From a bacterium SCSIO 12827 (GTDB taxonomy: Bacteria > Pseudomonadota > Alphaproteobacteria > Rhodospirillales > Casp-alpha2), in assembly GCA_024397995.1 (NCBI GenBank), contig CP073746.1, positions 248,001 to 312,000 on the forward strand: a stretch of DNA of 64,000 nucleotides, in the 5' to 3' direction. This document shows positions 1-64,000 of this stretch, piece by piece; position 1 is the stretch's first letter, and each line of letters starts with the position of its first letter. A model generated the notes under the pieces. It saw only the letters and a program-made list of their open reading frames with translations, did not search any database and had not been told where the DNA came from. Both the position numbers and the translations under genes were made by a program.

Positions 1-96
1 ACCCGAGACGGCCTGGACCCAACGGCCCCCGATCAGCATGCCTTTCGGCGCGTAGAAGTCCTGGGGGTTGGCAATGTTCTTCAAGGCGGTCGTCAT
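1..96 (-). CDS. Aldehyde dehydrogenase family protein, N-terminal fragment
   Basis: Only the first 32 codons lie in the window; the rest is cut off by the left edge. The reading frame starts at the ATG complementary to 94-96 and gives MTTALKNIANPQDFYAPKGM followed by LIGGRWV. The phrase L-I-G-G-x-W-V about 20 residues from the start is the usual N-terminal strand of NAD(P)-dependent aldehyde dehydrogenases (oxidise aldehydes to carboxylic acids in the cytoplasm). A purine-rich stretch lies upstream (GGAGACAACC on the coding strand). It is transcribed away from the photolyase gene. The family call rests on this short motif only; catalytic Cys and Glu are outside the window. Confidence 0.6.
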   Translation of the reverse strand, partial: MTTALKNIANPQDFYAPKGMLIGGRWVQAVSG

Positions 97-230
97 GGTT
101 GTCTCCTGTATGTGCGATGCGGCCGCGCAAGGCGGCCCGAGTTTTGCGAACGGTATACCATAGGGGCGGGCCGCCGCCACCCGCTTGGGGTATAGTGCGC
201 ATCCTGACCCGCATCCGGAGCCTGCCCGCC

Positions 231-1670
231 ATGTCCCTGCCCCCGCCCGTCATCGTCTGGTTTCGCCGCGACTTGCGGCTGGCCGACAATCCGGCCCTGG
301 CCCGGGCGGCGGCGATCGGGCGGCCGGTTGTGCCGGTCTTCATCCTGGACGAGGACACGCCCGGCCTGCGCCCGCCGGGCGGGGCGTCACGCTGGTGGCT
401 GCACCATTCCCTGGCGGGTCTGGCCGATGATCTGGCGGCCTTGGGATCACGTCTGATCCTGCGCCGGGGGGCGGCGGGGGCGGTGCTCGACGCCCTGATT
501 GCGGAGACGGGGGCCGATACGGTGCTGTGGAACCGCTGTTACGACAAGGGGTCCGTCGCCCGCGACACGGATATCAAGGCGGGCTTGTTGGGGCGAGGCC
601 TCCAGGCGGAAAGCTTCAATGGCTCCCTGCTGACTGAGCCCTGGGAAATCACCACCAAGGCCGGCGGCGGCTATAAGGTCTACACCCGTTTCTGGCAGGC
701 CTGCCGCGCCGCCGGCGATCCGCCACCGCCGGTGGCGGCGCCGGGCTCATTGCCGGCACCGCAGGCCTGGCCGGCAAGCGACGATCTGGCCGCTTGGGGA
801 CTGCTGCCCAATGCACCCGATTGGGCGGCGGGGTTTTCCGATCACTGGATGCCGGGGGGGCAAGGGGCCCGGGACCGCCTGGAAATGTTTCTCGACGGCG
901 CGGTCACGGGTTATGCGGCGAAGCGCGATTTTCCGGGCGTGGCGGCGACCTCGGGTCTGTCCGCGCATCTGGCCTGGGGCGACATCGGCCCGCGCCAGGT
1001 CTGGGCCGCCGCCGTTAAGACGGCCCCGGCCGGTGAGGGGCGGGAGACGTTCCTGAAGGAGCTGATATGGCGGGAATTCACCCATCATGTCCTGCATCAT
1101 TTCCCGGACCTGGCCGAGCGACCCATGGACGCTAAGTTCGATGCCTTTCCCTGGATGCCCGACGACGGCCTGCTTGCTGCCTGGCAGCAGGGGCGGACCG
1201 GCTATCCCCTTGTCGACGCGGGCATGCGCGAGCTTTGGGCCACGGGCACCATGCACAACCGGGTGCGCATGGTCGCGGCCTCGTTCCTGGTCAAGCATCT
1301 GCTGCAGCCCTGGCAGGCGGGCGAAGCCTGGTTCTGGGACACCCTGGTCGATGCCGATCCCGCGTCCAACCCGTTCAACTGGCAATGGGTCGCGGGCTGC
1401 GGCGCCGATGCCGCGCCCTATTTCCGCATCTTCAATCCGATCCTGCAGGGACAGAAATTCGATGACGACGGCGATTACGTGCGCCGCTGGGTGCCGGAGA
1501 TCGCGGCCTTGCCCAAGAAATACCTGCACGCACCCTGGACCGCGCCGATGGATGTCCTGGCCGATGCGGGCGTGGCGCTGGGCCGCGACTATCCTGAACC
1601 GGCCGTCGACCACAAAAAAGCGCGCGACCGGGCGCTGGCGGTGTTCAAGTCGTTAAAGAGGGATAACTGA
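231..1670 (+). CDS. phrB: Deoxyribodipyrimidine photolyase (cryptochrome/photolyase family)
   Basis: A 479-residue FAD enzyme that repairs UV pyrimidine dimers with blue light. The N-terminus reads MSLPPPVIVWFRRDLRLADN, the start of the antenna-binding Rossmann domain. The C-terminal half holds the FAD/DNA-binding core: the stretch TGYPLVDAGMREL, then TGTMHNRVRM, and WQWVAGCGADAAPYFRIFNP near residues 380-400, all hallmarks of class I CPD photolyases. An in-frame extension upstream to 99 exists, but it is low in family similarity and Pro/Arg-rich, so the ATG at 231 is preferred. A (6-4) photolyase or cryptochrome is less likely given the family spacing, but cannot be excluded without alignment. 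It stands alone between oppositely oriented neighbours. Confidence 0.93.
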   Translation: MSLPPPVIVWFRRDLRLADNPALARAAAIGRPVVPVFILDEDTPGLRPPGGASRWWLHHSLAGLADDLAALGSRLILRRGAAGAVLDALIAETGADTVLWNRCYDKGSVARDTDIKAGLLGRGLQAESFNGSLLTEPWEITTKAGGGYKVYTRFWQACRAAGDPPPPVAAPGSLPAPQAWPASDDLAAWGLLPNAPDWAAGFSDHWMPGGQGARDRLEMFLDGAVTGYAAKRDFPGVAATSGLSAHLAWGDIGPRQVWAAAVKTAPAGEGRETFLKELIWREFTHHVLHHFPDLAERPMDAKFDAFPWMPDDGLLAAWQQGRTGYPLVDAGMRELWATGTMHNRVRMVAASFLVKHLLQPWQAGEAWFWDTLVDADPASNPFNWQWVAGCGADAAPYFRIFNPILQGQKFDDDGDYVRRWVPEIAALPKKYLHAPWTAPMDVLADAGVALGRDYPEPAVDHKKARDRALAVFKSLKRDN

Positions 1671-1694
1671 AGGGCGCGCGGCATGCCCTACGTC

Positions 1695-2090
1695 TTAATG
1701 TCCCAGCCGGCTCGTGATTAAAATGCTGTAGGCGATTCCGATGGCGTAGGCCAACAGGCACCCTGCCAACACCGCCGCCGTGAAAGTATTTGCCCACCGG
1801 CGCGCGATGACAGATTCGGGTTTGAGCCAATCGACAGCTGAACTTACGGAGATAGCCAGGAACAATGCGATGATACCCGTCCCCGAAATTGTGGCGACGA
1901 GCTGAGCTAGATCTGTAAGCGTCAGGATGCGCGCCATTGCATCGGGATTTGAGCCGGCATCCGTAACCAAATGCTGGGAGAGGTAATCCCAGGATTTGAA
2001 CCACCCCGCGCCATATCCGACCAGCATGGCAAGCGTGCCATTGCGCAGCTTGTCGTGAAGTTCTCCGGTTTTGATTAGCCCTTTGGACAT
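1695..2090 (-). CDS. Small two-helix membrane protein of unknown function
   Basis: A 131-residue protein that I do not recognise. Two hydrophobic spans are visible: roughly residues 62-90 (LAQLVATISGTGIIALFLAI) and 104-127 (FTAAVLAGCLLAYAIGIAYS), consistent with two transmembrane helices. The N-terminal 60 residues are amphipathic and probably cytoplasmic. AGCCTCCG precedes the ATG and offers a ribosome site. Base composition is somewhat lower in GC than the flanking genes, so it may be a recently gained or weakly constrained gene. Nothing in the context (downstream of prmA on the same strand, about 60 bp away; convergent with photolyase) points to a role. Confidence 0.6.
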   Translation of the reverse strand: MSKGLIKTGELHDKLRNGTLAMLVGYGAGWFKSWDYLSQHLVTDAGSNPDAMARILTLTDLAQLVATISGTGIIALFLAISVSSAVDWLKPESVIARRWANTFTAAVLAGCLLAYAIGIAYSILITSRLGH

Positions 2091-2153
2091 CGGAGGCTTG
2101 CTCCTTCTGCGGTGACCGATGATCGGTCGCGTTCCGATTTAACTCTGACGACT

Positions 2154-3035
2154 CTACGGTTTTCTGAACACCAGGGTCCGCCAGCCGTTGATGGTCATGT
2201 GACGGACGAGACGCAGGCCCTGGCGGCGGTGGGCGGTAATGACGAATTGGGCGTCGCGCACCACCAGACCCGACAGCACACAGACCCCGCCGGGGGCAAG
2301 GTGTTGCGCCAGATCCTTGGACAAGCGGCGGATCGGCCGGGCCAGGATGTTTTCCACAATCAAATCATAGGGGGCCGCCTGGCGCACGATGGGGGCGTTG
2401 TAGCCGGGGGCAGCGACGGCGGTAACCAGATGGCCAACGCCGTTGCGGTCTGCGTTCAGGGCGGTGACCCGCGCGGCCTCGGCGTCGATGTCCGTGGCGA
2501 CCACGGGCACGTTCCACAGCTTGGCCGCGGCGATGCCCAGGATGCCGGACCCGCAGCCCATGTCGAGCACGCGGCCCGGGCGGTGCTTGCGTGCCAGATC
2601 ACCGATGCAGTTGAGGCAGCCGGCGGTCGACCCATGTTCGCCCGAGCCGAAGGCGGTGCCGGCATCCAGCAGCAGGGGAATCTTCCCGCCCGGCACTGGT
2701 CCATCGTAATGGGAGCCGTGAATGAAGAAGCGGCCGACGGGCAGCGGCGGGAATTCGAAGATGTTTTCCGTAAGCCAGTCCCGGGGCGGGATCAGGTCGA
2801 TGACCGGCACGGGTGCGTCACCCCCGGGAAAGGCGGCGTTCAAGGCCGCCTTGAGGCGGGCGCGGTCCGGTTCGTCCACGGCGATGCCCTCGACCCGCCA
2901 GGGGCCGCCGTCCTCGTCCCCGAAGGAGGAAACGCTTTCGCACAAGGGCTCCAGACAGGCCTCAAGAAACGGAACCTCGGCGGCCGTCGTGCGGAACGCA
3001 ATGGACCACAGGAAGCGTTGGGCGGACATGGTCAC
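2154..3035 (-). CDS. prmA: Ribosomal protein L11 methyltransferase
   Basis: A 293-residue SAM-dependent enzyme that trimethylates ribosomal protein L11. The SAM-binding core is visible: the family signature GTAFGSGEHGSTAGCL near residue 125 (consensus GTAFGTGxHxTT), then VLDMGCGSGILGIAA (motif I) and a catalytic-loop VENILARPI (consensus NI/NPPY-like). The frame opens at a GTG (3033-3035) whose bases overlap the uvrD stop as GTGA; an ATG two codons later (3027-3029) is the alternative start. The overlap implies translational coupling to uvrD. The length is typical of alphaproteobacterial PrmA. Confidence 0.93.
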   Translation of the reverse strand: MTMSAQRFLWSIAFRTTAAEVPFLEACLEPLCESVSSFGDEDGGPWRVEGIAVDEPDRARLKAALNAAFPGGDAPVPVIDLIPPRDWLTENIFEFPPLPVGRFFIHGSHYDGPVPGGKIPLLLDAGTAFGSGEHGSTAGCLNCIGDLARKHRPGRVLDMGCGSGILGIAAAKLWNVPVVATDIDAEAARVTALNADRNGVGHLVTAVAAPGYNAPIVRQAAPYDLIVENILARPIRRLSKDLAQHLAPGGVCVLSGLVVRDAQFVITAHRRQGLRLVRHMTINGWRTLVFRKP

Positions 3036-5305
3036 GACACACTTTCCACGAAACTGCCCATGACCTTCTTGCGGCCGGCCTTCTCGAACTCGATTTCCAA
3101 TTTGTCGCCGTCCTTGGCCTTGATGCGGCCGTAGCCGAATTTCTGATGAAACACGCGGGTGCCCACGGTCAGGCTGTCGTCGGCGCCGCCACGGTCGGCC
3201 GCGCGCCAGTCGCCATTGCCGCCCGCGTTGCCGCCGCCGGCAAAGCGCGACGCCCGGGGGCCGCTGCGCCGCACGGCACCCGGAAAGGACGTGCCGCCGT
3301 CATACCCGCCATTGCCCAGGCCACCGTAGCCGGTCCCGGAATACAGCCCTTGTTCCTGCTGGCGGCTGATGTTGTCGTTCGGTAGTTCGTCGACGAAGCG
3401 CGACGGCAGGGCCGTCTGCCACTGGCCATAGACGCGCCGGTTGGCGGCGAAGGAAATGGCGGCGCGCTTGCGTGCCCGGGTCAGCCCGACATAGGCCAGC
3501 CGGCGTTCTTCCTCCAGCGCCGCCAGGCCGCCCTCGTCCAGGGCCCGCTGATGGGGGAACAGGCCTTCCTCCCAACCGGGCAGGAACACGGTCTCGAACT
3601 CCAGGCCCTTGGCGCCGTGCAGGGTCATCAGGGAAACCTTGTCGTCCGTCGCGTTTTCCTCGTTTTCCATGACCAGGCTGACGTGTTCCAGGAAGCCGGC
3701 GAGGTTGTCGAAGTCTTCCAGGGCGACAACCAGTTCCTTCAAGTTTTCGCGCCGCCCGGAGGCTTCCGGTGCCTTCGATTCCTGCCACATCTGCATATAG
3801 CCGCTTTCGTCGAGCACCGTTTTCACCACGTCGACATGGTCGGTCACGGAGACCAGCGCCCGCCAGCGGTCGAAATCGTCGATCAACTGGGTCAGGGTCT
3901 GGCGCGCCTTGGGCTTCAATTCGTCCGTGCTGCAAATCTCCCGCGCCGCCGCGACCAGGGGCAGGCCGCGCGCCCGGGCATGCAAGTGTACGGCCTGCAG
4001 GGTGGCGTCGCCCAGGCCGCGCTTGGGCAGATTGACGATGCGCTCGAACGCAAGGTCATCGGCGGGCTGTGCGATCACGCGCAGGTAGGCGATGGCGTCG
4101 CGGATTTCCTGACGTTCGTAGAACCGTTGCCCGCCGACCACGCGGTAGGGCACGCCGAGGGTGATCAGGCGTTCTTCGAACTCGCGGGTCTGAAACCCGG
4201 CACGCACCAGCACGGCGATCTCGTTCAGCATGTGGCCACTGCCGTGCAGACTTTCGATTTCGTCGCCGATCACCCGGGCTTCCTCGTCGCCGTCCCAGAC
4301 GCCGCGCACCACGACCGGGTCGCCGTCGTTCTGCTCCGTCCACAGCGTCTTGCCGAGCCTGCCGTCGTTGTGCGCGATCAGGCCCGAGGCGGCGGCCAGG
4401 ATGTGCGAGGTCGAACGGTAATTGCGCTCCAGCCGGACCACCGTGGCGCCGGGAAAATCCTTTTCGAACCGCAGGATGTTGCCGACCTCGGCCCCGCGCC
4501 AGGAATAGATGGATTGGTCATCGTCGCCGACGCAGCAGATGTTCTTGTGCGCCTGGGCCAAAAGGCGCAGCCACAGGTATTGCGCCACGTTGGTGTCTTG
4601 GTATTCGTCGACCATGATGTAGCGGAACTGGCGTTGGTACTTGGCGAGAACCTCTGGTGCCGTCTGGAACAGTTCGACGCAGAGCAGCAGCAGATCGCCG
4701 AAGTCGCAGGCGTTCAGGGCTTCGAGCCGGTTCTGATAGGCCTTGTATATTTCCAGCCCCCGGCCATCGCACAGGCTTTGGGCCTCTTCCTCGGGCAGTT
4801 TTTCCGGCGTCAGGGCGCGGTCCTTGAAGCGCTGGATCGCGCCCGAGACAACGCGGGGCGGCCAGCGTTTCTGGTCGATTTCCAGGGCGTCCAGGTGCTG
4901 CTTGACCAGACGCACCTGATCGTCGGCGTCCAGGATGGTGAAATTGGGCTGACGACCCACCAACTCGGCATTGGCGCGCAGGATGCGCGCACCGATGGCA
5001 TGAAAGGTGCCGACCCACCAGCCCTCGACCGGGGCGCCGACCAGCTTGCCGACCCGCTCCTTCATCTCGCGCGCGGCCTTGTTGGTGAAGGTCACGGCCA
5101 GAACCTCCCAGGGCCGCGCCTTGCGCTGCATCAGGATATGGGCCAGGCGCGTGGTAAGCACGCGGGTCTTGCCCGTGCCGGCCCCGGCCAGGACCAGCAC
5201 CGGGCCGTCCACGGCCGCCACGGCCTGGGCCTGGGTTTCGTTCAGGCCGGCAAGATAGGGTGCGGGGGCGGCGGGTGGCGGGGAAGGTTGAGAGGGATCA
5301 GACAT
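3032..5305 (-). CDS. uvrD: ATP-dependent DNA helicase UvrD/PcrA
   Basis: A 757-residue superfamily 1A 3'-5' helicase for nucleotide excision repair, mismatch repair and fork clearance. Visible motifs: N-terminal LNETQAQAV (Q motif), Walker A GAGTGKT near residue 42, DEYQDTN (Walker B), QSIYSWRGA (motif III), VRLERNYRST (motif IV), TLHGAKGLEF (motif V) and VGLTRARK (motif VI). The C-terminal 50 residues (VGTRVFHQKFGYGRI) form the Tudor-like domain that binds RNA polymerase in PcrA/UvrD proteins. It is preceded by a Gly/Arg-rich linker. It is the first gene of a pair with prmA; a strong GC hairpin (5317-5333) sits just upstream of its start. Confidence 0.96.
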   Translation of the reverse strand: MSDPSQPSPPPAAPAPYLAGLNETQAQAVAAVDGPVLVLAGAGTGKTRVLTTRLAHILMQRKARPWEVLAVTFTNKAAREMKERVGKLVGAPVEGWWVGTFHAIGARILRANAELVGRQPNFTILDADDQVRLVKQHLDALEIDQKRWPPRVVSGAIQRFKDRALTPEKLPEEEAQSLCDGRGLEIYKAYQNRLEALNACDFGDLLLLCVELFQTAPEVLAKYQRQFRYIMVDEYQDTNVAQYLWLRLLAQAHKNICCVGDDDQSIYSWRGAEVGNILRFEKDFPGATVVRLERNYRSTSHILAAASGLIAHNDGRLGKTLWTEQNDGDPVVVRGVWDGDEEARVIGDEIESLHGSGHMLNEIAVLVRAGFQTREFEERLITLGVPYRVVGGQRFYERQEIRDAIAYLRVIAQPADDLAFERIVNLPKRGLGDATLQAVHLHARARGLPLVAAAREICSTDELKPKARQTLTQLIDDFDRWRALVSVTDHVDVVKTVLDESGYMQMWQESKAPEASGRRENLKELVVALEDFDNLAGFLEHVSLVMENEENATDDKVSLMTLHGAKGLEFETVFLPGWEEGLFPHQRALDEGGLAALEEERRLAYVGLTRARKRAAISFAANRRVYGQWQTALPSRFVDELPNDNISRQQEQGLYSGTGYGGLGNGGYDGGTSFPGAVRRSGPRASRFAGGGNAGGNGDWRAADRGGADDSLTVGTRVFHQKFGYGRIKAKDGDKLEIEFEKAGRKKVMGSFVESVS

Positions 5306-5316
5306 CCCGTCTTATA

Positions 5317-5333
5317 GCCCGGCGACGCCGGGC
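5317..5333 (-). terminator. GC-rich hairpin between the AT-rich islet and uvrD
   Basis: GCCCGG-CGACG-CCGGGC forms a perfect 6-bp stem; counting the inner CG pairs, the arms are GCCCGGCG/CGCCGGGC around one base. It lies 12 bp upstream of the uvrD start and about 40 bp beyond the stop of the islet gene, both leftward. No T-run follows, so it may be a weak terminator for the islet gene or a structure in the uvrD leader. Confidence 0.35.
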
Positions 5334-5374
5334 ATGCTATTGCTTGGAGCGCTTAAATAAGCTTGAAACGATTA

Positions 5375-6304
5375 CTATCCGCTCACTTCGCGAAATATCA
5401 GAAGTGGAGTGATCCCATATGAATTTGGGGGGCGACCCAAGAGCAATCGTGCTACAGGCGCAATCACTGTTAACAATGCTCCGAGAACACCTCCTTCGGT
5501 TAATTCAAAACTGGGATTGAGGTCGGTTTCTATTGATCCAGGAAATGCATCTAATATCCCCAATACGTGCCAAGTTCCCGAAACTCGAATGCCGTGCTTT
5601 AGGAGTAGCTCATCGGCAGAAACAACTAACCCATCTTCAAGAAGGTTACACCAAGCGGACAAAGTATCCCCTTGGATGTGGGCTTGGACTGCGTGGGGTA
5701 AGATTTTCATAAAAGCAAGTGCGACATCATTGTCGGTAGGAACGACTGATGATTTCGCACCTTTTCGTTCAACAGCCCTCCGTTGTTGCCGGGACAAACT
5801 ACTTATGTCTTCGTGTTGTCCTTGATCTAGTAATTTTTTGATTGTTTCATCTTGCCATGCAGCCCTCAGCATAGAGAGATTTTTAACTTCTAGCTCACCG
5901 GTGGCCAGGACGAATTGTCCGATTCTCGCCTCCTCAATATTTCTTTTAATTAAATTATACTCAGCAAGGTAATCGAGAAGAGTTCGAGCATTTGTCCAGA
6001 GTGGATCATACACTCGTTCGCTAGATTCAGAACCGCTTGCGGAAGGGCCACGCTCAATGTCGAGGCCCGCATTTCCACCAGTGCCAGCTATTGTAGCTCC
6101 ACCACTGAGTCCAACTTTAAAGCCGCGAGATGTGCTCTTAGCGACACTTTCGCGCTCAATAATTTGTTTGAGAAATCCCGCGTCATCGAACTGAGCAAGA
6201 AAAGAACCGATACGAGGTGTGTCGCAGTAAAGAAAGTCATAGACGGAATTTTTTTGGTGCCCTTCGTGCGCCTCTTCGGATGCTCTTTTCTCGTTCATCG
6301 ACAT
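5375..6304 (-). CDS. Unknown protein in AT-rich islet, possibly DUF6414-like
   Basis: About 309 residues from the ATG at 6304, which has AAAGG nine bases upstream; an in-frame start at 6349 would add 15 residues. The N-terminal phrase YDFLYCDTPRIGSFLAQFDD recalls the (F/L)LYxDxxRxxSxLAQ opening of a family I know as DUF6414; this is from memory and tentative. A Gly/Ser-rich, low-complexity patch follows (GLSGGATIAGTGGNAGL, about residues 70-90), then a mixed helical domain and a hydrophobic segment near the C-terminus (VLGALLTVIAPVARLLL). No enzyme motif or signal peptide was seen. GC content here is about 40-45%, against about 65% in the neighbours, and codon use is AT-rich, which suggests horizontal gain. 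Function unknown. Confidence 0.55.
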   Translation of the reverse strand: MSMNEKRASEEAHEGHQKNSVYDFLYCDTPRIGSFLAQFDDAGFLKQIIERESVAKSTSRGFKVGLSGGATIAGTGGNAGLDIERGPSASGSESSERVYDPLWTNARTLLDYLAEYNLIKRNIEEARIGQFVLATGELEVKNLSMLRAAWQDETIKKLLDQGQHEDISSLSRQQRRAVERKGAKSSVVPTDNDVALAFMKILPHAVQAHIQGDTLSAWCNLLEDGLVVSADELLLKHGIRVSGTWHVLGILDAFPGSIETDLNPSFELTEGGVLGALLTVIAPVARLLLGRPPNSYGITPLLIFREVSG

Positions 6305-6449
6305 ATTTTTCAGCCTTTGAATGAATTTTTTCAGGAGAACTCGCCCCAATGTCGGGCTGAAGGCTTTCTAATCTATTAGAGTCAATGATGTTGGCGCTTG
6401 GTCCTGCGCTTGCATCTTTTGATTTAGGAGATTTTTTTTTGTGAGCCAA
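6237..6449 (-). CDS. Possible small basic protein overlapping the islet gene
   Basis: A 70-residue frame rich in Lys, Ser and Arg (AHKKKSPKSKD at the N-terminus, ending RRGARRAPKKFRL). It would start at a TTG (6447-6449) with no clear ribosome site and overlaps the next gene's 5' end by about 70 bases in another frame. It contains a run of nine A's on the coding strand, a slippery sequence. It shares the AT-rich composition of the islet. It may be a real small upstream gene, a decayed gene, or the remains of the N-terminus of the 309-residue protein; the evidence is weak. Confidence 0.25.
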   Translation of the reverse strand: MAHKKKSPKSKDASAGPSANIIDSNRLESLQPDIGASSPEKIHSKAEKYVDEREKSIRRGARRAPKKFRL

Positions 6450-6592
6450 TGCATCAACTCTTTAGTTGTGCGATCTTACAAAATTAATTCATAAAGTGCA
6501 CTGTGTTGTTGTCTACTTTATCACAGGCATTGCTGGACGTTGGTTGGGAAAGTTGCGCGAGCAATTAAAATCAATACCACACTAAATTCTCT

Positions 6593-8389
6593 TTATTCGT
6601 GCCCCAGTTCCTCGCGGCGGCGCTCCATCAGCACGCGATTGAATTCGGTCATCACGTCGTCATGTGTGACGGCACCGATCAGGGTCCGGTCGCGCTCGTT
6701 TTCCGTGACAGGAATCACGGTTTCACCAGATGTATCCATGAGATTGACCGCCGTTTCGATGTCGTCGTGTCGGGTCAGCATGGGAGGATGGGTGCGGGCC
6801 ACGTCGCCGGCGTTGACCAGACCGTCCAGGTCGTGGTCGAAGGCGAATTCGCTGAGATCGGGCAGCGTAATGGTGCCATGCAGTACGCCGTCGTTGTCCA
6901 CCACGAAAACTTCACCCACGGTCGAATCCTGCAGCAGGTGGCGCAGGGTTTCCAGGTCCGTGCTCATGGAAACAGTGCTGAGGTTTCGGCGCATCACCGC
7001 GTTGACGGTGATGGTCTGCATGACCTCGGCCTCGATGCCTTCTTTCAGGTCGATGCCGCGCTCGCGCAATTGGCGCACGAAGTAGGAGCGGTCATAGAAA
7101 TGATGCGAGATTTCCGAGGAGACGACGACGGCGATCATGACGGCCAGGGTCAGGGTGTAATCGGACGTCATCTCGAAGATGATCAGGGTGGTCGAGATGG
7201 GGGGGCCCAGGACGGAGGCCGCGACGGCCCCCATGCCGACCACGGTATAGGCGGGCACGCCCGACGACAGTTCGGGGAAGATGCTGGTGGCGACAATGCC
7301 GTAAGCACCGCCGGCGACGGCGCCGATAACCAGGGCCGGGGAAAATACGCCGCCGGAGAACCCGTATCCGTGGCTGATCGCCGTGGCGATGATCTTGGCG
7401 ACCAGGATGATCAGCAGCGTGCCGAAACCATAGACGTGCAGCATGGCGTCCTCGGTCACGCCGTAACCGACGCCCAGAACCTGCGGTACCATCAACGCCA
7501 TGGCGCCGACCGCCAGGCCCGCCACCGCGGGCTTCAGCCAGGACGGCAGGGGCGTGCGTTTGGCCAGGTCGGAGGCGACGACGATGGAATGCATCATCAG
7601 AATGGCGCAGGCGGCGCTGGCGATGCCCAGGCCGACGAAGGCGGGAAATTCCCAGAATGACGCCAGGGGATTGTCGACCAGGGCGAAGGCTGGGAAATTG
7701 CCGAACCAGTGCCGCGATATGGCCGTGCCCGCGACCGAGGCGACGACGACCGGCGCGAAGGCCTTCAGGGCGTAATGGCCGATTACCACCTCGTTGGCGA
7801 ACAGCGCCCCCGCCAAGGGCGCGTTGAACGACGCGGCGACGGCGGCGGCGACGCCGCAGCCCAGCAGCGTGCGGTTGAGCGACCGGGTCAATCGCAGACG
7901 CCGCGCCACCCAGGCACCGAGTGATGCCCCCAGATGCACGGCCGGGCCTTCGCGCCCGACCGACGCTCCGGCGCCGATCGACAGGGCGCTGGCGATGGCG
8001 GAGTACAGGCCGACCCGGGACGACATCCAGCCGCCGTGCAGTTGTTCCGCCTCGATCACGTCGGCGACCCCCCGGGGCTTCCGGTTGGGCAGAAAAAAGT
8101 AGATGAACAGACCGACGATCAGGCCGCCGACCGCGGGCGCCAGCAGCACGTGCCACCAGTCCAGCCCGGTGACGTGCTGTGACAGGCGTTCATGGCCACT
8201 GCCGTAGAACAGAAATTGAAAAATTTCGATGGTTTCACGGAACGCGACGACCGCCGCCCCCGACGCGCAGCCGACGACAAGCGCCAAGACCATCAAAACC
8301 AGATGGTCGTTGCGGATGATCCGTCGAGCCGCCAGCAGCAGCCGGGCATATTTGAAGCGTGAAATAACCATTAACCTTCCCGCCGTCAT
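6593..8389 (-). CDS. ClC-family chloride channel/transporter with CBS pair
   Basis: A 598-residue inner-membrane anion carrier: about ten hydrophobic helices (residues 25-450) followed by two CBS domains (about 465-590) that usually bind adenine nucleotides. The pore signatures GREGPAVHLGASLG (gating Glu at residue 147) and GFSGGVFSPALVIG are present. The motif corresponding to GSGIP of E. coli ClC reads PRGVA (105-109). The segment matching the E. coli proton glutamate (IEEM) reads NEVV, so the E203 position appears to be Val, as in channel-type members. The ATG at 8371 (MVISRFKY) is an alternative start. It stands alone between the AT-rich islet and phoB. Confidence 0.9.
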   Translation of the reverse strand: MTAGRLMVISRFKYARLLLAARRIIRNDHLVLMVLALVVGCASGAAVVAFRETIEIFQFLFYGSGHERLSQHVTGLDWWHVLLAPAVGGLIVGLFIYFFLPNRKPRGVADVIEAEQLHGGWMSSRVGLYSAIASALSIGAGASVGREGPAVHLGASLGAWVARRLRLTRSLNRTLLGCGVAAAVAASFNAPLAGALFANEVVIGHYALKAFAPVVVASVAGTAISRHWFGNFPAFALVDNPLASFWEFPAFVGLGIASAACAILMMHSIVVASDLAKRTPLPSWLKPAVAGLAVGAMALMVPQVLGVGYGVTEDAMLHVYGFGTLLIILVAKIIATAISHGYGFSGGVFSPALVIGAVAGGAYGIVATSIFPELSSGVPAYTVVGMGAVAASVLGPPISTTLIIFEMTSDYTLTLAVMIAVVVSSEISHHFYDRSYFVRQLRERGIDLKEGIEAEVMQTITVNAVMRRNLSTVSMSTDLETLRHLLQDSTVGEVFVVDNDGVLHGTITLPDLSEFAFDHDLDGLVNAGDVARTHPPMLTRHDDIETAVNLMDTSGETVIPVTENERDRTLIGAVTHDDVMTEFNRVLMERRREELGHE

Positions 8390-8451
8390 GTTAGGGCGAG
8401 AAGGTTAAGCAGGTCTCTACAACAATACGTTACGCGCGGCGCTTAAGAGCC

Positions 8452-9144
8452 TCAATCCGGCGATGAATCAAGTGCATAGCCGGCCGAACGCACCGTGCGG
8501 ATAAGGTCTGGGCGGCCCTCGGAATTCAGCGCCTTGCGCAGGCGGCGGATATGGACGTCGACGGTCCTGGATTCGACATAGATGTCGCGGCCCCAGACCC
8601 GATCGAGAAGCTGTTCCCGGGAATAGACGCGGCCCGGCTTTTCCAGGAACACGCGGAGCAAACGGAATTCCGTCGGCCCCAGGCGCACGAGTTCCTCGCC
8701 CCGGTAGACCCGGTGCTCTTCCAGATCCATGCTCAGGTCGGCGTAGGTCAGTACCTCGCTCGCCCGTTCCGGGTTGGCGCGGCGCAGGACCGCCCGCACA
8801 CGGGCGATCAGCTCGCTCGGCGAAAACGGCTTCACCACGTAATCGTCGGCTCCGGAATCGAGGCCGCGGATGCGGTCCGCTTCTTCGCCGCGGGCGGTCA
8901 GCATGATGATCGGCAGGTTCTTGTTCTCAGGCTTGCGGCGCAACTGGCGGCAGACCTCGATGCCCGACAGGTTGGGCAGCATCCAGTCAAGGATGACCAG
9001 GGATGGGTCTTCTTCCTCGACCGCGACGACGGCGGTTTCCCCGTCACCGACGACGACCGCGTTGAACCCCTCCTTGGTGAGGTTGTAGCGGACCAATTCG
9101 GCCAACGAGGGATCGTCCTCGACGATGAGAATGCTTTTGCTCAT
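8452..9144 (-). CDS. phoB: Phosphate regulon response regulator PhoB
   Basis: A 230-residue OmpR-type regulator. The receiver domain starts MSKSILIVEDDPSLAELV, with the acidic pair, the phosphorylated Asp in VILDWMLPNLSG, the Thr in IIMLTARGEE and Lys in DDYVVKPFSP. The winged-helix domain ends RTVDVHIRRLRKALN...RTVRSAGYAL, typical of PhoB. The ATG at 9144 is chosen over the in-frame start at 9204 because the family starts at the receiver strand. It is the last gene of pstSCAB-phoU-phoB, 19 bp after phoU. It should be phosphorylated by PhoR (16546-17688) and activate the pst operon through Pho boxes. Confidence 0.95.
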   Translation of the reverse strand: MSKSILIVEDDPSLAELVRYNLTKEGFNAVVVGDGETAVVAVEEEDPSLVILDWMLPNLSGIEVCRQLRRKPENKNLPIIMLTARGEEADRIRGLDSGADDYVVKPFSPSELIARVRAVLRRANPERASEVLTYADLSMDLEEHRVYRGEELVRLGPTEFRLLRVFLEKPGRVYSREQLLDRVWGRDIYVESRTVDVHIRRLRKALNSEGRPDLIRTVRSAGYALDSSPD

Positions 9145-9163
9145 GAAGCCCGTGTCCTTAGGC

Positions 9164-9880
9164 TTAGTCGCGGTCGGGATCGACGACAGTGAAGCTTGAT
9201 GCATCGCTTTTTTCGCGCTCGTCCGTAGGCGGCACGCCTTTCACAAGATAGTACACCAGTTCGGCGATGTTGGTTGCGTGGTCGCCGATCCGTTCCAGGT
9301 TTTTGGAGACGAACAGAAGATGCGTGCAGGACGTGATCGTGCGCGGATCTTCCATCATGTAGGTCAGAATTTCGCGGAACAGGCTGGTGTGCAGCAGGTC
9401 GGCATCGGCGTCGCGTGCGCGTACGGCCTCCGCCTTGTCCACGTCTCGCGCCACGTAGGCGTCCAGCACGTCCTTGGTCATGCCCTGAACCAGAGTCGCC
9501 ATGCGGGCAATGCTTTTGGTCGGGCCGGGGGGCGGCGACTGGGCCAGCACCACCGACCGCTTGGCGATGTTCTTGGCGTAATCGCCGATGCGCTCGATCA
9601 GGCTTGCCGTGCGCAGCGCCGTGATGGTGGTGCGCAGGTCATCGGCCATGGGCTGACGCAGGGCCAAGGTCATGGTTGCCTGGTTATCCAGTTCGGCTTC
9701 CAGGGCGTCGATCTTCTTGTCGCCGGCGATCACCCGGTCGGCCAGGTCCGTGTCGCGTTTGATCAGCGCCTCCACGGCGTCGGCCAACTGAACCTCGGCC
9801 AGGCCGCCCATTTCGGCGATGATGTTGTCCAGTTTTTTCAGGTCCTCGTCGAAGGACTTGACGATGTGATCTGTGGTCAT
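9164..9880 (-). CDS. phoU: Phosphate signalling protein PhoU
   Basis: A 238-residue all-helical cytoplasmic protein made of two PhoU repeats. The N-terminus MTTDHIVKSFDEDLKKLDNIIAEMGG and the metal-binding segments (LIERIGDYAKNIAKRS in the first half; NLERIGDHATNIAELVYY in the second) are classical. PhoU links Pst transport to PhoR and dampens PhoR kinase when phosphate is plentiful. The ATG at 9880 is chosen; a longer frame to 9910 adds ten residues that do not match the family. It lies 34 bp after pstB and 19 bp before phoB. Confidence 0.95.
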   Translation of the reverse strand: MTTDHIVKSFDEDLKKLDNIIAEMGGLAEVQLADAVEALIKRDTDLADRVIAGDKKIDALEAELDNQATMTLALRQPMADDLRTTITALRTASLIERIGDYAKNIAKRSVVLAQSPPPGPTKSIARMATLVQGMTKDVLDAYVARDVDKAEAVRARDADADLLHTSLFREILTYMMEDPRTITSCTHLLFVSKNLERIGDHATNIAELVYYLVKGVPPTDEREKSDASSFTVVDPDRD

Positions 9881-9914
9881 GTCTCGTGGTCTCCCGGTGT
9901 GTCGCCCCAATGCC

Positions 9915-10745
<831 letters not shown>

Positions 10746-10747
10746 CC

Positions 10748-12076
10748 TTACCATTTCCTCTCGAAACGCTTGCGCAGGAAAACCGCGCCCACGTTCATGA
10801 TTACCAAGAAGCCCAGCAGCACGCAGATCGCGGCCGAGGTGCGTTCCACGAAGGCGCGTTCCGGCGAATCCGCCCACAGATAGATCTGCACCGGCAGCAC
10901 GGTCGCCGGGTCGAGCGCGCCGTGCGGCACGTCGACGATGAAGGCGACCATGCCGATCATCAGAAGCGGCGCCGTCTCGCCCAGGGCCTGGGCCATGCCG
11001 ATGATGGTGCCGGTCAGGATGCCCGGCATGGCCAGCGGCAGCACATGATGGGTGATGACCTGCAGCGGCGAGGCGCCCAGGCCGTAGGCGGCCTCGCGGA
11101 TCGACGGCGGCACAGACTTCAGGGCCGATCGGGCGGCGATGATGATGGTCGGCAGGGTCATCAGGGCCAACACCAGGCCGCCGACCACGGGGGCCGAACG
11201 CGGCATGCCGAAGAAGTTGATGAACACGGCCAGCCCCAGCAACCCGAACACGATGGACGGCACCGCGGCCAGGTTGTTGATGTTGACCTCGATGGTCTGG
11301 GTCCATTTGTTGACCGGGGCGAATTCCTCCAGATAGATGGCGGAGGCCACGGCCAGCGGGAACGACACCAACAGCGTCACCAACATGGTGAACAGCGAGC
11401 CCATGGCGGCGCCGAAGATGCCGGCCAGTTCCGGTTCGCGGCTGTCGCCGGCGGTGAAGAAGGTGGTGTTGAACACGGTCTCGACCAGGCCGCGGTTTTC
11501 CAGGCGCTCGAACCAGGCGATCTGCTTGTCCTTGACCCGGCGTTCGGTCTCGGGGCTGTCCTTGCGGATCTGGCCCTTGTTCAACTGGTCGATGTCGTCG
11601 GACATGGGCATCTGTACGGTTACCCGTTCGCCGATCAGGTTCGGGTTGGCCATCACCATGTCGCGGATTTCATACACCGCGCCGGGGCTGATCATGTCGA
11701 ACAGTTCGCGGCGGTCACGACGGCTGGTGACGTCGGGGAACAGGTCATAGTAGGCCTGGCGGATGACCTTCCGGTAATTGGCCGATGATAGGGTCTGGCG
11801 TTCCCGCGTGCCCGCAGGATCGATGTCCTGGGGATAGAGCGTTATTTCCAGGTTGATCATGGTTTGCGTGAAGGCGGGGATCGCCTTGGACACGATGGTC
11901 GTGAACAAAAGGCCCAGCATGCCCATGGCGAAGGCGATCGCGAGGATGCCGTAGGCCTTGAACCGCCGCTCCGCCGCATACCGGCGTTTCAGGCCTTTGC
12001 TGACGGCGTCGTTGGAGTTGCGGGTCGCAAGACTCCCGTTCGCCGGGCCGTTCATGATGGGGGCCGCGTCAGTCAT
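10748..12076 (-). CDS. pstA: Phosphate ABC transporter permease PstA, long alphaproteobacterial form
   Basis: A 442-residue permease. After a cytoplasmic leader and one helix (about residues 43-66) comes a soluble region of about 160 residues ([20 protein letters not shown] onward), the DUF3333-type domain typical of alphaproteobacterial PstA. The C-terminal half has the binding-protein-dependent transport domain with the EAA-like loop ([23 protein letters not shown]). It starts at an ATG overlapping the pstC stop by 8 bases, so translation is coupled. It forms the membrane channel with PstC. Confidence 0.95.
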
Positions 12077-13454
12077 ATTGCTCTCGATATTTGTTGACGA
12101 TGGTGAGGGCGATGATGTTCAGCACCAAAGTGACGCAGAACAGGATCAAGCCGAGGGCGAAGGCGGCGAGGGTCTTGGCGCTGTCGAACTCCTGGTCGCC
12201 GACCAGCAGGGTGACGATCTGCACCGTGACCGTGGTCACCGCTTCGAAGGGATTGGCTGTCAGGTTGGCGGCCAGGCCGGCGGCCATGACGACGATCATG
12301 GTTTCACCGATGGCGCGCGAGACGCCGAGCAGAATCGAGCCGACGATGCCCGGCAATGCTGCCGGCAGGATTACCTGCTTGATGGTTTCCGATTTGGTGG
12401 CGCCCAGGCCGTAGGAGCCTTCGCGCAGCGACTGCGGCACCGCCGACATCACGTCGTCGGACAGGGACGAGACGAAGGGGATGATCATGATCCCCATCAC
12501 GATGCCGGCCGCCAAGGCACTTTCTGACGAAATGGTCAGGCCAAAATCGAGCCCCCATTCGCGGAAGAACGGGGCCACCGTCAGGGCGGCGAAGAAGCCG
12601 TAGACCACGGTCGGGATGCCGGCCAGGATTTCCAGCAGCGGCTTGACCGTGCCGCGCACCTTGGGGGGGGCGTATTCGGACATGTAGATCGCCGCCATCA
12701 GGCCGACCGGGGCGGCCACGCACATGGCGATCAGGGAAATCAGCATCGTGCCGGCCAGCAGCGGCACCGCGCCGAACAGGCCGGTCGCCCCCACCTGGTC
12801 CTTGCGCAGCGCCGTCTGCGGGCTCCATTCCAGGCCGAACACGAAGTCCAAGGGATGAACCTTTTGGAAGAAGCGCAGGGATTCGAACAGTAGCGACAGG
12901 ATGATGCCCAGCGTGGTCAGTACGGCGATGGTCGAGCAGATGATCATGATCGCCATGGCCGCCTTCTCGACGCTGTTGCGGGCGCGCAGGTCGGGCGCGA
13001 TACGGCCGCGGGCCACCAAGATCCCGCCGCAGGTCACGGCGACGAGGATCGCCGTCAGGAGCATTTTCGACGTGGTCAGAAGCTGGCCGTAGAAGGCGGC
13101 GGCGTTCTTCAGGTCAAGGTCGATGATCTCGCGGCTGACGATGTCGCCGTTGGCCAGGTTCTTGACGTCGTTCAGCAGCAGGGACAGTTCGGCCGCGGGC
13201 AGGGATTTCATGCTGTCCGGCAGATTGGCGATCAGCATGCTGTCCATGATGGTGTTTTCAAGCGCCATCCAGCCGACCAGCAGCAGGAACCCGGGCGCCG
13301 CGCACCACAGGCCGATGTAATAGCCGTAGTAATTGGGCAGCGAATGCAGGTTGCGGACCTGACCACCGGCGGTCTTCAGGGCGCGGGACCGGCCCAGGTA
13401 GTATCCGAAGATGGTCAGAAGGGCGAGGACGCCAAACAAAACGGGGAAGCTCAT
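12069..13454 (-). CDS. pstC: Phosphate ABC transporter permease PstC
   Basis: A 461-residue permease starting at the ATG at 13454 (MSFPVLFGVLALLTIFGYYL). It has several N-terminal helices, an extended periplasmic segment with NDVKNLANGDI, and the permease domain with MSEYAPPKVRGTVKPLLEILAGIPTVVYGFFA and the EAA loop SLREGSYGLGATKSETIKQV. E. coli PstC is shorter (about 319 residues); the extra N-terminal region matches the alphaproteobacterial type. It lies 143 bp downstream of pstS, with a strong hairpin between, and overlaps pstA. Confidence 0.95.
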   Translation of the reverse strand: MSFPVLFGVLALLTIFGYYLGRSRALKTAGGQVRNLHSLPNYYGYYIGLWCAAPGFLLLVGWMALENTIMDSMLIANLPDSMKSLPAAELSLLLNDVKNLANGDIVSREIIDLDLKNAAAFYGQLLTTSKMLLTAILVAVTCGGILVARGRIAPDLRARNSVEKAAMAIMIICSTIAVLTTLGIILSLLFESLRFFQKVHPLDFVFGLEWSPQTALRKDQVGATGLFGAVPLLAGTMLISLIAMCVAAPVGLMAAIYMSEYAPPKVRGTVKPLLEILAGIPTVVYGFFAALTVAPFFREWGLDFGLTISSESALAAGIVMGIMIIPFVSSLSDDVMSAVPQSLREGSYGLGATKSETIKQVILPAALPGIVGSILLGVSRAIGETMIVVMAAGLAANLTANPFEAVTTVTVQIVTLLVGDQEFDSAKTLAAFALGLILFCVTLVLNIIALTIVNKYREQYD

Positions 13455-13552
13455 GACGCTTCTGGTCCTTGGTTGCGGCACCCGAAATACGGGCTGGAGA
13501 ATATTATATAAAAACGAATATCAGGTCGGTGGGGGTGCCCGGGGCCGGGCGA

Positions 13553-13580
13553 TCCCCGGAAGGCCGAAACCTTCCGGGGA
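13553..13580 (-). terminator. Perfect 11-bp hairpin between pstS and pstC
   Basis: The arms TCCCCGGAAGG and CCTTCCGGGGA enclose a six-base loop (CCGAAA on the plus strand). It lies 18 bp past the pstS stop in the leftward transcript and about 100 bp before pstC. No T-run follows, so it is more likely a partial attenuator or an mRNA-stabilising 3' structure that lets PstS be made in excess over the membrane subunits than a full terminator. Confidence 0.6.
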
Positions 13581-13597
13581 CGTTTAGGCCAGGAAAC

Positions 13598-14638
13598 TTA
13601 GAGGTCGATGTTGTTGCGCAGGGCAGCGCCGTCTTCACGGAACTTCTTGCGCTCCGCGTCGCCCATCGGGATCAGACCCTTGTCGGTCAGATAGCCGTCG
13701 GGGCCGAAAGCTTTGTCGGCGGTGAATTCGGCGACATATTCCTTCATGCCGGGGATCGAGCCGACGTGCGCCTTCTTGACGTAGAAGTACAGCGGGCGCG
13801 ACACCGGATAGGAGCCGTCGGAGATGGCTTCGAAGGTCGGTGCCTGGCCGTCAACCAGGGAGCCCTGGATCTTGTCGGCGTTCTGGTCGAGGAAGCTGTA
13901 GCCGAACACGCCGAAGGCGTTCGGGTTGGCTTCGAGCTTGCGGACGATCAGCACGTCGTTCTCGCCGGCTTCCACATAGGCGCCGTCTTCGCGGACCGAA
14001 TGGCAGACCGCTTTGTACTTCTTCTTGTCGGACTTCTTCAGGGCGGCGATTTCCTTGAACTTCTTGCAACCGCCTTCCAGGCCCAGCTCGGCGAAGGCAT
14101 CGCGGGTGCCCGACGTCGGGGGCGGGCCCAGAACTTCGATCTTGATGTCCGGCAGGGACGCATCAACGTCTTTCCAGGTCTTGTGCGGGTTCGGGATCAG
14201 CTTGCCGCCTTCGGCCGGGATGTCCTTGGCCAGGGCCAGGAACAGCTGCTGACGGGTGATCGACATCTGCTTGGAAGCCTTGGAATTGGCGAGGACGATG
14301 CCGTCATAGCCGACCTTCACTTCGACGACGTCGGTGACGCCGTTTTTGGCGCAACGCTCGACTTCGGATTTCTTGATCCGGCGCGACGCGTTGGTCATGT
14401 CCGGGTGCTGGGCGCCGATGCCGGCGCAGAACAGTTTCAGGCCGCCGCCGGAACCGGTGCTTTCGACGACCGGGGTTTTGAATTTGGTGGTTTTGCCGAA
14501 CTGTTCGGCGACGGCGGTCGAGAACGGGAACACCGTCGACGAGCCGACGATCCGGATCTGATCGCGCGCTTCGGCGGCGTTGGCCATCGCAACGGCCATG
14601 CCGGCAACGGCGACGACTGCAAGTGACTTGCGAAACAT
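13598..14638 (-). CDS. pstS: Periplasmic phosphate-binding protein PstS
   Basis: A 346-residue secreted protein with a Sec signal peptide (MFRKSLAVVAVAGMAVAMANA, cleavage near A-x-A at residues 20-24). The mature protein begins RDQIRIVGSSTVFPFSTAVAEQF; the phosphate-binding loops are visible as GSSTVFPF, ESTGSGGG and PTSGTRDAF, the last with the Ser-Gly-Thr-Arg-Asp anion site. Four cysteines (FCAGIG, ERCAKN, GGCKKF, AVCHSV) could form disulphides. First gene of the pst operon, with candidate Pho boxes upstream. Confidence 0.96.
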   Translation of the reverse strand: MFRKSLAVVAVAGMAVAMANAAEARDQIRIVGSSTVFPFSTAVAEQFGKTTKFKTPVVESTGSGGGLKLFCAGIGAQHPDMTNASRRIKKSEVERCAKNGVTDVVEVKVGYDGIVLANSKASKQMSITRQQLFLALAKDIPAEGGKLIPNPHKTWKDVDASLPDIKIEVLGPPPTSGTRDAFAELGLEGGCKKFKEIAALKKSDKKKYKAVCHSVREDGAYVEAGENDVLIVRKLEANPNAFGVFGYSFLDQNADKIQGSLVDGQAPTFEAISDGSYPVSRPLYFYVKKAHVGSIPGMKEYVAEFTADKAFGPDGYLTDKGLIPMGDAERKKFREDGAALRNNIDL

Positions 14639-14741
14639 GGGTAGCTCCTACGTGTCTTGAAGGGATACTGGGTTATTCGTTCTTTCGGAAAGCGCTCGCC
14701 CCCGAATTTCATCGCCGCCCAAACTAAGACCGCCACACGTC

Positions 14742-14776
14742 GTATTTATGACATGGATGTTGCAGTTTTATGACAA
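14742..14776 (-). promoter_or_regulatory. Candidate tandem PhoB box upstream of pstS
   Basis: On the coding (minus) strand, TTGTCATAAAACTGCAAC (14776-14759) resembles the Pho box CTGTCAT-N4-CTGTCAC. A second TGTCATAAAT lies exactly 22 bases further on (14754 downward), so the TGTCAT units repeat in phase with the 11-bp PhoB spacing. A weaker third TTGTCAT starts at 14832. The sites lie about 100-190 bp before the pstS ATG. The assignment is by consensus; binding is inferred. Confidence 0.65.
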
Positions 14777-14903
14777 CCACCAATAAAAAACGGCGGAAAT
14801 TCAACGATTTTCACGTTTCCGAAACATGACAACCGTGCGGATGTCACATCAGATACGTCTATGGGAAGGGTGTATTGGGGGGCGGCGTGTTAGCCCAGGG
14901 CGA

Positions 14904-16394
14904 TCAGGAAAAGGCCCAGGCGAACATCTGGAATAGGGCCGCCCCTATCAGCGCCGCCGACGGCACCGTGATGATCCAGGCTGCCACGATGGTCATGAAA
15001 TGCTGGCGCCGCACCAGCTTGCGCCGGCGGGTCCGCTCCGGGTCGCTGCTGCCGGCGGTCTCCGGCTCCGGCTCCGGCTCCGGGTCCTTGTCGACACGTC
15101 CGTGATTGATATGGCTTTTGCGGCCGGTTACCCATTCGCGGAAGAAGCCGACGCCGAACACGGCGCCGACGGCGATATGGGTCGACGACACGGGCAGGCC
15201 CAGCGCCGAGGCGATGATCACCGTGATCGCGGCGGCCAGCGCCACGCAATAGGCGCGCATGGGGTTCATCTTGGTGATCTCGGCGCCCACGGTGCGGATC
15301 AACTTGGGCCCGAACAGCAGCAATCCCATGGTGATGCCGGCCGCGCCCACGAACAGCACCCAGGTTGGGATGCCGACCTTGCCGTGGGTGCTGCCTGTGG
15401 TTGCCGTGTCGACGACGGCGGCAAGCGGCCCGACCGCATTGGCCACATCGTTGGCGCCATGGGCGAAAGACAATAAGGCGGCTGCGAAAATCAGCGGCAG
15501 GGTGAACAAGGTACGCACGGACTTGTTGCGGTTTTCCATGCCCGCCGCCTTGCGGTGGATCAGGGGGCGGACCACGGCGTAGGTCAGGACACCGATGGCC
15601 AGCCCGACGAGGGCCACGATTTCGGGCCCCGGACGCCACAGGTTCTTCAGGCCCTTCATCAACAGATAGGCGGAGAACACGCCGGCCATGAGGGCGACCA
15701 GCACCGGCACCCAGCGCTTGGCGCCGGCAATCTTGTCCTTGCGATAGATCACGTTGAACTTGATGAAGGCCAGGAACGCGGCGGCGATGACCCCGCCCAT
15801 CAGCGGCGAGATCACCCAACTTGCGGCGATCGCGCCCATCACGCCCCAGTCGACGACCCCGAACGCGGCGGCGGAAATGCCCGCCCCCATGGCGCCGCCG
15901 ACGACGGCATGGGTGGTCGACACGGGCGCGCTCAGCCAGGTTGCCAGGTTGACCCAAAGTGCGGCGGCAAGCAGTGCCGACATCATGGCCCAGATGAAGA
16001 TGTCGGGATCGCTGATCTGGTTGGGGTCGACGATGCCCTTGGAAATGGTTTTGACTACGTCGCCCCCGGCCAGGATGGCGCCGAGCGATTCGAACACTGC
16101 CGCGATGATCAGCGCCCCGAACATGGGCAGGGCGCGGGAGCCGACGGCTGGGCCGACGTTGTTGGCAACGTCGTTGGCGCCGATGTTCAGCGCCATGTAG
16201 CCGCCGATTACCCCGGCGGCGACGATGAACAGTTGGTGGTCCATGCCGACCGTGGCGATCATGGCGACGTTCGAGGTGATCGCGAGGAACAGCAGCGCCC
16301 AGCCGATGCGCGAAAACCGGCGCGACAGCGCCTGGGTCGCGTATTCGACGGCGGCCAGCTTGCTCAGGTCTTTGCTTAGGGTTTCTTTATACAT
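14904..16394 (-). CDS. pit: PiT-family low-affinity phosphate transporter
   Basis: A 496-residue inner-membrane phosphate:cation symporter. Both PiT signatures are present: MALNIGANDVANNVGPAVG near residue 67 and SFAHGANDVANAVGPLA near residue 310, plus the paired APVSTTHAVVGGAMGAG and LPVSSTHIAVGAVFGVGFF. About ten to twelve hydrophobic helices. A charged cytoplasmic loop near residue 430 contains a short Glu-Pro repeat (PEPEPEPE). It lies between phoR and pstS on the same strand, with a candidate Pho box about 140 bp upstream; in some rhizobia pit is repressed by PhoB, so the direction of control here is open. Confidence 0.93.
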   Translation of the reverse strand: MYKETLSKDLSKLAAVEYATQALSRRFSRIGWALLFLAITSNVAMIATVGMDHQLFIVAAGVIGGYMALNIGANDVANNVGPAVGSRALPMFGALIIAAVFESLGAILAGGDVVKTISKGIVDPNQISDPDIFIWAMMSALLAAALWVNLATWLSAPVSTTHAVVGGAMGAGISAAAFGVVDWGVMGAIAASWVISPLMGGVIAAAFLAFIKFNVIYRKDKIAGAKRWVPVLVALMAGVFSAYLLMKGLKNLWRPGPEIVALVGLAIGVLTYAVVRPLIHRKAAGMENRNKSVRTLFTLPLIFAAALLSFAHGANDVANAVGPLAAVVDTATTGSTHGKVGIPTWVLFVGAAGITMGLLLFGPKLIRTVGAEITKMNPMRAYCVALAAAITVIIASALGLPVSSTHIAVGAVFGVGFFREWVTGRKSHINHGRVDKDPEPEPEPETAGSSDPERTRRRKLVRRQHFMTIVAAWIITVPSAALIGAALFQMFAWAFS

Positions 16395-16535
16395 GGCGGG
16401 GGACCGTCACCTTTGGCAATTGGGCCGGGCGGCGAATAAACCGGCCGGTGGGATGGGGCGGGCGTGGGAACGCAATGGTCATGCGCCAGGGCCGCCAGGG
16501 ACATAGGCCGGAACCGCAGGCGGGGGCAATCAGAA

Positions 16536-16554
16536 TGTTACGGATTTATGACAC
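16536..16554 (-). promoter_or_regulatory. Candidate PhoB box overlapping the phoR 3' end, upstream of pit
   Basis: The minus strand reads GTGTCATAAATCCGTAACA, which matches the first Pho half-site at 6 of 7 bases with an AT-rich spacer, and the second half-site partly. It includes the phoR stop codon and lies about 140 bp before the pit start. It would place pit under PhoB control. Inferred from consensus only. Confidence 0.5.
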
Positions 16555-17688
16555 ATCTGAGGACGGTATGGCTACCGCCCCGCTGCCCGGCAGCAGTCCC
16601 TGGCGGGGCGGTTCCGCCGGCAGATAGACCGTGAAGGTCGATCCTTTGCCCAGGGTGCTTTCGACCGCGAGATGGCCGCGGTGGCGGTTGACGATGTGCT
16701 TGACGATGGCAAGGCCAAGGCCGGTGCCGCCGACGCTTTTGGAACGCGCCTTGTCGACTCGATAGAAACGTTCCGTCAGGCGCGGAATTGCCTCTTCGGG
16801 GATGCCTTCGCCGTGGTCCGTGACCTTGATGGCGACGCCCGAACGGCCGGACCCGGGAATCCGCTGGGCCGCTTCGACCCGGACATCGATGGCCTCGCCC
16901 TTGGCGCCATAGCGGATGGCGTTCTCGATCAAATTGCGGAACACCTGGAACAACTGGTCGGCTTCACCATGGACCGTCGGCAGGTTGCTGCCGTAATTGA
17001 CGCGGATCGGCACGTTGGCGACCTTGGCCTGGACGCTCAGCGCCTCGGTCACGTTCAACAGCACGCCCGCGATGTCGACGGGGGCGGTGGGCCGGACATG
17101 CTCGTTGATCTCGACCCTGGACAGGGACAGCAAATCGTCGATCAGCAGCGCCATGCGCTTGGCTTCGCGCAGCATGATGCCGAGGAACCGCGTGCGGGTG
17201 TCCTCGTCGCTGCCGGCGGGGCCTTCCAGAGTTTCGATGAAGCCGAGCAGGGCCGCCAGCGGCGAGCGCAATTCGTGCGACGCATTGGCGACGAAATCGG
17301 CGCGCATCTGTTCGGCGCGCCGCGCGGTCGTCATGTCGCGCAGAACCAATACCGCACCGACCCCTTTCGTGTCCGGGGCCGGCGGCACGCCGGAGACGAA
17401 CATCTCGAAATTGCGGGTGGTATTGCCCGGCAGGATCACTTCGACCGTGCGGGTCTCGTCCCGGCCAAGCACCTGATCGACGGCGTCCAGCACCCGGGGG
17501 TGGCGCAGCGACATCGCCAGATCGTGGCCGACGCGGGTGATGTCCAACAGTTCGCGCGCGGCGCCGTTGGCGTAGATGACCGACCGTCGGCTGTCCAGCA
17601 GGACTGTCGGGTCGGGAAAATGGTCAAGAATGCGGTCGGTCAAAGGGACCATTTGCCTGGTGCCCCGCCTGGTTGCGCGTTCCCGCAT
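16546..17688 (-). CDS. phoR: Phosphate regulon sensor histidine kinase PhoR, apparently soluble
   Basis: A 380-residue kinase: PAS domain (about residues 18-118, LDHFPDPTVLLDSRRSVIYAN), HisKA with the phosphorylated His in FVANASHELRSPLAALLGF (His138), and HATPase with N-box NLIENAIRYG, G1 DHGEGIP and G2 GGTGLGLAIVKHIV. This is the PhoR pattern and the gene heads the pit-pst-phoU-phoB block. Unlike most PhoR proteins it shows no transmembrane segment: the N-terminus (MRERATRRGTRQMVPLTDRI) goes straight into PAS. Either membrane anchoring is lost or the true start is further upstream across a frame break. Confidence 0.88.
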   Translation of the reverse strand: MRERATRRGTRQMVPLTDRILDHFPDPTVLLDSRRSVIYANGAARELLDITRVGHDLAMSLRHPRVLDAVDQVLGRDETRTVEVILPGNTTRNFEMFVSGVPPAPDTKGVGAVLVLRDMTTARRAEQMRADFVANASHELRSPLAALLGFIETLEGPAGSDEDTRTRFLGIMLREAKRMALLIDDLLSLSRVEINEHVRPTAPVDIAGVLLNVTEALSVQAKVANVPIRVNYGSNLPTVHGEADQLFQVFRNLIENAIRYGAKGEAIDVRVEAAQRIPGSGRSGVAIKVTDHGEGIPEEAIPRLTERFYRVDKARSKSVGGTGLGLAIVKHIVNRHRGHLAVESTLGKGSTFTVYLPAEPPRQGLLPGSGAVAIPSSDVS

Positions 17689-17852
17689 CTGTGGCCCGTG
17701 CGGAGGCTGTCCACATCGGGGCCGCGGGCTCTACATGGCCTGATGGCCTTCCTCCGGGGGGTTTGTCAAGAAACGGTTTTACGACAGCCGCCGGCATACC
17801 TCGGCCCCGGGCCCGGTCTTGGGGCCGGGACATCGGACCATTCTGCGGGGGA

Positions 17853-18974
17853 TCAGGGGTGGGCTTGGCGCGTGCCGCGCCCGCCCGGGGATGTCGTGAG
17901 GCCCATTTCAACCCGGTTGCGGCCGTTATGCTTGGCCAGATACAAGGCTTCGTCGGCGCGTTCGATCAGGCTTTCCACGCTTTCGCCCGGCTGAAATTCC
18001 GCCGCCCCCACGGACACCGTGATGGTGCCCAGGCTCTTGCCGGTGGCGCGGTTGATGACGGCTTTCTTCGAGACCTGGGTGCAGACGTGCTCGCCAACCT
18101 TGGCGCCGTTCTTCAGCGTCGTATTGGGCAGCACGATGGAAAATTCCTCGCCGCCGTAGCGCGCAGTCAGGTCTTCGCCGCGCACGCAGCTTTTCAATAT
18201 GCGCGCGACGAACCGCAGCACCTGATCGCCGACCTGGTGGCCATGGGTGTCGTTGAAATTCTTGAAGTGATCGATGTCGATCATCAGCAAGGTCAGGGGC
18301 TGCCCCCGGTCCATGGCCTCGGCGGCGCCGATGCGGATTTCCTCGTCGAACAACTTGCGGTTGGCGACGCCGGTCAACGCATCGGTCATGGCTTCGTGGC
18401 GCAGGGATTCGACATCTTCCTTGAGGCTGCGGATTTCGCCCGCGGATTCCTTCAGCCGCGTTTCGAGGACCTGGTTGCGTTCCTCCATGGTGCGCGTCGC
18501 CGCGACCACCTGTTCCAGGATGGCCCGGATGTCCTTGCGGCCATCGTCCCGCGCCAACTCGCCAGACACCACGGACAGGGTGTCGCCATAGGCCTGGGCA
18601 TCAGTGCCGGCCTCTTCCAGGTAGGTCATCAGTTTCTTGAGTTCGGTTTCGACGCGCAGCGTGGCGTCGTTCAGGAAATCCTCGTCCAGGGTCACGCCCA
18701 GGAAGCGGTCGTAGATTTCCGCATTGCGTTCTTCGGTGAACGGCAGACCGGCTTCCAGGATCACATCCAGGGTGCGCGCCAGTTCCGGATATGCACCCGA
18801 GAAATACCGATACCAAACAGCAAAGTTGTTTGGTTTCGGCGGAATCCCCTTTTTCTCCATCATCTGGAGCGCCGATTTGGCGTAGGCGCTGGGGGTGCTC
18901 CGAGGTTTAGTTTCGTCGGACAACGGGCCTGCCTTCCTTTTTAAGGTGTTGGGGTCGCCGTTCTCACCTTCCAA
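17853..18974 (-). CDS. Diguanylate cyclase (GGDEF) with N-terminal helical domain
   Basis: A 373-residue cytoplasmic protein that should make cyclic di-GMP from two GTP. The catalytic loop is ARYGGEEF (GGEEF at 274-278), and the inhibitory I-site RxxD (RGED, 265-268) lies five residues before it, so product inhibition is expected. DALTGVANRKLFD and MIDIDHFKNFND are typical of active GGDEF domains. The N-terminal region (about 28-130) resembles the helical sensor found in other alphaproteobacterial cyclases (AVWYRYFSGAYPEL), followed by a coiled coil (150-195). No membrane segment. Monocistronic. Confidence 0.92.
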   Translation of the reverse strand: MEGENGDPNTLKRKAGPLSDETKPRSTPSAYAKSALQMMEKKGIPPKPNNFAVWYRYFSGAYPELARTLDVILEAGLPFTEERNAEIYDRFLGVTLDEDFLNDATLRVETELKKLMTYLEEAGTDAQAYGDTLSVVSGELARDDGRKDIRAILEQVVAATRTMEERNQVLETRLKESAGEIRSLKEDVESLRHEAMTDALTGVANRKLFDEEIRIGAAEAMDRGQPLTLLMIDIDHFKNFNDTHGHQVGDQVLRFVARILKSCVRGEDLTARYGGEEFSIVLPNTTLKNGAKVGEHVCTQVSKKAVINRATGKSLGTITVSVGAAEFQPGESVESLIERADEALYLAKHNGRNRVEMGLTTSPGGRGTRQAHP

Positions 18975-19048
18975 GAACCATTTATGTGCCGGTCATTCGG
19001 CGCCGACAAATTATAAGGCTATTTTCTAACATAACCCGTGCGCTGGAT

Positions 19049-19555
19049 TCATACCTTTTTCTTTATAATGATACGGCGCCCCACCTGCGGGGGTTGCGGC
19101 AGGGCGGCATGCGCCGCCTTCAGGCGCTCCAGATGCGCCAGAACGGGGGCCGGAAACGGCGCCGCGCGGCGGCTATTCAGGTCGACATGCAGGATCATCA
19201 GCTCGTTCGTCGCGGCCAACCGGTCGTCGTCTCCGGCGAACATTTCGTGGAACAGATGCAGGCGTTTACCGTCGACGTCCAGCACGCGCGGGCGCACCCG
19301 CATTTCCTCGCCCAGTTTGACCTCGCTGTCGTAGGTCAAATGGGCCTCGACCACAAAGACGGATCCCCCGGTGGCCGCGCGGTAGGCGGCATCCAGCCCG
19401 ACCACGTCCTGTAGGGCGTCGGTCGCATGGTCGAACACCAGCACGTAGTAGGCCAGGTTCATATGGCCGTTGTAGTCGATCCAATCGGGCAGGACCGTTT
19501 CGCGGTGCAGGATGGGGAGGGCTTCCGGCGGCTCGCCGGTCGGGCCATGGGGCAT
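19049..19555 (-). CDS. Hotdog-fold acyl-CoA thioesterase
   Basis: 168 residues from the ATG at 19555, chosen because GAGGAGG lies five bases upstream; an in-frame start at 19585 lacks such a site. The core phrase VLPDWIDYNGHMNLAYYVLVFDHATD has the DxNGHMN active-site helix of 4-hydroxybenzoyl-CoA-type thioesterases, closest in my judgement to the thioesterases linked to carnitine/betainyl-CoA metabolism. It ends in a Lys/Ile-rich tail (GRRIIIKKKV). Substrate unknown. Divergent from the glycosyltransferase operon. Confidence 0.8.
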   Translation of the reverse strand: MPHGPTGEPPEALPILHRETVLPDWIDYNGHMNLAYYVLVFDHATDALQDVVGLDAAYRAATGGSVFVVEAHLTYDSEVKLGEEMRVRPRVLDVDGKRLHLFHEMFAGDDDRLAATNELMILHVDLNSRRAAPFPAPVLAHLERLKAAHAALPQPPQVGRRIIIKKKV

Positions 19556-19645
19556 CGGGGCCTCCTCGGGGTGAAGTTGTCGCAACGGGTGCCGTCAGGC
19601 CCCACCCATCAGCCATGGAGGGAGTGGCCGCAGAATGCAAGATAT

Positions 19646-19674
19646 TTGACCTTTGACGGCACGGGTGCAATAAG
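19646..19674 (+). promoter_or_regulatory. Candidate sigma-70 promoter for the glycosyltransferase operon
   Basis: TTGACC (19646-19651), a 17-base spacer, and AATAAG (19669-19674) lie about 70 bp before the start at 19744. The -35 matches five of six and the -10 four of six consensus bases. Sequence inspection only. Confidence 0.4.
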
Positions 19675-19743
19675 CGGTCGCGCGTGCCGTGCCGCACTTT
19701 GGGCGGGCGGTGCCGCGACGATGGAAAAGCGCGAAGTTCCCTC

Positions 19744-20526
19744 ATGACCGGCATTTCTTCAGACACTGCTGCACCGGCCCTGGCCGTGGTTGTGCCCGTA
19801 CACAACGAGACCGAGAACCTAGCCCCGCTGATCGACGAGATCCGGGCGGCACTGGGGGGCGGTCCGGCGTACGAAATCATCTATGTGGACGACGGCAGCA
19901 CCGACGCGACCCTGGGTATGCTCAAGGATCTCGCGGATAAGATTCCGGAACTGCGCGTGCTCCGCCATATCGCCTGCTGTGGCCAGAGTGCCGCCATCTG
20001 GACCGGCGTTCGGGCGGCCCGTGCCCCTGTGATCGCGACCCTGGACGGCGACGGCCAGAACGATCCCGCTGATATCCCGGCCCTGGTCACCAAGTACAAT
20101 GAAGAAGGCGGCGGCGAGAGATTGATGATCGCCGGTCTGCGCGCCAAACGGCGCGACACCTACATCCGTCGTCTGTCGTCGCGGGTCGCCAACGGTATCC
20201 GTTCCGGCTTGTTGCAGGATGACACGCCTGATACGGGCTGCGGTCTCAAGGTCTTCCCTCGCCAGGCGTTCCTCGATTTTCCCCGGTTCGATCATATGCA
20301 CCGCTTCATGCCGGCGCTGATGCTCCGCCTGGGCGGGCGCGTCCTGTCCGTGCCGGTCAATCACCGCCCGCGCGAACGGGGGACCTCCAAATACGGGGTG
20401 TGGAACCGGCTGTGGGTCGGCATCGTCGACCTGTTCGGCGTGATGTGGCTGCAGCGCCGGGGCTCCAAACCCCAGGTCGTCGAGGAAACCCCTGGTCAGG
20501 GCGGAGCGGGCGGCCCGGCGCGATGA
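19744..20526 (+). CDS. Family 2 glycosyltransferase (dolichyl/undecaprenyl-phosphate sugar transferase type)
   Basis: A 260-residue GT-A enzyme. VVVPVHNETENL opens the nucleotide-sugar fold; IIYVDDGSTDAT and ATLDGDGQNDPADIP provide the Asp residues that bind UDP/GDP-sugar and metal; DTGCGLKVFPRQAF is typical of DPM1/ArnC-like enzymes that charge a polyprenyl phosphate. No C-terminal membrane helices as in GtrB/ArnC, so it is the soluble DPM1 type. It starts at the ATG at 19744 and its TGA overlaps the next gene as ATGA, so the two are translationally coupled. Confidence 0.9.
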   Translation: MTGISSDTAAPALAVVVPVHNETENLAPLIDEIRAALGGGPAYEIIYVDDGSTDATLGMLKDLADKIPELRVLRHIACCGQSAAIWTGVRAARAPVIATLDGDGQNDPADIPALVTKYNEEGGGERLMIAGLRAKRRDTYIRRLSSRVANGIRSGLLQDDTPDTGCGLKVFPRQAFLDFPRFDHMHRFMPALMLRLGGRVLSVPVNHRPRERGTSKYGVWNRLWVGIVDLFGVMWLQRRGSKPQVVEETPGQGGAGGPAR

Positions 20527-21227
20527 GCATGAAGCTCGCCCTGCGCGGCGGCACCCTGCTGTTGTCGCTGATCGCGGTCGTGATTTTGATTCGGCTGACC
20601 GGCCTGGACGCCCATCTTGATGAAACCTGGATCGACACCTACGTGCGCGGCAAGGGCATGGCCGGCATTCTGGTGTTCGTCGCCGCCGGCGGTCTGTGCA
20701 CGGCGATTGGTCTTCCGCGCCAACTGATCGCCTTTCTGGGCGGCTACGCCTTCGGCATCGCCGAAGGCACGGCGTTGGCGGTACTGGCGACCCTGGCCGG
20801 CTGCATCATCAGTTTCTATTACGCGCGGTTCCTGGGCCGCGACCTGGTCGCAGGCCGCTTCCCGGGCAAGGTGAAGCGTATCGACGGCTTCCTTGCGGAA
20901 AATCCGTTTTCGATGACGCTCCTGATCCGCTTTCTGCCGATCGGCTCGAACCTTTTGACCAATCTGGCGGCGGGCGTGACCAGTGTGCCCGGCCTGCCCT
21001 ATTTCGCCGGATCCGCCATCGGCTACGTACCGCAGACGTTGATCTTCGCGCTCATCGGTACGGGCATCAAGGTCGACCCGGCGGCCAATATCGCGCTTGC
21101 TGCCGGTCTGTTTGCGCTGTCGGGCATTCTTGGCGTGTATCTGTATCGCCGCAATCGTCACGGCAAGGTCCTGGATGAGGACCTGGAAGAGGACCTGGGC
21201 GGCGCCGGGTCTTCGACGGCGGAATGA
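20523..21227 (+). CDS. VTT-domain (DedA/TVP38-like) membrane protein
   Basis: A 234-residue inner-membrane protein with about five hydrophobic helices. The VTT (SNARE-associated) core is visible: LCTAIGLPRQLIAFLGGYAFGIAEGT, ISFYYARFLGRDLV and IRFLPIGSNLLTNLAAGVTSVP, followed by FAGSAIGYVPQTLIFALIGTG. Members of this superfamily move or scramble membrane lipids, including undecaprenyl phosphate. Lying between glycosyltransferases and overlapping the first by 4 bases, it may recycle or flip the lipid carrier they use; this is inference. Confidence 0.85.
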   Translation: MSMKLALRGGTLLLSLIAVVILIRLTGLDAHLDETWIDTYVRGKGMAGILVFVAAGGLCTAIGLPRQLIAFLGGYAFGIAEGTALAVLATLAGCIISFYYARFLGRDLVAGRFPGKVKRIDGFLAENPFSMTLLIRFLPIGSNLLTNLAAGVTSVPGLPYFAGSAIGYVPQTLIFALIGTGIKVDPAANIALAAGLFALSGILGVYLYRRNRHGKVLDEDLEEDLGGAGSSTAE

Positions 21228-21267
21228 GGCGCGGGTTGCGGCCCCTGACGATGGCCGGGAAACCGTC

Positions 21268-22467
21268 ATGCATGTCCTTCTGATCCCCTCCTGGTATTCT
21301 CACCTGCGGTCTGCGGGCGGTGGGTCGTTCTTTCGCGATCAGGCCCAGGCATTGGCCGCCGCCGGGCATAAGGTGGGGCTGATCTATCCCAAGTTATGGG
21401 GGTTGCGCGACTATCGCGCCGGGCCATTGCCGGCGATCAACCGCATTCGCGCCGAAGATGACGGTCAACTGCGGGTGTGGCGCATGGATACCCTGCATCG
21501 CCTGCCGCGGGTGCCGTTTCGCGATGCCTGCAAGTTCGCCGCCGCCGGGACGAAGCTGTTCGACGCTTATGTGGCGGCGGAAGGACGGCCCGATATTCTG
21601 CACGCCCATGCCGCCCTCTATGCCGGGGTCTTGGCCAAGCGCCTGGCCGCGCGCCGGGGCGTTCCCTTTGTGCTGACGGAACATTCGACGGATTTCGCCC
21701 AGGGCAAGCACCGTTGGTGGCAGAAGCGCCTGGTTTCCGGCGTGCTCACCGCCGCCGCCGCGCGCCTGGCCGTCAGCCCGCAGCTCCGCGATATTCTGCT
21801 CGACCAGTATGCGGCCCAGGCCGACCCGACCACGGTCGTGCCCAATATCCTGACACCGGCTTTCGAGGAAGCGGTGCCCGAGGATAAGGCCCCGGGCGGA
21901 CCTTTCGTATTTTTGTGTGCCGCGCGCATTTCCGCGGAAAAAAACCAGGAAGGCCTGATCCGGGCCTTCGCCCAGGCCTTTCCGGCGGGCGGGGCGGGGC
22001 CGGATGTGGAACTCCATTTCGTCGGCTCGGGCGACGGCGGGCCGCTTCTGCGTCTGGCTGGAGACCTGGGCATCCTCGACCGGGTCAAGGTTATCGGTCT
22101 GCTTCCGGCCGCGGACGTGCGCCGCGCCATGGCCGCGGCCGACGCGGTCGTGCTGCCCAGTTTCGTGGAAACCTTCGGCGTCGTGGTGATTGAGGCCCTG
22201 TCCCAAGGGGCGCCCGTGGTCGCCACCATTTGCGGCGGACCGGAAGGCATCCTGACCCCGGACAGCGGCATTCTGGTGCCGCCCGGCGACGACCCGGCGA
22301 TGGCTCAGGCACTTCGCGACATGCACGGGCGGGCGGCGTCCTTCGACCGCGCCAAACTGCGCCGTGACTGCCTGGAGACCTATGGCCATAAAGCCGTGGT
22401 CCGGCAGTTGGAAAGCATTTACGCTCGCGTGCTCGGCAATGACGGCGCAGGCGACGGCACGGCATGA
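21268..22467 (+). CDS. Family 4 glycosyltransferase
   Basis: A 399-residue GT-B enzyme starting at the ATG at 21268 (MHVLLIPSWYSHLRSAGGGS). The N-terminal acceptor domain has the Gly-rich loop SAGGGSFFRDQAQALAAAGH; the C-terminal donor domain has FLCAARISAEKNQEGLIRAF and the E(x7)E motif in SFVETFGVVVIEALSQGAPVV. It retains the nucleotide sugar stereochemistry typical of GT4. Probable role in surface polysaccharide or glycolipid synthesis. It follows the VTT gene by 40 bp, and its TGA overlaps the FkbM start. Confidence 0.9.
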   Translation: MHVLLIPSWYSHLRSAGGGSFFRDQAQALAAAGHKVGLIYPKLWGLRDYRAGPLPAINRIRAEDDGQLRVWRMDTLHRLPRVPFRDACKFAAAGTKLFDAYVAAEGRPDILHAHAALYAGVLAKRLAARRGVPFVLTEHSTDFAQGKHRWWQKRLVSGVLTAAAARLAVSPQLRDILLDQYAAQADPTTVVPNILTPAFEEAVPEDKAPGGPFVFLCAARISAEKNQEGLIRAFAQAFPAGGAGPDVELHFVGSGDGGPLLRLAGDLGILDRVKVIGLLPAADVRRAMAAADAVVLPSFVETFGVVVIEALSQGAPVVATICGGPEGILTPDSGILVPPGDDPAMAQALRDMHGRAASFDRAKLRRDCLETYGHKAVVRQLESIYARVLGNDGAGDGTA

Positions 22468-23276
22468 GCAAAACCTATTCCGCATTTCTGGCCGGCCTGG
22501 TCGGGGGGCTGACAGCCCCGATGTCGCGTTGGCCGCGTTACGCGACGCAGGCACGGCTGGCCGATGCCGTGACGCCACGGGTCCCCGTCGACACACCGCT
22601 GGGTCCCATCACTCTTTATACGCCCGGCAAGGATGCGCTTTATTTCGCCCGCCACGCTTTCTTGCGCGAACCGGAAACGGTCGAATGGATCGATGGCTTT
22701 CAGGCCGGTGAGGTGTTCTGGGATATCGGCGCCAGCGTCGGGCCCTATGCGGTCTATGCGGGCAAGCGGGGCATTTCGACCGTGGCGTTCGAACCCAATC
22801 CGTTCTCCTTTCACTGCCTCGCCCGCAACGTGGTTGAAAACGGCGTAGGTGAGGCGGTCCAAGCCCATTGCCTGGGCCTCAGTGACCGGGACGGGCGCGG
22901 GCGTTTCTACATGCCGTCGTTCGAGGCCGGCACTTCGGGTTCGTCGCTTTATGATAGCGGCTTGTCGCGCCTGGGTTTCGCCAAGGCCGAGATCGCCGTG
23001 GATGCTTTCGCGCTCGCCGCCGACAGCTTGATCGAGCGCTACGGCTTCACGCCGCCGCAGCACATCAAAATCGACGTCGATAGCATCGAACCGCAGATCC
23101 TCAAGGGCGCCATGGGGTTGCTGAAAAGCGGTCAGGTGAAATCGCTGCTTATTGAAATCGCCCCCGACGATGCGGAAATCCCCGCCCTTCTGACCGAAGC
23201 CGGCTTTGCCGAGGCGCGGCGCGGCATTCAGCGGGCGGATACGGATGTGAATGTGATCTTCACCCGCGCTTCCTGA
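22464..23276 (+). CDS. FkbM-family SAM-dependent methyltransferase
   Basis: A 270-residue protein with FkbM features: VFWDIGASVGPYAVYAG (SAM motif I), TVAFEPNPFSFHCLARNV (motif II acidic Glu) and HIKIDVDSIEPQILKGA, the highly conserved IKIDVxGxE segment. These enzymes O-methylate sugars in polysaccharides and antibiotics, and the gene closes the glycosyltransferase operon through an ATGA overlap, so a sugar hydroxyl is the likely target. The residue usually Gly in DVxGxE is Ser here (DVDSIE). Confidence 0.88.
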   Translation: MSKTYSAFLAGLVGGLTAPMSRWPRYATQARLADAVTPRVPVDTPLGPITLYTPGKDALYFARHAFLREPETVEWIDGFQAGEVFWDIGASVGPYAVYAGKRGISTVAFEPNPFSFHCLARNVVENGVGEAVQAHCLGLSDRDGRGRFYMPSFEAGTSGSSLYDSGLSRLGFAKAEIAVDAFALAADSLIERYGFTPPQHIKIDVDSIEPQILKGAMGLLKSGQVKSLLIEIAPDDAEIPALLTEAGFAEARRGIQRADTDVNVIFTRAS

Positions 23277-23341
23277 CCCTTTCAAACCCCGATCAGTGTT
23301 CGTTAATTGCGCAGTTTCCCTGGGATTCGGGCCCAATGCCC

Positions 23342-23370
23342 TTGACAGGGAGACGCCAGCGGACTACATC
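23342..23370 (+). promoter_or_regulatory. Promoter of groESL
   Basis: TTGACA (perfect -35, 23342-23347), a 17-base spacer, and TACATC as -10 (23365-23370). The CIRCE operator begins two bases downstream, so a bound repressor would cover the transcription start. The start of groES is 77 bp further on. Confidence 0.7.
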
Positions 23371-23371
23371 G

Positions 23372-23398
23372 CTGGCACTCACTTGGGTTGAGTGCTAA
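23372..23398 (+). promoter_or_regulatory. CIRCE operator (HrcA binding site)
   Basis: CTGGCACTC, nine bases, GAGTGCTAA. The right arm is a perfect CIRCE half-site and the left arm matches seven of nine bases. CIRCE is bound by the heat-shock repressor HrcA, itself matured by GroEL, which gives feedback control of groESL. Confidence 0.93.
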
Positions 23399-23446
23399 CA
23401 AACACAAAAAAACCCTTATGTTTCCAATATTTGACGGAGAGCGACT

Positions 23447-23734
23447 ATGAAGTTCAGGCCTCTGCATGACCGTGTGCTGGTCAAGCGCATCGAGCAGGAC
23501 GCGAAGACCAAGGGCGGGATCATCATCCCCGACACCGCCAAGGAAAAGCCCATGGAAGGCAAGATTATTGCCGTCGGTTCCGGCGCCCGCAACGAAGACG
23601 GCTCGGTTACGCCGCTCGACGTGAAAAAGGGCGACAAGGTCCTGTTCGGCAAATGGTCGGGCACCGAAGTGACGATCGACGGCGACGAGCTGATCATCAT
23701 GAAGGAATCAGACCTGCTGGGCATCATCGGCTAA
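23447..23734 (+). CDS. groES: Co-chaperonin GroES
   Basis: 95 residues ([20 protein letters not shown]), the normal length. The mobile loop that docks to GroEL ([15 protein letters not shown], residues 24-38) and the strand [14 protein letters not shown] are clear. Seven GroES lids cap the GroEL ring during protein folding. GGAGAG lies six bases before the ATG. First gene of groESL under CIRCE control, 58 bp before groEL. Confidence 0.98.
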
Positions 23735-23786
23735 GGCCGATCGACCGCCCGCAAGGCACCCGAAAAAGATCGAACCAAGAGGATAA

Positions 23787-25439
<1,653 letters not shown>

Positions 25440-25464
25440 TCCCGCTGCCGACCGTTTGTTTCGG

Positions 25465-25500
25465 AAAGGGCCGCACCTTCGGGTGCGGCCCTTTTCTTTT
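25465..25500 (+). terminator. Rho-independent terminator of groESL
   Basis: AAAGGGCCGCACC, a TTCG tetraloop, and the perfect complement GGTGCGGCCCTTT make a 13-bp stem followed by TCTTTT. It lies 25 bp after the groEL stop. Confidence 0.93.
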
Positions 25501-25608
25501 GCGTGACCTGGATCAAGGGCGGGCCGGTGCACCTCGGCTATAGGGCCGGATGCGAAAGTTTGCTACCGTCCGCGGGTCTCGCGGTAACGGCCGGGAGACG
25601 AGGAAATC

Positions 25609-27225
25609 ATGCAGGTCGGATATCAGCGAATGACCATCAGTGCCGTCACGTGCGACATCAAGAAACTCATCAAGGCCGGGCGCCTAGCTGACGCGGGGCA
25701 GGCGGCCTATCAGGCCGCCGTGACCGGCCGCGCCGATGAGGAAACGTTGGAACTGGGCGCGGGCGCAGCCTATCAGGCGGGCGCCGACGATCTGGCGCTT
25801 GAGCTGTTTTCCCGCCTGGACGCGCGCCGCGCGCTGGATGCCGGACAATGGGCGATGATGGGCCATGCGGCGGAACGCCTTGGCGTCAGCCGGATCGCCT
25901 TGCCCGCCTATCACCGGTCGCTCGACCTGAAGCCCGGCGACGCGGCCGTGCATTACAACTTGGGTTCCCTCCAATTGCGCCGCCATCAATGGACCGAGGC
26001 GATCACGCATCTGCGGGCCGCCTGCGACGCCCGGCCCGATTGGCAGCCGGCCTGGGAGAATTTGGCCCAGGCCCTGGTCGGCACCGAACATTACGAGACG
26101 GTCGTGCCGTTTCTGGCCGACTGCATGGCGCGCTTTCCGGACAACCCCGTGTTCGCGTTTCAGCACGCGGCGGCCCTCCTGCATATGGGCGATCGGCCAG
26201 GGGCCGAAGCAGCCTACCGCGATCTGACCGCCCGCCTGCCGGACAATGCGGCCGCCTGGGCCGGGTTGGCGGCGGCGGTCATCCAGGGCGGGCGCAAGGA
26301 CGAAGCGGCCCGCCTGATTGCGGATGCCGCGGCCAAGGGTGCGCGGTCTCACGATCTCGACGAAATGGCGGCGACCCTGAAGTTGGACGCGGGTGATGTC
26401 GATGCAGCTATTTCCGGCTATGAAGCCGTCTTGGCGGCCAAGCCCGATCATCGCCTGGCCCGGGTCAATCTGGTCGATGCGCTGGTGCAGGCGGGTGATC
26501 ACAAACGCGCGCTCAAGGTCTGCGACGACCGCCTGGCGGCCGTGCCGGGGGATCCGGAAATGCTCGCCTACCGGGCCATCGTGATGACCGACATGGGGCA
26601 GGCGGCGGAGGCCGAGACCTTCCTGCCGCCCAACCTGATCATGGGCCACCGGCCCCTGGCGCCGAACGGCTTCGCCTCATTGGCCGACTTCAACAAGGCG
26701 ATGGTCCGCCACATCCTGGACCACCCGTCCCTGGTCCCGTCGCCGCCCAGCCACGCCACCGTCGCGGGCCGCCACACGGGCAGCCTGGTCTGCGACCCCT
26801 GGGGCCCGATGACCCAGTTCAAGGAGATGATCGCCGAGGCCGCGCGCGCCTATCGCCGCCGCCATCGGCGCAGTTCCCATCCCCTGTTCACCCGCTGGTC
26901 CGATGAATACTCGCTGACCCTTTGGGCGGTGGAGATGAATGCCGGCGGCCATCAGATGCCGCATATCCATCCGTCGGGTTTCTTGTCCGGCGTTTACTAT
27001 CCGCAGTTGCCGGCCCAGGTCACGGACCCGGGCGACACCAACGGCTTCATCGAATTTTTCCAGGCGCCCGAGCAATTCAAGCTGCGCCATCAACCGCGCC
27101 TGCAGTTGTTCCCGCCCGAGGAAGGGGTGATGTATCTGTTCCCCTCAGCCTATTTCCACCGCACCATTCCGTTCACCGGCGACGGCACGCGCATCAGCGT
27201 TGCCTTCGATCTGGTCGCCCTTTAG
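25609..27225 (+). CDS. TPR-repeat protein with C-terminal 2OG-Fe(II) oxygenase domain
   Basis: A 538-residue protein. Residues about 15-335 are helical tetratricopeptide repeats (for example DAAVHYNLGSLQLRRHQWTE and QPAWENLAQALVGTEHYETV). The C-terminal 200 residues form a putative prolyl-hydroxylase-like double-stranded beta helix: HIHPSGFLSGVYYPQLP (iron ligands around His452/454), a distal His517 in SAYFHRTIPF and Arg528 (DGTRISVAFDL) for 2-oxoglutarate. This layout matches the 2OG-FeII_Oxy_5 type. The substrate, presumably a protein held by the repeats, is unknown. GAGGAAAT precedes the ATG; the ATG at 25630 is an alternative. Confidence 0.85.
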   Translation: MQVGYQRMTISAVTCDIKKLIKAGRLADAGQAAYQAAVTGRADEETLELGAGAAYQAGADDLALELFSRLDARRALDAGQWAMMGHAAERLGVSRIALPAYHRSLDLKPGDAAVHYNLGSLQLRRHQWTEAITHLRAACDARPDWQPAWENLAQALVGTEHYETVVPFLADCMARFPDNPVFAFQHAAALLHMGDRPGAEAAYRDLTARLPDNAAAWAGLAAAVIQGGRKDEAARLIADAAAKGARSHDLDEMAATLKLDAGDVDAAISGYEAVLAAKPDHRLARVNLVDALVQAGDHKRALKVCDDRLAAVPGDPEMLAYRAIVMTDMGQAAEAETFLPPNLIMGHRPLAPNGFASLADFNKAMVRHILDHPSLVPSPPSHATVAGRHTGSLVCDPWGPMTQFKEMIAEAARAYRRRHRRSSHPLFTRWSDEYSLTLWAVEMNAGGHQMPHIHPSGFLSGVYYPQLPAQVTDPGDTNGFIEFFQAPEQFKLRHQPRLQLFPPEEGVMYLFPSAYFHRTIPFTGDGTRISVAFDLVAL

Positions 27226-27299
27226 GCGCTGTGCCGTCGTGACCGCCCGTTTCCATCCTGGTCCATGGCGCCTATCACGGCGGCTGGTGTTGGGACCGC

Positions 27300-27962
27300 T
27301 TGGCGCCGGTCCTGCGGGCGCGGGGGGCGGCGGTCACGGCCCCCGACCTGCCGGGCCATGGCGCGGACAGGACGCCGTCGGGGGACCTCACGCTGACGCT
27401 CTATGCCGACCATATCGCCGAAGCCGTCCGGCAACAGGGCGGCCCCGTCACCCTGGTCGGCCATTCCATGGCCGGGGCGGTGATCGCAGAAGTTGCCGAG
27501 CGGGTGCCGGACCTGCTTACCCGCCTGGTCTACCTCACGGCCTACATGCCGGGGCCAGGCGAAAGCATCATCGACTGGGCGCGCCGCGACGGGGATACGC
27601 GGGCGCGGGCGGACAAGGTCGTGTTCGACGGCGTGCCCTGCCTTGCCGTCGACCGTCAGACGACCTGGGACGCCTTCTATCAGGACGCGCCCGAGGAAGA
27701 CCTGGACTGGGTGTTTCCCCAACTCCGGCCCGAGCCCGTGGCGATCTTTCGTCAAGCCCTTGCCCTGACCCCGGAAAAATTCGGCCGGGTGCCGCGCGAT
27801 TACATTTCCTGCCGTCAGGACTTCGCCATTACCGCCGATCTGCAGGATTCCATGCTCGATGCCCTGCCGGCGCGGCGGACCTGGGATCTGGACTGCGGTC
27901 ATTCGCCCTTCGTGGTCTGCCCGGATGCCCTGGCCGACATTCTTCTGGACGGGGAAAGCTAG
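27300..27962 (+). CDS. Alpha/beta hydrolase with an apparent N-terminal frameshift
   Basis: From the first usable in-frame start (TTG at 27300) the protein is 220 residues. It has the nucleophile elbow VGHSMAGA (Ser), a C-terminal DCGHSPFVV with the catalytic His, and is similar to salicylate/methylketone-type esterases. The upstream 48 bases (27252-27299) clearly encode the missing strand with the oxyanion motif: SILVHGAYHGGWCWDR. That frame has no start codon and runs into a TGA at 27240-27242. A GTG at 27239 in the neighbouring frame would give MTA and join it if one base were added near 27245-27248. So the gene is either freshly broken or has a sequencing error. Confidence 0.75.
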   Translation: MAPVLRARGAAVTAPDLPGHGADRTPSGDLTLTLYADHIAEAVRQQGGPVTLVGHSMAGAVIAEVAERVPDLLTRLVYLTAYMPGPGESIIDWARRDGDTRARADKVVFDGVPCLAVDRQTTWDAFYQDAPEEDLDWVFPQLRPEPVAIFRQALALTPEKFGRVPRDYISCRQDFAITADLQDSMLDALPARRTWDLDCGHSPFVVCPDALADILLDGES

Positions 27963-28014
27963 GCTTCTTTGTTCGCCGCAAAGCGACCGTCGCGGCCATG
28001 CCGCGCGGGTTTTG

Positions 28015-28482
28015 CTAGAGCCCCAGTTCCGTCAGTCCGGGAAAATCGTCGGGCCGGGGGCCGAGGGGCCAGGTGAACTTGCGCTCATTTTCCGTGATGA
28101 TGACGTCGTTGATCGAGGCCTCGCGGCGGCGCATCAGGCCTTCCGGTGAAAACTCCCACTGTTCGTTGCCATGGGCCCGGTACCATTGGCCGTTGTCGTC
28201 GTGATATTCGTACTGAAAGCGCACGGCGATCCGGTTGTCGTGAAAGGCCCATAGTTCCTTGATCAGACGGTAATCAAGCTCGCGCGCCCATTTGCGTTCC
28301 AGGAATTCGACGATCTTGTCGCGGCCGGTGAAAAATTCAGCCCGGTTGCGCCAAGTCGAGTCAGGGGTATAGGCCAGCGACACCTTGACCGGGTCGCGGT
28401 GGTTCCAGGCATCCTCGGCCAGGCGGGCTTTCTGGGTTGCGGTCTCGAACGTGAAGGGGGGCAGGGGCGGGCGTGTTTCCAT
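28015..28482 (-). CDS. NTF2-like protein of the DUF1348 family
   Basis: A 155-residue cytoplasmic protein whose pattern ([22 protein letters not shown], then [20 protein letters not shown] and [11 protein letters not shown]-like [20 protein letters not shown]) is that of DUF1348 proteins, a branch of the SnoaL/NTF2-like fold. Function is unknown in the family; the cone-shaped fold often binds small hydrophobic ligands. No signal peptide. Divergent from the ANTAR gene at 28745 and convergent with the broken hydrolase. Confidence 0.85.
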
Positions 28483-28643
28483 GGTCAGGACTCCTCATCC
28501 ATCAATGCAGGATCGAATTGGGGAGGGCGTCTCGGCCCGGGGCCGCGTTCGTTCGCGGGCTGGCGGCGTCCGTTCGCCGCATGGCCAAGAATATACACAG
28601 GGGGGGTGCGAATGCATCTTGAAAGGTCGGCGAACAAATTCTA

Positions 28644-28735
28644 CCGTCATGGTCAATGACGGACGGAAATAAGATTGTCCGCATCTGGGGGCGCATCCGA
28701 GAAACGAAGCCGCAGCCAACACGTCACGTGGTTGG
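28644..28735 (+). promoter_or_regulatory. Two hairpins in the leader of the first ANTAR gene
   Basis: CCGTCAT-GGTCA-ATGACGG (28644-28662) is a perfect 7-bp stem. CCAACACG-TCA-CGTGGTTGG (28716-28735) forms an 8-bp stem with one bulged G, and its 3' arm includes the GG of the GGAG ribosome site before the ATG at 28745. It could limit translation start. Structure seen by eye; function inferred. Confidence 0.4.
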
Positions 28736-28744
28736 AGATGAGAG

Positions 28745-29332
28745 ATGTCGGGCGCCGTCCTGAAGATCCTGGTCATTGATGAGAGTGCGGAACGCGCCGA
28801 GGTCCTGTTGGCGGGGCTTCAGGACGCGGGCTATCATCAGGTTCATCATCTGCGCGAGATGACGGATTTGGTGCCCCGCATCGCCGCCATCGACCCGGAC
28901 GTGATCCTGATCGACCTGGAAAACCCCAACCGCGACACGGTCGAACAGATGTTCCGCGTGTCGCGTGAGGTCAAGCGCCCGATCGCCATGTTCGTCGACG
29001 AAAGCGACCCGGAAATGACCAAGCAGGCGATCCGGGCCGGGGTCAGCGCCTATATCATCGACGGCCTGCGCCGTGACCGCATCCAGCCCGTGGTCGATGT
29101 CGCGATCTCGCGGTTCGAGGCCTACCGCGAACTGGAACAGCGGGTGACCGACGCCGAATTGCAATTGGCCGAACGCAAGGTCATTGACCGGGCCAAGGCC
29201 GTGCTCATGGAAAAACGCGCCATGACCGAACCCGCCGCCTATGACGCCATCCGCGCGATGGCCCGTGCCAAAGGCAAGCGCATGGTCGAGGTTGCGGAAA
29301 GCCTGCTGACGGCACGAGAACTGGGCATCTAG
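28745..29332 (+). CDS. NasT-like ANTAR response regulator with intact receiver
   Basis: A 195-residue protein: a receiver-like domain (residues 6-120; acidic residues in LVIDES, phospho-acceptor Asp in VILIDLENP) followed by a coiled coil and an ANTAR RNA-binding domain (RKVIDRAKAVLMEKRAMTEPAAYDAIRAMARAKGKRMVEVAESLL). ANTAR proteins bind paired RNA hairpins and prevent terminator formation in leaders, often of nitrogen genes (NasT, AmiR, NasR). The Lys normally after strand five is not evident (SAYIIDGL). No matching sensor gene is adjacent. One of three ANTAR proteins in this window. Confidence 0.88.
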   Translation: MSGAVLKILVIDESAERAEVLLAGLQDAGYHQVHHLREMTDLVPRIAAIDPDVILIDLENPNRDTVEQMFRVSREVKRPIAMFVDESDPEMTKQAIRAGVSAYIIDGLRRDRIQPVVDVAISRFEAYRELEQRVTDAELQLAERKVIDRAKAVLMEKRAMTEPAAYDAIRAMARAKGKRMVEVAESLLTARELGI

Positions 29333-29496
29333 TCCGGGTCACGGCGTTCCGTCTTGCCCGGCGACGCTTAATTTTCATCGCGCTTTTTTGACGGACCCGG
29401 CGTCGTTAACAGGGCCGCCGACTGCTTGTGTTCGGATATGTCCCCATCGCGTCCGGGCAATTGACTCGGTGGGGGAATCGGCATACTTCATGAATA

Positions 29497-29514
29497 TAGT
29501 AAGTTAACTAACTA
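29497..29514 (+). promoter_or_regulatory. Palindromic operator before the TetR gene
   Basis: TAGTAAGTTAACTAACTA is an 18-bp inverted repeat with one mismatched base pair, centred on GTTAAC, 12 bp before the ATG at 29527. TetR-family repressors typically bind such palindromes over their own promoters. Confidence 0.6.
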
Positions 29515-29526
29515 GGTTTGTTATTG

Positions 29527-30093
29527 ATGCAACGTGCCGCCGCGCAAGCGAAACAGCATGACCTCGTGACTGCCGCCGCGGGCCTTTTTCATGAGCAAGG
29601 GGTGGCGAAGACGACCCTGACCGACGTGGCGCGCGCCGCCAACATCCCACTCGGGAGTGTCTTCTATTATTTCAAGACCAAGGATGATCTCGTTTCCTCG
29701 GTGATCGACCGGAGGGAAGACGGGATCGCGCGGCTGATCTCGCGTCATCAGGCTCTTTCAGATCCGCGGGCCCGCCTGCTGGCGCTCGTGCAGATATGGG
29801 TCGAGGACCGTGAGGTCGATGCCCTCTTCGGGTGCCCGATCGGCAGTCTCTGCTTCGAGTTGGCGCGGACACGAGGGCCGCTGAGCGACCATGCGGCGCA
29901 GCCGTTCAGATTGCTGCTCGATTGGTGCGAGGAACAATTTCGCCTGCTTGGCGCCGAGGATGCGTCTGGCCGATCCGCCCTGCATCTCGTCTCGGCCCTT
30001 CAGGGGATCAGTCTGATCGCGGCGGTTTTCGCCGATCCGGAGATGATCGTCACGGAGGCGGCGCATCTGCGGGAATGGCTGCAGACAGTTTAG
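29527..30093 (+). CDS. TetR-family transcriptional regulator
   Basis: 188 residues from the ATG at 29527; TTG codons upstream at 29518 and 29524 are weaker choices. The helix-turn-helix is TTLTDVARAANIPLGSVFYYFKTKDDLV, close to the TetR consensus (LYYHFxSKExLL). The ligand domain contains CPIGSLCFEL and DWCEEQF, with three cysteines. The downstream DsrE-like gene (94 bp away, same strand) is the likely partner target; the ligand may be a thiol-reactive compound, but this is a guess. Confidence 0.88.
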   Translation: MQRAAAQAKQHDLVTAAAGLFHEQGVAKTTLTDVARAANIPLGSVFYYFKTKDDLVSSVIDRREDGIARLISRHQALSDPRARLLALVQIWVEDREVDALFGCPIGSLCFELARTRGPLSDHAAQPFRLLLDWCEEQFRLLGAEDASGRSALHLVSALQGISLIAAVFADPEMIVTEAAHLREWLQTV

Positions 30094-30187
30094 CGGCCAG
30101 AACATTCATGCGGGCAACCGCGCATGCGCTGTCGTGCGGCTGCTTCGATGACAACATAAAGACAGCGCCACAACAGGAAGGATTACG

Positions 30188-30715
30188 ATGAAACGGACAT
30201 TTCTAATCGCGGCCGCGAGTGCGGTTGCAATCTCGATGAGCACGGCCGGGTTTGCCAATGACGAGTTGTCACCCTACGGCACGTCGAAGACCGACTTGCA
30301 CGAATATCCGACGATCGATGCCGTGTTCGACGCGAACTATACGCAGCCCAAGGATCTCAACATGCTTTACGCGTTCGTGAAGAACACGATGAAGCCGCTG
30401 AAAGGCAAGATGGTGGTCGTGAGCCATGGCCCGGAACTGCGCGTATTCGCGAAGGAGAACTACATCAAGTACCAGGGCATCGTCGACAAGATGAAGGAAC
30501 TGGCCGACAATGGCGTGGAATTCCGCATGTGCCACAATGCCTTGCGGGCGGCCGGCTACAAGGCCGACGATTTCCACGGTTTTGTCACGGTGGTCCCGGC
30601 GGGATTTCCCGAAATCGCCTATCTGCAGTCCCAGGGCTTCCGCTATATCAACCCGCTTCCCTATTCACCCAGGGATGTCCGCTACCTGGACCAACCGCAA
30701 TTGAAGAAGAACTAG
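30188..30715 (+). CDS. Exported DsrE-like protein
   Basis: A 175-residue protein with a Sec signal peptide (MKRTFLIAAASAVAISMSTA, cleavage near AGFAN). The mature part has the DsrE/DsrF-like Rossmann core: VVVSHGPELRVFAKE and then the single conserved cysteine in VEFRMCHNALRAAGYKADDF (Cys115). Cytoplasmic DsrE proteins carry sulfur on that Cys; periplasmic members are less well understood. AGGAAGG precedes the ATG. Probably co-transcribed with and controlled by the TetR gene upstream. Confidence 0.8.
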   Translation: MKRTFLIAAASAVAISMSTAGFANDELSPYGTSKTDLHEYPTIDAVFDANYTQPKDLNMLYAFVKNTMKPLKGKMVVVSHGPELRVFAKENYIKYQGIVDKMKELADNGVEFRMCHNALRAAGYKADDFHGFVTVVPAGFPEIAYLQSQGFRYINPLPYSPRDVRYLDQPQLKKN

Positions 30716-30802
30716 GGCGTCTACCCCTCCGCCACGCCCGCCCCGGCTGCCGGTCGGTCAGATGTGACCGGTCGCCGGGGTCGGAAGGCAAGGGGCCCCG
30801 GC

Positions 30803-31609
30803 TTATTTAAGTTCGGCCAAGACCGCTTCGATGGCGCGCATCATGGCGTCGCATTTCCGGGCGTCTTGGGCGTCGGAATGGGGCGGGGCGAATTGGCCGG
30901 AATCGTTATCGAAATACTGTCCGGCGGCATCGGCGAAGGTGTCATCAAGGGCGGCGCGGCGCAGGATATCCGCGCCGATGCCGATGTCCTTACCGTCCAT
31001 GCCGAAGGCTTCCTTCACCATCTTGCTGCCGAGCAGAGAGCCCGGGTTGACTGCGATGACGGCCGGGCCGTCCGGCCCCAGGGCATCGGCCATTGCGCGC
31101 GTCCACATGGTGATCGCCAACTTGCTTTGCGCGTAGGCGGCGCCGTCGGTCAGCCGGGTCCGGCCAGCCAGGGCGTCTGCATCGACGGGGGCCTGGGCGG
31201 CGGAGGACAGGTTGATCACCCGCCCGCCCGCGCCGAGCAGCGGCAGAAGGCGCCGTGTCAGCAGATAGGGGGCGATCGTATTGACGGCGAACCGCACGTC
31301 GAGCCCGTCCGCCGTGACGGCATCGGGCGCGTTGTAGACGCCCGCGTTGTTGATCAGCACGTCCAGACGGTCGTGCCGGCTGGCCACGGCCTTCGCCAAG
31401 GCCTCGACCTCGGCCATGTTGGACAGATCCGCCAGATAGGTCTCCACCCCGCCCCGGCCGGCAAGGCCGGCGATCATGGCTTCCGCGTCGGCCAGTTTCG
31501 CCGGGCTGCGGCCATGGAGCAGAACGGTATGGCCCCGCGCCGCCAATTCCTTGGCCGTCGCCAGGCCGATCCCGTCTGTCGCCCCGGTGATGAGAATGGT
31601 CTTTGTCAT
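30803..31609 (-). CDS. Short-chain dehydrogenase/reductase
   Basis: A 268-residue Rossmann enzyme: cofactor loop GATDGIG (8-14), NNAG (about 89-92), catalytic Ser in NLSSAAQAP and Tyr-Lys in YAQSK. The HGR after strand 2 favours NADP(H). It resembles retinol-dehydrogenase-like SDRs (long C-terminal region, no membrane helix). It lies five bases downstream of the quinone-oxidoreductase-like gene, so the two form an operon that is probably controlled by the divergent HxlR regulator at 32754. Confidence 0.9.
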   Translation of the reverse strand: MTKTILITGATDGIGLATAKELAARGHTVLLHGRSPAKLADAEAMIAGLAGRGGVETYLADLSNMAEVEALAKAVASRHDRLDVLINNAGVYNAPDAVTADGLDVRFAVNTIAPYLLTRRLLPLLGAGGRVINLSSAAQAPVDADALAGRTRLTDGAAYAQSKLAITMWTRAMADALGPDGPAVIAVNPGSLLGSKMVKEAFGMDGKDIGIGADILRRAALDDTFADAAGQYFDNDSGQFAPPHSDAQDARKCDAMMRAIEAVLAELK

Positions 31610-31614
31610 GGCGC

Positions 31615-32631
31615 CTACTCGAACCCGGCCAGAACGGTCTTGCCGATCGCCCGGCCGCTTTCCTGCTGTGCATGGGCGGCGCGCAGGTTGGCGGCGTTGA
31701 TCGTGCCGCCGTGGCTGTTGGCGGTGGTGACGATGCGGCCCAGGTCGACAAGCTCCGACACCCGGTCGAGCAGATCATGCTGTGCGGTGATGTCCGGCGC
31801 GTCGTGCATGGCGCGGGCGAACATGAATTCGAAATGCAGGGTCAGCGCCTTTGATTTGAGCTTCAGGGCGTCGAGCGTCACGGGATCGTCGATCAGGGCG
31901 ATGGTGCCGCGCGGCTGGATCAGGTCGATGATCGCGTCATAGTGCTGTTCCGTCGCGGTCAGGCCGGCCACGTAGCGGGGCCGAAGGCCCAGGGCATCAA
32001 GCTGCGGCTTGAGGGGCTGGCGGTGGTCGATGGTATGGTCCGCGCCCATCCGCAGGCACCAGTCGCGGGTTTCGTCGCGCGACGCGGTGGCGACCACGGT
32101 CAGGCTGGTCAGCGCCTTGGCGATCTGGATCAGGATCGATCCGACCCCGCCGGCGGCGCCGATGATCAGCAGGCTCTCGCCGGCGCCTTCACCCTCGCGC
32201 AGACCCATGCCCTCGAACAGCAGTTCCCAGGCCGTGATCGACGTCAGCGGCAGGGCCGCCGCCTGGGCATGGTCGAGGGCCTTGGGCTTGCGGCCGACGA
32301 TGCGCTGATCGACGATGTGCAGCTCGCTGTTGGTGCCGGGACGGCCAATGGCGCCGGCGTAGAATACGTCGTCGCCGGGCTGAAACAGGGTGACGCCGCT
32401 GCCCACCGCCTTGACCGTGCCGGAGGCATCCCAGCCGAGAACCTTGTGCCCCGTTTCCGGCTCGGCCCGCATGCGGACCTTGGTGTCGACCGGGTTGACG
32501 GAGACGGCGGCCACTTCGACCAATAGGTCGTCGGCGCCGAGGTTAGATGCCGTCGGGTCCGGCAGTTCGATGTCTTCAAGCGATTTCGGATCGTCAATGG
32601 GTAGGCTCTTGGCGTAGCCGATGGCACGCAT
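31615..32631 (-). CDS. Zinc-type alcohol dehydrogenase-like / quinone oxidoreductase (MDR superfamily)
   Basis: 338 residues from the ATG at 32631 (MRAIGYAKSLPIDDPKSLED); a longer frame to 32694 runs through the promoter and is not favoured. The MDR fold is clear: VNPVDTKVR, LGWDASGTVKAVGSGV, then GAAGGVGSILIQIAKAL for NADPH binding. The zinc-ligand Cys/His pattern of true alcohol dehydrogenases is not apparent, which fits the COG0604 zinc-free subgroup. Divergent from HxlR; likely induced by electrophiles or quinones. Confidence 0.88.
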   Translation of the reverse strand: MRAIGYAKSLPIDDPKSLEDIELPDPTASNLGADDLLVEVAAVSVNPVDTKVRMRAEPETGHKVLGWDASGTVKAVGSGVTLFQPGDDVFYAGAIGRPGTNSELHIVDQRIVGRKPKALDHAQAAALPLTSITAWELLFEGMGLREGEGAGESLLIIGAAGGVGSILIQIAKALTSLTVVATASRDETRDWCLRMGADHTIDHRQPLKPQLDALGLRPRYVAGLTATEQHYDAIIDLIQPRGTIALIDDPVTLDALKLKSKALTLHFEFMFARAMHDAPDITAQHDLLDRVSELVDLGRIVTTANSHGGTINAANLRAAHAQQESGRAIGKTVLAGFE

Positions 32632-32641
32632 GTCGGTTCTC

Positions 32642-32736
32642 CTAGTATAGGGCGCTGTTGGGAGATATATTGCTTGTATAGTGAATGAAGACAAGTACGC
32701 ACATTAAATGCGTATAGATACATTTTGGATACTATA
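32642..32736. promoter_or_regulatory. Divergent promoter region with repeated GTATA/GATAC elements
   Basis: The 122-bp gap between the MDR gene and HxlR contains GTATAG three times (32645, 32676 and 32712), a short palindrome GTATAGATAC (32712-32721) and a second GATAC 11 bp further (32728-32732). Such AT-rich repeats fit an HxlR-family operator. Seen by eye; binding inferred. Confidence 0.4.
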
Positions 32737-32753
32737 AGGAAATCCCCGATGTT

Positions 32754-33173
32754 ATGGAGCCCCAGATGACCCTCGCCAAGCCGGTGCCTGCCGCCGAAAC
32801 GCCCGAACCGGGCCGCGTGCCGCGGTTTTCGAAGTACGATTGTTCGCCCGGCTGCCCTGTCGAGGCGGCGCTGGAACAGATCGGCGGAAAGTGGAAAGGG
32901 GTGGTGCTGTACCATCTGGCCGACGGCACCAAGCGCTTCAACGAACTTAATCGACTGGCCGGGTCGGTCACGCAGCGCACCCTGACCAAGCAGCTGCGCG
33001 AGCTTGAGGGGGATGGAATCATCAGCCGGACGGTCTATCCCGTGGTCCCGCCGAAGGTCGAATATGCGCTGACGCCGAAGGGGCAGTCGCTGATCCCGGT
33101 GATCATGGCGTTGCGGGATTGGGGCATGGCCCATGCCATGCCGACGGCAACGGCCTCGGGCCAGCCTGTTTAG
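32754..33173 (+). CDS. HxlR-family transcriptional regulator
   Basis: A 139-residue winged-helix protein. The HxlR signature is CPVEAALEQIGGKWKGVVLYHL, followed by RFNELNRLAGSVTQRTLTKQLRELEGDGII and the wing TVYPVVPPKVEYALTPKGQSL. Two cysteines just before helix 1 (Cys30, Cys34, in YDCSPGCPVEA) match the redox-sensing Cys of YodB/QorR-type members. It faces the MDR-SDR operon, which it probably represses. The ATG at 32766 is an alternative start. Confidence 0.9.
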   Translation: MEPQMTLAKPVPAAETPEPGRVPRFSKYDCSPGCPVEAALEQIGGKWKGVVLYHLADGTKRFNELNRLAGSVTQRTLTKQLRELEGDGIISRTVYPVVPPKVEYALTPKGQSLIPVIMALRDWGMAHAMPTATASGQPV

Positions 33174-33536
33174 CGCGTCGCATTCTTGCGGCGCCGGGGA
33201 CATCATCGAGCTTGCGCGCATTTTTTGCCTAAATTTTATGCCCTATCTTTATTCGTGATTGTTTTTTGTGCGATTACGTGACCCATCGTTGCCGCGGCCG
33301 ATTAAAATATTCAGCAATATCAATAACCTGAACGCCATCACCGAGTTGGCACGGCCCTTGTAATAGGAACTGTGCCGGTCGGTATGCCGCCTGGCGACCT
33401 CTGCGCCCAAAGACGGGCGAGCTTACGGAGGCCATTTGCCCCATGACGGGCTGGAATTCCGGCATGCGCCGGGATTTGTAGCTTTCGCCGCCGGACCCTT
33501 CGGCGGCTTGGATTGGAACACGGGGCGACCACGGTC
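33174..33536 (+). other. Intergenic region upstream of the cyanate locus
   Basis: 363 bp without a gene. The first part is AT-rich (33220-33330), which could favour DNA bending. It is followed by a sigma-54-like element (33346-33362) and then by two hairpins in the leader, CCGGC-ATGC-GCCGG (33459-33472) and GCCGCCG-N7-CGGCGGC (33487-33507). No convincing NtrC palindrome was found. Confidence 0.5.
33346..33362 (+). promoter_or_regulatory. Candidate sigma-54 (-24/-12) promoter
   Basis: TTGGCACGGCCCTTGTA matches the consensus TTGGCACG-N4-TTGCA at all but one base (GT instead of GC at -12). It lies about 175 bp before the ANTAR gene at 33537, in an AT-rich setting. Nitrogen-scavenging genes are often NtrC/sigma-54 dependent, which fits the cyanate operon. 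Confidence 0.55.
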
Positions 33537-34142
33537 ATGCAAATTCGTCTGATGACGCCAGTTGGCACCAGCGTTCTCGTGGTCGAGCGGGACCGCCCGC
33601 GCGCCGAGGCGACCAAGCGCCTGCTGGTCGAGCAGGGCTACAGCGTCACAGGCGTGCTGACCGACATCAGCCGCTTCGCCGAGACCGTCGCCCAAACCAC
33701 CGCCGATGCCGTCATGATCTATGCGACCGAGCCCGATAAGGGCTTGCTCGACGCGCTGCGCGCCCTGCCGACGGAGCAGCGCCGCCCGACCATCCTGATC
33801 ACCGAGGACGGGTCCACCGACGCCATCCACCAGGCCGTTGCCGCCGGGGTCAACGCCTGCGTCGTGGTCGGCGTCAACGGCAACCGCATCCGCTCCGCCA
33901 TTGATCTGGCCAAGGCCAATTTTTCCAACACCCTCGGGCTGCGCGAGGAATTGGACGAGGCGCGCAACGCGCTGCGCGACCGCAAGGTGATCGAACGCGC
34001 CAAGGGCATCATCATGCGCGAACGCAGCCTGGACGAGGACGCGGCCTATACCCTGCTGCGCACCCGCGCCATGCAGCGCGGCGTACGCCTGGTGGCGGTT
34101 GCGGAAATGGTCGTTGAGGCTGCGGAGGTCATGCAGTTGTAG
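33537..34142 (+). CDS. ANTAR antitermination protein with degenerate receiver
   Basis: 201 residues from the ATG at 33537 (MQIRLMTPVGTSVLVVERDR); a TTG at 33513 would extend it. The C-terminal ANTAR domain is strong (LRDRKVIERAKGIIMRERSLDEDAAYTLLRTRAMQRGVRLVAVAEMVV). The receiver fold is kept, but the phospho-acceptor strand reads AVMIYATEP, with no Asp, so it is probably not phosphorylated and instead responds to a ligand or partner protein. It is followed by a 215-bp leader with hairpins and a terminator before the cyanate transporter, its most obvious target. Confidence 0.88.
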   Translation: MQIRLMTPVGTSVLVVERDRPRAEATKRLLVEQGYSVTGVLTDISRFAETVAQTTADAVMIYATEPDKGLLDALRALPTEQRRPTILITEDGSTDAIHQAVAAGVNACVVVGVNGNRIRSAIDLAKANFSNTLGLREELDEARNALRDRKVIERAKGIIMRERSLDEDAAYTLLRTRAMQRGVRLVAVAEMVVEAAEVMQL

Positions 34143-34191
34143 GAATTCGCCGCCCGGCGCGATCCAGGCGCGACGGCGGCACACCAGTTTG

Positions 34192-34281
34192 GCGGTTGGA
34201 CGATGACGCCCGACCGCTGGAGAACCGAACCGGGCGACGATGAGGTTGTCGGGCTCATACAGGGGGACGATGACGGCCCCC
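34192..34281 (+). promoter_or_regulatory. Leader with repeated-loop RNA hairpins upstream of the cyanate operon
   Basis: Hairpin 1: GCGGTTGG (34192-34199) pairs with CCCGACCGC (stem bases 34210-34217), loop ACGATGACGC. Hairpin 2: GGCGAC-GATGAG-GTTGTC (34233-34250), a hexaloop. Hairpin 3: GGGGG-ACGATGACGG-CCCCC (34262-34281). Loops 1 and 3 share ACGATGACG, and GACGATGA occurs three times (34199, 34236, 34266). ANTAR proteins recognise paired hairpins, though the usual A1/G4 hexaloop rule is not met here. Proposed as the antitermination target. Confidence 0.5.
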
Positions 34282-34291
34282 GACAGGACCA

Positions 34292-34343
34292 GGACGTCCA
34301 TCGACGGGACCGCGGAAGCGGCCGCCGCGTTGGGCGTTTTTTT
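34292..34343 (+). terminator. Leader terminator before the cyanate transporter genes
   Basis: An imperfect GC-rich hairpin (outer arms CGTCCA/TGGGCG, inner GCGG-AAGCGG-CCGC) is followed directly by seven T's (34337-34343). It sits only 14 bp before the ATG at 34358, with GGAG in between. A terminator in this place implies that readthrough is controlled. Confidence 0.6.
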
Positions 34344-34357
34344 AATGGAGTAAATCA

Positions 34358-35989
34358 ATGGGCGCTTTTGCAAACCCGTTTGATCCCGACAAGCTCTTGT
34401 GGAACGGCTGTCCCTGCGGTCAGCACCGATCCATCATCGAGCACAACATGGCCATGGCCGCGGCGCAGGGTAAGGACGCGTCGCGGTTCCAATGTTCGGA
34501 AGACGTGGACCGCGCGGAGGCCACATCGGCTTCTGGGGCCGCCAGCTCCGGCCACAGCGCGGCCAACTGCTTCGATCCGTCCTGCCAGGAAGCTGCCTGC
34601 GTTTCCATGCGTCAGGCCGCCGAAGCCAACGGCCAGGGCGACATGATGCGGGCCGTTCAGAACCATCAGCAGGAAATGGCCGACCTGGAGGCCGAACCGG
34701 AAGCCTCGGACCTGGAATCCTCCATGTCCCGGGCTGTCGAGTCGGCCGTCATGCAGGGACTGTTCGGCGGCGACATGCATCGCCGTGCGTTCCTCAAGGC
34801 GGTGGGTGCGGGGACGGCTTATGCCGCCATCGCCTCCATGTTCCCGTTGGAAGAAGCCAAGGCCATGGCGGTCGAAATGGCTCAGGCCGGCGGAAAGCTT
34901 GAAAAGACCAAGCTGAACGTCGGCTTCGTGCCGATCACCTGCGCCACGCCGATCATCATGGCGCATCCGATGGGCTTCTATAAGAAGTACGGGCTCGACG
35001 TTTCCGTGATCAAGACGGCCGGCTGGGCCGTGTCCCGCGACAAATCGCTTTCCGGCGAATACGACGCGGCGCACATGCTCACGCCCATGCCGCTCGCGAT
35101 CAACATGGGGGCGGGCTCGACCAAGGTGCCTTGGACCATGCCGGCGGTGGAAAACATCAACGGCCAGGCCATCGTGCTGTCGACCAAGCACAAGGACAAG
35201 AACGACCCGAAGATGTGGAAGGGCTTCAAGTTCGCCGTGCCGTTCGAGTATTCCATGCACAACTTCCTGCTGCGCTACTACGTGGCGGAACATGGGCTGG
35301 ATCCCGACAAGGACATCCAGATCCGCGTCCTGCCGCCGCCGGAAATGGTCGCCAACCTGCGGGCGGAAAACGTCGACGGCTACCTCTCGCCGGATCCGTT
35401 CAACCAGCGGGCGGTCTATGACGGCGTCGGCTTCATCCACAAGCTGACGAAGGACATTTGGGACAAGCATCCCTGCTGCGCCTTCGCCGCGTCCAAGTCC
35501 TTCATCGACGAAAACCCCAACACCTTCCTGGCGTTGTGGAAGTCGATCATGGAGGCCACCGACTTCGCGTCGGTCAAGGCCAACCGCAAGGAAATCTCCA
35601 AGGCGATTTCGCCGAAGAACTACCTGAACCAGCCGGTCACGGTTCTGGAACAGGTGCTCGTGGGGACGTATGCGGACGGCCTCGGCAACGTGAAGAAGGT
35701 CCCGGACCGGATCGATTTCGATCCGTTCCCGTGGCACTCCATGGGGGTGTGGATCCTGACGCAGATGAAGCGCTGGGGCTACATCAAGGGCGACGTCGAC
35801 TACAAGCAGGTCGCCGAAGAGGTCTATCTCGCCACCGATGCGCAGAAGCTGATGGCCGAGATGAAACTGACCGGGCCGTACGGCACGCCGCCGAAAACGA
35901 CCTACGAAACCTACAACATCATGGGCAAGACGTTCGATGCCGCGAAAGCGGAAGAATACGTCGAGTCCTTCGCCATCAAGAGAACGTAA
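34358..35989 (+). CDS. ABC transporter substrate-binding protein, cyanate/nitrate type, with Cys-rich leader
   Basis: A 543-residue protein of the NrtA/CmpA/CynA group (KTKLNVGFVPITCATPIIMAHPMGFYKKYGLDVSV; then NGQAIVLSTKHKD and VDGYLSPDPFNQRAVYDGVGF). The order is unusual: residues 1-135 are hydrophilic with six cysteines (18, 20, 46, 71, 76, 81; GCPCGQH is the first pair), then an internal twin-arginine motif HRRAFLKAVGAGTAYAAIAS (141-160), then the binding domain. With a cyanase gene in the operon, cyanate is the likely ligand, although nitrate/nitrite or bicarbonate cannot be excluded. The ATG at 34358 has GGAG eight bases upstream. Confidence 0.85.
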   Translation: MGAFANPFDPDKLLWNGCPCGQHRSIIEHNMAMAAAQGKDASRFQCSEDVDRAEATSASGAASSGHSAANCFDPSCQEAACVSMRQAAEANGQGDMMRAVQNHQQEMADLEAEPEASDLESSMSRAVESAVMQGLFGGDMHRRAFLKAVGAGTAYAAIASMFPLEEAKAMAVEMAQAGGKLEKTKLNVGFVPITCATPIIMAHPMGFYKKYGLDVSVIKTAGWAVSRDKSLSGEYDAAHMLTPMPLAINMGAGSTKVPWTMPAVENINGQAIVLSTKHKDKNDPKMWKGFKFAVPFEYSMHNFLLRYYVAEHGLDPDKDIQIRVLPPPEMVANLRAENVDGYLSPDPFNQRAVYDGVGFIHKLTKDIWDKHPCCAFAASKSFIDENPNTFLALWKSIMEATDFASVKANRKEISKAISPKNYLNQPVTVLEQVLVGTYADGLGNVKKVPDRIDFDPFPWHSMGVWILTQMKRWGYIKGDVDYKQVAEEVYLATDAQKLMAEMKLTGPYGTPPKTTYETYNIMGKTFDAAKAEEYVESFAIKRT

Positions 35990-36000
35990 GGGGCTTATCC

Positions 36001-36840
36001 ATGTCCATGTCGCTGCAATCCCGTGCCATCGTCCTGTCGATCGCGTCGTTTTTCGCCTTCGCCGGTCTGTGGCAACTGTTACTGCCCGCCGGCACGGGAT
36101 CGGCGGCGGACATGGATCCCGCTTACGCCGCCTTGATGGGGGCTACGGCCAAGGGGGCCTCGGCAATGCCGGGGCCCCTCGAGGTCGGCAAGCAGATCTG
36201 GGAGCACGTCCTCAATCCCTTCTACGACGCCGGTCCCAACGACAAGGGCATCGGCATTCAGCTGGGCTATTCCATCCTGCGCGTTCTGGTCGGCTTCGGC
36301 TTCGCCGTGGTGGTGGCCATTCCGCTCGGCTTCCTGATCGGCATGTCGCCGCTGTTCTACAAGGCGCTCGATCCGTTCATTCAGATCATGAAGCCGGTCT
36401 CGCCATTGGCCTGGATGCCGCTCGCCCTCTACACGATCAAGGATTCCATTATTTCCTCCGTGTTCGTGATCTTCATCTGTTCGGTCTGGCCGATGTTGAC
36501 CAACACGGCTTTCGGCGTCGCCAGCGTGCGCAAGGAATGGCTGAACGTGGCCAAGACGCTCGAGGTCGGCCATCTGCGTACGGCCTTCCGCGTGATCCTG
36601 CCGGCGGCGGCACCCACGATCATGACCGGCATGCGGATTTCCGTCGGCATCGCCTGGCTGGTCATCGTCGCGGCCGAGATGCTCGTAGGCGGTACGGGCA
36701 TCGGCTACTTCGTGTGGAACGAATGGAACAACCTGTCGATCACCAACGTGATCGCCGCGATCTTCTTCATCGGCCTGATCGGCATGGTGCTGGACCTGAT
36801 GCTGTCCTACCTGGCGCGTCTCGTCACCTACACCGAATAA
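36001..36840 (+). CDS. ABC transporter permease, nitrate/cyanate type
   Basis: 279 residues from ATG 36001, with GTAAGGGG upstream. Six or so hydrophobic helices; the conserved permease loop is [50 protein letters not shown], as in NrtB/CynB/TauC. The periplasmic loop after helix 1 (residues about 30-85) is long. It forms the membrane part with the binding protein (11 bp upstream) and the ATPase (20 bp downstream). Confidence 0.92.
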
Positions 36841-36859
36841 AAGAAATAACGGAGCCAAG

Positions 36860-37789
36860 ATGATGTCCGATAGCATGAGCAAATCCCCCCAGCCCCGCAT
36901 CCGTGTCGAAGGTCTGGCGCAGCGCTTCCCGGCGCCGGACGGATCGGGTGAAACCACCGTCTTCGAGGACATCTGGTTCTCTGTCGAACCCGGCGAATTC
37001 GTCTGCCTGATCGGTCATTCCGGCTGCGGCAAGACGACCCTGCTGAACATCCTTGCGGGCTTGGCAACGGCAAGTTCCGGCAACGTCATCGTGTCGGGCC
37101 AGGAAGTCACCGGCACGTCGCTTGAGCGCGCGGTGGTATTCCAGAGCCACGCCCTGATGCCCTGGATGACGGTGATGGGCAACATCGCCTTCGCCGTGCG
37201 TTCGAAATGGCCGCGCATGGCCAAGGCGGAGATGCTCAAGCATTGCCAGAAATTCATCGACCTGGTGCATCTGACCGGCTCGGAGAATAAGAAGCCGTCA
37301 CAGCTGTCTGGCGGCATGAAACAACGCGTCGGCATCGCCCGCGCCATGGCGATCGAGCCGCAGATCATGCTGTTGGACGAACCGTTTTCGGCGCTCGATG
37401 CGCTGACCCGCGGCTCCCTGCAGGACGAGCTTCTCAGCATCTGCGCCGAGACCGAGCAGACCGTGTTCATGATCACCCATGACATCGACGAGGCGATCCT
37501 GTTGGCCGACAAGATCATTCTGATGACCAACGGGCCGGATGCGCGGATCTGCGAGATCGTCGAAAACTCGCTGCCGCGCGACCGCACCCGCGCCAACATG
37601 CACACCCAGGCCAATTACTATCCCGTCCGCAACCATCTGATCGAATTCCTGGTCAACCGGTCCGTCGGTTTCAAGGACGAACTGGCCTCCCCCGATTACG
37701 ACCCCCGGCATCCGCCCGTCGTGCGCCCCACCGTCATCACCGACGAAGCCGGTGAAACCGGCACGGGTGTGCTGCGCGCGCAGGCTTGA
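36860..37789 (+). CDS. ABC transporter ATPase, nitrate/cyanate type
   Basis: A 309-residue nucleotide-binding subunit: Walker [11 protein letters not shown]-loop [12 protein letters not shown], signature [14 protein letters not shown], Walker [17 protein letters not shown] and switch His in [18 protein letters not shown]/CynD-like in length, lacking the extra NrtA-like C-terminal domain of NrtC. A start at ATG 36860 or 36863 is possible (ATGATG). Energises uptake together with the two preceding gene products. Confidence 0.93.
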
Positions 37790-37831
37790 ACCCAACATAC
37801 CCAAACGTCATCAACGAAGGAGACCCCTTAA

Positions 37832-38281
37832 ATGACCCGCGCCGAACTGACCGAAAAGATCGTCACCCACAAAATCATGAAAGGCATCAAGTGGGCCGAC
37901 GTCGCAGAAAAGGTCGGCCATTCCAAGGAATGGGTGACCGCCGCACTGCTGGGCCAAATGTCCATGACCAAGGATCAGGCAACCGCGGCGGCCAACGCCA
38001 TGGGCTTGAACCTGTCGGAAGAGGAAATCGCCATGCTGATGACTGTGCCGTCGCGCGGTTCGCTCGAAAGCGCGGTTCCGACCGATCCCCTGATCTATCG
38101 CCTCTATGAACTGGTCAGCGTCTACGGGACCACGTTCAAGGCCCTGATCGAGGAAGAATTCGGTGACGGCATCATGTCGGCCATCGACTTCGAAATGGAC
38201 ATCGACCGCAAGGCCGACCCCAAAGGAGATCGCGTGGTCATCACCCTGAACGGCAAATTCCTGCCTTACAAAGTCTACTAG
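37832..38281 (+). CDS. cynS: Cyanase (cyanate hydratase)
   Basis: A 149-residue enzyme, close to the family's 156. It converts cyanate and bicarbonate into ammonia and two CO2 and works as a decamer. The catalytic triad is visible in context: Arg90 and Glu93 in PLIYRLYELVSVYG and Ser116 in GDGIMSAIDF (E. coli Arg96, Glu99, Ser122). The N-terminal helix-turn-helix-like half (WADVAEKVGHSKEWVTAALLG) is typical. AAGGAGA precedes the ATG. It follows the ABC transporter by 42 bp, giving uptake and assimilation in one operon. No carbonic anhydrase (CynT) is adjacent. Confidence 0.97.
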   Translation: MTRAELTEKIVTHKIMKGIKWADVAEKVGHSKEWVTAALLGQMSMTKDQATAAANAMGLNLSEEEIAMLMTVPSRGSLESAVPTDPLIYRLYELVSVYGTTFKALIEEEFGDGIMSAIDFEMDIDRKADPKGDRVVITLNGKFLPYKVY

Positions 38282-38359
38282 AAAACCTGAATAGGCCTCC
38301 AACGGCGGAGCCCGTCCGTCACGCAATGAAAATTCATCAGTACAGAGAGGTACCTACAC

Positions 38360-39028
38360 ATGATCCGCACCAAACTCACGAACCTGGTTCCGCCGCTGGC
38401 GCTCGGCACGGCGGCAGTTCTCGCGGCTGACCCGGCGCTCGCCCACCACCCGCTGGGCGGAGCACCCATGACCACTTTCGCCCATGGCGTGCTGTCCGGC
38501 ATCGGCCATCCGCTTCTCGGCTTCGACCATTTGTTCTTCGTGCTGCTGGTCGGCATCGCGGCGCTCTATACCGGTCACCGTTTCACGGCCCCCGCCGCCT
38601 ACATCGCCGCCATGCTGGCGGGTTGTCTGATGATGAGCCTTGGCGTCGGCCTGCCGGCCAAGGAAACCGTCATTGGCTTGTCGCTGCTGGTGCTGGGTAC
38701 GGTGGTGCTGTCGGGCCGGTCGCTCGGCATCGTCGCGGCGGCCTGCGTGTTCGCGGCCTTCGGCCTGTTCCACGGTTCGGCCGTCGGGGACGCGATGGCA
38801 ACCCAGGAAGCGGGCGTGGGCGCCCAGGTTCTGGTCGGCTATCTGATCGGCCTCGGCGTGGTGCAGTACGGCATCGCCGTTGCCGCCGGCACGGTTGCCT
38901 TGAAGTTGTGGAAGGCAACGGAATCGACGGCCGTCGAAGCCCGCCTGACGGGTGCCGTGGTCGCCGGCATCGGCATGTTCCTGACGTTGGAACATATCGA
39001 AGGCGTTCTCGTCGAAGCCCTTCTCTAA
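38360..39028 (+). CDS. HupE/UreJ-family metal permease
   Basis: A 222-residue membrane protein with an N-terminal signal (MIRTKLTNLVPPLALGTAAVL, cleavage near ALAHH) and about six hydrophobic helices. The metal motif HPLLGFDHLFFVLLVG (HxxxxxDH) and GLFHGSAVGDAM are typical of HupE/UreJ, which move nickel or cobalt. His-His directly after the signal may help bind metal. It lies 78 bp after cynS and before the CobW gene. A metal permease inside a cyanase operon is not obviously explained, since cyanase needs no metal. Confidence 0.88.
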   Translation: MIRTKLTNLVPPLALGTAAVLAADPALAHHPLGGAPMTTFAHGVLSGIGHPLLGFDHLFFVLLVGIAALYTGHRFTAPAAYIAAMLAGCLMMSLGVGLPAKETVIGLSLLVLGTVVLSGRSLGIVAAACVFAAFGLFHGSAVGDAMATQEAGVGAQVLVGYLIGLGVVQYGIAVAAGTVALKLWKATESTAVEARLTGAVVAGIGMFLTLEHIEGVLVEALL

Positions 39029-39153
39029 GACCAAACCTGAAAGACCGGGGTGCGGCGTGACGGGACAACGCGCCGCCCCGGCCACGGACTGAAATGGAAA
39101 CGCGGTTCGCCCAAGGGCGGGCGAACCGCTTAGCACAAGGGAGCGCGACCCAC

Positions 39154-40122
39154 ATGGAACAGGCAAAGGTGCCCGTGACGCTGATTACCGGATATCTGGG
39201 GGCGGGGAAAACCACCCTGCTGAACCGGATCCTCACGGAACAGCACGGCAAGAAATACGCCGTCATCGTCAATGAATTCGGCGAGGAAGGCATCGACAAC
39301 GAACTGGTCGTCGACGCCGACGAGGAAATCTTCGAAATGAACAACGGCTGCATCTGCTGCACCGTGCGCGGAGACCTGATCCGCATCATTTCGACGCTGA
39401 TGAAACGCGCGCAGGATTTCGACGGCATGATCATCGAAACCACGGGCCTGGCTGATCCGGCGCCGGTGGTGCAGACTTTCTTCGTGGACGAGGACGTCCA
39501 GGCCAAGGTCGCGCTCGACGCCGTGGTCACGGTGGTCGACGCTTGCCATTTCCTGGATGCCGTCGATGAGGAGCACGAGCTGGCCGAACAGGTCGCTTTC
39601 GCCGACATCATCCTTTTGAACAAGACCGACCTGGTCGACGCCGACAAGCTGAATGCCGTGAAGGCGAAGATTTCCAGTCTCAACCGGATGGCCAAGGTCA
39701 TCGAGACGGTGAAAAGCCAGGTGCCGATCACCGACGTGCTCGACCGCGGCGCGTTCGACCTTTCCCGGGTGCTGGAATTCGAGCCGGGCCTGCTGGACGA
39801 AGAGGACGACCACGAGCACGACGAGAACATCATCTCGATCAGCCTGAAGACCGACAACCCCATCGAGCCCGAAAAATTTTCCAACTGGATCCGGGGCTTC
39901 ATCACGGATCGCGGTGTCGACGTGCTGCGCACCAAAGGCATTCTGAACCTGTCCGGCCAGGAAAATCGCTACGTGTTCCAGGGCGTGCATATGGTCATGG
40001 ACTCCGCCTGGGGTGCCCCCTGGGGCGGCGACGCGCGGTCGTCGCGTCTGGTCTTCATCGGCCGCAACCTGGACGAGGCCGAATTGCGCACGGCGTTCGA
40101 TAGCTGCACGGTGGCGGCATGA
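39154..40122 (+). CDS. CobW/COG0523 G3E-family GTPase (metal chaperone)
   Basis: 322 residues from the ATG at 39154; AAGGGAG lies nine bases before it, and an in-frame start at 39094 adds an unconserved leader. P-loop GYLGAGKT (13-20), the metal motif CICC (66-69), base-specificity NKTD and the CobW C-terminal domain are present. A His/Asp-rich stretch ([10 protein letters not shown]) lies before the C-terminal domain. Such GTPases deliver Zn or Co to client enzymes. It overlaps the WD40 gene by 4 bases (ATGA), so the two are probably made together. Confidence 0.92.
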
Positions 40123-41225
40123 TGGGCGCCACCGGGTTTGATCCGGCTGTCCTGGGGATTGCCGGGGCCGGCAATCCGGATGTGGGGGCCCGGATCATTT
40201 CACCCTCGGTCAAACTCAGCGAAAGCCAGGCCGTGGGCGTGCATCCGACCTTCACGGTTATCGAGCCGGCGGAAGCCCGTGCCGTTATCGGCTATGGCGA
40301 CGGCACGATCCGGGGCATCGGGCTGATGCTGGGCGGCGTCCAGCCGTCGGTGCTGGCCCAGGTTTCGGCAACGCCCATCACCGCCGCCGTCGACATCGGC
40401 GGCGCGGGCGTGCTGATCGGCACGGACGGGGGCGACCTGTTGCGCCTGGACGGTTCCGACGTCGTCAAACTGGCGGAAACGGGCGGCCCCTGGATCGGTG
40501 AGGTTGCCGTGCATTCGGGCAGGGGATTGCGGGCTTTCGCCGCCGCCAAGGCCTTGACCGTTCTGGATGCCGGGGGGGCGGTGGTGTTCGAAGCGGCCGA
40601 CCACCCTTCGACCGTCGCGGGCCTCTCCTTCTCGCCCGACGGCACGCGGATTGCCGCCGCCCATTACGGCGGAGTCAGCGTGTGGAAATTGACAGAGCCT
40701 GGTCAGAAGCCCGTGCGGCTCGACTGGCACGGCTCGCACACGGCCGTTGCCTGGTCGCCGAACGGTCAGTTCATCGTCTCGGCCATGCAGGACAAGGAAA
40801 TGCATTGCTGGCGCTGGAAGGACAGAACCGGCATGCGGATGTCGGGATATCCGTCCAAGATCCGCGCCATTGCCTGGACCGCCGACGGCCAGTATGTGGC
40901 GGCATCGGGCGCCGATACGGTGACGTCCTGGGATTGTTCCGGCAAGGGGCCGTCCGGCAAACCGCCGTTGGAATTCGGCTATGTCTATGACGGTGTGGTG
41001 CGTCAGGTCGCGGCCCATCCGGCGGACCACGTGGTCGCCGGCGGCTATTCCGACGGCACGGTTTTGATCGGTGCCATCGAACAGGAGACGGCGATGATCG
41101 CCCGGCCCGCCAGCGGCCATGCGGTCACCGGCCTGGCCTGGACCGCCGACGGCGGGATCCTGGTCGCCACGGATGAATCCGGGGCGGTCGCGGTCATGCG
41201 CATACTCGAACCGGTGGTGTCCTGA
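40119..41225 (+). CDS. WD40-repeat beta-propeller protein
   Basis: A 368-residue cytoplasmic protein (no signal peptide) with about six to seven WD40-like blades: for example [78 protein letters not shown] and [26 protein letters not shown]. It should act as a protein-docking platform. The start overlaps the CobW stop (ATGA), and I infer that it forms a complex with that GTPase. I do not know a studied homologue. Confidence 0.85.
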
Positions 41226-41273
41226 TCAAGTGCGATCAGGCGCCTTCCGTTCATGAAACAGGGAGGCACGATC

Positions 41274-41543
41274 ATGGATGACATTCTCGGCCTGTCGCGG
41301 GCCAAGCCCGACGGCAGCGGCCAGCGCATCAAGGAGCTTGTCCGCAAGCGCTTCGGCCTGGACGAGGCGGCGACGCTCATGGTGTCCGAACTGCGCTGCC
41401 ATGAAGACGGCTGCCCCGCCGTGGAGACGGTGATCGCCGTCATGGGGGGTGCCCAGACCAGCCTGACCTGGAAGATCGGCAAGCCCATGGCCCAGGTCGA
41501 TGCCGGTGACGTTGCCGCGTTGTCGGTGTCCGCGCCGGCCTAG
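41274..41543 (+). CDS. Small conserved-looking protein with a CxxxxC motif
   Basis: 89 residues from the ATG at 41274, which has GGGAGG seven bases upstream; a further start at 41253 adds seven residues. The middle reads SELRCHEDGCPAVETVIAVM, a Cys-x4-Cys pair followed by Pro and an acidic residue, then TWKIGKPMAQVDAGDVAAL. I have a weak memory of similar proteins beside CobW genes but cannot name a family. It is last in the cyanate operon and could be a metal-binding adaptor for the GTPase or WD40 partner. Function unknown. Confidence 0.65.
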   Translation: MDDILGLSRAKPDGSGQRIKELVRKRFGLDEAATLMVSELRCHEDGCPAVETVIAVMGGAQTSLTWKIGKPMAQVDAGDVAALSVSAPA

Positions 41544-41546
41544 CGG

Positions 41547-41561
41547 CCCCGCACCGCGGGG
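41547..41561 (+). terminator. Short GC hairpin after the last gene of the cyanate operon
   Basis: CCCCGC-ACC-GCGGGG is a 6-bp stem with a three-base loop, just after the stop at 41543. No T-run follows, so it is a weak terminator candidate. Confidence 0.35.
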
Positions 41562-41589
41562 ACGCGCCACCCAAACTGTCTGCCGCCGA

Positions 41590-41628
41590 TGCCAATCGTC
41601 GGTGCCAGTCGTCGATGCCAGTTATCGA
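41590..41628 (+). repeat. Three imperfect 13-bp tandem repeats
   Basis: TGCCAATCGTCGG, TGCCAGTCGTCGA and TGCCAGTTATCGA follow each other without gaps, in the gap between two convergent genes. The copies differ by two to four bases. They may be binding repeats or a simple tandem duplication. Confidence 0.7.
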
Positions 41629-41652
41629 TGATTGTGGGGAAAAGAGGGGAGG

Positions 41653-41737
41653 AAGGCGGCGGGTCCCGAGGAGAGTGGCTGTCGATACCGACCCGCCGCC
41701 TTCGCTAAGTCCGTCCTTGGGAGGAGGTGGACTTAGA
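41653..41737. repeat. Two consecutive long inverted repeats between convergent genes
   Basis: GAAGGCGGCGGGTC (41653-41666) is perfectly complementary to 41691-41704 (14 bp, 24-base loop). CTAAGTCC (41706-41713) pairs with GGACTTAG (41730-41737; 8 bp, 16-base loop). The two hairpins are separated by one base. No T-run follows on either strand. They could terminate both convergent units, or mark a small RNA. Confidence 0.65.
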
Positions 41738-41774
41738 AATCCGTATATCCGGGAAAATCAAAATCGCGCGCGCG

Positions 41775-42386
41775 TCATCCTTTGCACATCACCAGGTTTT
41801 CCGTATCGATGATCTGCTCCGCGACGACCCGCATGGGTTGGGACCGCTTCATGGCCAGTTTTCGAATCTCGTGGTAGGCCGCGTCTTCCTCAAGGCTCCG
41901 CAATTTCATGACGATGCCCTTGGCCCGCTCGATGGTAATGCGGTCGGCAAGCTTGTCTTCCTTTTCCTTCAGCCGCTTCTTCAACTCGCGGATGGTCAGG
42001 AACTGCGCCCGGGTCCATTCGGCCAGGGTCGGAAAGGATTTCAGCCCCGCGTCCACGGGCAGGTAGGCGTTGACCCCGGCGTGTGATGCCTGGGCCATGA
42101 TGTCCGGCCGTGCGTCGTCGGCCAGGAACATGACCGGTAGCGGGGCTGATTCGCTTAGGCTCTTCAGGTTTGCGAAGGGGTATTCCTCGGGCTTGGCGAC
42201 ATGTACCACGATCACGTCCGGGGCCGAGTCGCGGGCCTTGTCGGCAAGGGGTTCATTGGGGGCGGCAAGGGCGACCACTTCGTGCATCGCGCCACCTGAT
42301 CCCTGGGCGTGGGCCACGATGGCCTCCAGCGCGTCGGGGATATCCGTTACCAGCATCACACGCATTGTCGTTTTCTTACTTGCCAT
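41775..42386 (-). CDS. ANTAR antitermination protein with degenerate receiver
   Basis: 203 residues from the ATG at 42386 (MASKKTTMRVMLVTDIPDAL); ATG 42365 is the alternative. The ANTAR domain is clear (DRITIERAKGIVMKLRSLEEDAAYHEIRKLAMKRSQPMRVVAEQII). The receiver's central strand reads DVIVVHVAKPEE, with no phospho-acceptor Asp at the usual place, so it is a pseudo-receiver like the protein at 33537. A coiled coil (RELKKRLKEKEDKLADR) links the domains. It converges on the cyanate operon and diverges from a LytS-type kinase gene. Confidence 0.88.
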   Translation of the reverse strand: MASKKTTMRVMLVTDIPDALEAIVAHAQGSGGAMHEVVALAAPNEPLADKARDSAPDVIVVHVAKPEEYPFANLKSLSESAPLPVMFLADDARPDIMAQASHAGVNAYLPVDAGLKSFPTLAEWTRAQFLTIRELKKRLKEKEDKLADRITIERAKGIVMKLRSLEEDAAYHEIRKLAMKRSQPMRVVAEQIIDTENLVMCKG

Positions 42387-42757
42387 TGTTGTTGTTTGTG
42401 TCGGGCGTCGGCAGATGTTTGGGCCCGCACTTCGCACATGCAAAAAGCAAGTCCTGTGCCAATTTGACACGGAGACGAATTATCATATTGACGCAATCAC
42501 TTAGGGGAATTCATCCATATGCGGACAGCGCAGCAGGCTTGTCATTTTTGAATAAAAAATAGGCTGTTATTTTTTGGTGATAAAAAAAAATGCATTAAAC
42601 GGCAAGATCTATCGTGCGCGGGGGCGCCTGCAAATGGCCCGTAGCTTGCATGATAAGGTGGCATCCTGCCTTGACCGCTGACATTAAGTGTCTCTGTGCA
42701 GCCTGCACTTTCGGTCTAGTTAATAATATTTCTCATTTAGGGTAGGTTGATCGAATA
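42387..42757. other. AT-rich divergent intergenic region
   Basis: 371 bp between the ANTAR gene (minus) and the kinase gene (plus). It holds an AT-rich hairpin, AAAAAATA-GGCTGT-TATTTTTT (42554-42575), with a six-base loop. Read on the minus strand the loop is ACAGCC, which has A at position 1 and G at position 4 as in ANTAR target loops. No clear promoter was picked out, and no open frame looks coding. Confidence 0.45.
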
Positions 42758-44467
42758 ATGGTCGCAGAATTTTCCAAAGCGGCCTCGTTGCTGCTGTCGC
42801 TTTGCCTACTCTATGCCTTCATCGCGCAACGATGGCCAAACGAAGAGCTGACCGGAAAGATACTTTCCGGATTGCTGTTCGGCGTGATCTGCGTGATCGG
42901 CATGGAAGCCCCCGTGACCATCGCCCCGGGCATCATCTTCGATCCGCGTTCCGTCATCATCAGTCTGTCCGGCGTGTTCGGCGGTCCGGTCGGCGGCGCC
43001 ATCGCGGCGGTTATTGCCGGCGGCTACCGCGCTTATCTGGGCGGCGGCGGCGCACCCGTCGGGGTCGCGGTCGTCGTGACCTGTGTCGCCTTGGGTATCG
43101 GCTATCGCGCCGCGTACAAGTCTGGCCGCGTGCCGCTTAACTGGCTGACGCTGCTGGTCTTCGGGCTGATCGTCCATGTCGTCGTCATCGGCCTGTTCAC
43201 CCAATTGCCGGCGCCCGTTGCCGAAAAGGTCATGCGGACCGTCGCCCTGCCTTTCGTGGTCGCCTTCACGCCGGCGACGATGGTTCTTGGCATGATCCTC
43301 GCCTACATCGACGACCGGATCGAGACCCGCAGGGCGCTTGCCGTCAGCGAGGCCCGCCTGCAGTCCGTTATCGACAACGGACCAAACGCCATGACTCTCA
43401 AGGACAAGGACGGCAAAATCCTGTTGGCCAATTCGGCCTATGCCGATTGGGTCGGTTTGAAGCCGGCGGCGCTGATAGGAAAGACCATGCGGGACATTTT
43501 TCCCGCGGACGAAGCCCGCGTCTTCATGGAAATAGATCGTGAGGTCTTGGCTTCGGGCGAAATCAGCATTCAGGAGGTCGCGCGGACGTTTCCCAAGGCC
43601 GGGCTGAGGCAGCTCAGGAACCATAAAATTCCGATCTTGCTCGACGCCGAGAACGACCACGCGTTGATCACCATCATGGTCGACATTACCGAGGAAAGGG
43701 CCGTTCAGCAGGAACTGCGCCACGCGTTGGCGCTGGCCGAGGATGCCAACATGGCCAAGACCCAGTTCCTCGCGACCATGAGTCACGAACTGCGGACGCC
43801 GTTGAACGCGATTATCGGGTTTTCTGAAATTCTCTACCGGCAATATTTCGGCCCGCCCAATTCCGATAAATATCGCGAGTACGCCAAGGATATCAACGCA
43901 AGCGCCGCTTACCTTTTGTCTTTGGTCGAGGACTTGTTGGATATTTCGGCGATCGAAGCGGGGGCGGGATTGCATGACCTGACCGCAGTCAGTATTCCCG
44001 ACATCGCGGGGGAATGTGTCGATGCGGCCCGTGACCGGGCCTATGAAAAAGACATCGACATCGACATTACCGTGCCGGACGGTTTGCCGATGGTATGGGC
44101 CGATGCCCGCGCGGTGAAGCAGGTTTTCCTCAATCTGCTGGTCAACGCGATCAAGTTCACGCCGGCGTCGGGCCGTATCACGATTTCCGCGGCACAACTG
44201 GACGGCATGATCGCGGTCATGGTCACGGACACTGGCCCGGGGATCGATGCCGCCCTGATCGACCGTCTTTTGGAACCTTTCTCGACACGCAATCAGAATC
44301 CCTTTACCACCGAAAAGGGTTGGGGATTGGGGCTTTCCATCACCAAGTCCTTGGTTGAACAGCTGGGCGGCACCATCCGCATCAACAGCGCCCTGGGCCA
44401 GGGCACGACGGTGACCTTCACCCTGCCACTGGCGACCACGGCGAAAGCGGCGATCGGCGCCGCCTAG
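42758..44467 (+). CDS. Membrane sensor histidine kinase with LytS-type 5TM domain and PAS
   Basis: A 569-residue kinase. Residues about 5-185 form a 5TM-5TMR_LYT domain (GIIFDPRSVIISLSGVFGGPVGGAIAAVIAGGYRAYLGG is its signature loop). A PAS domain follows (RLQSVIDNGPNAMTLKDKDGKILLAN), then HisKA with His in FLATMSHELRTPLNAIIGFSEIL and HATPase with NLLVNAIKFTP, DTGPGID and WGLGLSITKSLVEQLGG. No receiver in the same chain and no response-regulator gene adjacent except the divergent ANTAR protein, so the partner is unknown. Confidence 0.9.
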   Translation: MVAEFSKAASLLLSLCLLYAFIAQRWPNEELTGKILSGLLFGVICVIGMEAPVTIAPGIIFDPRSVIISLSGVFGGPVGGAIAAVIAGGYRAYLGGGGAPVGVAVVVTCVALGIGYRAAYKSGRVPLNWLTLLVFGLIVHVVVIGLFTQLPAPVAEKVMRTVALPFVVAFTPATMVLGMILAYIDDRIETRRALAVSEARLQSVIDNGPNAMTLKDKDGKILLANSAYADWVGLKPAALIGKTMRDIFPADEARVFMEIDREVLASGEISIQEVARTFPKAGLRQLRNHKIPILLDAENDHALITIMVDITEERAVQQELRHALALAEDANMAKTQFLATMSHELRTPLNAIIGFSEILYRQYFGPPNSDKYREYAKDINASAAYLLSLVEDLLDISAIEAGAGLHDLTAVSIPDIAGECVDAARDRAYEKDIDIDITVPDGLPMVWADARAVKQVFLNLLVNAIKFTPASGRITISAAQLDGMIAVMVTDTGPGIDAALIDRLLEPFSTRNQNPFTTEKGWGLGLSITKSLVEQLGGTIRINSALGQGTTVTFTLPLATTAKAAIGAA

Positions 44468-44476
44468 GGCGTTTCC

Positions 44477-45379
44477 TTACTTTTCGTTCACCGGCCAGTC
44501 CGGGCGGATGGCGCGGATCAGGCCCGCGTGGTCCAGGTCGCCGTCGCCGGCGGCGATCACCCGGTCGTAGAGATCACGGCTGAGCGCCGTCGCCGGCAGT
44601 TCGATTCCCAGGTGTTCGGCCAGTTCCATGGCCTGGTCCATGTCCTTGCGCTGGATCGGGCAGCGCGCGCCCGGGGTGAACTTGCCCTCGACCATGCGCA
44701 GGCCGTGGACCTCGAGAATGCGCGAGTCGGCGAACCCACCGCCCAGCGCTTCCCGGACCTTGCCCGGATCGACCCCCGCCGCCTGGGCCAGGGACAGGGC
44801 CTCGGCCACGGCGCCGATGTTCAGGCCGACGATGACCTGATTGGCGGCCTTGGCGACCTGCCCGGCCCCGGTCGGGCCGACATGAGTGATCTTTCCGCCC
44901 AGGACCTGAAGGATCGGCAGGGCGCGGGCGAAGGCATCGTCCGTGCCGCCGGCCATGATGGTCAGGTTTCCGGCCTCGGCCCCCAGGGTGCCGCCGGATA
45001 CGGGCGCATCCACATAATCCGCCCCCAGTTCTTGCGCCTTGGCCGCCAGCATGCGGGTGACCAGCAGCTTCGATGTGCCCATGTCGACCACCAGCTTGCC
45101 CTGCAGGGAGGCCGCGTTGAACACGCCGTCCTCGCCCAGCAGGACCTGTTCCAGGGCCGGGGTGTCCGACAGCATGCAGATGACGACGTCGGATGCCTCC
45201 GCCGCGGCGCGGGGGTTGGCCGCCGGGGCCATGCCTTCCCGGGAAAGTTCCTCGATGACGCCTTGCGAGCGGTTGGTGATGACCAGTTTGGCTCCGGCCT
45301 GCATCAGGTTTCGCGCCATGGGCTTGCCCATCAGGCCCAAACCGATGAAGCCGATGGTCGTTCCCGCAAGATTGGTCAT
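44477..45379 (-). CDS. Beta-hydroxyacid dehydrogenase (GarR/3-hydroxyisobutyrate dehydrogenase type)
   Basis: A 300-residue NAD(P)-dependent enzyme: cofactor loop GFIGLGLMGKPMARNL (10-25), substrate loop YVDAPVSGGTLGAEAGNLTIMAGG and catalytic Lys in GAGQVAKAANQVIVG. This is the pattern of tartronate semialdehyde reductase and 3-hydroxyisobutyrate dehydrogenase; which substrate is used cannot be told from the sequence. Stop lies ten bases from the stop of the convergent kinase gene. Confidence 0.9.
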   Translation of the reverse strand: MTNLAGTTIGFIGLGLMGKPMARNLMQAGAKLVITNRSQGVIEELSREGMAPAANPRAAAEASDVVICMLSDTPALEQVLLGEDGVFNAASLQGKLVVDMGTSKLLVTRMLAAKAQELGADYVDAPVSGGTLGAEAGNLTIMAGGTDDAFARALPILQVLGGKITHVGPTGAGQVAKAANQVIVGLNIGAVAEALSLAQAAGVDPGKVREALGGGFADSRILEVHGLRMVEGKFTPGARCPIQRKDMDQAMELAEHLGIELPATALSRDLYDRVIAAGDGDLDHAGLIRAIRPDWPVNEK

Positions 45380-45470
45380 CCGTAACTCTCCCCTTTATAA
45401 ATAAAGCCGCACCCGTTATGGGAGGGGCGCCGTTCGCCGGTCAAGCCCCTGCATCCTTTTCGGAGCCTTC

Positions 45471-46430
45471 ATGGAACCCGTCCTCAACGTCGTCCTGCCC
45501 GTGTTCGCCATCATCCTGTCGGGATATCTGGCCGGCCGCGCGGGCGTCATGGGGCCGTCCTCGACCGATGCACTCAACCGGTTCGTCTATTACGTGGCGT
45601 TGCCGGTTTTGCTCGGCCATTCCATGGCCCGGGTCGATGCCGCGACGATTTTCGACTGGCCCTTCATCCTGGCCTATCTGGGCGGCAACGGGGTGACCTT
45701 CGCGGGCGCCTATTTCCTGTCGCGACACGCATTCAAGAACGACATGTCGCAGTCGTCCCTGTTCGCCATGGTCTCCGTCTTCGCCAACACGGGCTACATG
45801 GGGATTCCCCTGGCCATCGTCGCCTTCGGGCCTGATGCGGCCCTGCCGGCGGCCATCGCGACCGTGTTCCAGACCCTGGTGTTCATTACCGTGACCGAGG
45901 TTCTGATCGCCGCGGGCAAAAGCAAGGGCACGGGCCAGGCTCTGGCGAAAGTGTTCGTCGATTCCCTGTGGGGCCTGATCAAAAGCCCGCTGTTCATCGG
46001 CTGCGCCATCGGCATGGCTTGGTCGCTCGGCGGGCTCAAACTGCCGGTGCCGGTCGATACCTACGCCACGGTGCTGGGGGCGGCGGCTGGGCCGGGGGCG
46101 TTGTTCGCGCTCGGCCTGTTCCTGGTCGGCAAGCCGATTTCAGAAGGTATGGGCGAGGTTTCGGTCATGGTCGTGATCAAGCTTTTGATCCATCCGGTGG
46201 TGACCTGGATGCTCGGCGCCTATGTGTTCGACGTGCGGTTGGATTGGCTGGTCGTGCTGGTCATGCTGGCGGCTCTGCCGACGGGGGCCAGCTGCTTCGT
46301 CCTGGCCCAGCAGCAGAACATCTATATCCGCCGGACCTCCGCGGCGACCCTGTTCTCGACCCTCATCGCGGTCGTCACCATCGGCGCGTTCTTCGCCCTG
46401 CCGCAGGTCGCGGACATTCTCCAGCCCTAG
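45471..46430 (+). CDS. AEC-family transporter (auxin efflux carrier superfamily)
   Basis: A 319-residue inner-membrane protein with about ten helices in two halves. VLPVFAIILSGYLAGRAGVM, NRFVYYVALPVLL, FANTGYMGIPLAIVAFG and the C-terminal LPTGASCFVLAQQQNIYIRRTSAATLFSTLIAVVT are typical of AEC members (malonate, malate or other organic acid transport). GGAG precedes the ATG by six bases. It diverges from the dehydrogenase gene, so both may serve the same organic acid. Its TAG overlaps the stop of the convergent helicase (CTAG, 46427-46430). Confidence 0.88.
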   Translation: MEPVLNVVLPVFAIILSGYLAGRAGVMGPSSTDALNRFVYYVALPVLLGHSMARVDAATIFDWPFILAYLGGNGVTFAGAYFLSRHAFKNDMSQSSLFAMVSVFANTGYMGIPLAIVAFGPDAALPAAIATVFQTLVFITVTEVLIAAGKSKGTGQALAKVFVDSLWGLIKSPLFIGCAIGMAWSLGGLKLPVPVDTYATVLGAAAGPGALFALGLFLVGKPISEGMGEVSVMVVIKLLIHPVVTWMLGAYVFDVRLDWLVVLVMLAALPTGASCFVLAQQQNIYIRRTSAATLFSTLIAVVTIGAFFALPQVADILQP

Positions 46431-49204
46431 CCTTGGTCCTGATCCGGCGTATCCGAAAGAAACGCCTTCACCTGCTGCACCGCCTCGCTCAGGCCCAGGC
46501 GCTGGATTTCCACGCCGGCAGGAAAGGCGGCGGCCAGGCGCGTCGGCAGGGCGCGGTCCAACATCACGAAAATGCCCCGGTCCCCGGCCCGGCGGATCAA
46601 TCGCCCGAACGCCTGTTTCAGCTTGAGCCGCGTCAGCGCCTCGTCGAAATCGCGCCCGCCGAAGGCATTGCGCCGCGCCTTGTGCAGGATGTCAGGGCGC
46701 GGCCAGGGCACTCTGTCAAAAACAATAAGCCGGAGCGAGCGGCCCGGCACGTCGACTCCGTCACGCACTGCGTCCGTTCCCAAAAGGCAGGCGTTTTCCT
46801 CGGCCCGGAAGATGTCGATCAGCGTGCCGGTGTCCAGCGGCTCCACATGCTGGGCGTATAGGGGGATGTCCAGATCCTCAAGCGGCCCGGCAATGCGCTG
46901 ATGCACGGCACGCAGGCGGTTGATGGCGGTGAACAGGCCGAGCGCCCCGCCGCCGGACGCGATGAACAGTTCGCGGTAGGCGGCGGAAACCTGATCGGCC
47001 GAATTGCGGTTCACGTCGCCGACCACCAGCACGCGGGTCTGCTTGCCGTAATCGAAGGGCGAGGGCACGGTCACATGCTGCGCCGGGCGGGTCATGTGAA
47101 CGGCCCCCGTGCGGGCCGATGCCTGGGGCCAGCCGTCACCGTCCGGGTCGCGGTCGTCGTTGGTGATGTCGCGCAAGGTGGCCGAGGTCACCAAGACGCC
47201 GTGGGCTTCCGAGGCCACGTCACGGGTGAAGGGCAAGGTCGGGTCCACGTAATGGCGATGGAAGGCGACATCGACTTCGCGCCCGAATTGACGTTCGACC
47301 GCGAACCAGTCGACGAAGGTCTCCGGCGTTTCGCTTTTGAGCGCCTTCAGCATGTCGCGCCAGGCCGCGATCTGGGCCAGGCCCCGGCGTTCCAGGGACT
47401 TGGCCACGGCCTCGATTCGGTTGCGGGTTTGGCTGTCCAGGCTGTCGGCCTCGTCGTCCAGCTTACCGGCCAGGCGCTCGATCAGCTCGCCCATGGGCTT
47501 GCCCATCTTGGCCAGCGCGCCCTCCAGTTCCCCGGCCGCAGCCAGCAGGCCGTCCGTCGCCGGATGGGGTTCGCACTCCAGGGAATAGCCGGCGTCGGCG
47601 TCCTCCGCCCGGGCTAGGACCTGGGCGCGAAGGCGGGCCAGGAAATCCTCCGACGGGCCGCGCGGCCCGGCTTCGATGCGTTGCCGCCAGCCGGGGCCGG
47701 GCAGGCAGCGGGCGGCGGCCAAAACGGCGTCCAGGGCGTCCTGGGCCTTGTCGTCGTCGGAAATTAGGTCCTCGATGCGGGCCCGCAGGCCGCGCGATCG
47801 CGACCGCTGGCCTTCCTCCGCCCCGACCAGCCAGCGCCTGAGGTCCGCCGTCTCGAACCCGGACAGATGGGCGGAAAAGGCGCCGTCGGCGGCGTTGAAC
47901 AGATGATGGCCTTCGTCGAACACATAACGCAGCGGCAGGCCGCCGCCGTCGTCGGACCCGATGCCGCCCATGGCCGCCTGGATCATCACCAGGGCATGGT
48001 TGGCGACCACGATCTCCGCATGCTTGGCCCGGCGTTGCGATCGTTCGATGAAGCATTTTCCGTAATGGGCGCAGGCGGCATAGACGCATTCACCCCGGGT
48101 GTCCGTCAAATCCGTGGTCAGGCCCGTACCCATGAGGTCCGCCAGCCAGGCCGGGAAGTCGCCGCCCACCATGTCGCCGTCGCGGGTCGCCAACGCCCAG
48201 CGGGCCAACAGGCCGAGGGCGATTGAGGCCGGACCCGGCATCTGTAGGGAGCGGTTCAACGCTTCCTCGTAATTCAGGATGCAGAAATAGTTTTCCCGCC
48301 CCTTGCGCACGACGACCTTCTGTTCCTTCTCCACCGCGTCGGGGTAGAGCCGATCGAGCTCCGCATCCAATTGCCTTTGCAGGTTACGGGTGAAGGTCGA
48401 GATCCACACCGTGCCCTGGTTCTTTTTCGCCCAGACACTGGCGGGCGCGATATAGCCCAGCGTCTTACCCACGCCCGTGCCGGCCTCGGCCAAGACGAAG
48501 CGCGGCTCCCCCGCCCGGTCGCGGGGCAGGAAGGCGGCGGTGGCGCCGGCGGCGTAATCGGCCTGTTGGGGGCGCTGCTCCGACCCGCGGCCCAACAGGA
48601 CCGCCAGTTGCGCGCGGGCTTCCGCGGCCGCCACGGGCTGATTGCCGGCCGGCGGCGGCGGGGCCTCGTCCTCCCAATCGGGCAGGCGCTGCCAGATCAT
48701 CAGGCCCCGGCGGGTCGACGCCGAATGGGGTTCTTCCCCGGCCCCGAGCGCCGCCAGCACGGCGGATGTCCAGGGCCAGCCACCCCGGCCCATGGACCAG
48801 GCGATGGCGGCGGTGTCGCCCCGCCCTTCCTGGCCAAGTTCGGTCAGCAGTCGATGGGCGGCCAGGGCCAGCACCTCGGCCTCCGCCTCGTGGCTGGCGG
48901 GCAGGGCCAGATTCAGGGCCTCGGCCAGGCCCCGCGGCGTCGGCAGGCAGAACTTGGCCGGGCGGCAGAAGGCGAACAGTTCCAGCAGGTCGAGGGCAGG
49001 GATGCTTTGAAGGTTCAGCCGCCTGGCCGTCGCCTTGGCATGGCAGACCATGACGCGGTCGATCTTGCGTACCCGGCGGGATGCTTCGGCCGGTGTCAGG
49101 GTCTCGATCTCGCCCTCGGGCGTCAGCCAGGCGGCATGGCGCACGCCGACCACCAGGGCGGGCACGTCGCGAAGCTGCGGAAAGGGGCCGCCGGACGCGG
49201 TCAC
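46427..49204 (-). CDS. DinG/XPD-like ATP-dependent DNA helicase with Fe-S cysteines
   Basis: A 925-residue superfamily 2 helicase. Walker A AEAGTGVGKT (239-248), DEGH box VFDEGHH (430-433) and the C-terminal motifs LVTSATLRD, LLGTDAVRDGVDVPG and QAFGRLIRRAGDRG are visible. Four cysteines (308, 373, 378, 384, in YFC and CVYAACAHYGKC) can hold the 4Fe-4S cluster of the XPD/DinG class. The N-terminal 220 residues are an extra domain (PALVVGVRHAAWLTPEGEIE) seen in alphaproteobacterial members. A GTG (49202-49204) serves as start. Likely role: unwinding R-loops or damaged forks. Confidence 0.9.
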   Translation of the reverse strand: MTASGGPFPQLRDVPALVVGVRHAAWLTPEGEIETLTPAEASRRVRKIDRVMVCHAKATARRLNLQSIPALDLLELFAFCRPAKFCLPTPRGLAEALNLALPASHEAEAEVLALAAHRLLTELGQEGRGDTAAIAWSMGRGGWPWTSAVLAALGAGEEPHSASTRRGLMIWQRLPDWEDEAPPPPAGNQPVAAAEARAQLAVLLGRGSEQRPQQADYAAGATAAFLPRDRAGEPRFVLAEAGTGVGKTLGYIAPASVWAKKNQGTVWISTFTRNLQRQLDAELDRLYPDAVEKEQKVVVRKGRENYFCILNYEEALNRSLQMPGPASIALGLLARWALATRDGDMVGGDFPAWLADLMGTGLTTDLTDTRGECVYAACAHYGKCFIERSQRRAKHAEIVVANHALVMIQAAMGGIGSDDGGGLPLRYVFDEGHHLFNAADGAFSAHLSGFETADLRRWLVGAEEGQRSRSRGLRARIEDLISDDDKAQDALDAVLAAARCLPGPGWRQRIEAGPRGPSEDFLARLRAQVLARAEDADAGYSLECEPHPATDGLLAAAGELEGALAKMGKPMGELIERLAGKLDDEADSLDSQTRNRIEAVAKSLERRGLAQIAAWRDMLKALKSETPETFVDWFAVERQFGREVDVAFHRHYVDPTLPFTRDVASEAHGVLVTSATLRDITNDDRDPDGDGWPQASARTGAVHMTRPAQHVTVPSPFDYGKQTRVLVVGDVNRNSADQVSAAYRELFIASGGGALGLFTAINRLRAVHQRIAGPLEDLDIPLYAQHVEPLDTGTLIDIFRAEENACLLGTDAVRDGVDVPGRSLRLIVFDRVPWPRPDILHKARRNAFGGRDFDEALTRLKLKQAFGRLIRRAGDRGIFVMLDRALPTRLAAAFPAGVEIQRLGLSEAVQQVKAFLSDTPDQDQG

Positions 49205-49309
49205 GGTCGGGGCACGCCTTGGGGGCGGGGCGGGGGGTTCATGGCGGGGCGAATCATCGCGCCATGATGCGCCAGGGGCCGATGAAATCCAAGCGGCGGA
49301 GACGTCGAA

Positions 49310-53062
<3,753 letters not shown>

Positions 53063-54016
53063 CGGCGTCGCTCCCCATCGGATGCTTGGGGCGCACGCCC
53101 AGCATGTGACAGATGGCGTAGGTCAGATCCGCCTGGTTCAGGGTATAGAAGTGGAACTGCTTGTCGCCGAAGGCGTGCAGGGTGCGGCACTGTTCGGCGA
53201 CCAGGGAGGCGGCGACCAGCTTGTGTGTGTCGGGGTCGTTCTCAAGCCCGTCGAATAGATCGCCCAGCCAGCGCGGGATCGTCGCCCCGCAGCGCTTGGA
53301 GAAATTCGCGACCTTGGTGAAATTGTGGATCGGCATGATGCCGGGGATGATCGGCACCCAGATGCCGGCGGCCCGCGCCTGATCGACGAAGCGCAGATAG
53401 ACATCGGTGTCGAAGAAGTACTGGGTGATCGCCTGATCGGCGCCGGCGTCGATCTTGCGCTTCAGGTTGTCCATGTCGGCCTTGGCGCTGCGCGCCTCGG
53501 GGTGGACTTCCGGATAGGCACCGACGGAAATGTTGAAATCGCCGATCTGGCGCAGTCCGGCAACCAGATCGCAGGCGAAGGCATAGCCGCCGGCGTGCGG
53601 CGTGTAATGGCCGGATGAATCCTGCGGGTCGCCGCGCAAGGCCACGATATGGCGCACGCCCATGTCCCAATAGTCCTGGGCGACGGTGTCGATTTCCTGG
53701 GTCGTTGCATCGACGCAGGTCAGATGCGCCGCTGGCAGAAGGTCGGTTTCGTCAAGCAGGCGCTTGACCGTGGCGTGGGTGCGCTCACGGGTCGAGCCAC
53801 CGGCGCCATAGGTCACGGAAACGTATTTGGGGTTGAGCGGCGCCAGACGCTGGATGCTGTCCCACAGATTGGCCTCGGCGCGCTCGCTCGACGGCGGAAA
53901 GAACTCGAACGAAACCTCGACGTCGTCGGGCAGGGCGGCGGCGACGGACCCGCCGGCAACGGCGGCGCGGCCGAAGGCGGCAACCTGGCGCAGGGTATCA
54001 GTGGGCGGTTTGGGCA

Positions 54017-55024
54017 TCAGGCTGTATTCTCCAGGGTGCGGCCCGCGGCGGGCTTTGTCAGAACCGGCGCGGCATCGGTGTTGGCGGCGGCGGGGATCTT
54101 GACCGCGGACCACAGGGTCACGGTCAGGGGATCGCCGGAAAGATGGCGGATGGCGCGCGGCGTCAGGCCGGCGCTCTTTAACCAGGCTTCGGCCTGGGTA
54201 TCAGGAAAGCCCAGGCGGCGGTGCTGGTGGTCGCGGCGCAGGGTTTCTTCTTCATGGGGGGCGAAATCGACGATCAAAAGTGTCCCGCCGGGGCGGACCA
54301 TGGCGGTCGCCGCCTCGATGGCGCGCACCGGATCATCGAGGTAGTGCAGCACCTGATGCAGGGTTACCAGGTCGAAGGTTTCGGCCGGGAACGGCAATTG
54401 GGTGATGTCCGCCTGGCGGACCTGACAGTGGCTCAGCCCGGCACTGTCCAGGTTGGCGCGGGCCACGGCCAGCATCTCGCGGGATAGATCGACCCCCTGG
54501 GCATGTTCCGTGCGTCCGGCCAACAGTTCAAGAATACGGCCGGTGCCGGTGCCTAGGTCCAGGTGGCGTTCGATGGTTTCGGGGGCAAGGTCGAGGATTG
54601 CCTTTTCGACCACGGCGTCATCGACGTGGAGCGAGCGCAACCGGTCCCATTGTCCGGCGTTTTCGCGGAAGTAACGGGCGGCCTCTTCGGCCCGTTCGCG
54701 CTTGATCTGCACCAGGCGCTGACGGTCGCGGGCCAGAACCTCGTCGTCAAGCGGGGCAAGATCGACCAGGCGGGCAGCCAAGTCCGTCTGCGGGCCGTCC
54801 TGGGCGAGGCGATGGAACACCCAGCTGCCTTCCGGCACGCGGGCCAACAGCCCGGCAGCGGTCAGCACCTTCAGGTGGCGGGAAATGCGCGGCTGGCTTT
54901 GGCCCAGGATGCGGACCAGTTCGGATACCGTCAATTCGCCGTCGGCACAAAGCGCCAGAATGCGAAGGCGGGTCGGTTCCGCCGCCGCGCGCATGCCGGC
55001 CATGGTGTCATCCAAGGTTCTCAT
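54017..55024 (-). CDS. ArsR-type HTH and SAM-binding methyltransferase fusion regulator (SahR-like)
   Basis: A 335-residue protein. Residues 1-100 form an ArsR winged helix (AAEPTRLRILALCADGELTVSELVRILGQSQPRISRHLKVLTAAGLL). Residues about 140-310 form a class I methyltransferase fold (HLDLGTGTGRILELLAGR, then VRQADITQLPFPAETFDLV). Placed in front of metF-metH, it fits the SahR type of regulator, in which the second domain senses S-adenosylhomocysteine rather than catalysing; this is my recollection of the family. A perfect palindrome lies in its own promoter, consistent with autorepression of the operon. Confidence 0.88.
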   Translation of the reverse strand: MRTLDDTMAGMRAAAEPTRLRILALCADGELTVSELVRILGQSQPRISRHLKVLTAAGLLARVPEGSWVFHRLAQDGPQTDLAARLVDLAPLDDEVLARDRQRLVQIKRERAEEAARYFRENAGQWDRLRSLHVDDAVVEKAILDLAPETIERHLDLGTGTGRILELLAGRTEHAQGVDLSREMLAVARANLDSAGLSHCQVRQADITQLPFPAETFDLVTLHQVLHYLDDPVRAIEAATAMVRPGGTLLIVDFAPHEEETLRRDHQHRRLGFPDTQAEAWLKSAGLTPRAIRHLSGDPLTVTLWSAVKIPAAANTDAAPVLTKPAAGRTLENTA

Positions 55025-55032
55025 AAGTCGTC

Positions 55033-55061
55033 ATATACATATAAAGATATCTTTATGTCAA
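55033..55061 (-). promoter_or_regulatory. Promoter of the metF-metH operon with a perfect palindromic operator
   Basis: On the minus strand TTGACA (55061-55056) is followed by a 17-base spacer and GTATAT (55038-55033). The 16-bp perfect palindrome ATAAAGATATCTTTAT (55041-55056) fills the spacer. A repressor bound there would block RNA polymerase. The regulator gene starts at 55024, nine bases beyond the -10. Confidence 0.8.
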
Positions 55062-55455
55062 TTGGAAAACTTGACGTCGTCATCTTTCGTGTGCGGCAGG
55101 CGATGGGCGTCGGAAGCCGCCCACGGCGATTCCGCGTTGCGGAATACTCCGTGGTAGGCGTCGGACTCTTTAGTTTGGTATAGTTTTGACGCGGTCGATG
55201 ATCCGGGGCGGAACCTCGGGCATTGCCTAACAAAACCGCGAGAAGTCGTGGGAGGGCTCGTTCTGGGAGGACAGCCATCACCTTTAGACGATCGGCGGAC
55301 GCCTGTTGACGGCGGACCGTTACGCGCGCGCGTGGCCCAAGGGCCGGGCCGGGCGGCTGCTGACCTATGGGCCATTCCGGTTTTTGCGGGGCAGCCAACG
55401 ACCACAAATCACCGAATAAAAACAAACGCGTCGAATACCCAGCACAGGGGGAATC
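55062..55455 (+). other. Intergenic region between metF operon promoter and chemoreceptor gene
   Basis: About 390 bp with no coding signal. It contains a GGCCC-AA-GGGCC inverted repeat and an alternating CGCGCGCG tract near 55323-55330. A promoter for the chemoreceptor should lie here, but I could not pick one with confidence (no clear sigma-28 element). Confidence 0.35.
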
Positions 55456-57798
55456 ATGAACAATTTACGGATCAGCACGGCGAGCCGGCTGCTGCTCATC
55501 GCCATCGTGGTGACGGGCATCATCCAGGTCGCCAACGTGCTCCGAATCACCAATAACGTCGAAACCATCGACGATGCCTGGGTCGAATTTCAGGAAGCAC
55601 AAAACGAAAAAGTCCGCCTTCTCGGCGATCTTCGCTCGGCCATGGGGTATGGCGGCCTGATCGAGAACTTCAAGGACTACATGCTGCGCCAGACGGACGA
55701 GTATCTGGAGAACATCAAGAAGTTCACCGACAAGTCCATGAGCATCATCAAGACCTACGAAGGCCTGGGGCTGAACGACACGGAAACGTCGGCGCTCAGC
55801 ACGCTCGAGGAAATCGTCACGGTCTATGGCGCGCAGGCGGGCGAGATTGAAACGCTGACTTTCGACGCCGTCGGGGCCGAGGAGATCGACGTCAAGATCC
55901 AGATCGACCCGATGCCGGCGCTGGAGGCGCTGAAGGTTCTTGCCCAGGCGGCCGAAGGTAAAAAGAAGAAGGGCGCGAAGAAGACCAAGTCGCAGCTTCT
56001 GAATTCGATCCGCGCCCATCTGGGATTCGGTGGCCTGATCCACAATTTCAAGAATCTGGTGATCCGCCGCGATGCGGCCATTGCCGACAAGGTCAAGGCC
56101 GACGTCACGGCCATCGCCGCCGACGCGGCGTCCTACAAGGCCCTTGGCGTGTCGGAAAACGAAGGCAAGCTGCTGGACGGCCTGCTCGGCGTCATCGCCG
56201 GTTACGGCACGGCGGCCGAGACGGTGCTGGCCCAGGCCGGGCAGGGAAAATCGCCCCAGGAGATCGATCAGGCGTTGAGCATCGACGACAGCGCCCTGAC
56301 CGGGGCGCTTGAAGGCCTGAAAGCCGAAATCAAGAATCAGCTCGATGCCAAGTCACAAGCGGTCGAGGACACCCTCGAGGGAGTGCGCAGCCTGGTTCAG
56401 ATCAGCGTGTGGGTCACGGTGGTGATGCTGACCCTGTTGGTCATCGGCAGTTATTGGCTGCTGAATTACCGCGTGCGCGCGCCCATCATGGCGATCACCG
56501 GCGCCATGAACGACCTGGCCGGCGGCAATCTGGAAGCCAAAATTCCAGGCCTCGGCGAAAAGACCGAGGTCGGGGAAATGGCCGGCGCCGTGCAGGTGTT
56601 CAAGGAGAATGCCCAGGAAGTGAACCGCATGACGGCGGAACGCGAGACCGAGGACCGCCGCAACCGCCGGCGGCTGCGCGGCGAAGTTCTGGCGCTCAAC
56701 TCGGCGCTGGAAGAAGAGGTCGCCAAGGCGGTCGAACTGGTCAAGGACCGGGTCAACACGGTCGAGAACTCGGCACGGGCGGCGGCGGACCTGTCGCAGT
56801 CGGCCCATACCCAGGCCTCGACCGTGGCATCGGCGGCTGAGGAAGCGACGATCAACGTGCAGACCGTCGCGTCGGCGGCGGAGGAACTCTCGGCCTCGAT
56901 CAACGAGATTTCCTCTCAGGTCGGTCAGTCGTCGCAGATCGCGCGGCAGGCGACCGAGGAAGCCGACCGCACCAACGCCCAGATCCAGGGCCTGGCCCAG
57001 GCGGCGGAGAAGATCGGCGAGGTCGTCAGTTTGATCACCGACATCGCCGAGCAGACCAACCTTCTGGCCCTCAACGCGACCATCGAGGCGGCCCGCGCCG
57101 GCGACGCCGGCAAGGGCTTCGCCGTGGTCGCAAGCGAGGTCAAGAACCTGGCCAATCAGACCGCCAAGGCGACGGAGGAAATCGGCAAGCAGATCGGCGA
57201 CATTCAGTCGGCGACGCAGAACAGTGTCGAGGCCATCGCCGGCATCACCAAGACGATCTCGGACATCAACGAGATTTCATCGTCGGTGGCGGCGGCGGTC
57301 GAACAGCAGGGCATGGCGACCCAGGAGATCGCCCGCAACGTAGAGCAGGCGGCATCGGGCACCCAGGAAGTGTCGTCGAACATCATCCAGGTGACGGAGG
57401 TCGCGGGCCAGTCCGGCGACGCGGCGTCGCAGCAGCTGGAGGCGGCGGCCCAGGTCAAGTCGGGCATCGACCACATGAACGAACGCCTGCTGGAGATTAT
57501 CCGCGACAGCCAGGATCCGGAATGGGCGGGCCGTCATCCGGTGGGCACCAAGGTCAAGGCGACCGTGGCCGGGGTGGAGCGGGAAACGACGCTGCACAGC
57601 CTGTCGAAGGGCGGCGGGATCGTGATCGACCGCGGGCTCCAGGTCGCCGAGGGCGAGATGTTCACCATCGAACTTCCGGGTGTGGGCGCGGTCAAGGCGG
57701 CGATCATCGCCAAGACCGAAGATCATACCCATGCGCGGCTTGAATTGGACGAGGACCAGACGGACAGGTTCCGAATATACGTCGACGGTCTGGCGTAG
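55456..57798 (+). CDS. Methyl-accepting chemotaxis protein with duplicated sensor module and PilZ-like tail
   Basis: A 780-residue membrane receptor. TM1 about 11-29 and TM2 about 314-336 enclose a periplasmic domain made of two related units: [20 protein letters not shown] (55-74) and [20 protein letters not shown] (181-200), followed by [10 protein letters not shown] and [10 protein letters not shown] at matching offsets, a period of about 126 residues. A HAMP domain (337-395) and the signalling hairpin ([20 protein letters not shown]) follow. The last 85 residues look like a PilZ fold ([14 protein letters not shown]), but the RxxxR motif and the Asp/Asn of DxSxxG are degraded, so c-di-GMP binding is uncertain. 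Ligand unknown. Confidence 0.9.
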
Positions 57799-58073
57799 CC
57801 GGTTTCTTTTGGCGGGCGTGGGGAGGGTCGCCACGGCCATCATCGACCAGACCGATGTCCACGCTCACCAGCGGCCGGACCCGGACAAGGCCGGGATGGA
57901 GAAGCTTACTTCGTTTCTCGCCGAAGTATCCTGGTGGGTTCGTTCTTGCGTTGACGTCGGATCGGGGGGATTGATGGTCGGGAGACCGTGGCGCATCCGC
58001 CGCCGCGGGAATTCCCGGAGGATGCGTCATTCCCTATCCAGTCCCCGCGCCGTCGCCGCTTCGCATCGTGCTG

Positions 58074-58912
58074 ATGACGGCCCTGGCCATCACGGCCTTC
58101 GCATCGAACTCGCTGATCTGCCGGGCCGCCTTGGGCCGGGGTTGATCGATCCCGCGACCTTCACCACCGTGCGCCTGGTTTCGGCGGCGGCGGTTCTGGC
58201 TGTGGTCGTGTTCGTCCGGCGTGGCCATCTGCCGCAACTGGCCTTCGGGGACTGGCGCGCGGCCGGGGCCTTGTTCGCCTACGCGGTGTTCTTTTCCTTC
58301 GGCTATGTCCTGCTGACCACGGGCACGGGGGCGCTGATCCTGTTCGGCTCGGTGCAGCTGACCATGTTCGCCTGGGCGTTTTACGAAGGGGAACGGTTCA
58401 CCGCCTTCGCCTGGGGTGGGCTGGCGCTGGCCGCCGGCGGGTTGGTCTGGCTGGTGTTACCGGGCCTGGAAGCCCCCGATCCCTTGGGCGCGTTGTTCCA
58501 CACCATCTCGGGCGCGGCCTGGGGCGTGTTCTCGCTGCTGATCCGGGGGGCCAAGCATCCCGTGGAATCGAACGCCGCCAATTTCCTGATCTGCGTGCCG
58601 CTGACCCTGGTGGTCAGCGCGCTGTTCTGGGCCGACCTGGACGCCACGGCGCCGGGCTTGGCGCTTGCCGTGCTATCGGGCGGCCTGGCGTCGGGCTGCG
58701 GCTATGTCATCTGGTATTGGGTGCTGCGCTATCTGCCGGCGGCCCGCGCCTCGGCGACACAGTTGTCCGCCCCGGCCATCGCGGCCTTGGGCGGCGTGGT
58801 GCTGCTGGGCGAGGACCTGACGCTCCGCCTGATCATCGCTTTGGCGGCCATGCTGGGCGGGGTGTTCATTGTTTTGGCGCAAAAAGCACGAGCAGTCCCG
58901 CCGGCGGAATGA
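58074..58912 (+). pseudogene. EamA/DMT-family transporter with a frameshift in the first helix
   Basis: About 280 residues of a ten-helix drug/metabolite transporter. From the ATG at 58074 the frame reads MTALAITAFASNSLICRAAL (first helix), then hits a TGA at 58143. The rest (GLIDPATFTTVRLVSAAAVL to AQKARAVPPAE) continues in the next frame to 58912. Adding one G in the run GGGG at 58138-58141 joins the two, so it is a single-base deletion in a homopolymer: either a true mutation or an assembly error. EamA repeats (VRLVSAAAVLAVVVFV; RASATQLSAPAIAALGGVVLLGE) are intact. The start is uncertain, since GGAGG (58017-58021) lies before an ATT. Confidence 0.75.
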
Positions 58913-58963
58913 ACGGCGGGGTAATGATCGCGCCAAGCTACTTCCAGCCCGCAGGTTTTGCGG

Positions 58964-60643
58964 CTAACGCGTCAGCGGCTTGTACTTGATGCGGTGGGGT
59001 TCCAGGGCGGCGTCGCCGAGGCGGCGCTTCTTGTCGTCCTCATAGGCCTGGTAGTTGCCTTCGAACCACACCACCTGACTGTTGCCTTCGAAGGCGATGA
59101 TATGGGTCGCCAGGCGGTCGAGGAACCAGCGATCGTGCGAGGTGATGAGCACGCAGCCGGCGAAATCGCCCAGGCTTTCTTCCAGCGCCATGAGGGTGTC
59201 GACGTCCAGATCGTTGGTCGGCTCGTCAAGCAGCAGCACGTTGGCGCCGGACAGCAGCATCTTGGCCAGGTGGACGCGGTTGCGTTCCCCGCCCGACAGC
59301 TGGCCGACCTTTTTCTGCTGGTCGCCGCCCTTGAAATTGAACTGCGCGACATAGGCGCGGGACTGCATGGCGCGCTTGCCGAGAATGATCTCGTCGTTGC
59401 CGCCGGAAATTTCCTGCCACACGGTCTTGTCGGCGCCGAGGCTGTCGCGGCTTTGGTCGACATAGCCGAGGACCACCGTCTCGCCGACGCGGAGCTCGCC
59501 GCCGTCGGGTTTTTCCTGATCGGTGATCATGCGGAACAGGGTGGTCTTGCCGGCCCCGTTGGCGCCGATGATGCCGACGATGGCGCCCGGCGGAATCTTG
59601 AACGACAGGTCCTCGACCAGCATGCGGTTGCCATAACCCTTGCGCAGGTGTTCGGCCTGGATCACCAGATCGCCCAGGCGGGGGGCGGGCGGGATGATGA
59701 TCGACGCCGTGCCCATGGTCTTTTCCTCGGACTTGGCGACCAGATCGTCATAGCGGGCGATACGGGCCTTGGACTTGTCCTGGCGGGCGCGCGGGGACTG
59801 GCGGATCCATTCCAGTTCCTGCTTCAGGGTGCGCTGGCGGGCCGATTCCTCGCGTTCTTCCTGGGCCAGGCGCTTCTGTTTCTGTTCCAGCCAGCTGGAA
59901 TAGTTGCCTTCGTAGGGAATGCCCTGGCCGCGGTCGATTTCGAGAATCCAGCCGGTGACGTTGTCGAGGAAGTAGCGGTCGTGGGTGACGATCATCACCG
60001 TGCCGTCGTAATCGGCGAGGAAGCGTTCCAGCCAAGCCACGCTTTCGGCATCCAGGTGGTTGGTCGGCTCATCGAGCAGCAGGATTTCCGGCTTTTGCAG
60101 CAGCAGACGGCACAGCGCCACGCGGCGCCGCTCGCCGCCCGACAGCTTGGTCACGTCGGCGTCGCCCGGGGGGCAGCGCAGCGCGTCCATAGCGATCTCG
60201 ATGGTGCGATCCAGCTCCCATCCGTTCACGGCGTCGATCTTTTCCTGCAGTTCGCCCTGTTCGGCGAGCAGCGCGTTCATCTCGTCGTCGTCCATGGGCT
60301 CGGCGAACTTGGCGGACAGTTCATTGAAGCGGTCGACCAGATCCTTGACCTCGCCCAGGCCTGCGGTGACGTTTTCCTCGACCGTCAGTTTGGGGTCGAG
60401 TTCCGGCTCCTGCTCCAGATAGCCGACGCGGGCCCCCTCGGCGGCCCAGGCTTCGCCCGAATAATCCTTGTCCTTGCCGGCCATGATCTTCAGCAGGGTC
60501 GATTTCCCGGCGCCGTTGGCGCCCAGTACGCCGATCTTGGCGGTCGGCAGGAACGACAGGGTCAGGCCCTTGAGAATCTCGCGCCCGCCGGGATAGACCT
60601 TGCGGACGTCTTTCATGACATAGGAATACTGATAACTGGCCAT
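58964..60643 (-). CDS. ettA: ABC-F protein EttA (energy-dependent translational throttle)
   Basis: 559 residues from the ATG at 60643 ([20 protein letters not shown]); a TTG start at 60658 is less likely. Two ATPase cassettes: Walker [10 protein letters not shown] and GANGAGKTT, signatures [15 protein letters not shown] and [16 protein letters not shown], Walker [15 protein letters not shown] and [14 protein letters not shown]. Between them lies the P-site linker with [15 protein letters not shown], the EttA hallmark. It binds the ribosomal E site and couples elongation to the ADP/ATP ratio. No transmembrane domain. Confidence 0.96.
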
Positions 60644-60819
60644 TTTCGGGGCTTTCAAAGGTACAGGGCAACGGGGCGAGACGGATGGTTCCGGCGCGCT
60701 GTTTAGCGGATCGCAAGGGGTCTGACAACTGGACTCACGGGAACTTGACCCTACGCAATCCCGTTTCGCCTCCGGCGTGCTAAGCTTTTCCTGGAATCAC
60801 CGTTGGGAGGTGCCGTTCC

Positions 60820-61743
60820 GTGGACCGTTTCGAGATCATCCGCGCCATGAGCATGCGGCGGCTGGCGGGCTGGGCCTTGGGCCTGTTGACCGTCGCCGCC
60901 ATGGCTGTCTTGGCGGCCGTTGTCTGGCGCCTCAAGGACGGTGGTGGGACCGCCGATTTCCTATGGACTTGGGGATCGGGTGTTGCGGTCCTGGTCCTGG
61001 TGTTCGCCGCCATCTGGGCGCAGCTGGATCACCTGTTGCACGTCCGCGAATTCGACAAGAGCGCTCTGCCCGCGCGGCCAGAACTCTATGACTTCGATCA
61101 GCTCAACCCGCCCATGCACCTTGAGGAACTGGGCGGCAAGAATCTGAAGGATCTGACCTTCGTCGTGTTCGATACGGAGACCACGGGTCTCAAGCCGTCC
61201 AAAGGGGACGAGATCATCTCCATCGCTGGCGTGCGCGTGACGGGCGGGCGCATCGAGGAAGACGCGCCGTTTTCCCGCCTGGTTCACCCGGGCAAGAAAA
61301 TCCCCAAGGCGTCCATCCGTTTTCACGGCATCACCGATGACATGGTCAAGGGGGAGCCGCCGATCGACAAGGTTCTGCCCGCGTTCAAGGCCTTCGTGGG
61401 CGAGGCGGTCCTGGTCGCCCATAACGCGGCCTTCGATGTCCGCTTTCTCAAGCTGAAGGAAGGGGCGACGGGGGTGGTGTTCGACAACATGGTGCTGGAT
61501 TCCCTGCTGCTGTCCGTGTTCCTCGACGCCGAAAGCCGCAACCATTCGCTGGACGCCATCGCCGAACGCATGGGCGTCGAGGTCGAAGGCCGCCACACCG
61601 CATTGGGCGACAGCATCGTCACCGCCAAGGTGTTCCTAAGAATGTTGGAGATGCTGGAAGCCCGCGGCATCACCACCCTGCGCCAGGCCGTCGATGCCTC
61701 CATCAAGATGGAACACGTGCGCGAGATGCAGAAGCAGTTCTAA
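60820..61743 (+). CDS. Membrane-anchored 3'-5' exonuclease (DnaQ-like)
   Basis: A 307-residue protein starting at a GTG (60820) with GGGAGG nine bases upstream. Two hydrophobic helices (about residues 15-38 and 48-70) precede a DEDDh exonuclease domain: FVVFDTETTGL (motif I, Asp/Glu), LVAHNAAFDVRFL (motif II) and RHTALGDSIVTAKVFLRML (motif III, His/Asp). Similar to DNA polymerase III epsilon but lacking its polymerase-binding tail. The membrane anchor is unusual; a CBS/nucleotidyltransferase gene of a type often paired with it lies two genes further on. Confidence 0.88.
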   Translation: MDRFEIIRAMSMRRLAGWALGLLTVAAMAVLAAVVWRLKDGGGTADFLWTWGSGVAVLVLVFAAIWAQLDHLLHVREFDKSALPARPELYDFDQLNPPMHLEELGGKNLKDLTFVVFDTETTGLKPSKGDEIISIAGVRVTGGRIEEDAPFSRLVHPGKKIPKASIRFHGITDDMVKGEPPIDKVLPAFKAFVGEAVLVAHNAAFDVRFLKLKEGATGVVFDNMVLDSLLLSVFLDAESRNHSLDAIAERMGVEVEGRHTALGDSIVTAKVFLRMLEMLEARGITTLRQAVDASIKMEHVREMQKQF

Positions 61744-61789
61744 AAACGCAGGGCGCGCGGGGCTGGTTGGCTTGGCCGCGCGGCCGTCT

Positions 61790-62701
61790 TCAAAGGGACT
61801 CCACGTAGGCCGAAATTTTCTTCCGCAGTTTGGCATCCGGCATCCGCCCCCGGCCCGCTTCCATGTTCTCCGTCATGTGATCGACCCGCGTGGTTGCCGG
61901 GATGGCGCAGGTCACGGCCGGGTGGGCGACGATCCATTTCAACAGGACCTGGGCCCAGTTGGCGGCCCCGATCTCGGCGGCGAACGGCGGCAGGGGCCGG
62001 CCTTGCAGGCGGTCGATCAGGGCCCCCCGCTGGAACGGCCGGTTGACGATCACGGCGATGCCCTTGTCCTTGGCCAGCGGCAGCAGCCGGGCCTCGGCCT
62101 CGCGGTCGTCGATGTTGTAGGTCAGCTGCACGAAATCGACGGGTTGCGTCTTCATGATGGCCGCAAGCTCATCATGACGTCGCCCGTGGGAGGTGGTGAT
62201 GCCGATGTGCCGTACGCGGCCACCGGCTTTCCATTGCGTCAGCGTTTCCAGATGGCCTTCCCAGCCGAGCAGGTTGTGGACCTGCAACAGGTCGAAGGGT
62301 TTGACGCCCCACAGCCGTTCCGATTCCGCCATCTGGCGAATGCCGTGGTCCCGGCCCGGCGTCCACACCTTGGTCGCGGCGAACAGGGTCCTGGGCTTTC
62401 CCAGGGCGGCCAGGCCGTGGCCGATGACCGCTTCCGACGATCCGTACATGGGCGAGGAATCGATCATGCCGCCACCCATTTCGAAGAACGTGGCAAGGAC
62501 CTGCGCGCGCTGGGCACGGGCCGCTGGGTCGTCGCCGACGTCGAAGGTCAGCCAGCTGCCCATGCCGATGACGGGCACGGCGGCGCCGGTCCGGGGGATG
62601 GTCTTCGTGATCGCGGCAGGGTTGGCGGAAACGCCGCCGGGCAAGCCAGCTGCGAGGCCTGCAAGAACGGTACTTTCCAGAAAACGTCGGCGCGTCAGCA
62701 T
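61790..62701 (-). CDS. Tat-exported aldo/keto reductase
   Basis: A 303-residue protein with a twin-arginine signal (LTRRRFLESTVLAGLAAGLPG, RR at residues 4-5). The mature enzyme is an aldo/keto reductase barrel: MIDSSPMYGSSEAVIGHGL (Asp and catalytic Tyr), TKVWTPG (Lys) and LLQVHNLLGWEGHLETL (His), closing with AIPATTRVDHMTENMEAG (cofactor loop). Periplasmic export of an NADPH enzyme implies folding with cofactor in the cytoplasm. It lies 5 bp downstream of the CBS/nucleotidyltransferase gene, in the same direction. Confidence 0.88.
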   Translation of the reverse strand: MLTRRRFLESTVLAGLAAGLPGGVSANPAAITKTIPRTGAAVPVIGMGSWLTFDVGDDPAARAQRAQVLATFFEMGGGMIDSSPMYGSSEAVIGHGLAALGKPRTLFAATKVWTPGRDHGIRQMAESERLWGVKPFDLLQVHNLLGWEGHLETLTQWKAGGRVRHIGITTSHGRRHDELAAIMKTQPVDFVQLTYNIDDREAEARLLPLAKDKGIAVIVNRPFQRGALIDRLQGRPLPPFAAEIGAANWAQVLLKWIVAHPAVTCAIPATTRVDHMTENMEAGRGRMPDAKLRKKISAYVESL

Positions 62702-62706
62702 AGGGC

Positions 62707-64000
62707 TTATTGTAGCACGTCGCCGGTGAATTCGCCCCGCATACGGTCCCGCAGGCGGCGGATGGCCTCAAAGGAATCCTTCAACATGTCCGCCTCGCGG
62801 CGGGTCAGGCTGCGTGGGTGGACAAAGTTGGTGACAGGACGGTCCGCCTGAAAATCCTTGATCTGCTGGCGCAGCAGCAGGTGCGAGATATGCCGATAAG
62901 CGCCGCGCAGGTAATCGGCTTCGTCCTTGGCCAGGATGCCTCGGTCCTTAAGGGCTTGCATGCGTTCCAGCGTCGGGTTGATTGCCAGGCCCTCGCGCAG
63001 GCACAAAAGCCGCATGGCCTCGACCAGCGGCAGGGTGCCGGAATGCTTCAGGTTGAGGTAGCCTTTGTAGCCGGGGGCGTCGCTGTCCTTCATGGTGATG
63101 AAGCGGCCGAACCAGCCGATCGCCGGGCCATGATCCTGGTCGTCCTCGAACATCTCGCGAAGGAACATGTGATTGCCCCGGGCCGTCTCGGCGACATGGC
63201 GGCGCAGGTCATCGGCCAGATCGTCGCGGCCCCGGGCCGATTTGAAATCGAAGAAAATATCGCAGAGGCGCAGCATGGTCGTGCCGCGCTTGCGGCTCCA
63301 CAGGCTGATTTGCGCCTTCCACTGGCTGAGGGTCTTGCGCCACAGCGGGTTGGTCGCCATGACGAAGCCCTTGCACAGCGGCAGGCCGATGGCGTCCAGG
63401 TCCCGTGTCATGCGTTCACCGAGGTCGATGAACCAGGCGTCGATTCTTCGGTGCTCCGAATCCGGGTAATCATCGAGAATGAAGCCGTTGTCCTGATCGG
63501 GGAACAGGAAGCTTTCGCCGCGCCCGCCCGATCCCATGACGATGACCGAGAAGTCGACCGGCGGCGGGCCCAGACCCTCGGCGGCCATGGCGGCAAGCGC
63601 GCCGTCGACCACGCGGCGGTAGATATCAAGATTGATGTTGCTGAGCAGAGCCTGAATTTCCGGTGCCGGCAGGTTGTCCCGGAACAGCTGATCGGCGAGC
63701 GTGACCTGTGCCCGCTTGACCTGGGTCAGGCCGGCCACGTCGCCGCCCTGGGTCAGGCTGTCGATCTGCGCCATCAGGGTGCGTGACGCCACCGCAAGGG
63801 TGTCGTCCAGGTTCAGCATGCCGGTCAGGCGGCCGGCGGGATCGACCACGGGCATGTGGCGCAGGCCCGTGCGGCGCATGACGGCGATCGCCTGGTAAAG
63901 GTATTCGGTCTCTCCGATCACGCGGAGCGGCCGTGTCATGACCTGGGACGCCGGGGTGTCGGCGGTGGCCTGGAACAGGACGCGCCGGGTGATGTCGTGT
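62707..64000 (-). CDS. CBS-domain and DUF294 nucleotidyltransferase-like protein (5' end outside window)
   Basis: About 430 codons lie inside the window, and the frame stays open to the right edge, so the N-terminus is missing. Visible order: a CBS domain (VMTRPLRVIGETEYLYQAI, then RHMPVVDPAGRLTGML), an NTase core with GSGGRGESFLFPDQDNGFILDD (the GS...D-x-D/N pattern of DUF294/GlnD-like enzymes) and a C-terminal helical domain (HSGTLPLVEAMRLLCLREGL). Proteins of this layout often have an exonuclease encoded nearby (see 60820-61743). Role in signalling or nucleic acid metabolism is not established. Confidence 0.85.
   Translation of the reverse strand, partial: HDITRRVLFQATADTPASQVMTRPLRVIGETEYLYQAIAVMRRTGLRHMPVVDPAGRLTGMLNLDDTLAVASRTLMAQIDSLTQGGDVAGLTQVKRAQVTLADQLFRDNLPAPEIQALLSNINLDIYRRVVDGALAAMAAEGLGPPPVDFSVIVMGSGGRGESFLFPDQDNGFILDDYPDSEHRRIDAWFIDLGERMTRDLDAIGLPLCKGFVMATNPLWRKTLSQWKAQISLWSRKRGTTMLRLCDIFFDFKSARGRDDLADDLRRHVAETARGNHMFLREMFEDDQDHGPAIGWFGRFITMKDSDAPGYKGYLNLKHSGTLPLVEAMRLLCLREGLAINPTLERMQALKDRGILAKDEADYLRGAYRHISHLLLRQQIKDFQADRPVTNFVHPRSLTRREADMLKDSFEAIRRLRDRMRGEFTGDVLQ

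Follow-up and report, generated by a model that had tools for sequence, protein, structure and literature searches.

A switch in which a hexaloop hairpin competes with a terminator has been described for the ANTAR-regulated eut, nasF and amiE systems (PMC3369931). The features recognized in such RNAs were delineated by SELEX with NasR, which identified a C:G closing pair, an A at position 1 of the loop (A1) and a G at position 4 (G4) (PMC7496416). In the structure of an EutV-RNA complex, G4 stacks on Tyr164 and A1 does not engage in a specific contact, and it was proposed that A1 would assist the fold of the RNA, perhaps by blocking pairing across the loop (PMC8934654). In eut, mutation of A1 significantly lowered induction (PMC3369931).

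These properties provide the framework for a locus in a 64,000-nucleotide stretch of the genome of the bacterium SCSIO 12827, termed the window, which we have compared to five relatives, three of the same genus (G002, G004, G006), one of the same family (G030) and one of the same order (G042). Our analysis suggests that the region 34188-34343 is an antiterminator/terminator leader of an operon for cyanate uptake and degradation that would be switched by ANTAR2, the product of the preceding gene, a reading to which we assign a probability of roughly 0.83. It draws on sequence comparison, which has provided the hairpins, their covariation, the conservation of loops, the overlap of the last hairpin with an arm of the terminator and the gene context. 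The region and its 5' boundary contain the following elements:

34149..34180, plus strand: P0, a stable hairpin in the MFE fold right after the ANTAR2 stop codon, without a U tract
34189..34220, plus strand: P1, with hexaloop GATGAC at 34202-34207
34227..34256, plus strand: P2, with hexaloop GATGAG at 34239-34244
34262..34281, plus strand: P3, with hexaloop GATGAC at 34269-34274 and a 4-nt linker to P4
34286..34299, plus strand: P4, GGAC[CAGGAC]GTCC with hexaloop 34290-34295, its stem invariant in six genomes and overlapping the terminator 5' arm
34291..34343, plus strand: intrinsic terminator, AGGACGTCCA ... TGGGCGTTTT with U7, found in the MFE fold of six genomes

A first-pass annotation had placed hairpins around ACGATGACGC (34192-34217) and ACGATGACGG (34262-34281), with a third carrying a GATGAG hexaloop in between, all of which were recovered at these positions. 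Its assignment of ten-base loops to the outer two had to be revised. In both, six bases (GATGAC) form the loop and an invariant C:G pair closes it (alignment columns 19-26 and 87-94). The ten-base reading is ruled out by relatives with loops AAAGGC, AATGGC and AACGAC, in which the C:G pair is retained and the inner G-C pair is absent. The C[GATGAC]G element resides above a single mismatch, A·C for P1 and A·G for P3, and the loop of P2 reads C[GATGAG]G. The annotation had further overlooked P4, with which the number of tandem six-base stem-loops amounts to four (loops starting at 34202, 34239, 34269 and 34290), where ANTAR antiterminator RNAs contain at least two. Its statement that the loops depart from the rule of A1 and G4 was half right: A1 is replaced, by G in P1 to P3 and by C in P4, but in the correct register G4 is retained in each of the four loops in all six genomes, as is the C:G closing pair defined for NasR. 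When the leader was dinucleotide-shuffled 20,000 times, three such hairpins with an R..G.. hexaloop arose in 12 shuffles, and three sharing the first five loop bases in a single one. The leader contains the sole cluster of three such hairpins on both strands of the 64-kb window, and its fold is more stable than that of shuffles (z -2.2). In P1 and P3, G1 is able to pair with C6, and folding predicts a tetraloop at this place, which could conceal G4 and represents the type of closure that A1 has been suggested to prevent (PMC8934654). Searches against Rfam, where a match presupposes the presence of an ANTAR family, gave no hit at gathering scores across the window and, at 33300-34400 down to E 1, nothing except for one spurious miRNA match. 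A G+C-rich stem resembling P0 is present in relatives.

The terminator was located as initially described, with seven T at 34337-34343 that end 14 nt ahead of the ATG at 34358. In the MFE fold, AGGACGUCCA pairs with UGGGCGUUUU, with the end of U7 coming next. The 3' half of P4 doubles as the 5' arm of this terminator, bases 34291-34299 being common to both. Folding in silico with and without the 3' arm indicates that the two structures are mutually exclusive, as in other ANTAR targets: if the 3' arm is held single-stranded, P4 takes up the shared bases in five genomes, but it did not form in the sixth, G002. A similar overlap with the terminator is found for the last hairpin, GGAC[AAAGGC or AACGGC]GTCC, of the more distant loci L041, L036 and L040. 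The linker between P3 and P4 spans 4-6 nt, which is near the 5-12 nt known from eut leaders (PMC3369931).

Two ANTAR proteins encoded upstream are of immediate relevance:

33537..34142, plus strand: ANTAR2, a pseudo-receiver and ANTAR antiterminator protein of 201 residues, the probable ligand of the leader
28745..29332, plus strand: ANTAR1, a NasT-like receiver protein with Asp, which carries Arg at the position of EutV Met172

The protein starting at 33537 had already been named as candidate for RNA binding, and its ANTAR domain (PF03861, E 5.9e-19, 68 bits compared to a cut-off of 27.3) and location directly upstream support its role as predicted regulator. ANTAR2 is similar to EutV (6wsh/6ww6) and Rv1626, and it shares 8 of the 11 RNA-contact residues of EutV (Arg142, Lys143, Lys149, Glu160, Tyr164, Arg168, Met172 and Arg177 in EutV numbering), with the predicted contacts being identical in all six genomes. 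Its receiver does not contain the phospho-acceptor Asp. The reverse is found in ANTAR1, which adjoins ANTAR2 in relatives: the Asp is kept, and each of the four sequences compared (from the window, L032, L034 and L035) has Arg in place of the Met that is essential for RNA binding in EutV, a pattern that suggests a division of labour. In the window, the two genes are separated by about 4 kb (~29333-33330) encoding TetR, a small exported protein, an SDR, a dehydrogenase and an HxlR-like protein, and in the very close L032 by about 350 bp, pointing to an insertion in the former or a loss in the latter. ANTAR3 (window 41775-42470, minus strand) lacks the phospho-acceptor Asp and contains Pro at the position of EutV Arg177. 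Homologues of ANTAR proteins on plasmids are less than 60% identical.

With four ANTAR proteins in the genome, the leader might instead be the target of another ligand, either NasT in conjunction with NasS or ANTAR1 and ANTAR2 together as a heterodimer, in which case the signal would be nitrate or a stimulus sensed by ANTAR1. We regard this as conceivable though doubtful. The complementary losses in ANTAR1 and ANTAR2 are in line with it, and a NasT-NasS pair is indeed encoded elsewhere, with a downstream leader whose hexaloops (GCCGAA, GTCGAT and GTCGTC) equally show G1 and G4. In this second leader of the genus (L140 3318-3631, corresponding to G000:C1 about 3114817-3115130, and also L143-L146), the fourth base is G and so is the first, apart from one loop that starts with T in two species; one stem changes by compensation between species, a sigma-54-like element precedes it and a terminator was not seen. 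However, ANTAR2 is the direct neighbour of the leader investigated here in every leader-bearing genome with readable upstream DNA, and a search of the G030 genome identified ANTAR1 and ANTAR2 but not NasT.

Recognition by an ANTAR protein is also supported by the conservation of the leader. The order ANTAR2, leader, transporter and cyanase is common to the six genomes, with the cyanase checked in all but G006. In the alignment of related leaders that had been proposed in the first-pass annotation, 89% of the cells in the four hairpins are paired and six pairs have changed on both sides, compared to a mean of 1.7 in shuffles, none of which reached six in 500, and to at most two in slid controls. 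This covariation originates from P1 and P2, whose loops are kept, whereas the stems of P3 and P4 do not vary. None of the four hairpins shows any change in the C:G closing pair or in G4. At position 1, P1 to P3 have G within the genus, G030 and G042 have A there, and P4 has C throughout. A covariance model made from the six leaders and searched against the loci of relatives detected diverged leaders ahead of the same operon (L041 with E 1e-13, L040 with 3e-10 and L036/L176 with 9e-7), whose loops AACGGC, AATGGC, AAAGGC and similar are canonical with respect to A1 and G4. Since the model links it to these canonical leaders, the leader is, judged by homology, a variant of an ANTAR antiterminator RNA despite the missing A1. 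The early proposal of a protein-recognized leader that might be a variant ANTAR target thus appears justified by the upstream ANTAR gene, the covarying hairpins, the canonical loops in diverged relatives and the predicted exclusion of P4 and terminator. There is one copy of the leader in the window genome and there are six strong ones among 317 genomes of the order. The model also matches the window at 12512 with 15 bits.

The same features bear on two further explanations. A constitutive terminator might fix the ratio between the mRNAs of regulator and transporter, with the loops being decaying ANTAR sites devoid of function. Decay would be in line with the loss of A1 in all four loops and with a G1-C6 pair that would close those of P1 and P3, but it is an improbable scenario in light of GATGAC remaining identical in P1 and P3 of four genomes despite compensatory changes in the P1 stem, of a G4 that never changes and of the retained overlap between P4 and the terminator. 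An RNA-binding protein of a different family, to which the repeated GATGA loops on different stems could point, is highly implausible, since the homologous leaders with loops AATGGC, AACGGC and AAAGGC share only G4 and nearly always the C:G pair, and since they adjoin an ANTAR gene.

The gene of the probable ligand ANTAR2 is itself preceded by a leader (leader A) with the following elements:

33347..33362, plus strand: sigma-54-type promoter TGGCACG-GCCC-TTGTA, a regular-expression match and the probable start of the whole transcript
33398..33431, plus strand: P1A, with C:G-closed hexaloop AAAGAC at 33409-33414 and canonical A1 and G4
33438..33451, plus strand: P2A, GCCC[CATGAC]GGGC, with a 5' arm that has the Shine-Dalgarno sequence as alternative partner
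33522..33528, plus strand: Shine-Dalgarno sequence of ANTAR2, GGGGCGA, with UUGCCCC (33436-33442) as partner in the predicted ground state

The remaining core genomes have a similar sigma-54-type element at the equivalent place, with TTGAA at its -12 end in G006. Both A1 and G4 are present in the P1A hexaloop of each of the six genomes, and 5 of the 11 pairs of this hairpin exhibit two-sided changes. In P1A and P2A together, the 15 pairs are 100% paired and six have changed on both sides (0 of 500 shuffles), a count that is biased towards structure by the joining of stem and loop segments by hand and the omission of variable unpaired parts. The 5' arm of P2A pairs with the Shine-Dalgarno sequence instead in the MFE fold of five genomes out of six, and two-sided changes, most of them in G042, affect 3 of the 7 pairs in this interaction. 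Since the two pairings are mutually exclusive, stabilisation of P2A by ANTAR binding would free the Shine-Dalgarno sequence and might increase translation of ANTAR2, a direction of effect that we infer from the geometry and which is suggestive of positive autoregulation. Actinobacterial ANTAR RNAs also overlap with the ribosome-binding site, where leader A is predicted to act, but binding was reported to repress translation in these cases (PMC8164766), whereas the geometry of leader A predicts that the site would become accessible upon binding.

Concerning the absent A1, a comparison of the G1 genus with its A1 relatives found no change at the EutV contact positions of the protein that would account for the replacement by G. 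With contact residues unchanged, the most parsimonious interpretation is a position 1 that would be free to drift, at which A1 gave way to G or C. A1 is the rule among the other NasT leaders compared, and G1 occurs in the middle hairpin (GACGAT) of L181, L186, L189 and L190 and in the last hairpin (GATGGC) of L201, all from lineages separate from the genus of the window. The NasT leaders L179, L180, L181, L186, L189 and L190 belong to another family of the order and contain three hexaloops, the last of which (AAAGGC) pairs with the GCCTTTTTT terminator. On a more speculative note, the code might truly consist of one letter, G4 in a C:G-closed hexaloop, with G1 and C1 loops fully working in this lineage, as would be allowed by the lack of a specific contact between EutV and A1, with a translational and a transcriptional switch flanking the regulator gene on a single transcript and with ANTAR1 and ANTAR2 forming a split heterodimer, a combination that we consider possible but rather unlikely. 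As searches for ANTAR targets are seeded on A1 and G4, leaders of the present kind could be missed. Moreover, because the outgroup leaders carry A1 and their homologues here G1 or C1, with the predicted contacts of the protein unchanged, the role of A1 in either protein contact or loop opening (PMC8934654) is directly testable with natural variants. It is thus the relaxed A1 rule, together with the four tandem hexaloops and the two switches around one regulator gene, that makes this locus notable.

The operon downstream of the leader comprises four genes:

34358..35989, plus strand: substrate-binding protein of the nitrate/cyanate (NrtA/CynA) type (PF13379, E 9.5e-87), with an N-terminal extension and an internal Tat motif
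36001..36840, plus strand: ABC permease of the NrtB/CynB type (TIGR01183 over cut-off)
36860..37789, plus strand: ABC ATPase of the NrtD/CynD type (TIGR01184 over cut-off)
37832..38281, plus strand: cynS, cyanase (TIGR00673, E 8e-54)

From the presence of cynS we infer cyanate as substrate, possibly besides nitrate or nitrite. In the substrate-binding protein, about 140 residues precede the Tat-like motif HRRAFLKAVG, which is unusual for a Tat signal; this extension contains a conserved Cys/His stretch (FDP..L..GCxCGxH) and is, with varying length, common to alpha- and betaproteobacterial relatives. A cyanase is located 3' of the transporter genes in most of the 80 loci matched by this protein in Alpha-, Beta- and Gammaproteobacteria. 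Since an ANTAR gene is mostly absent upstream in these loci, the ANTAR layer looks like a local addition to the cyanate operon, and the set of papers searched for ANTAR control of a cyanate operon contained no such link.

In our model of regulation by ANTAR2, binding, the inducing signal and the roles of single hairpins are predictions. Transcription would start at the sigma-54-type promoter, cross the ANTAR2 gene and reach the leader where, by default, the 5' arm ACGUCCA would pair with UGGGCGU and RNA polymerase would stop at U7. Active ANTAR2 would bind to the hexaloops with C:G closure, chiefly those of P3 and P4, with P1 and P2 presumably offering extra docking sites. As P4 would then occupy the 5' arm of the terminator, the latter would not form and cynABDS would be transcribed. 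G4 is likely the base that is read by ANTAR2, whereas position 1 would not be read, which could explain the drift of A1 to G and C.

Collectively, the locus shares with eut of E. faecalis, nasF/NasR of K. oxytoca and amiE/AmiR of P. aeruginosa the C:G-closed hexaloops with G4 and a short linker (PMC3369931, PMC7496416, PMC8934654), a last hairpin that excludes an intrinsic terminator, the ANTAR regulator and the relation of the operon to nitrogen. It differs from these systems in its four tandem hexaloops instead of two, in the replacement of A1 by G in P1 to P3 and by C in P4, and in a regulator whose receiver is devoid of a phospho-acceptor, with no adjacent NasS and a cyanate operon as target. 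With the alphaproteobacterial NasT-NasS leaders of nas and nos (PMC6759348, PMC3795266) it has in common a receiver-ANTAR protein of the NasT type and, as in the NasT-type loci L147, L148, L179, L201 and L215 with their three hexaloops, a tandem arrangement ahead of a terminator or U-rich stretch. However, while those leaders contain A1 almost throughout and NasS nearby where checked, A1 has been lost in the leader described here and no NasS is adjacent, thus setting it apart as a variant within an otherwise familiar architecture.
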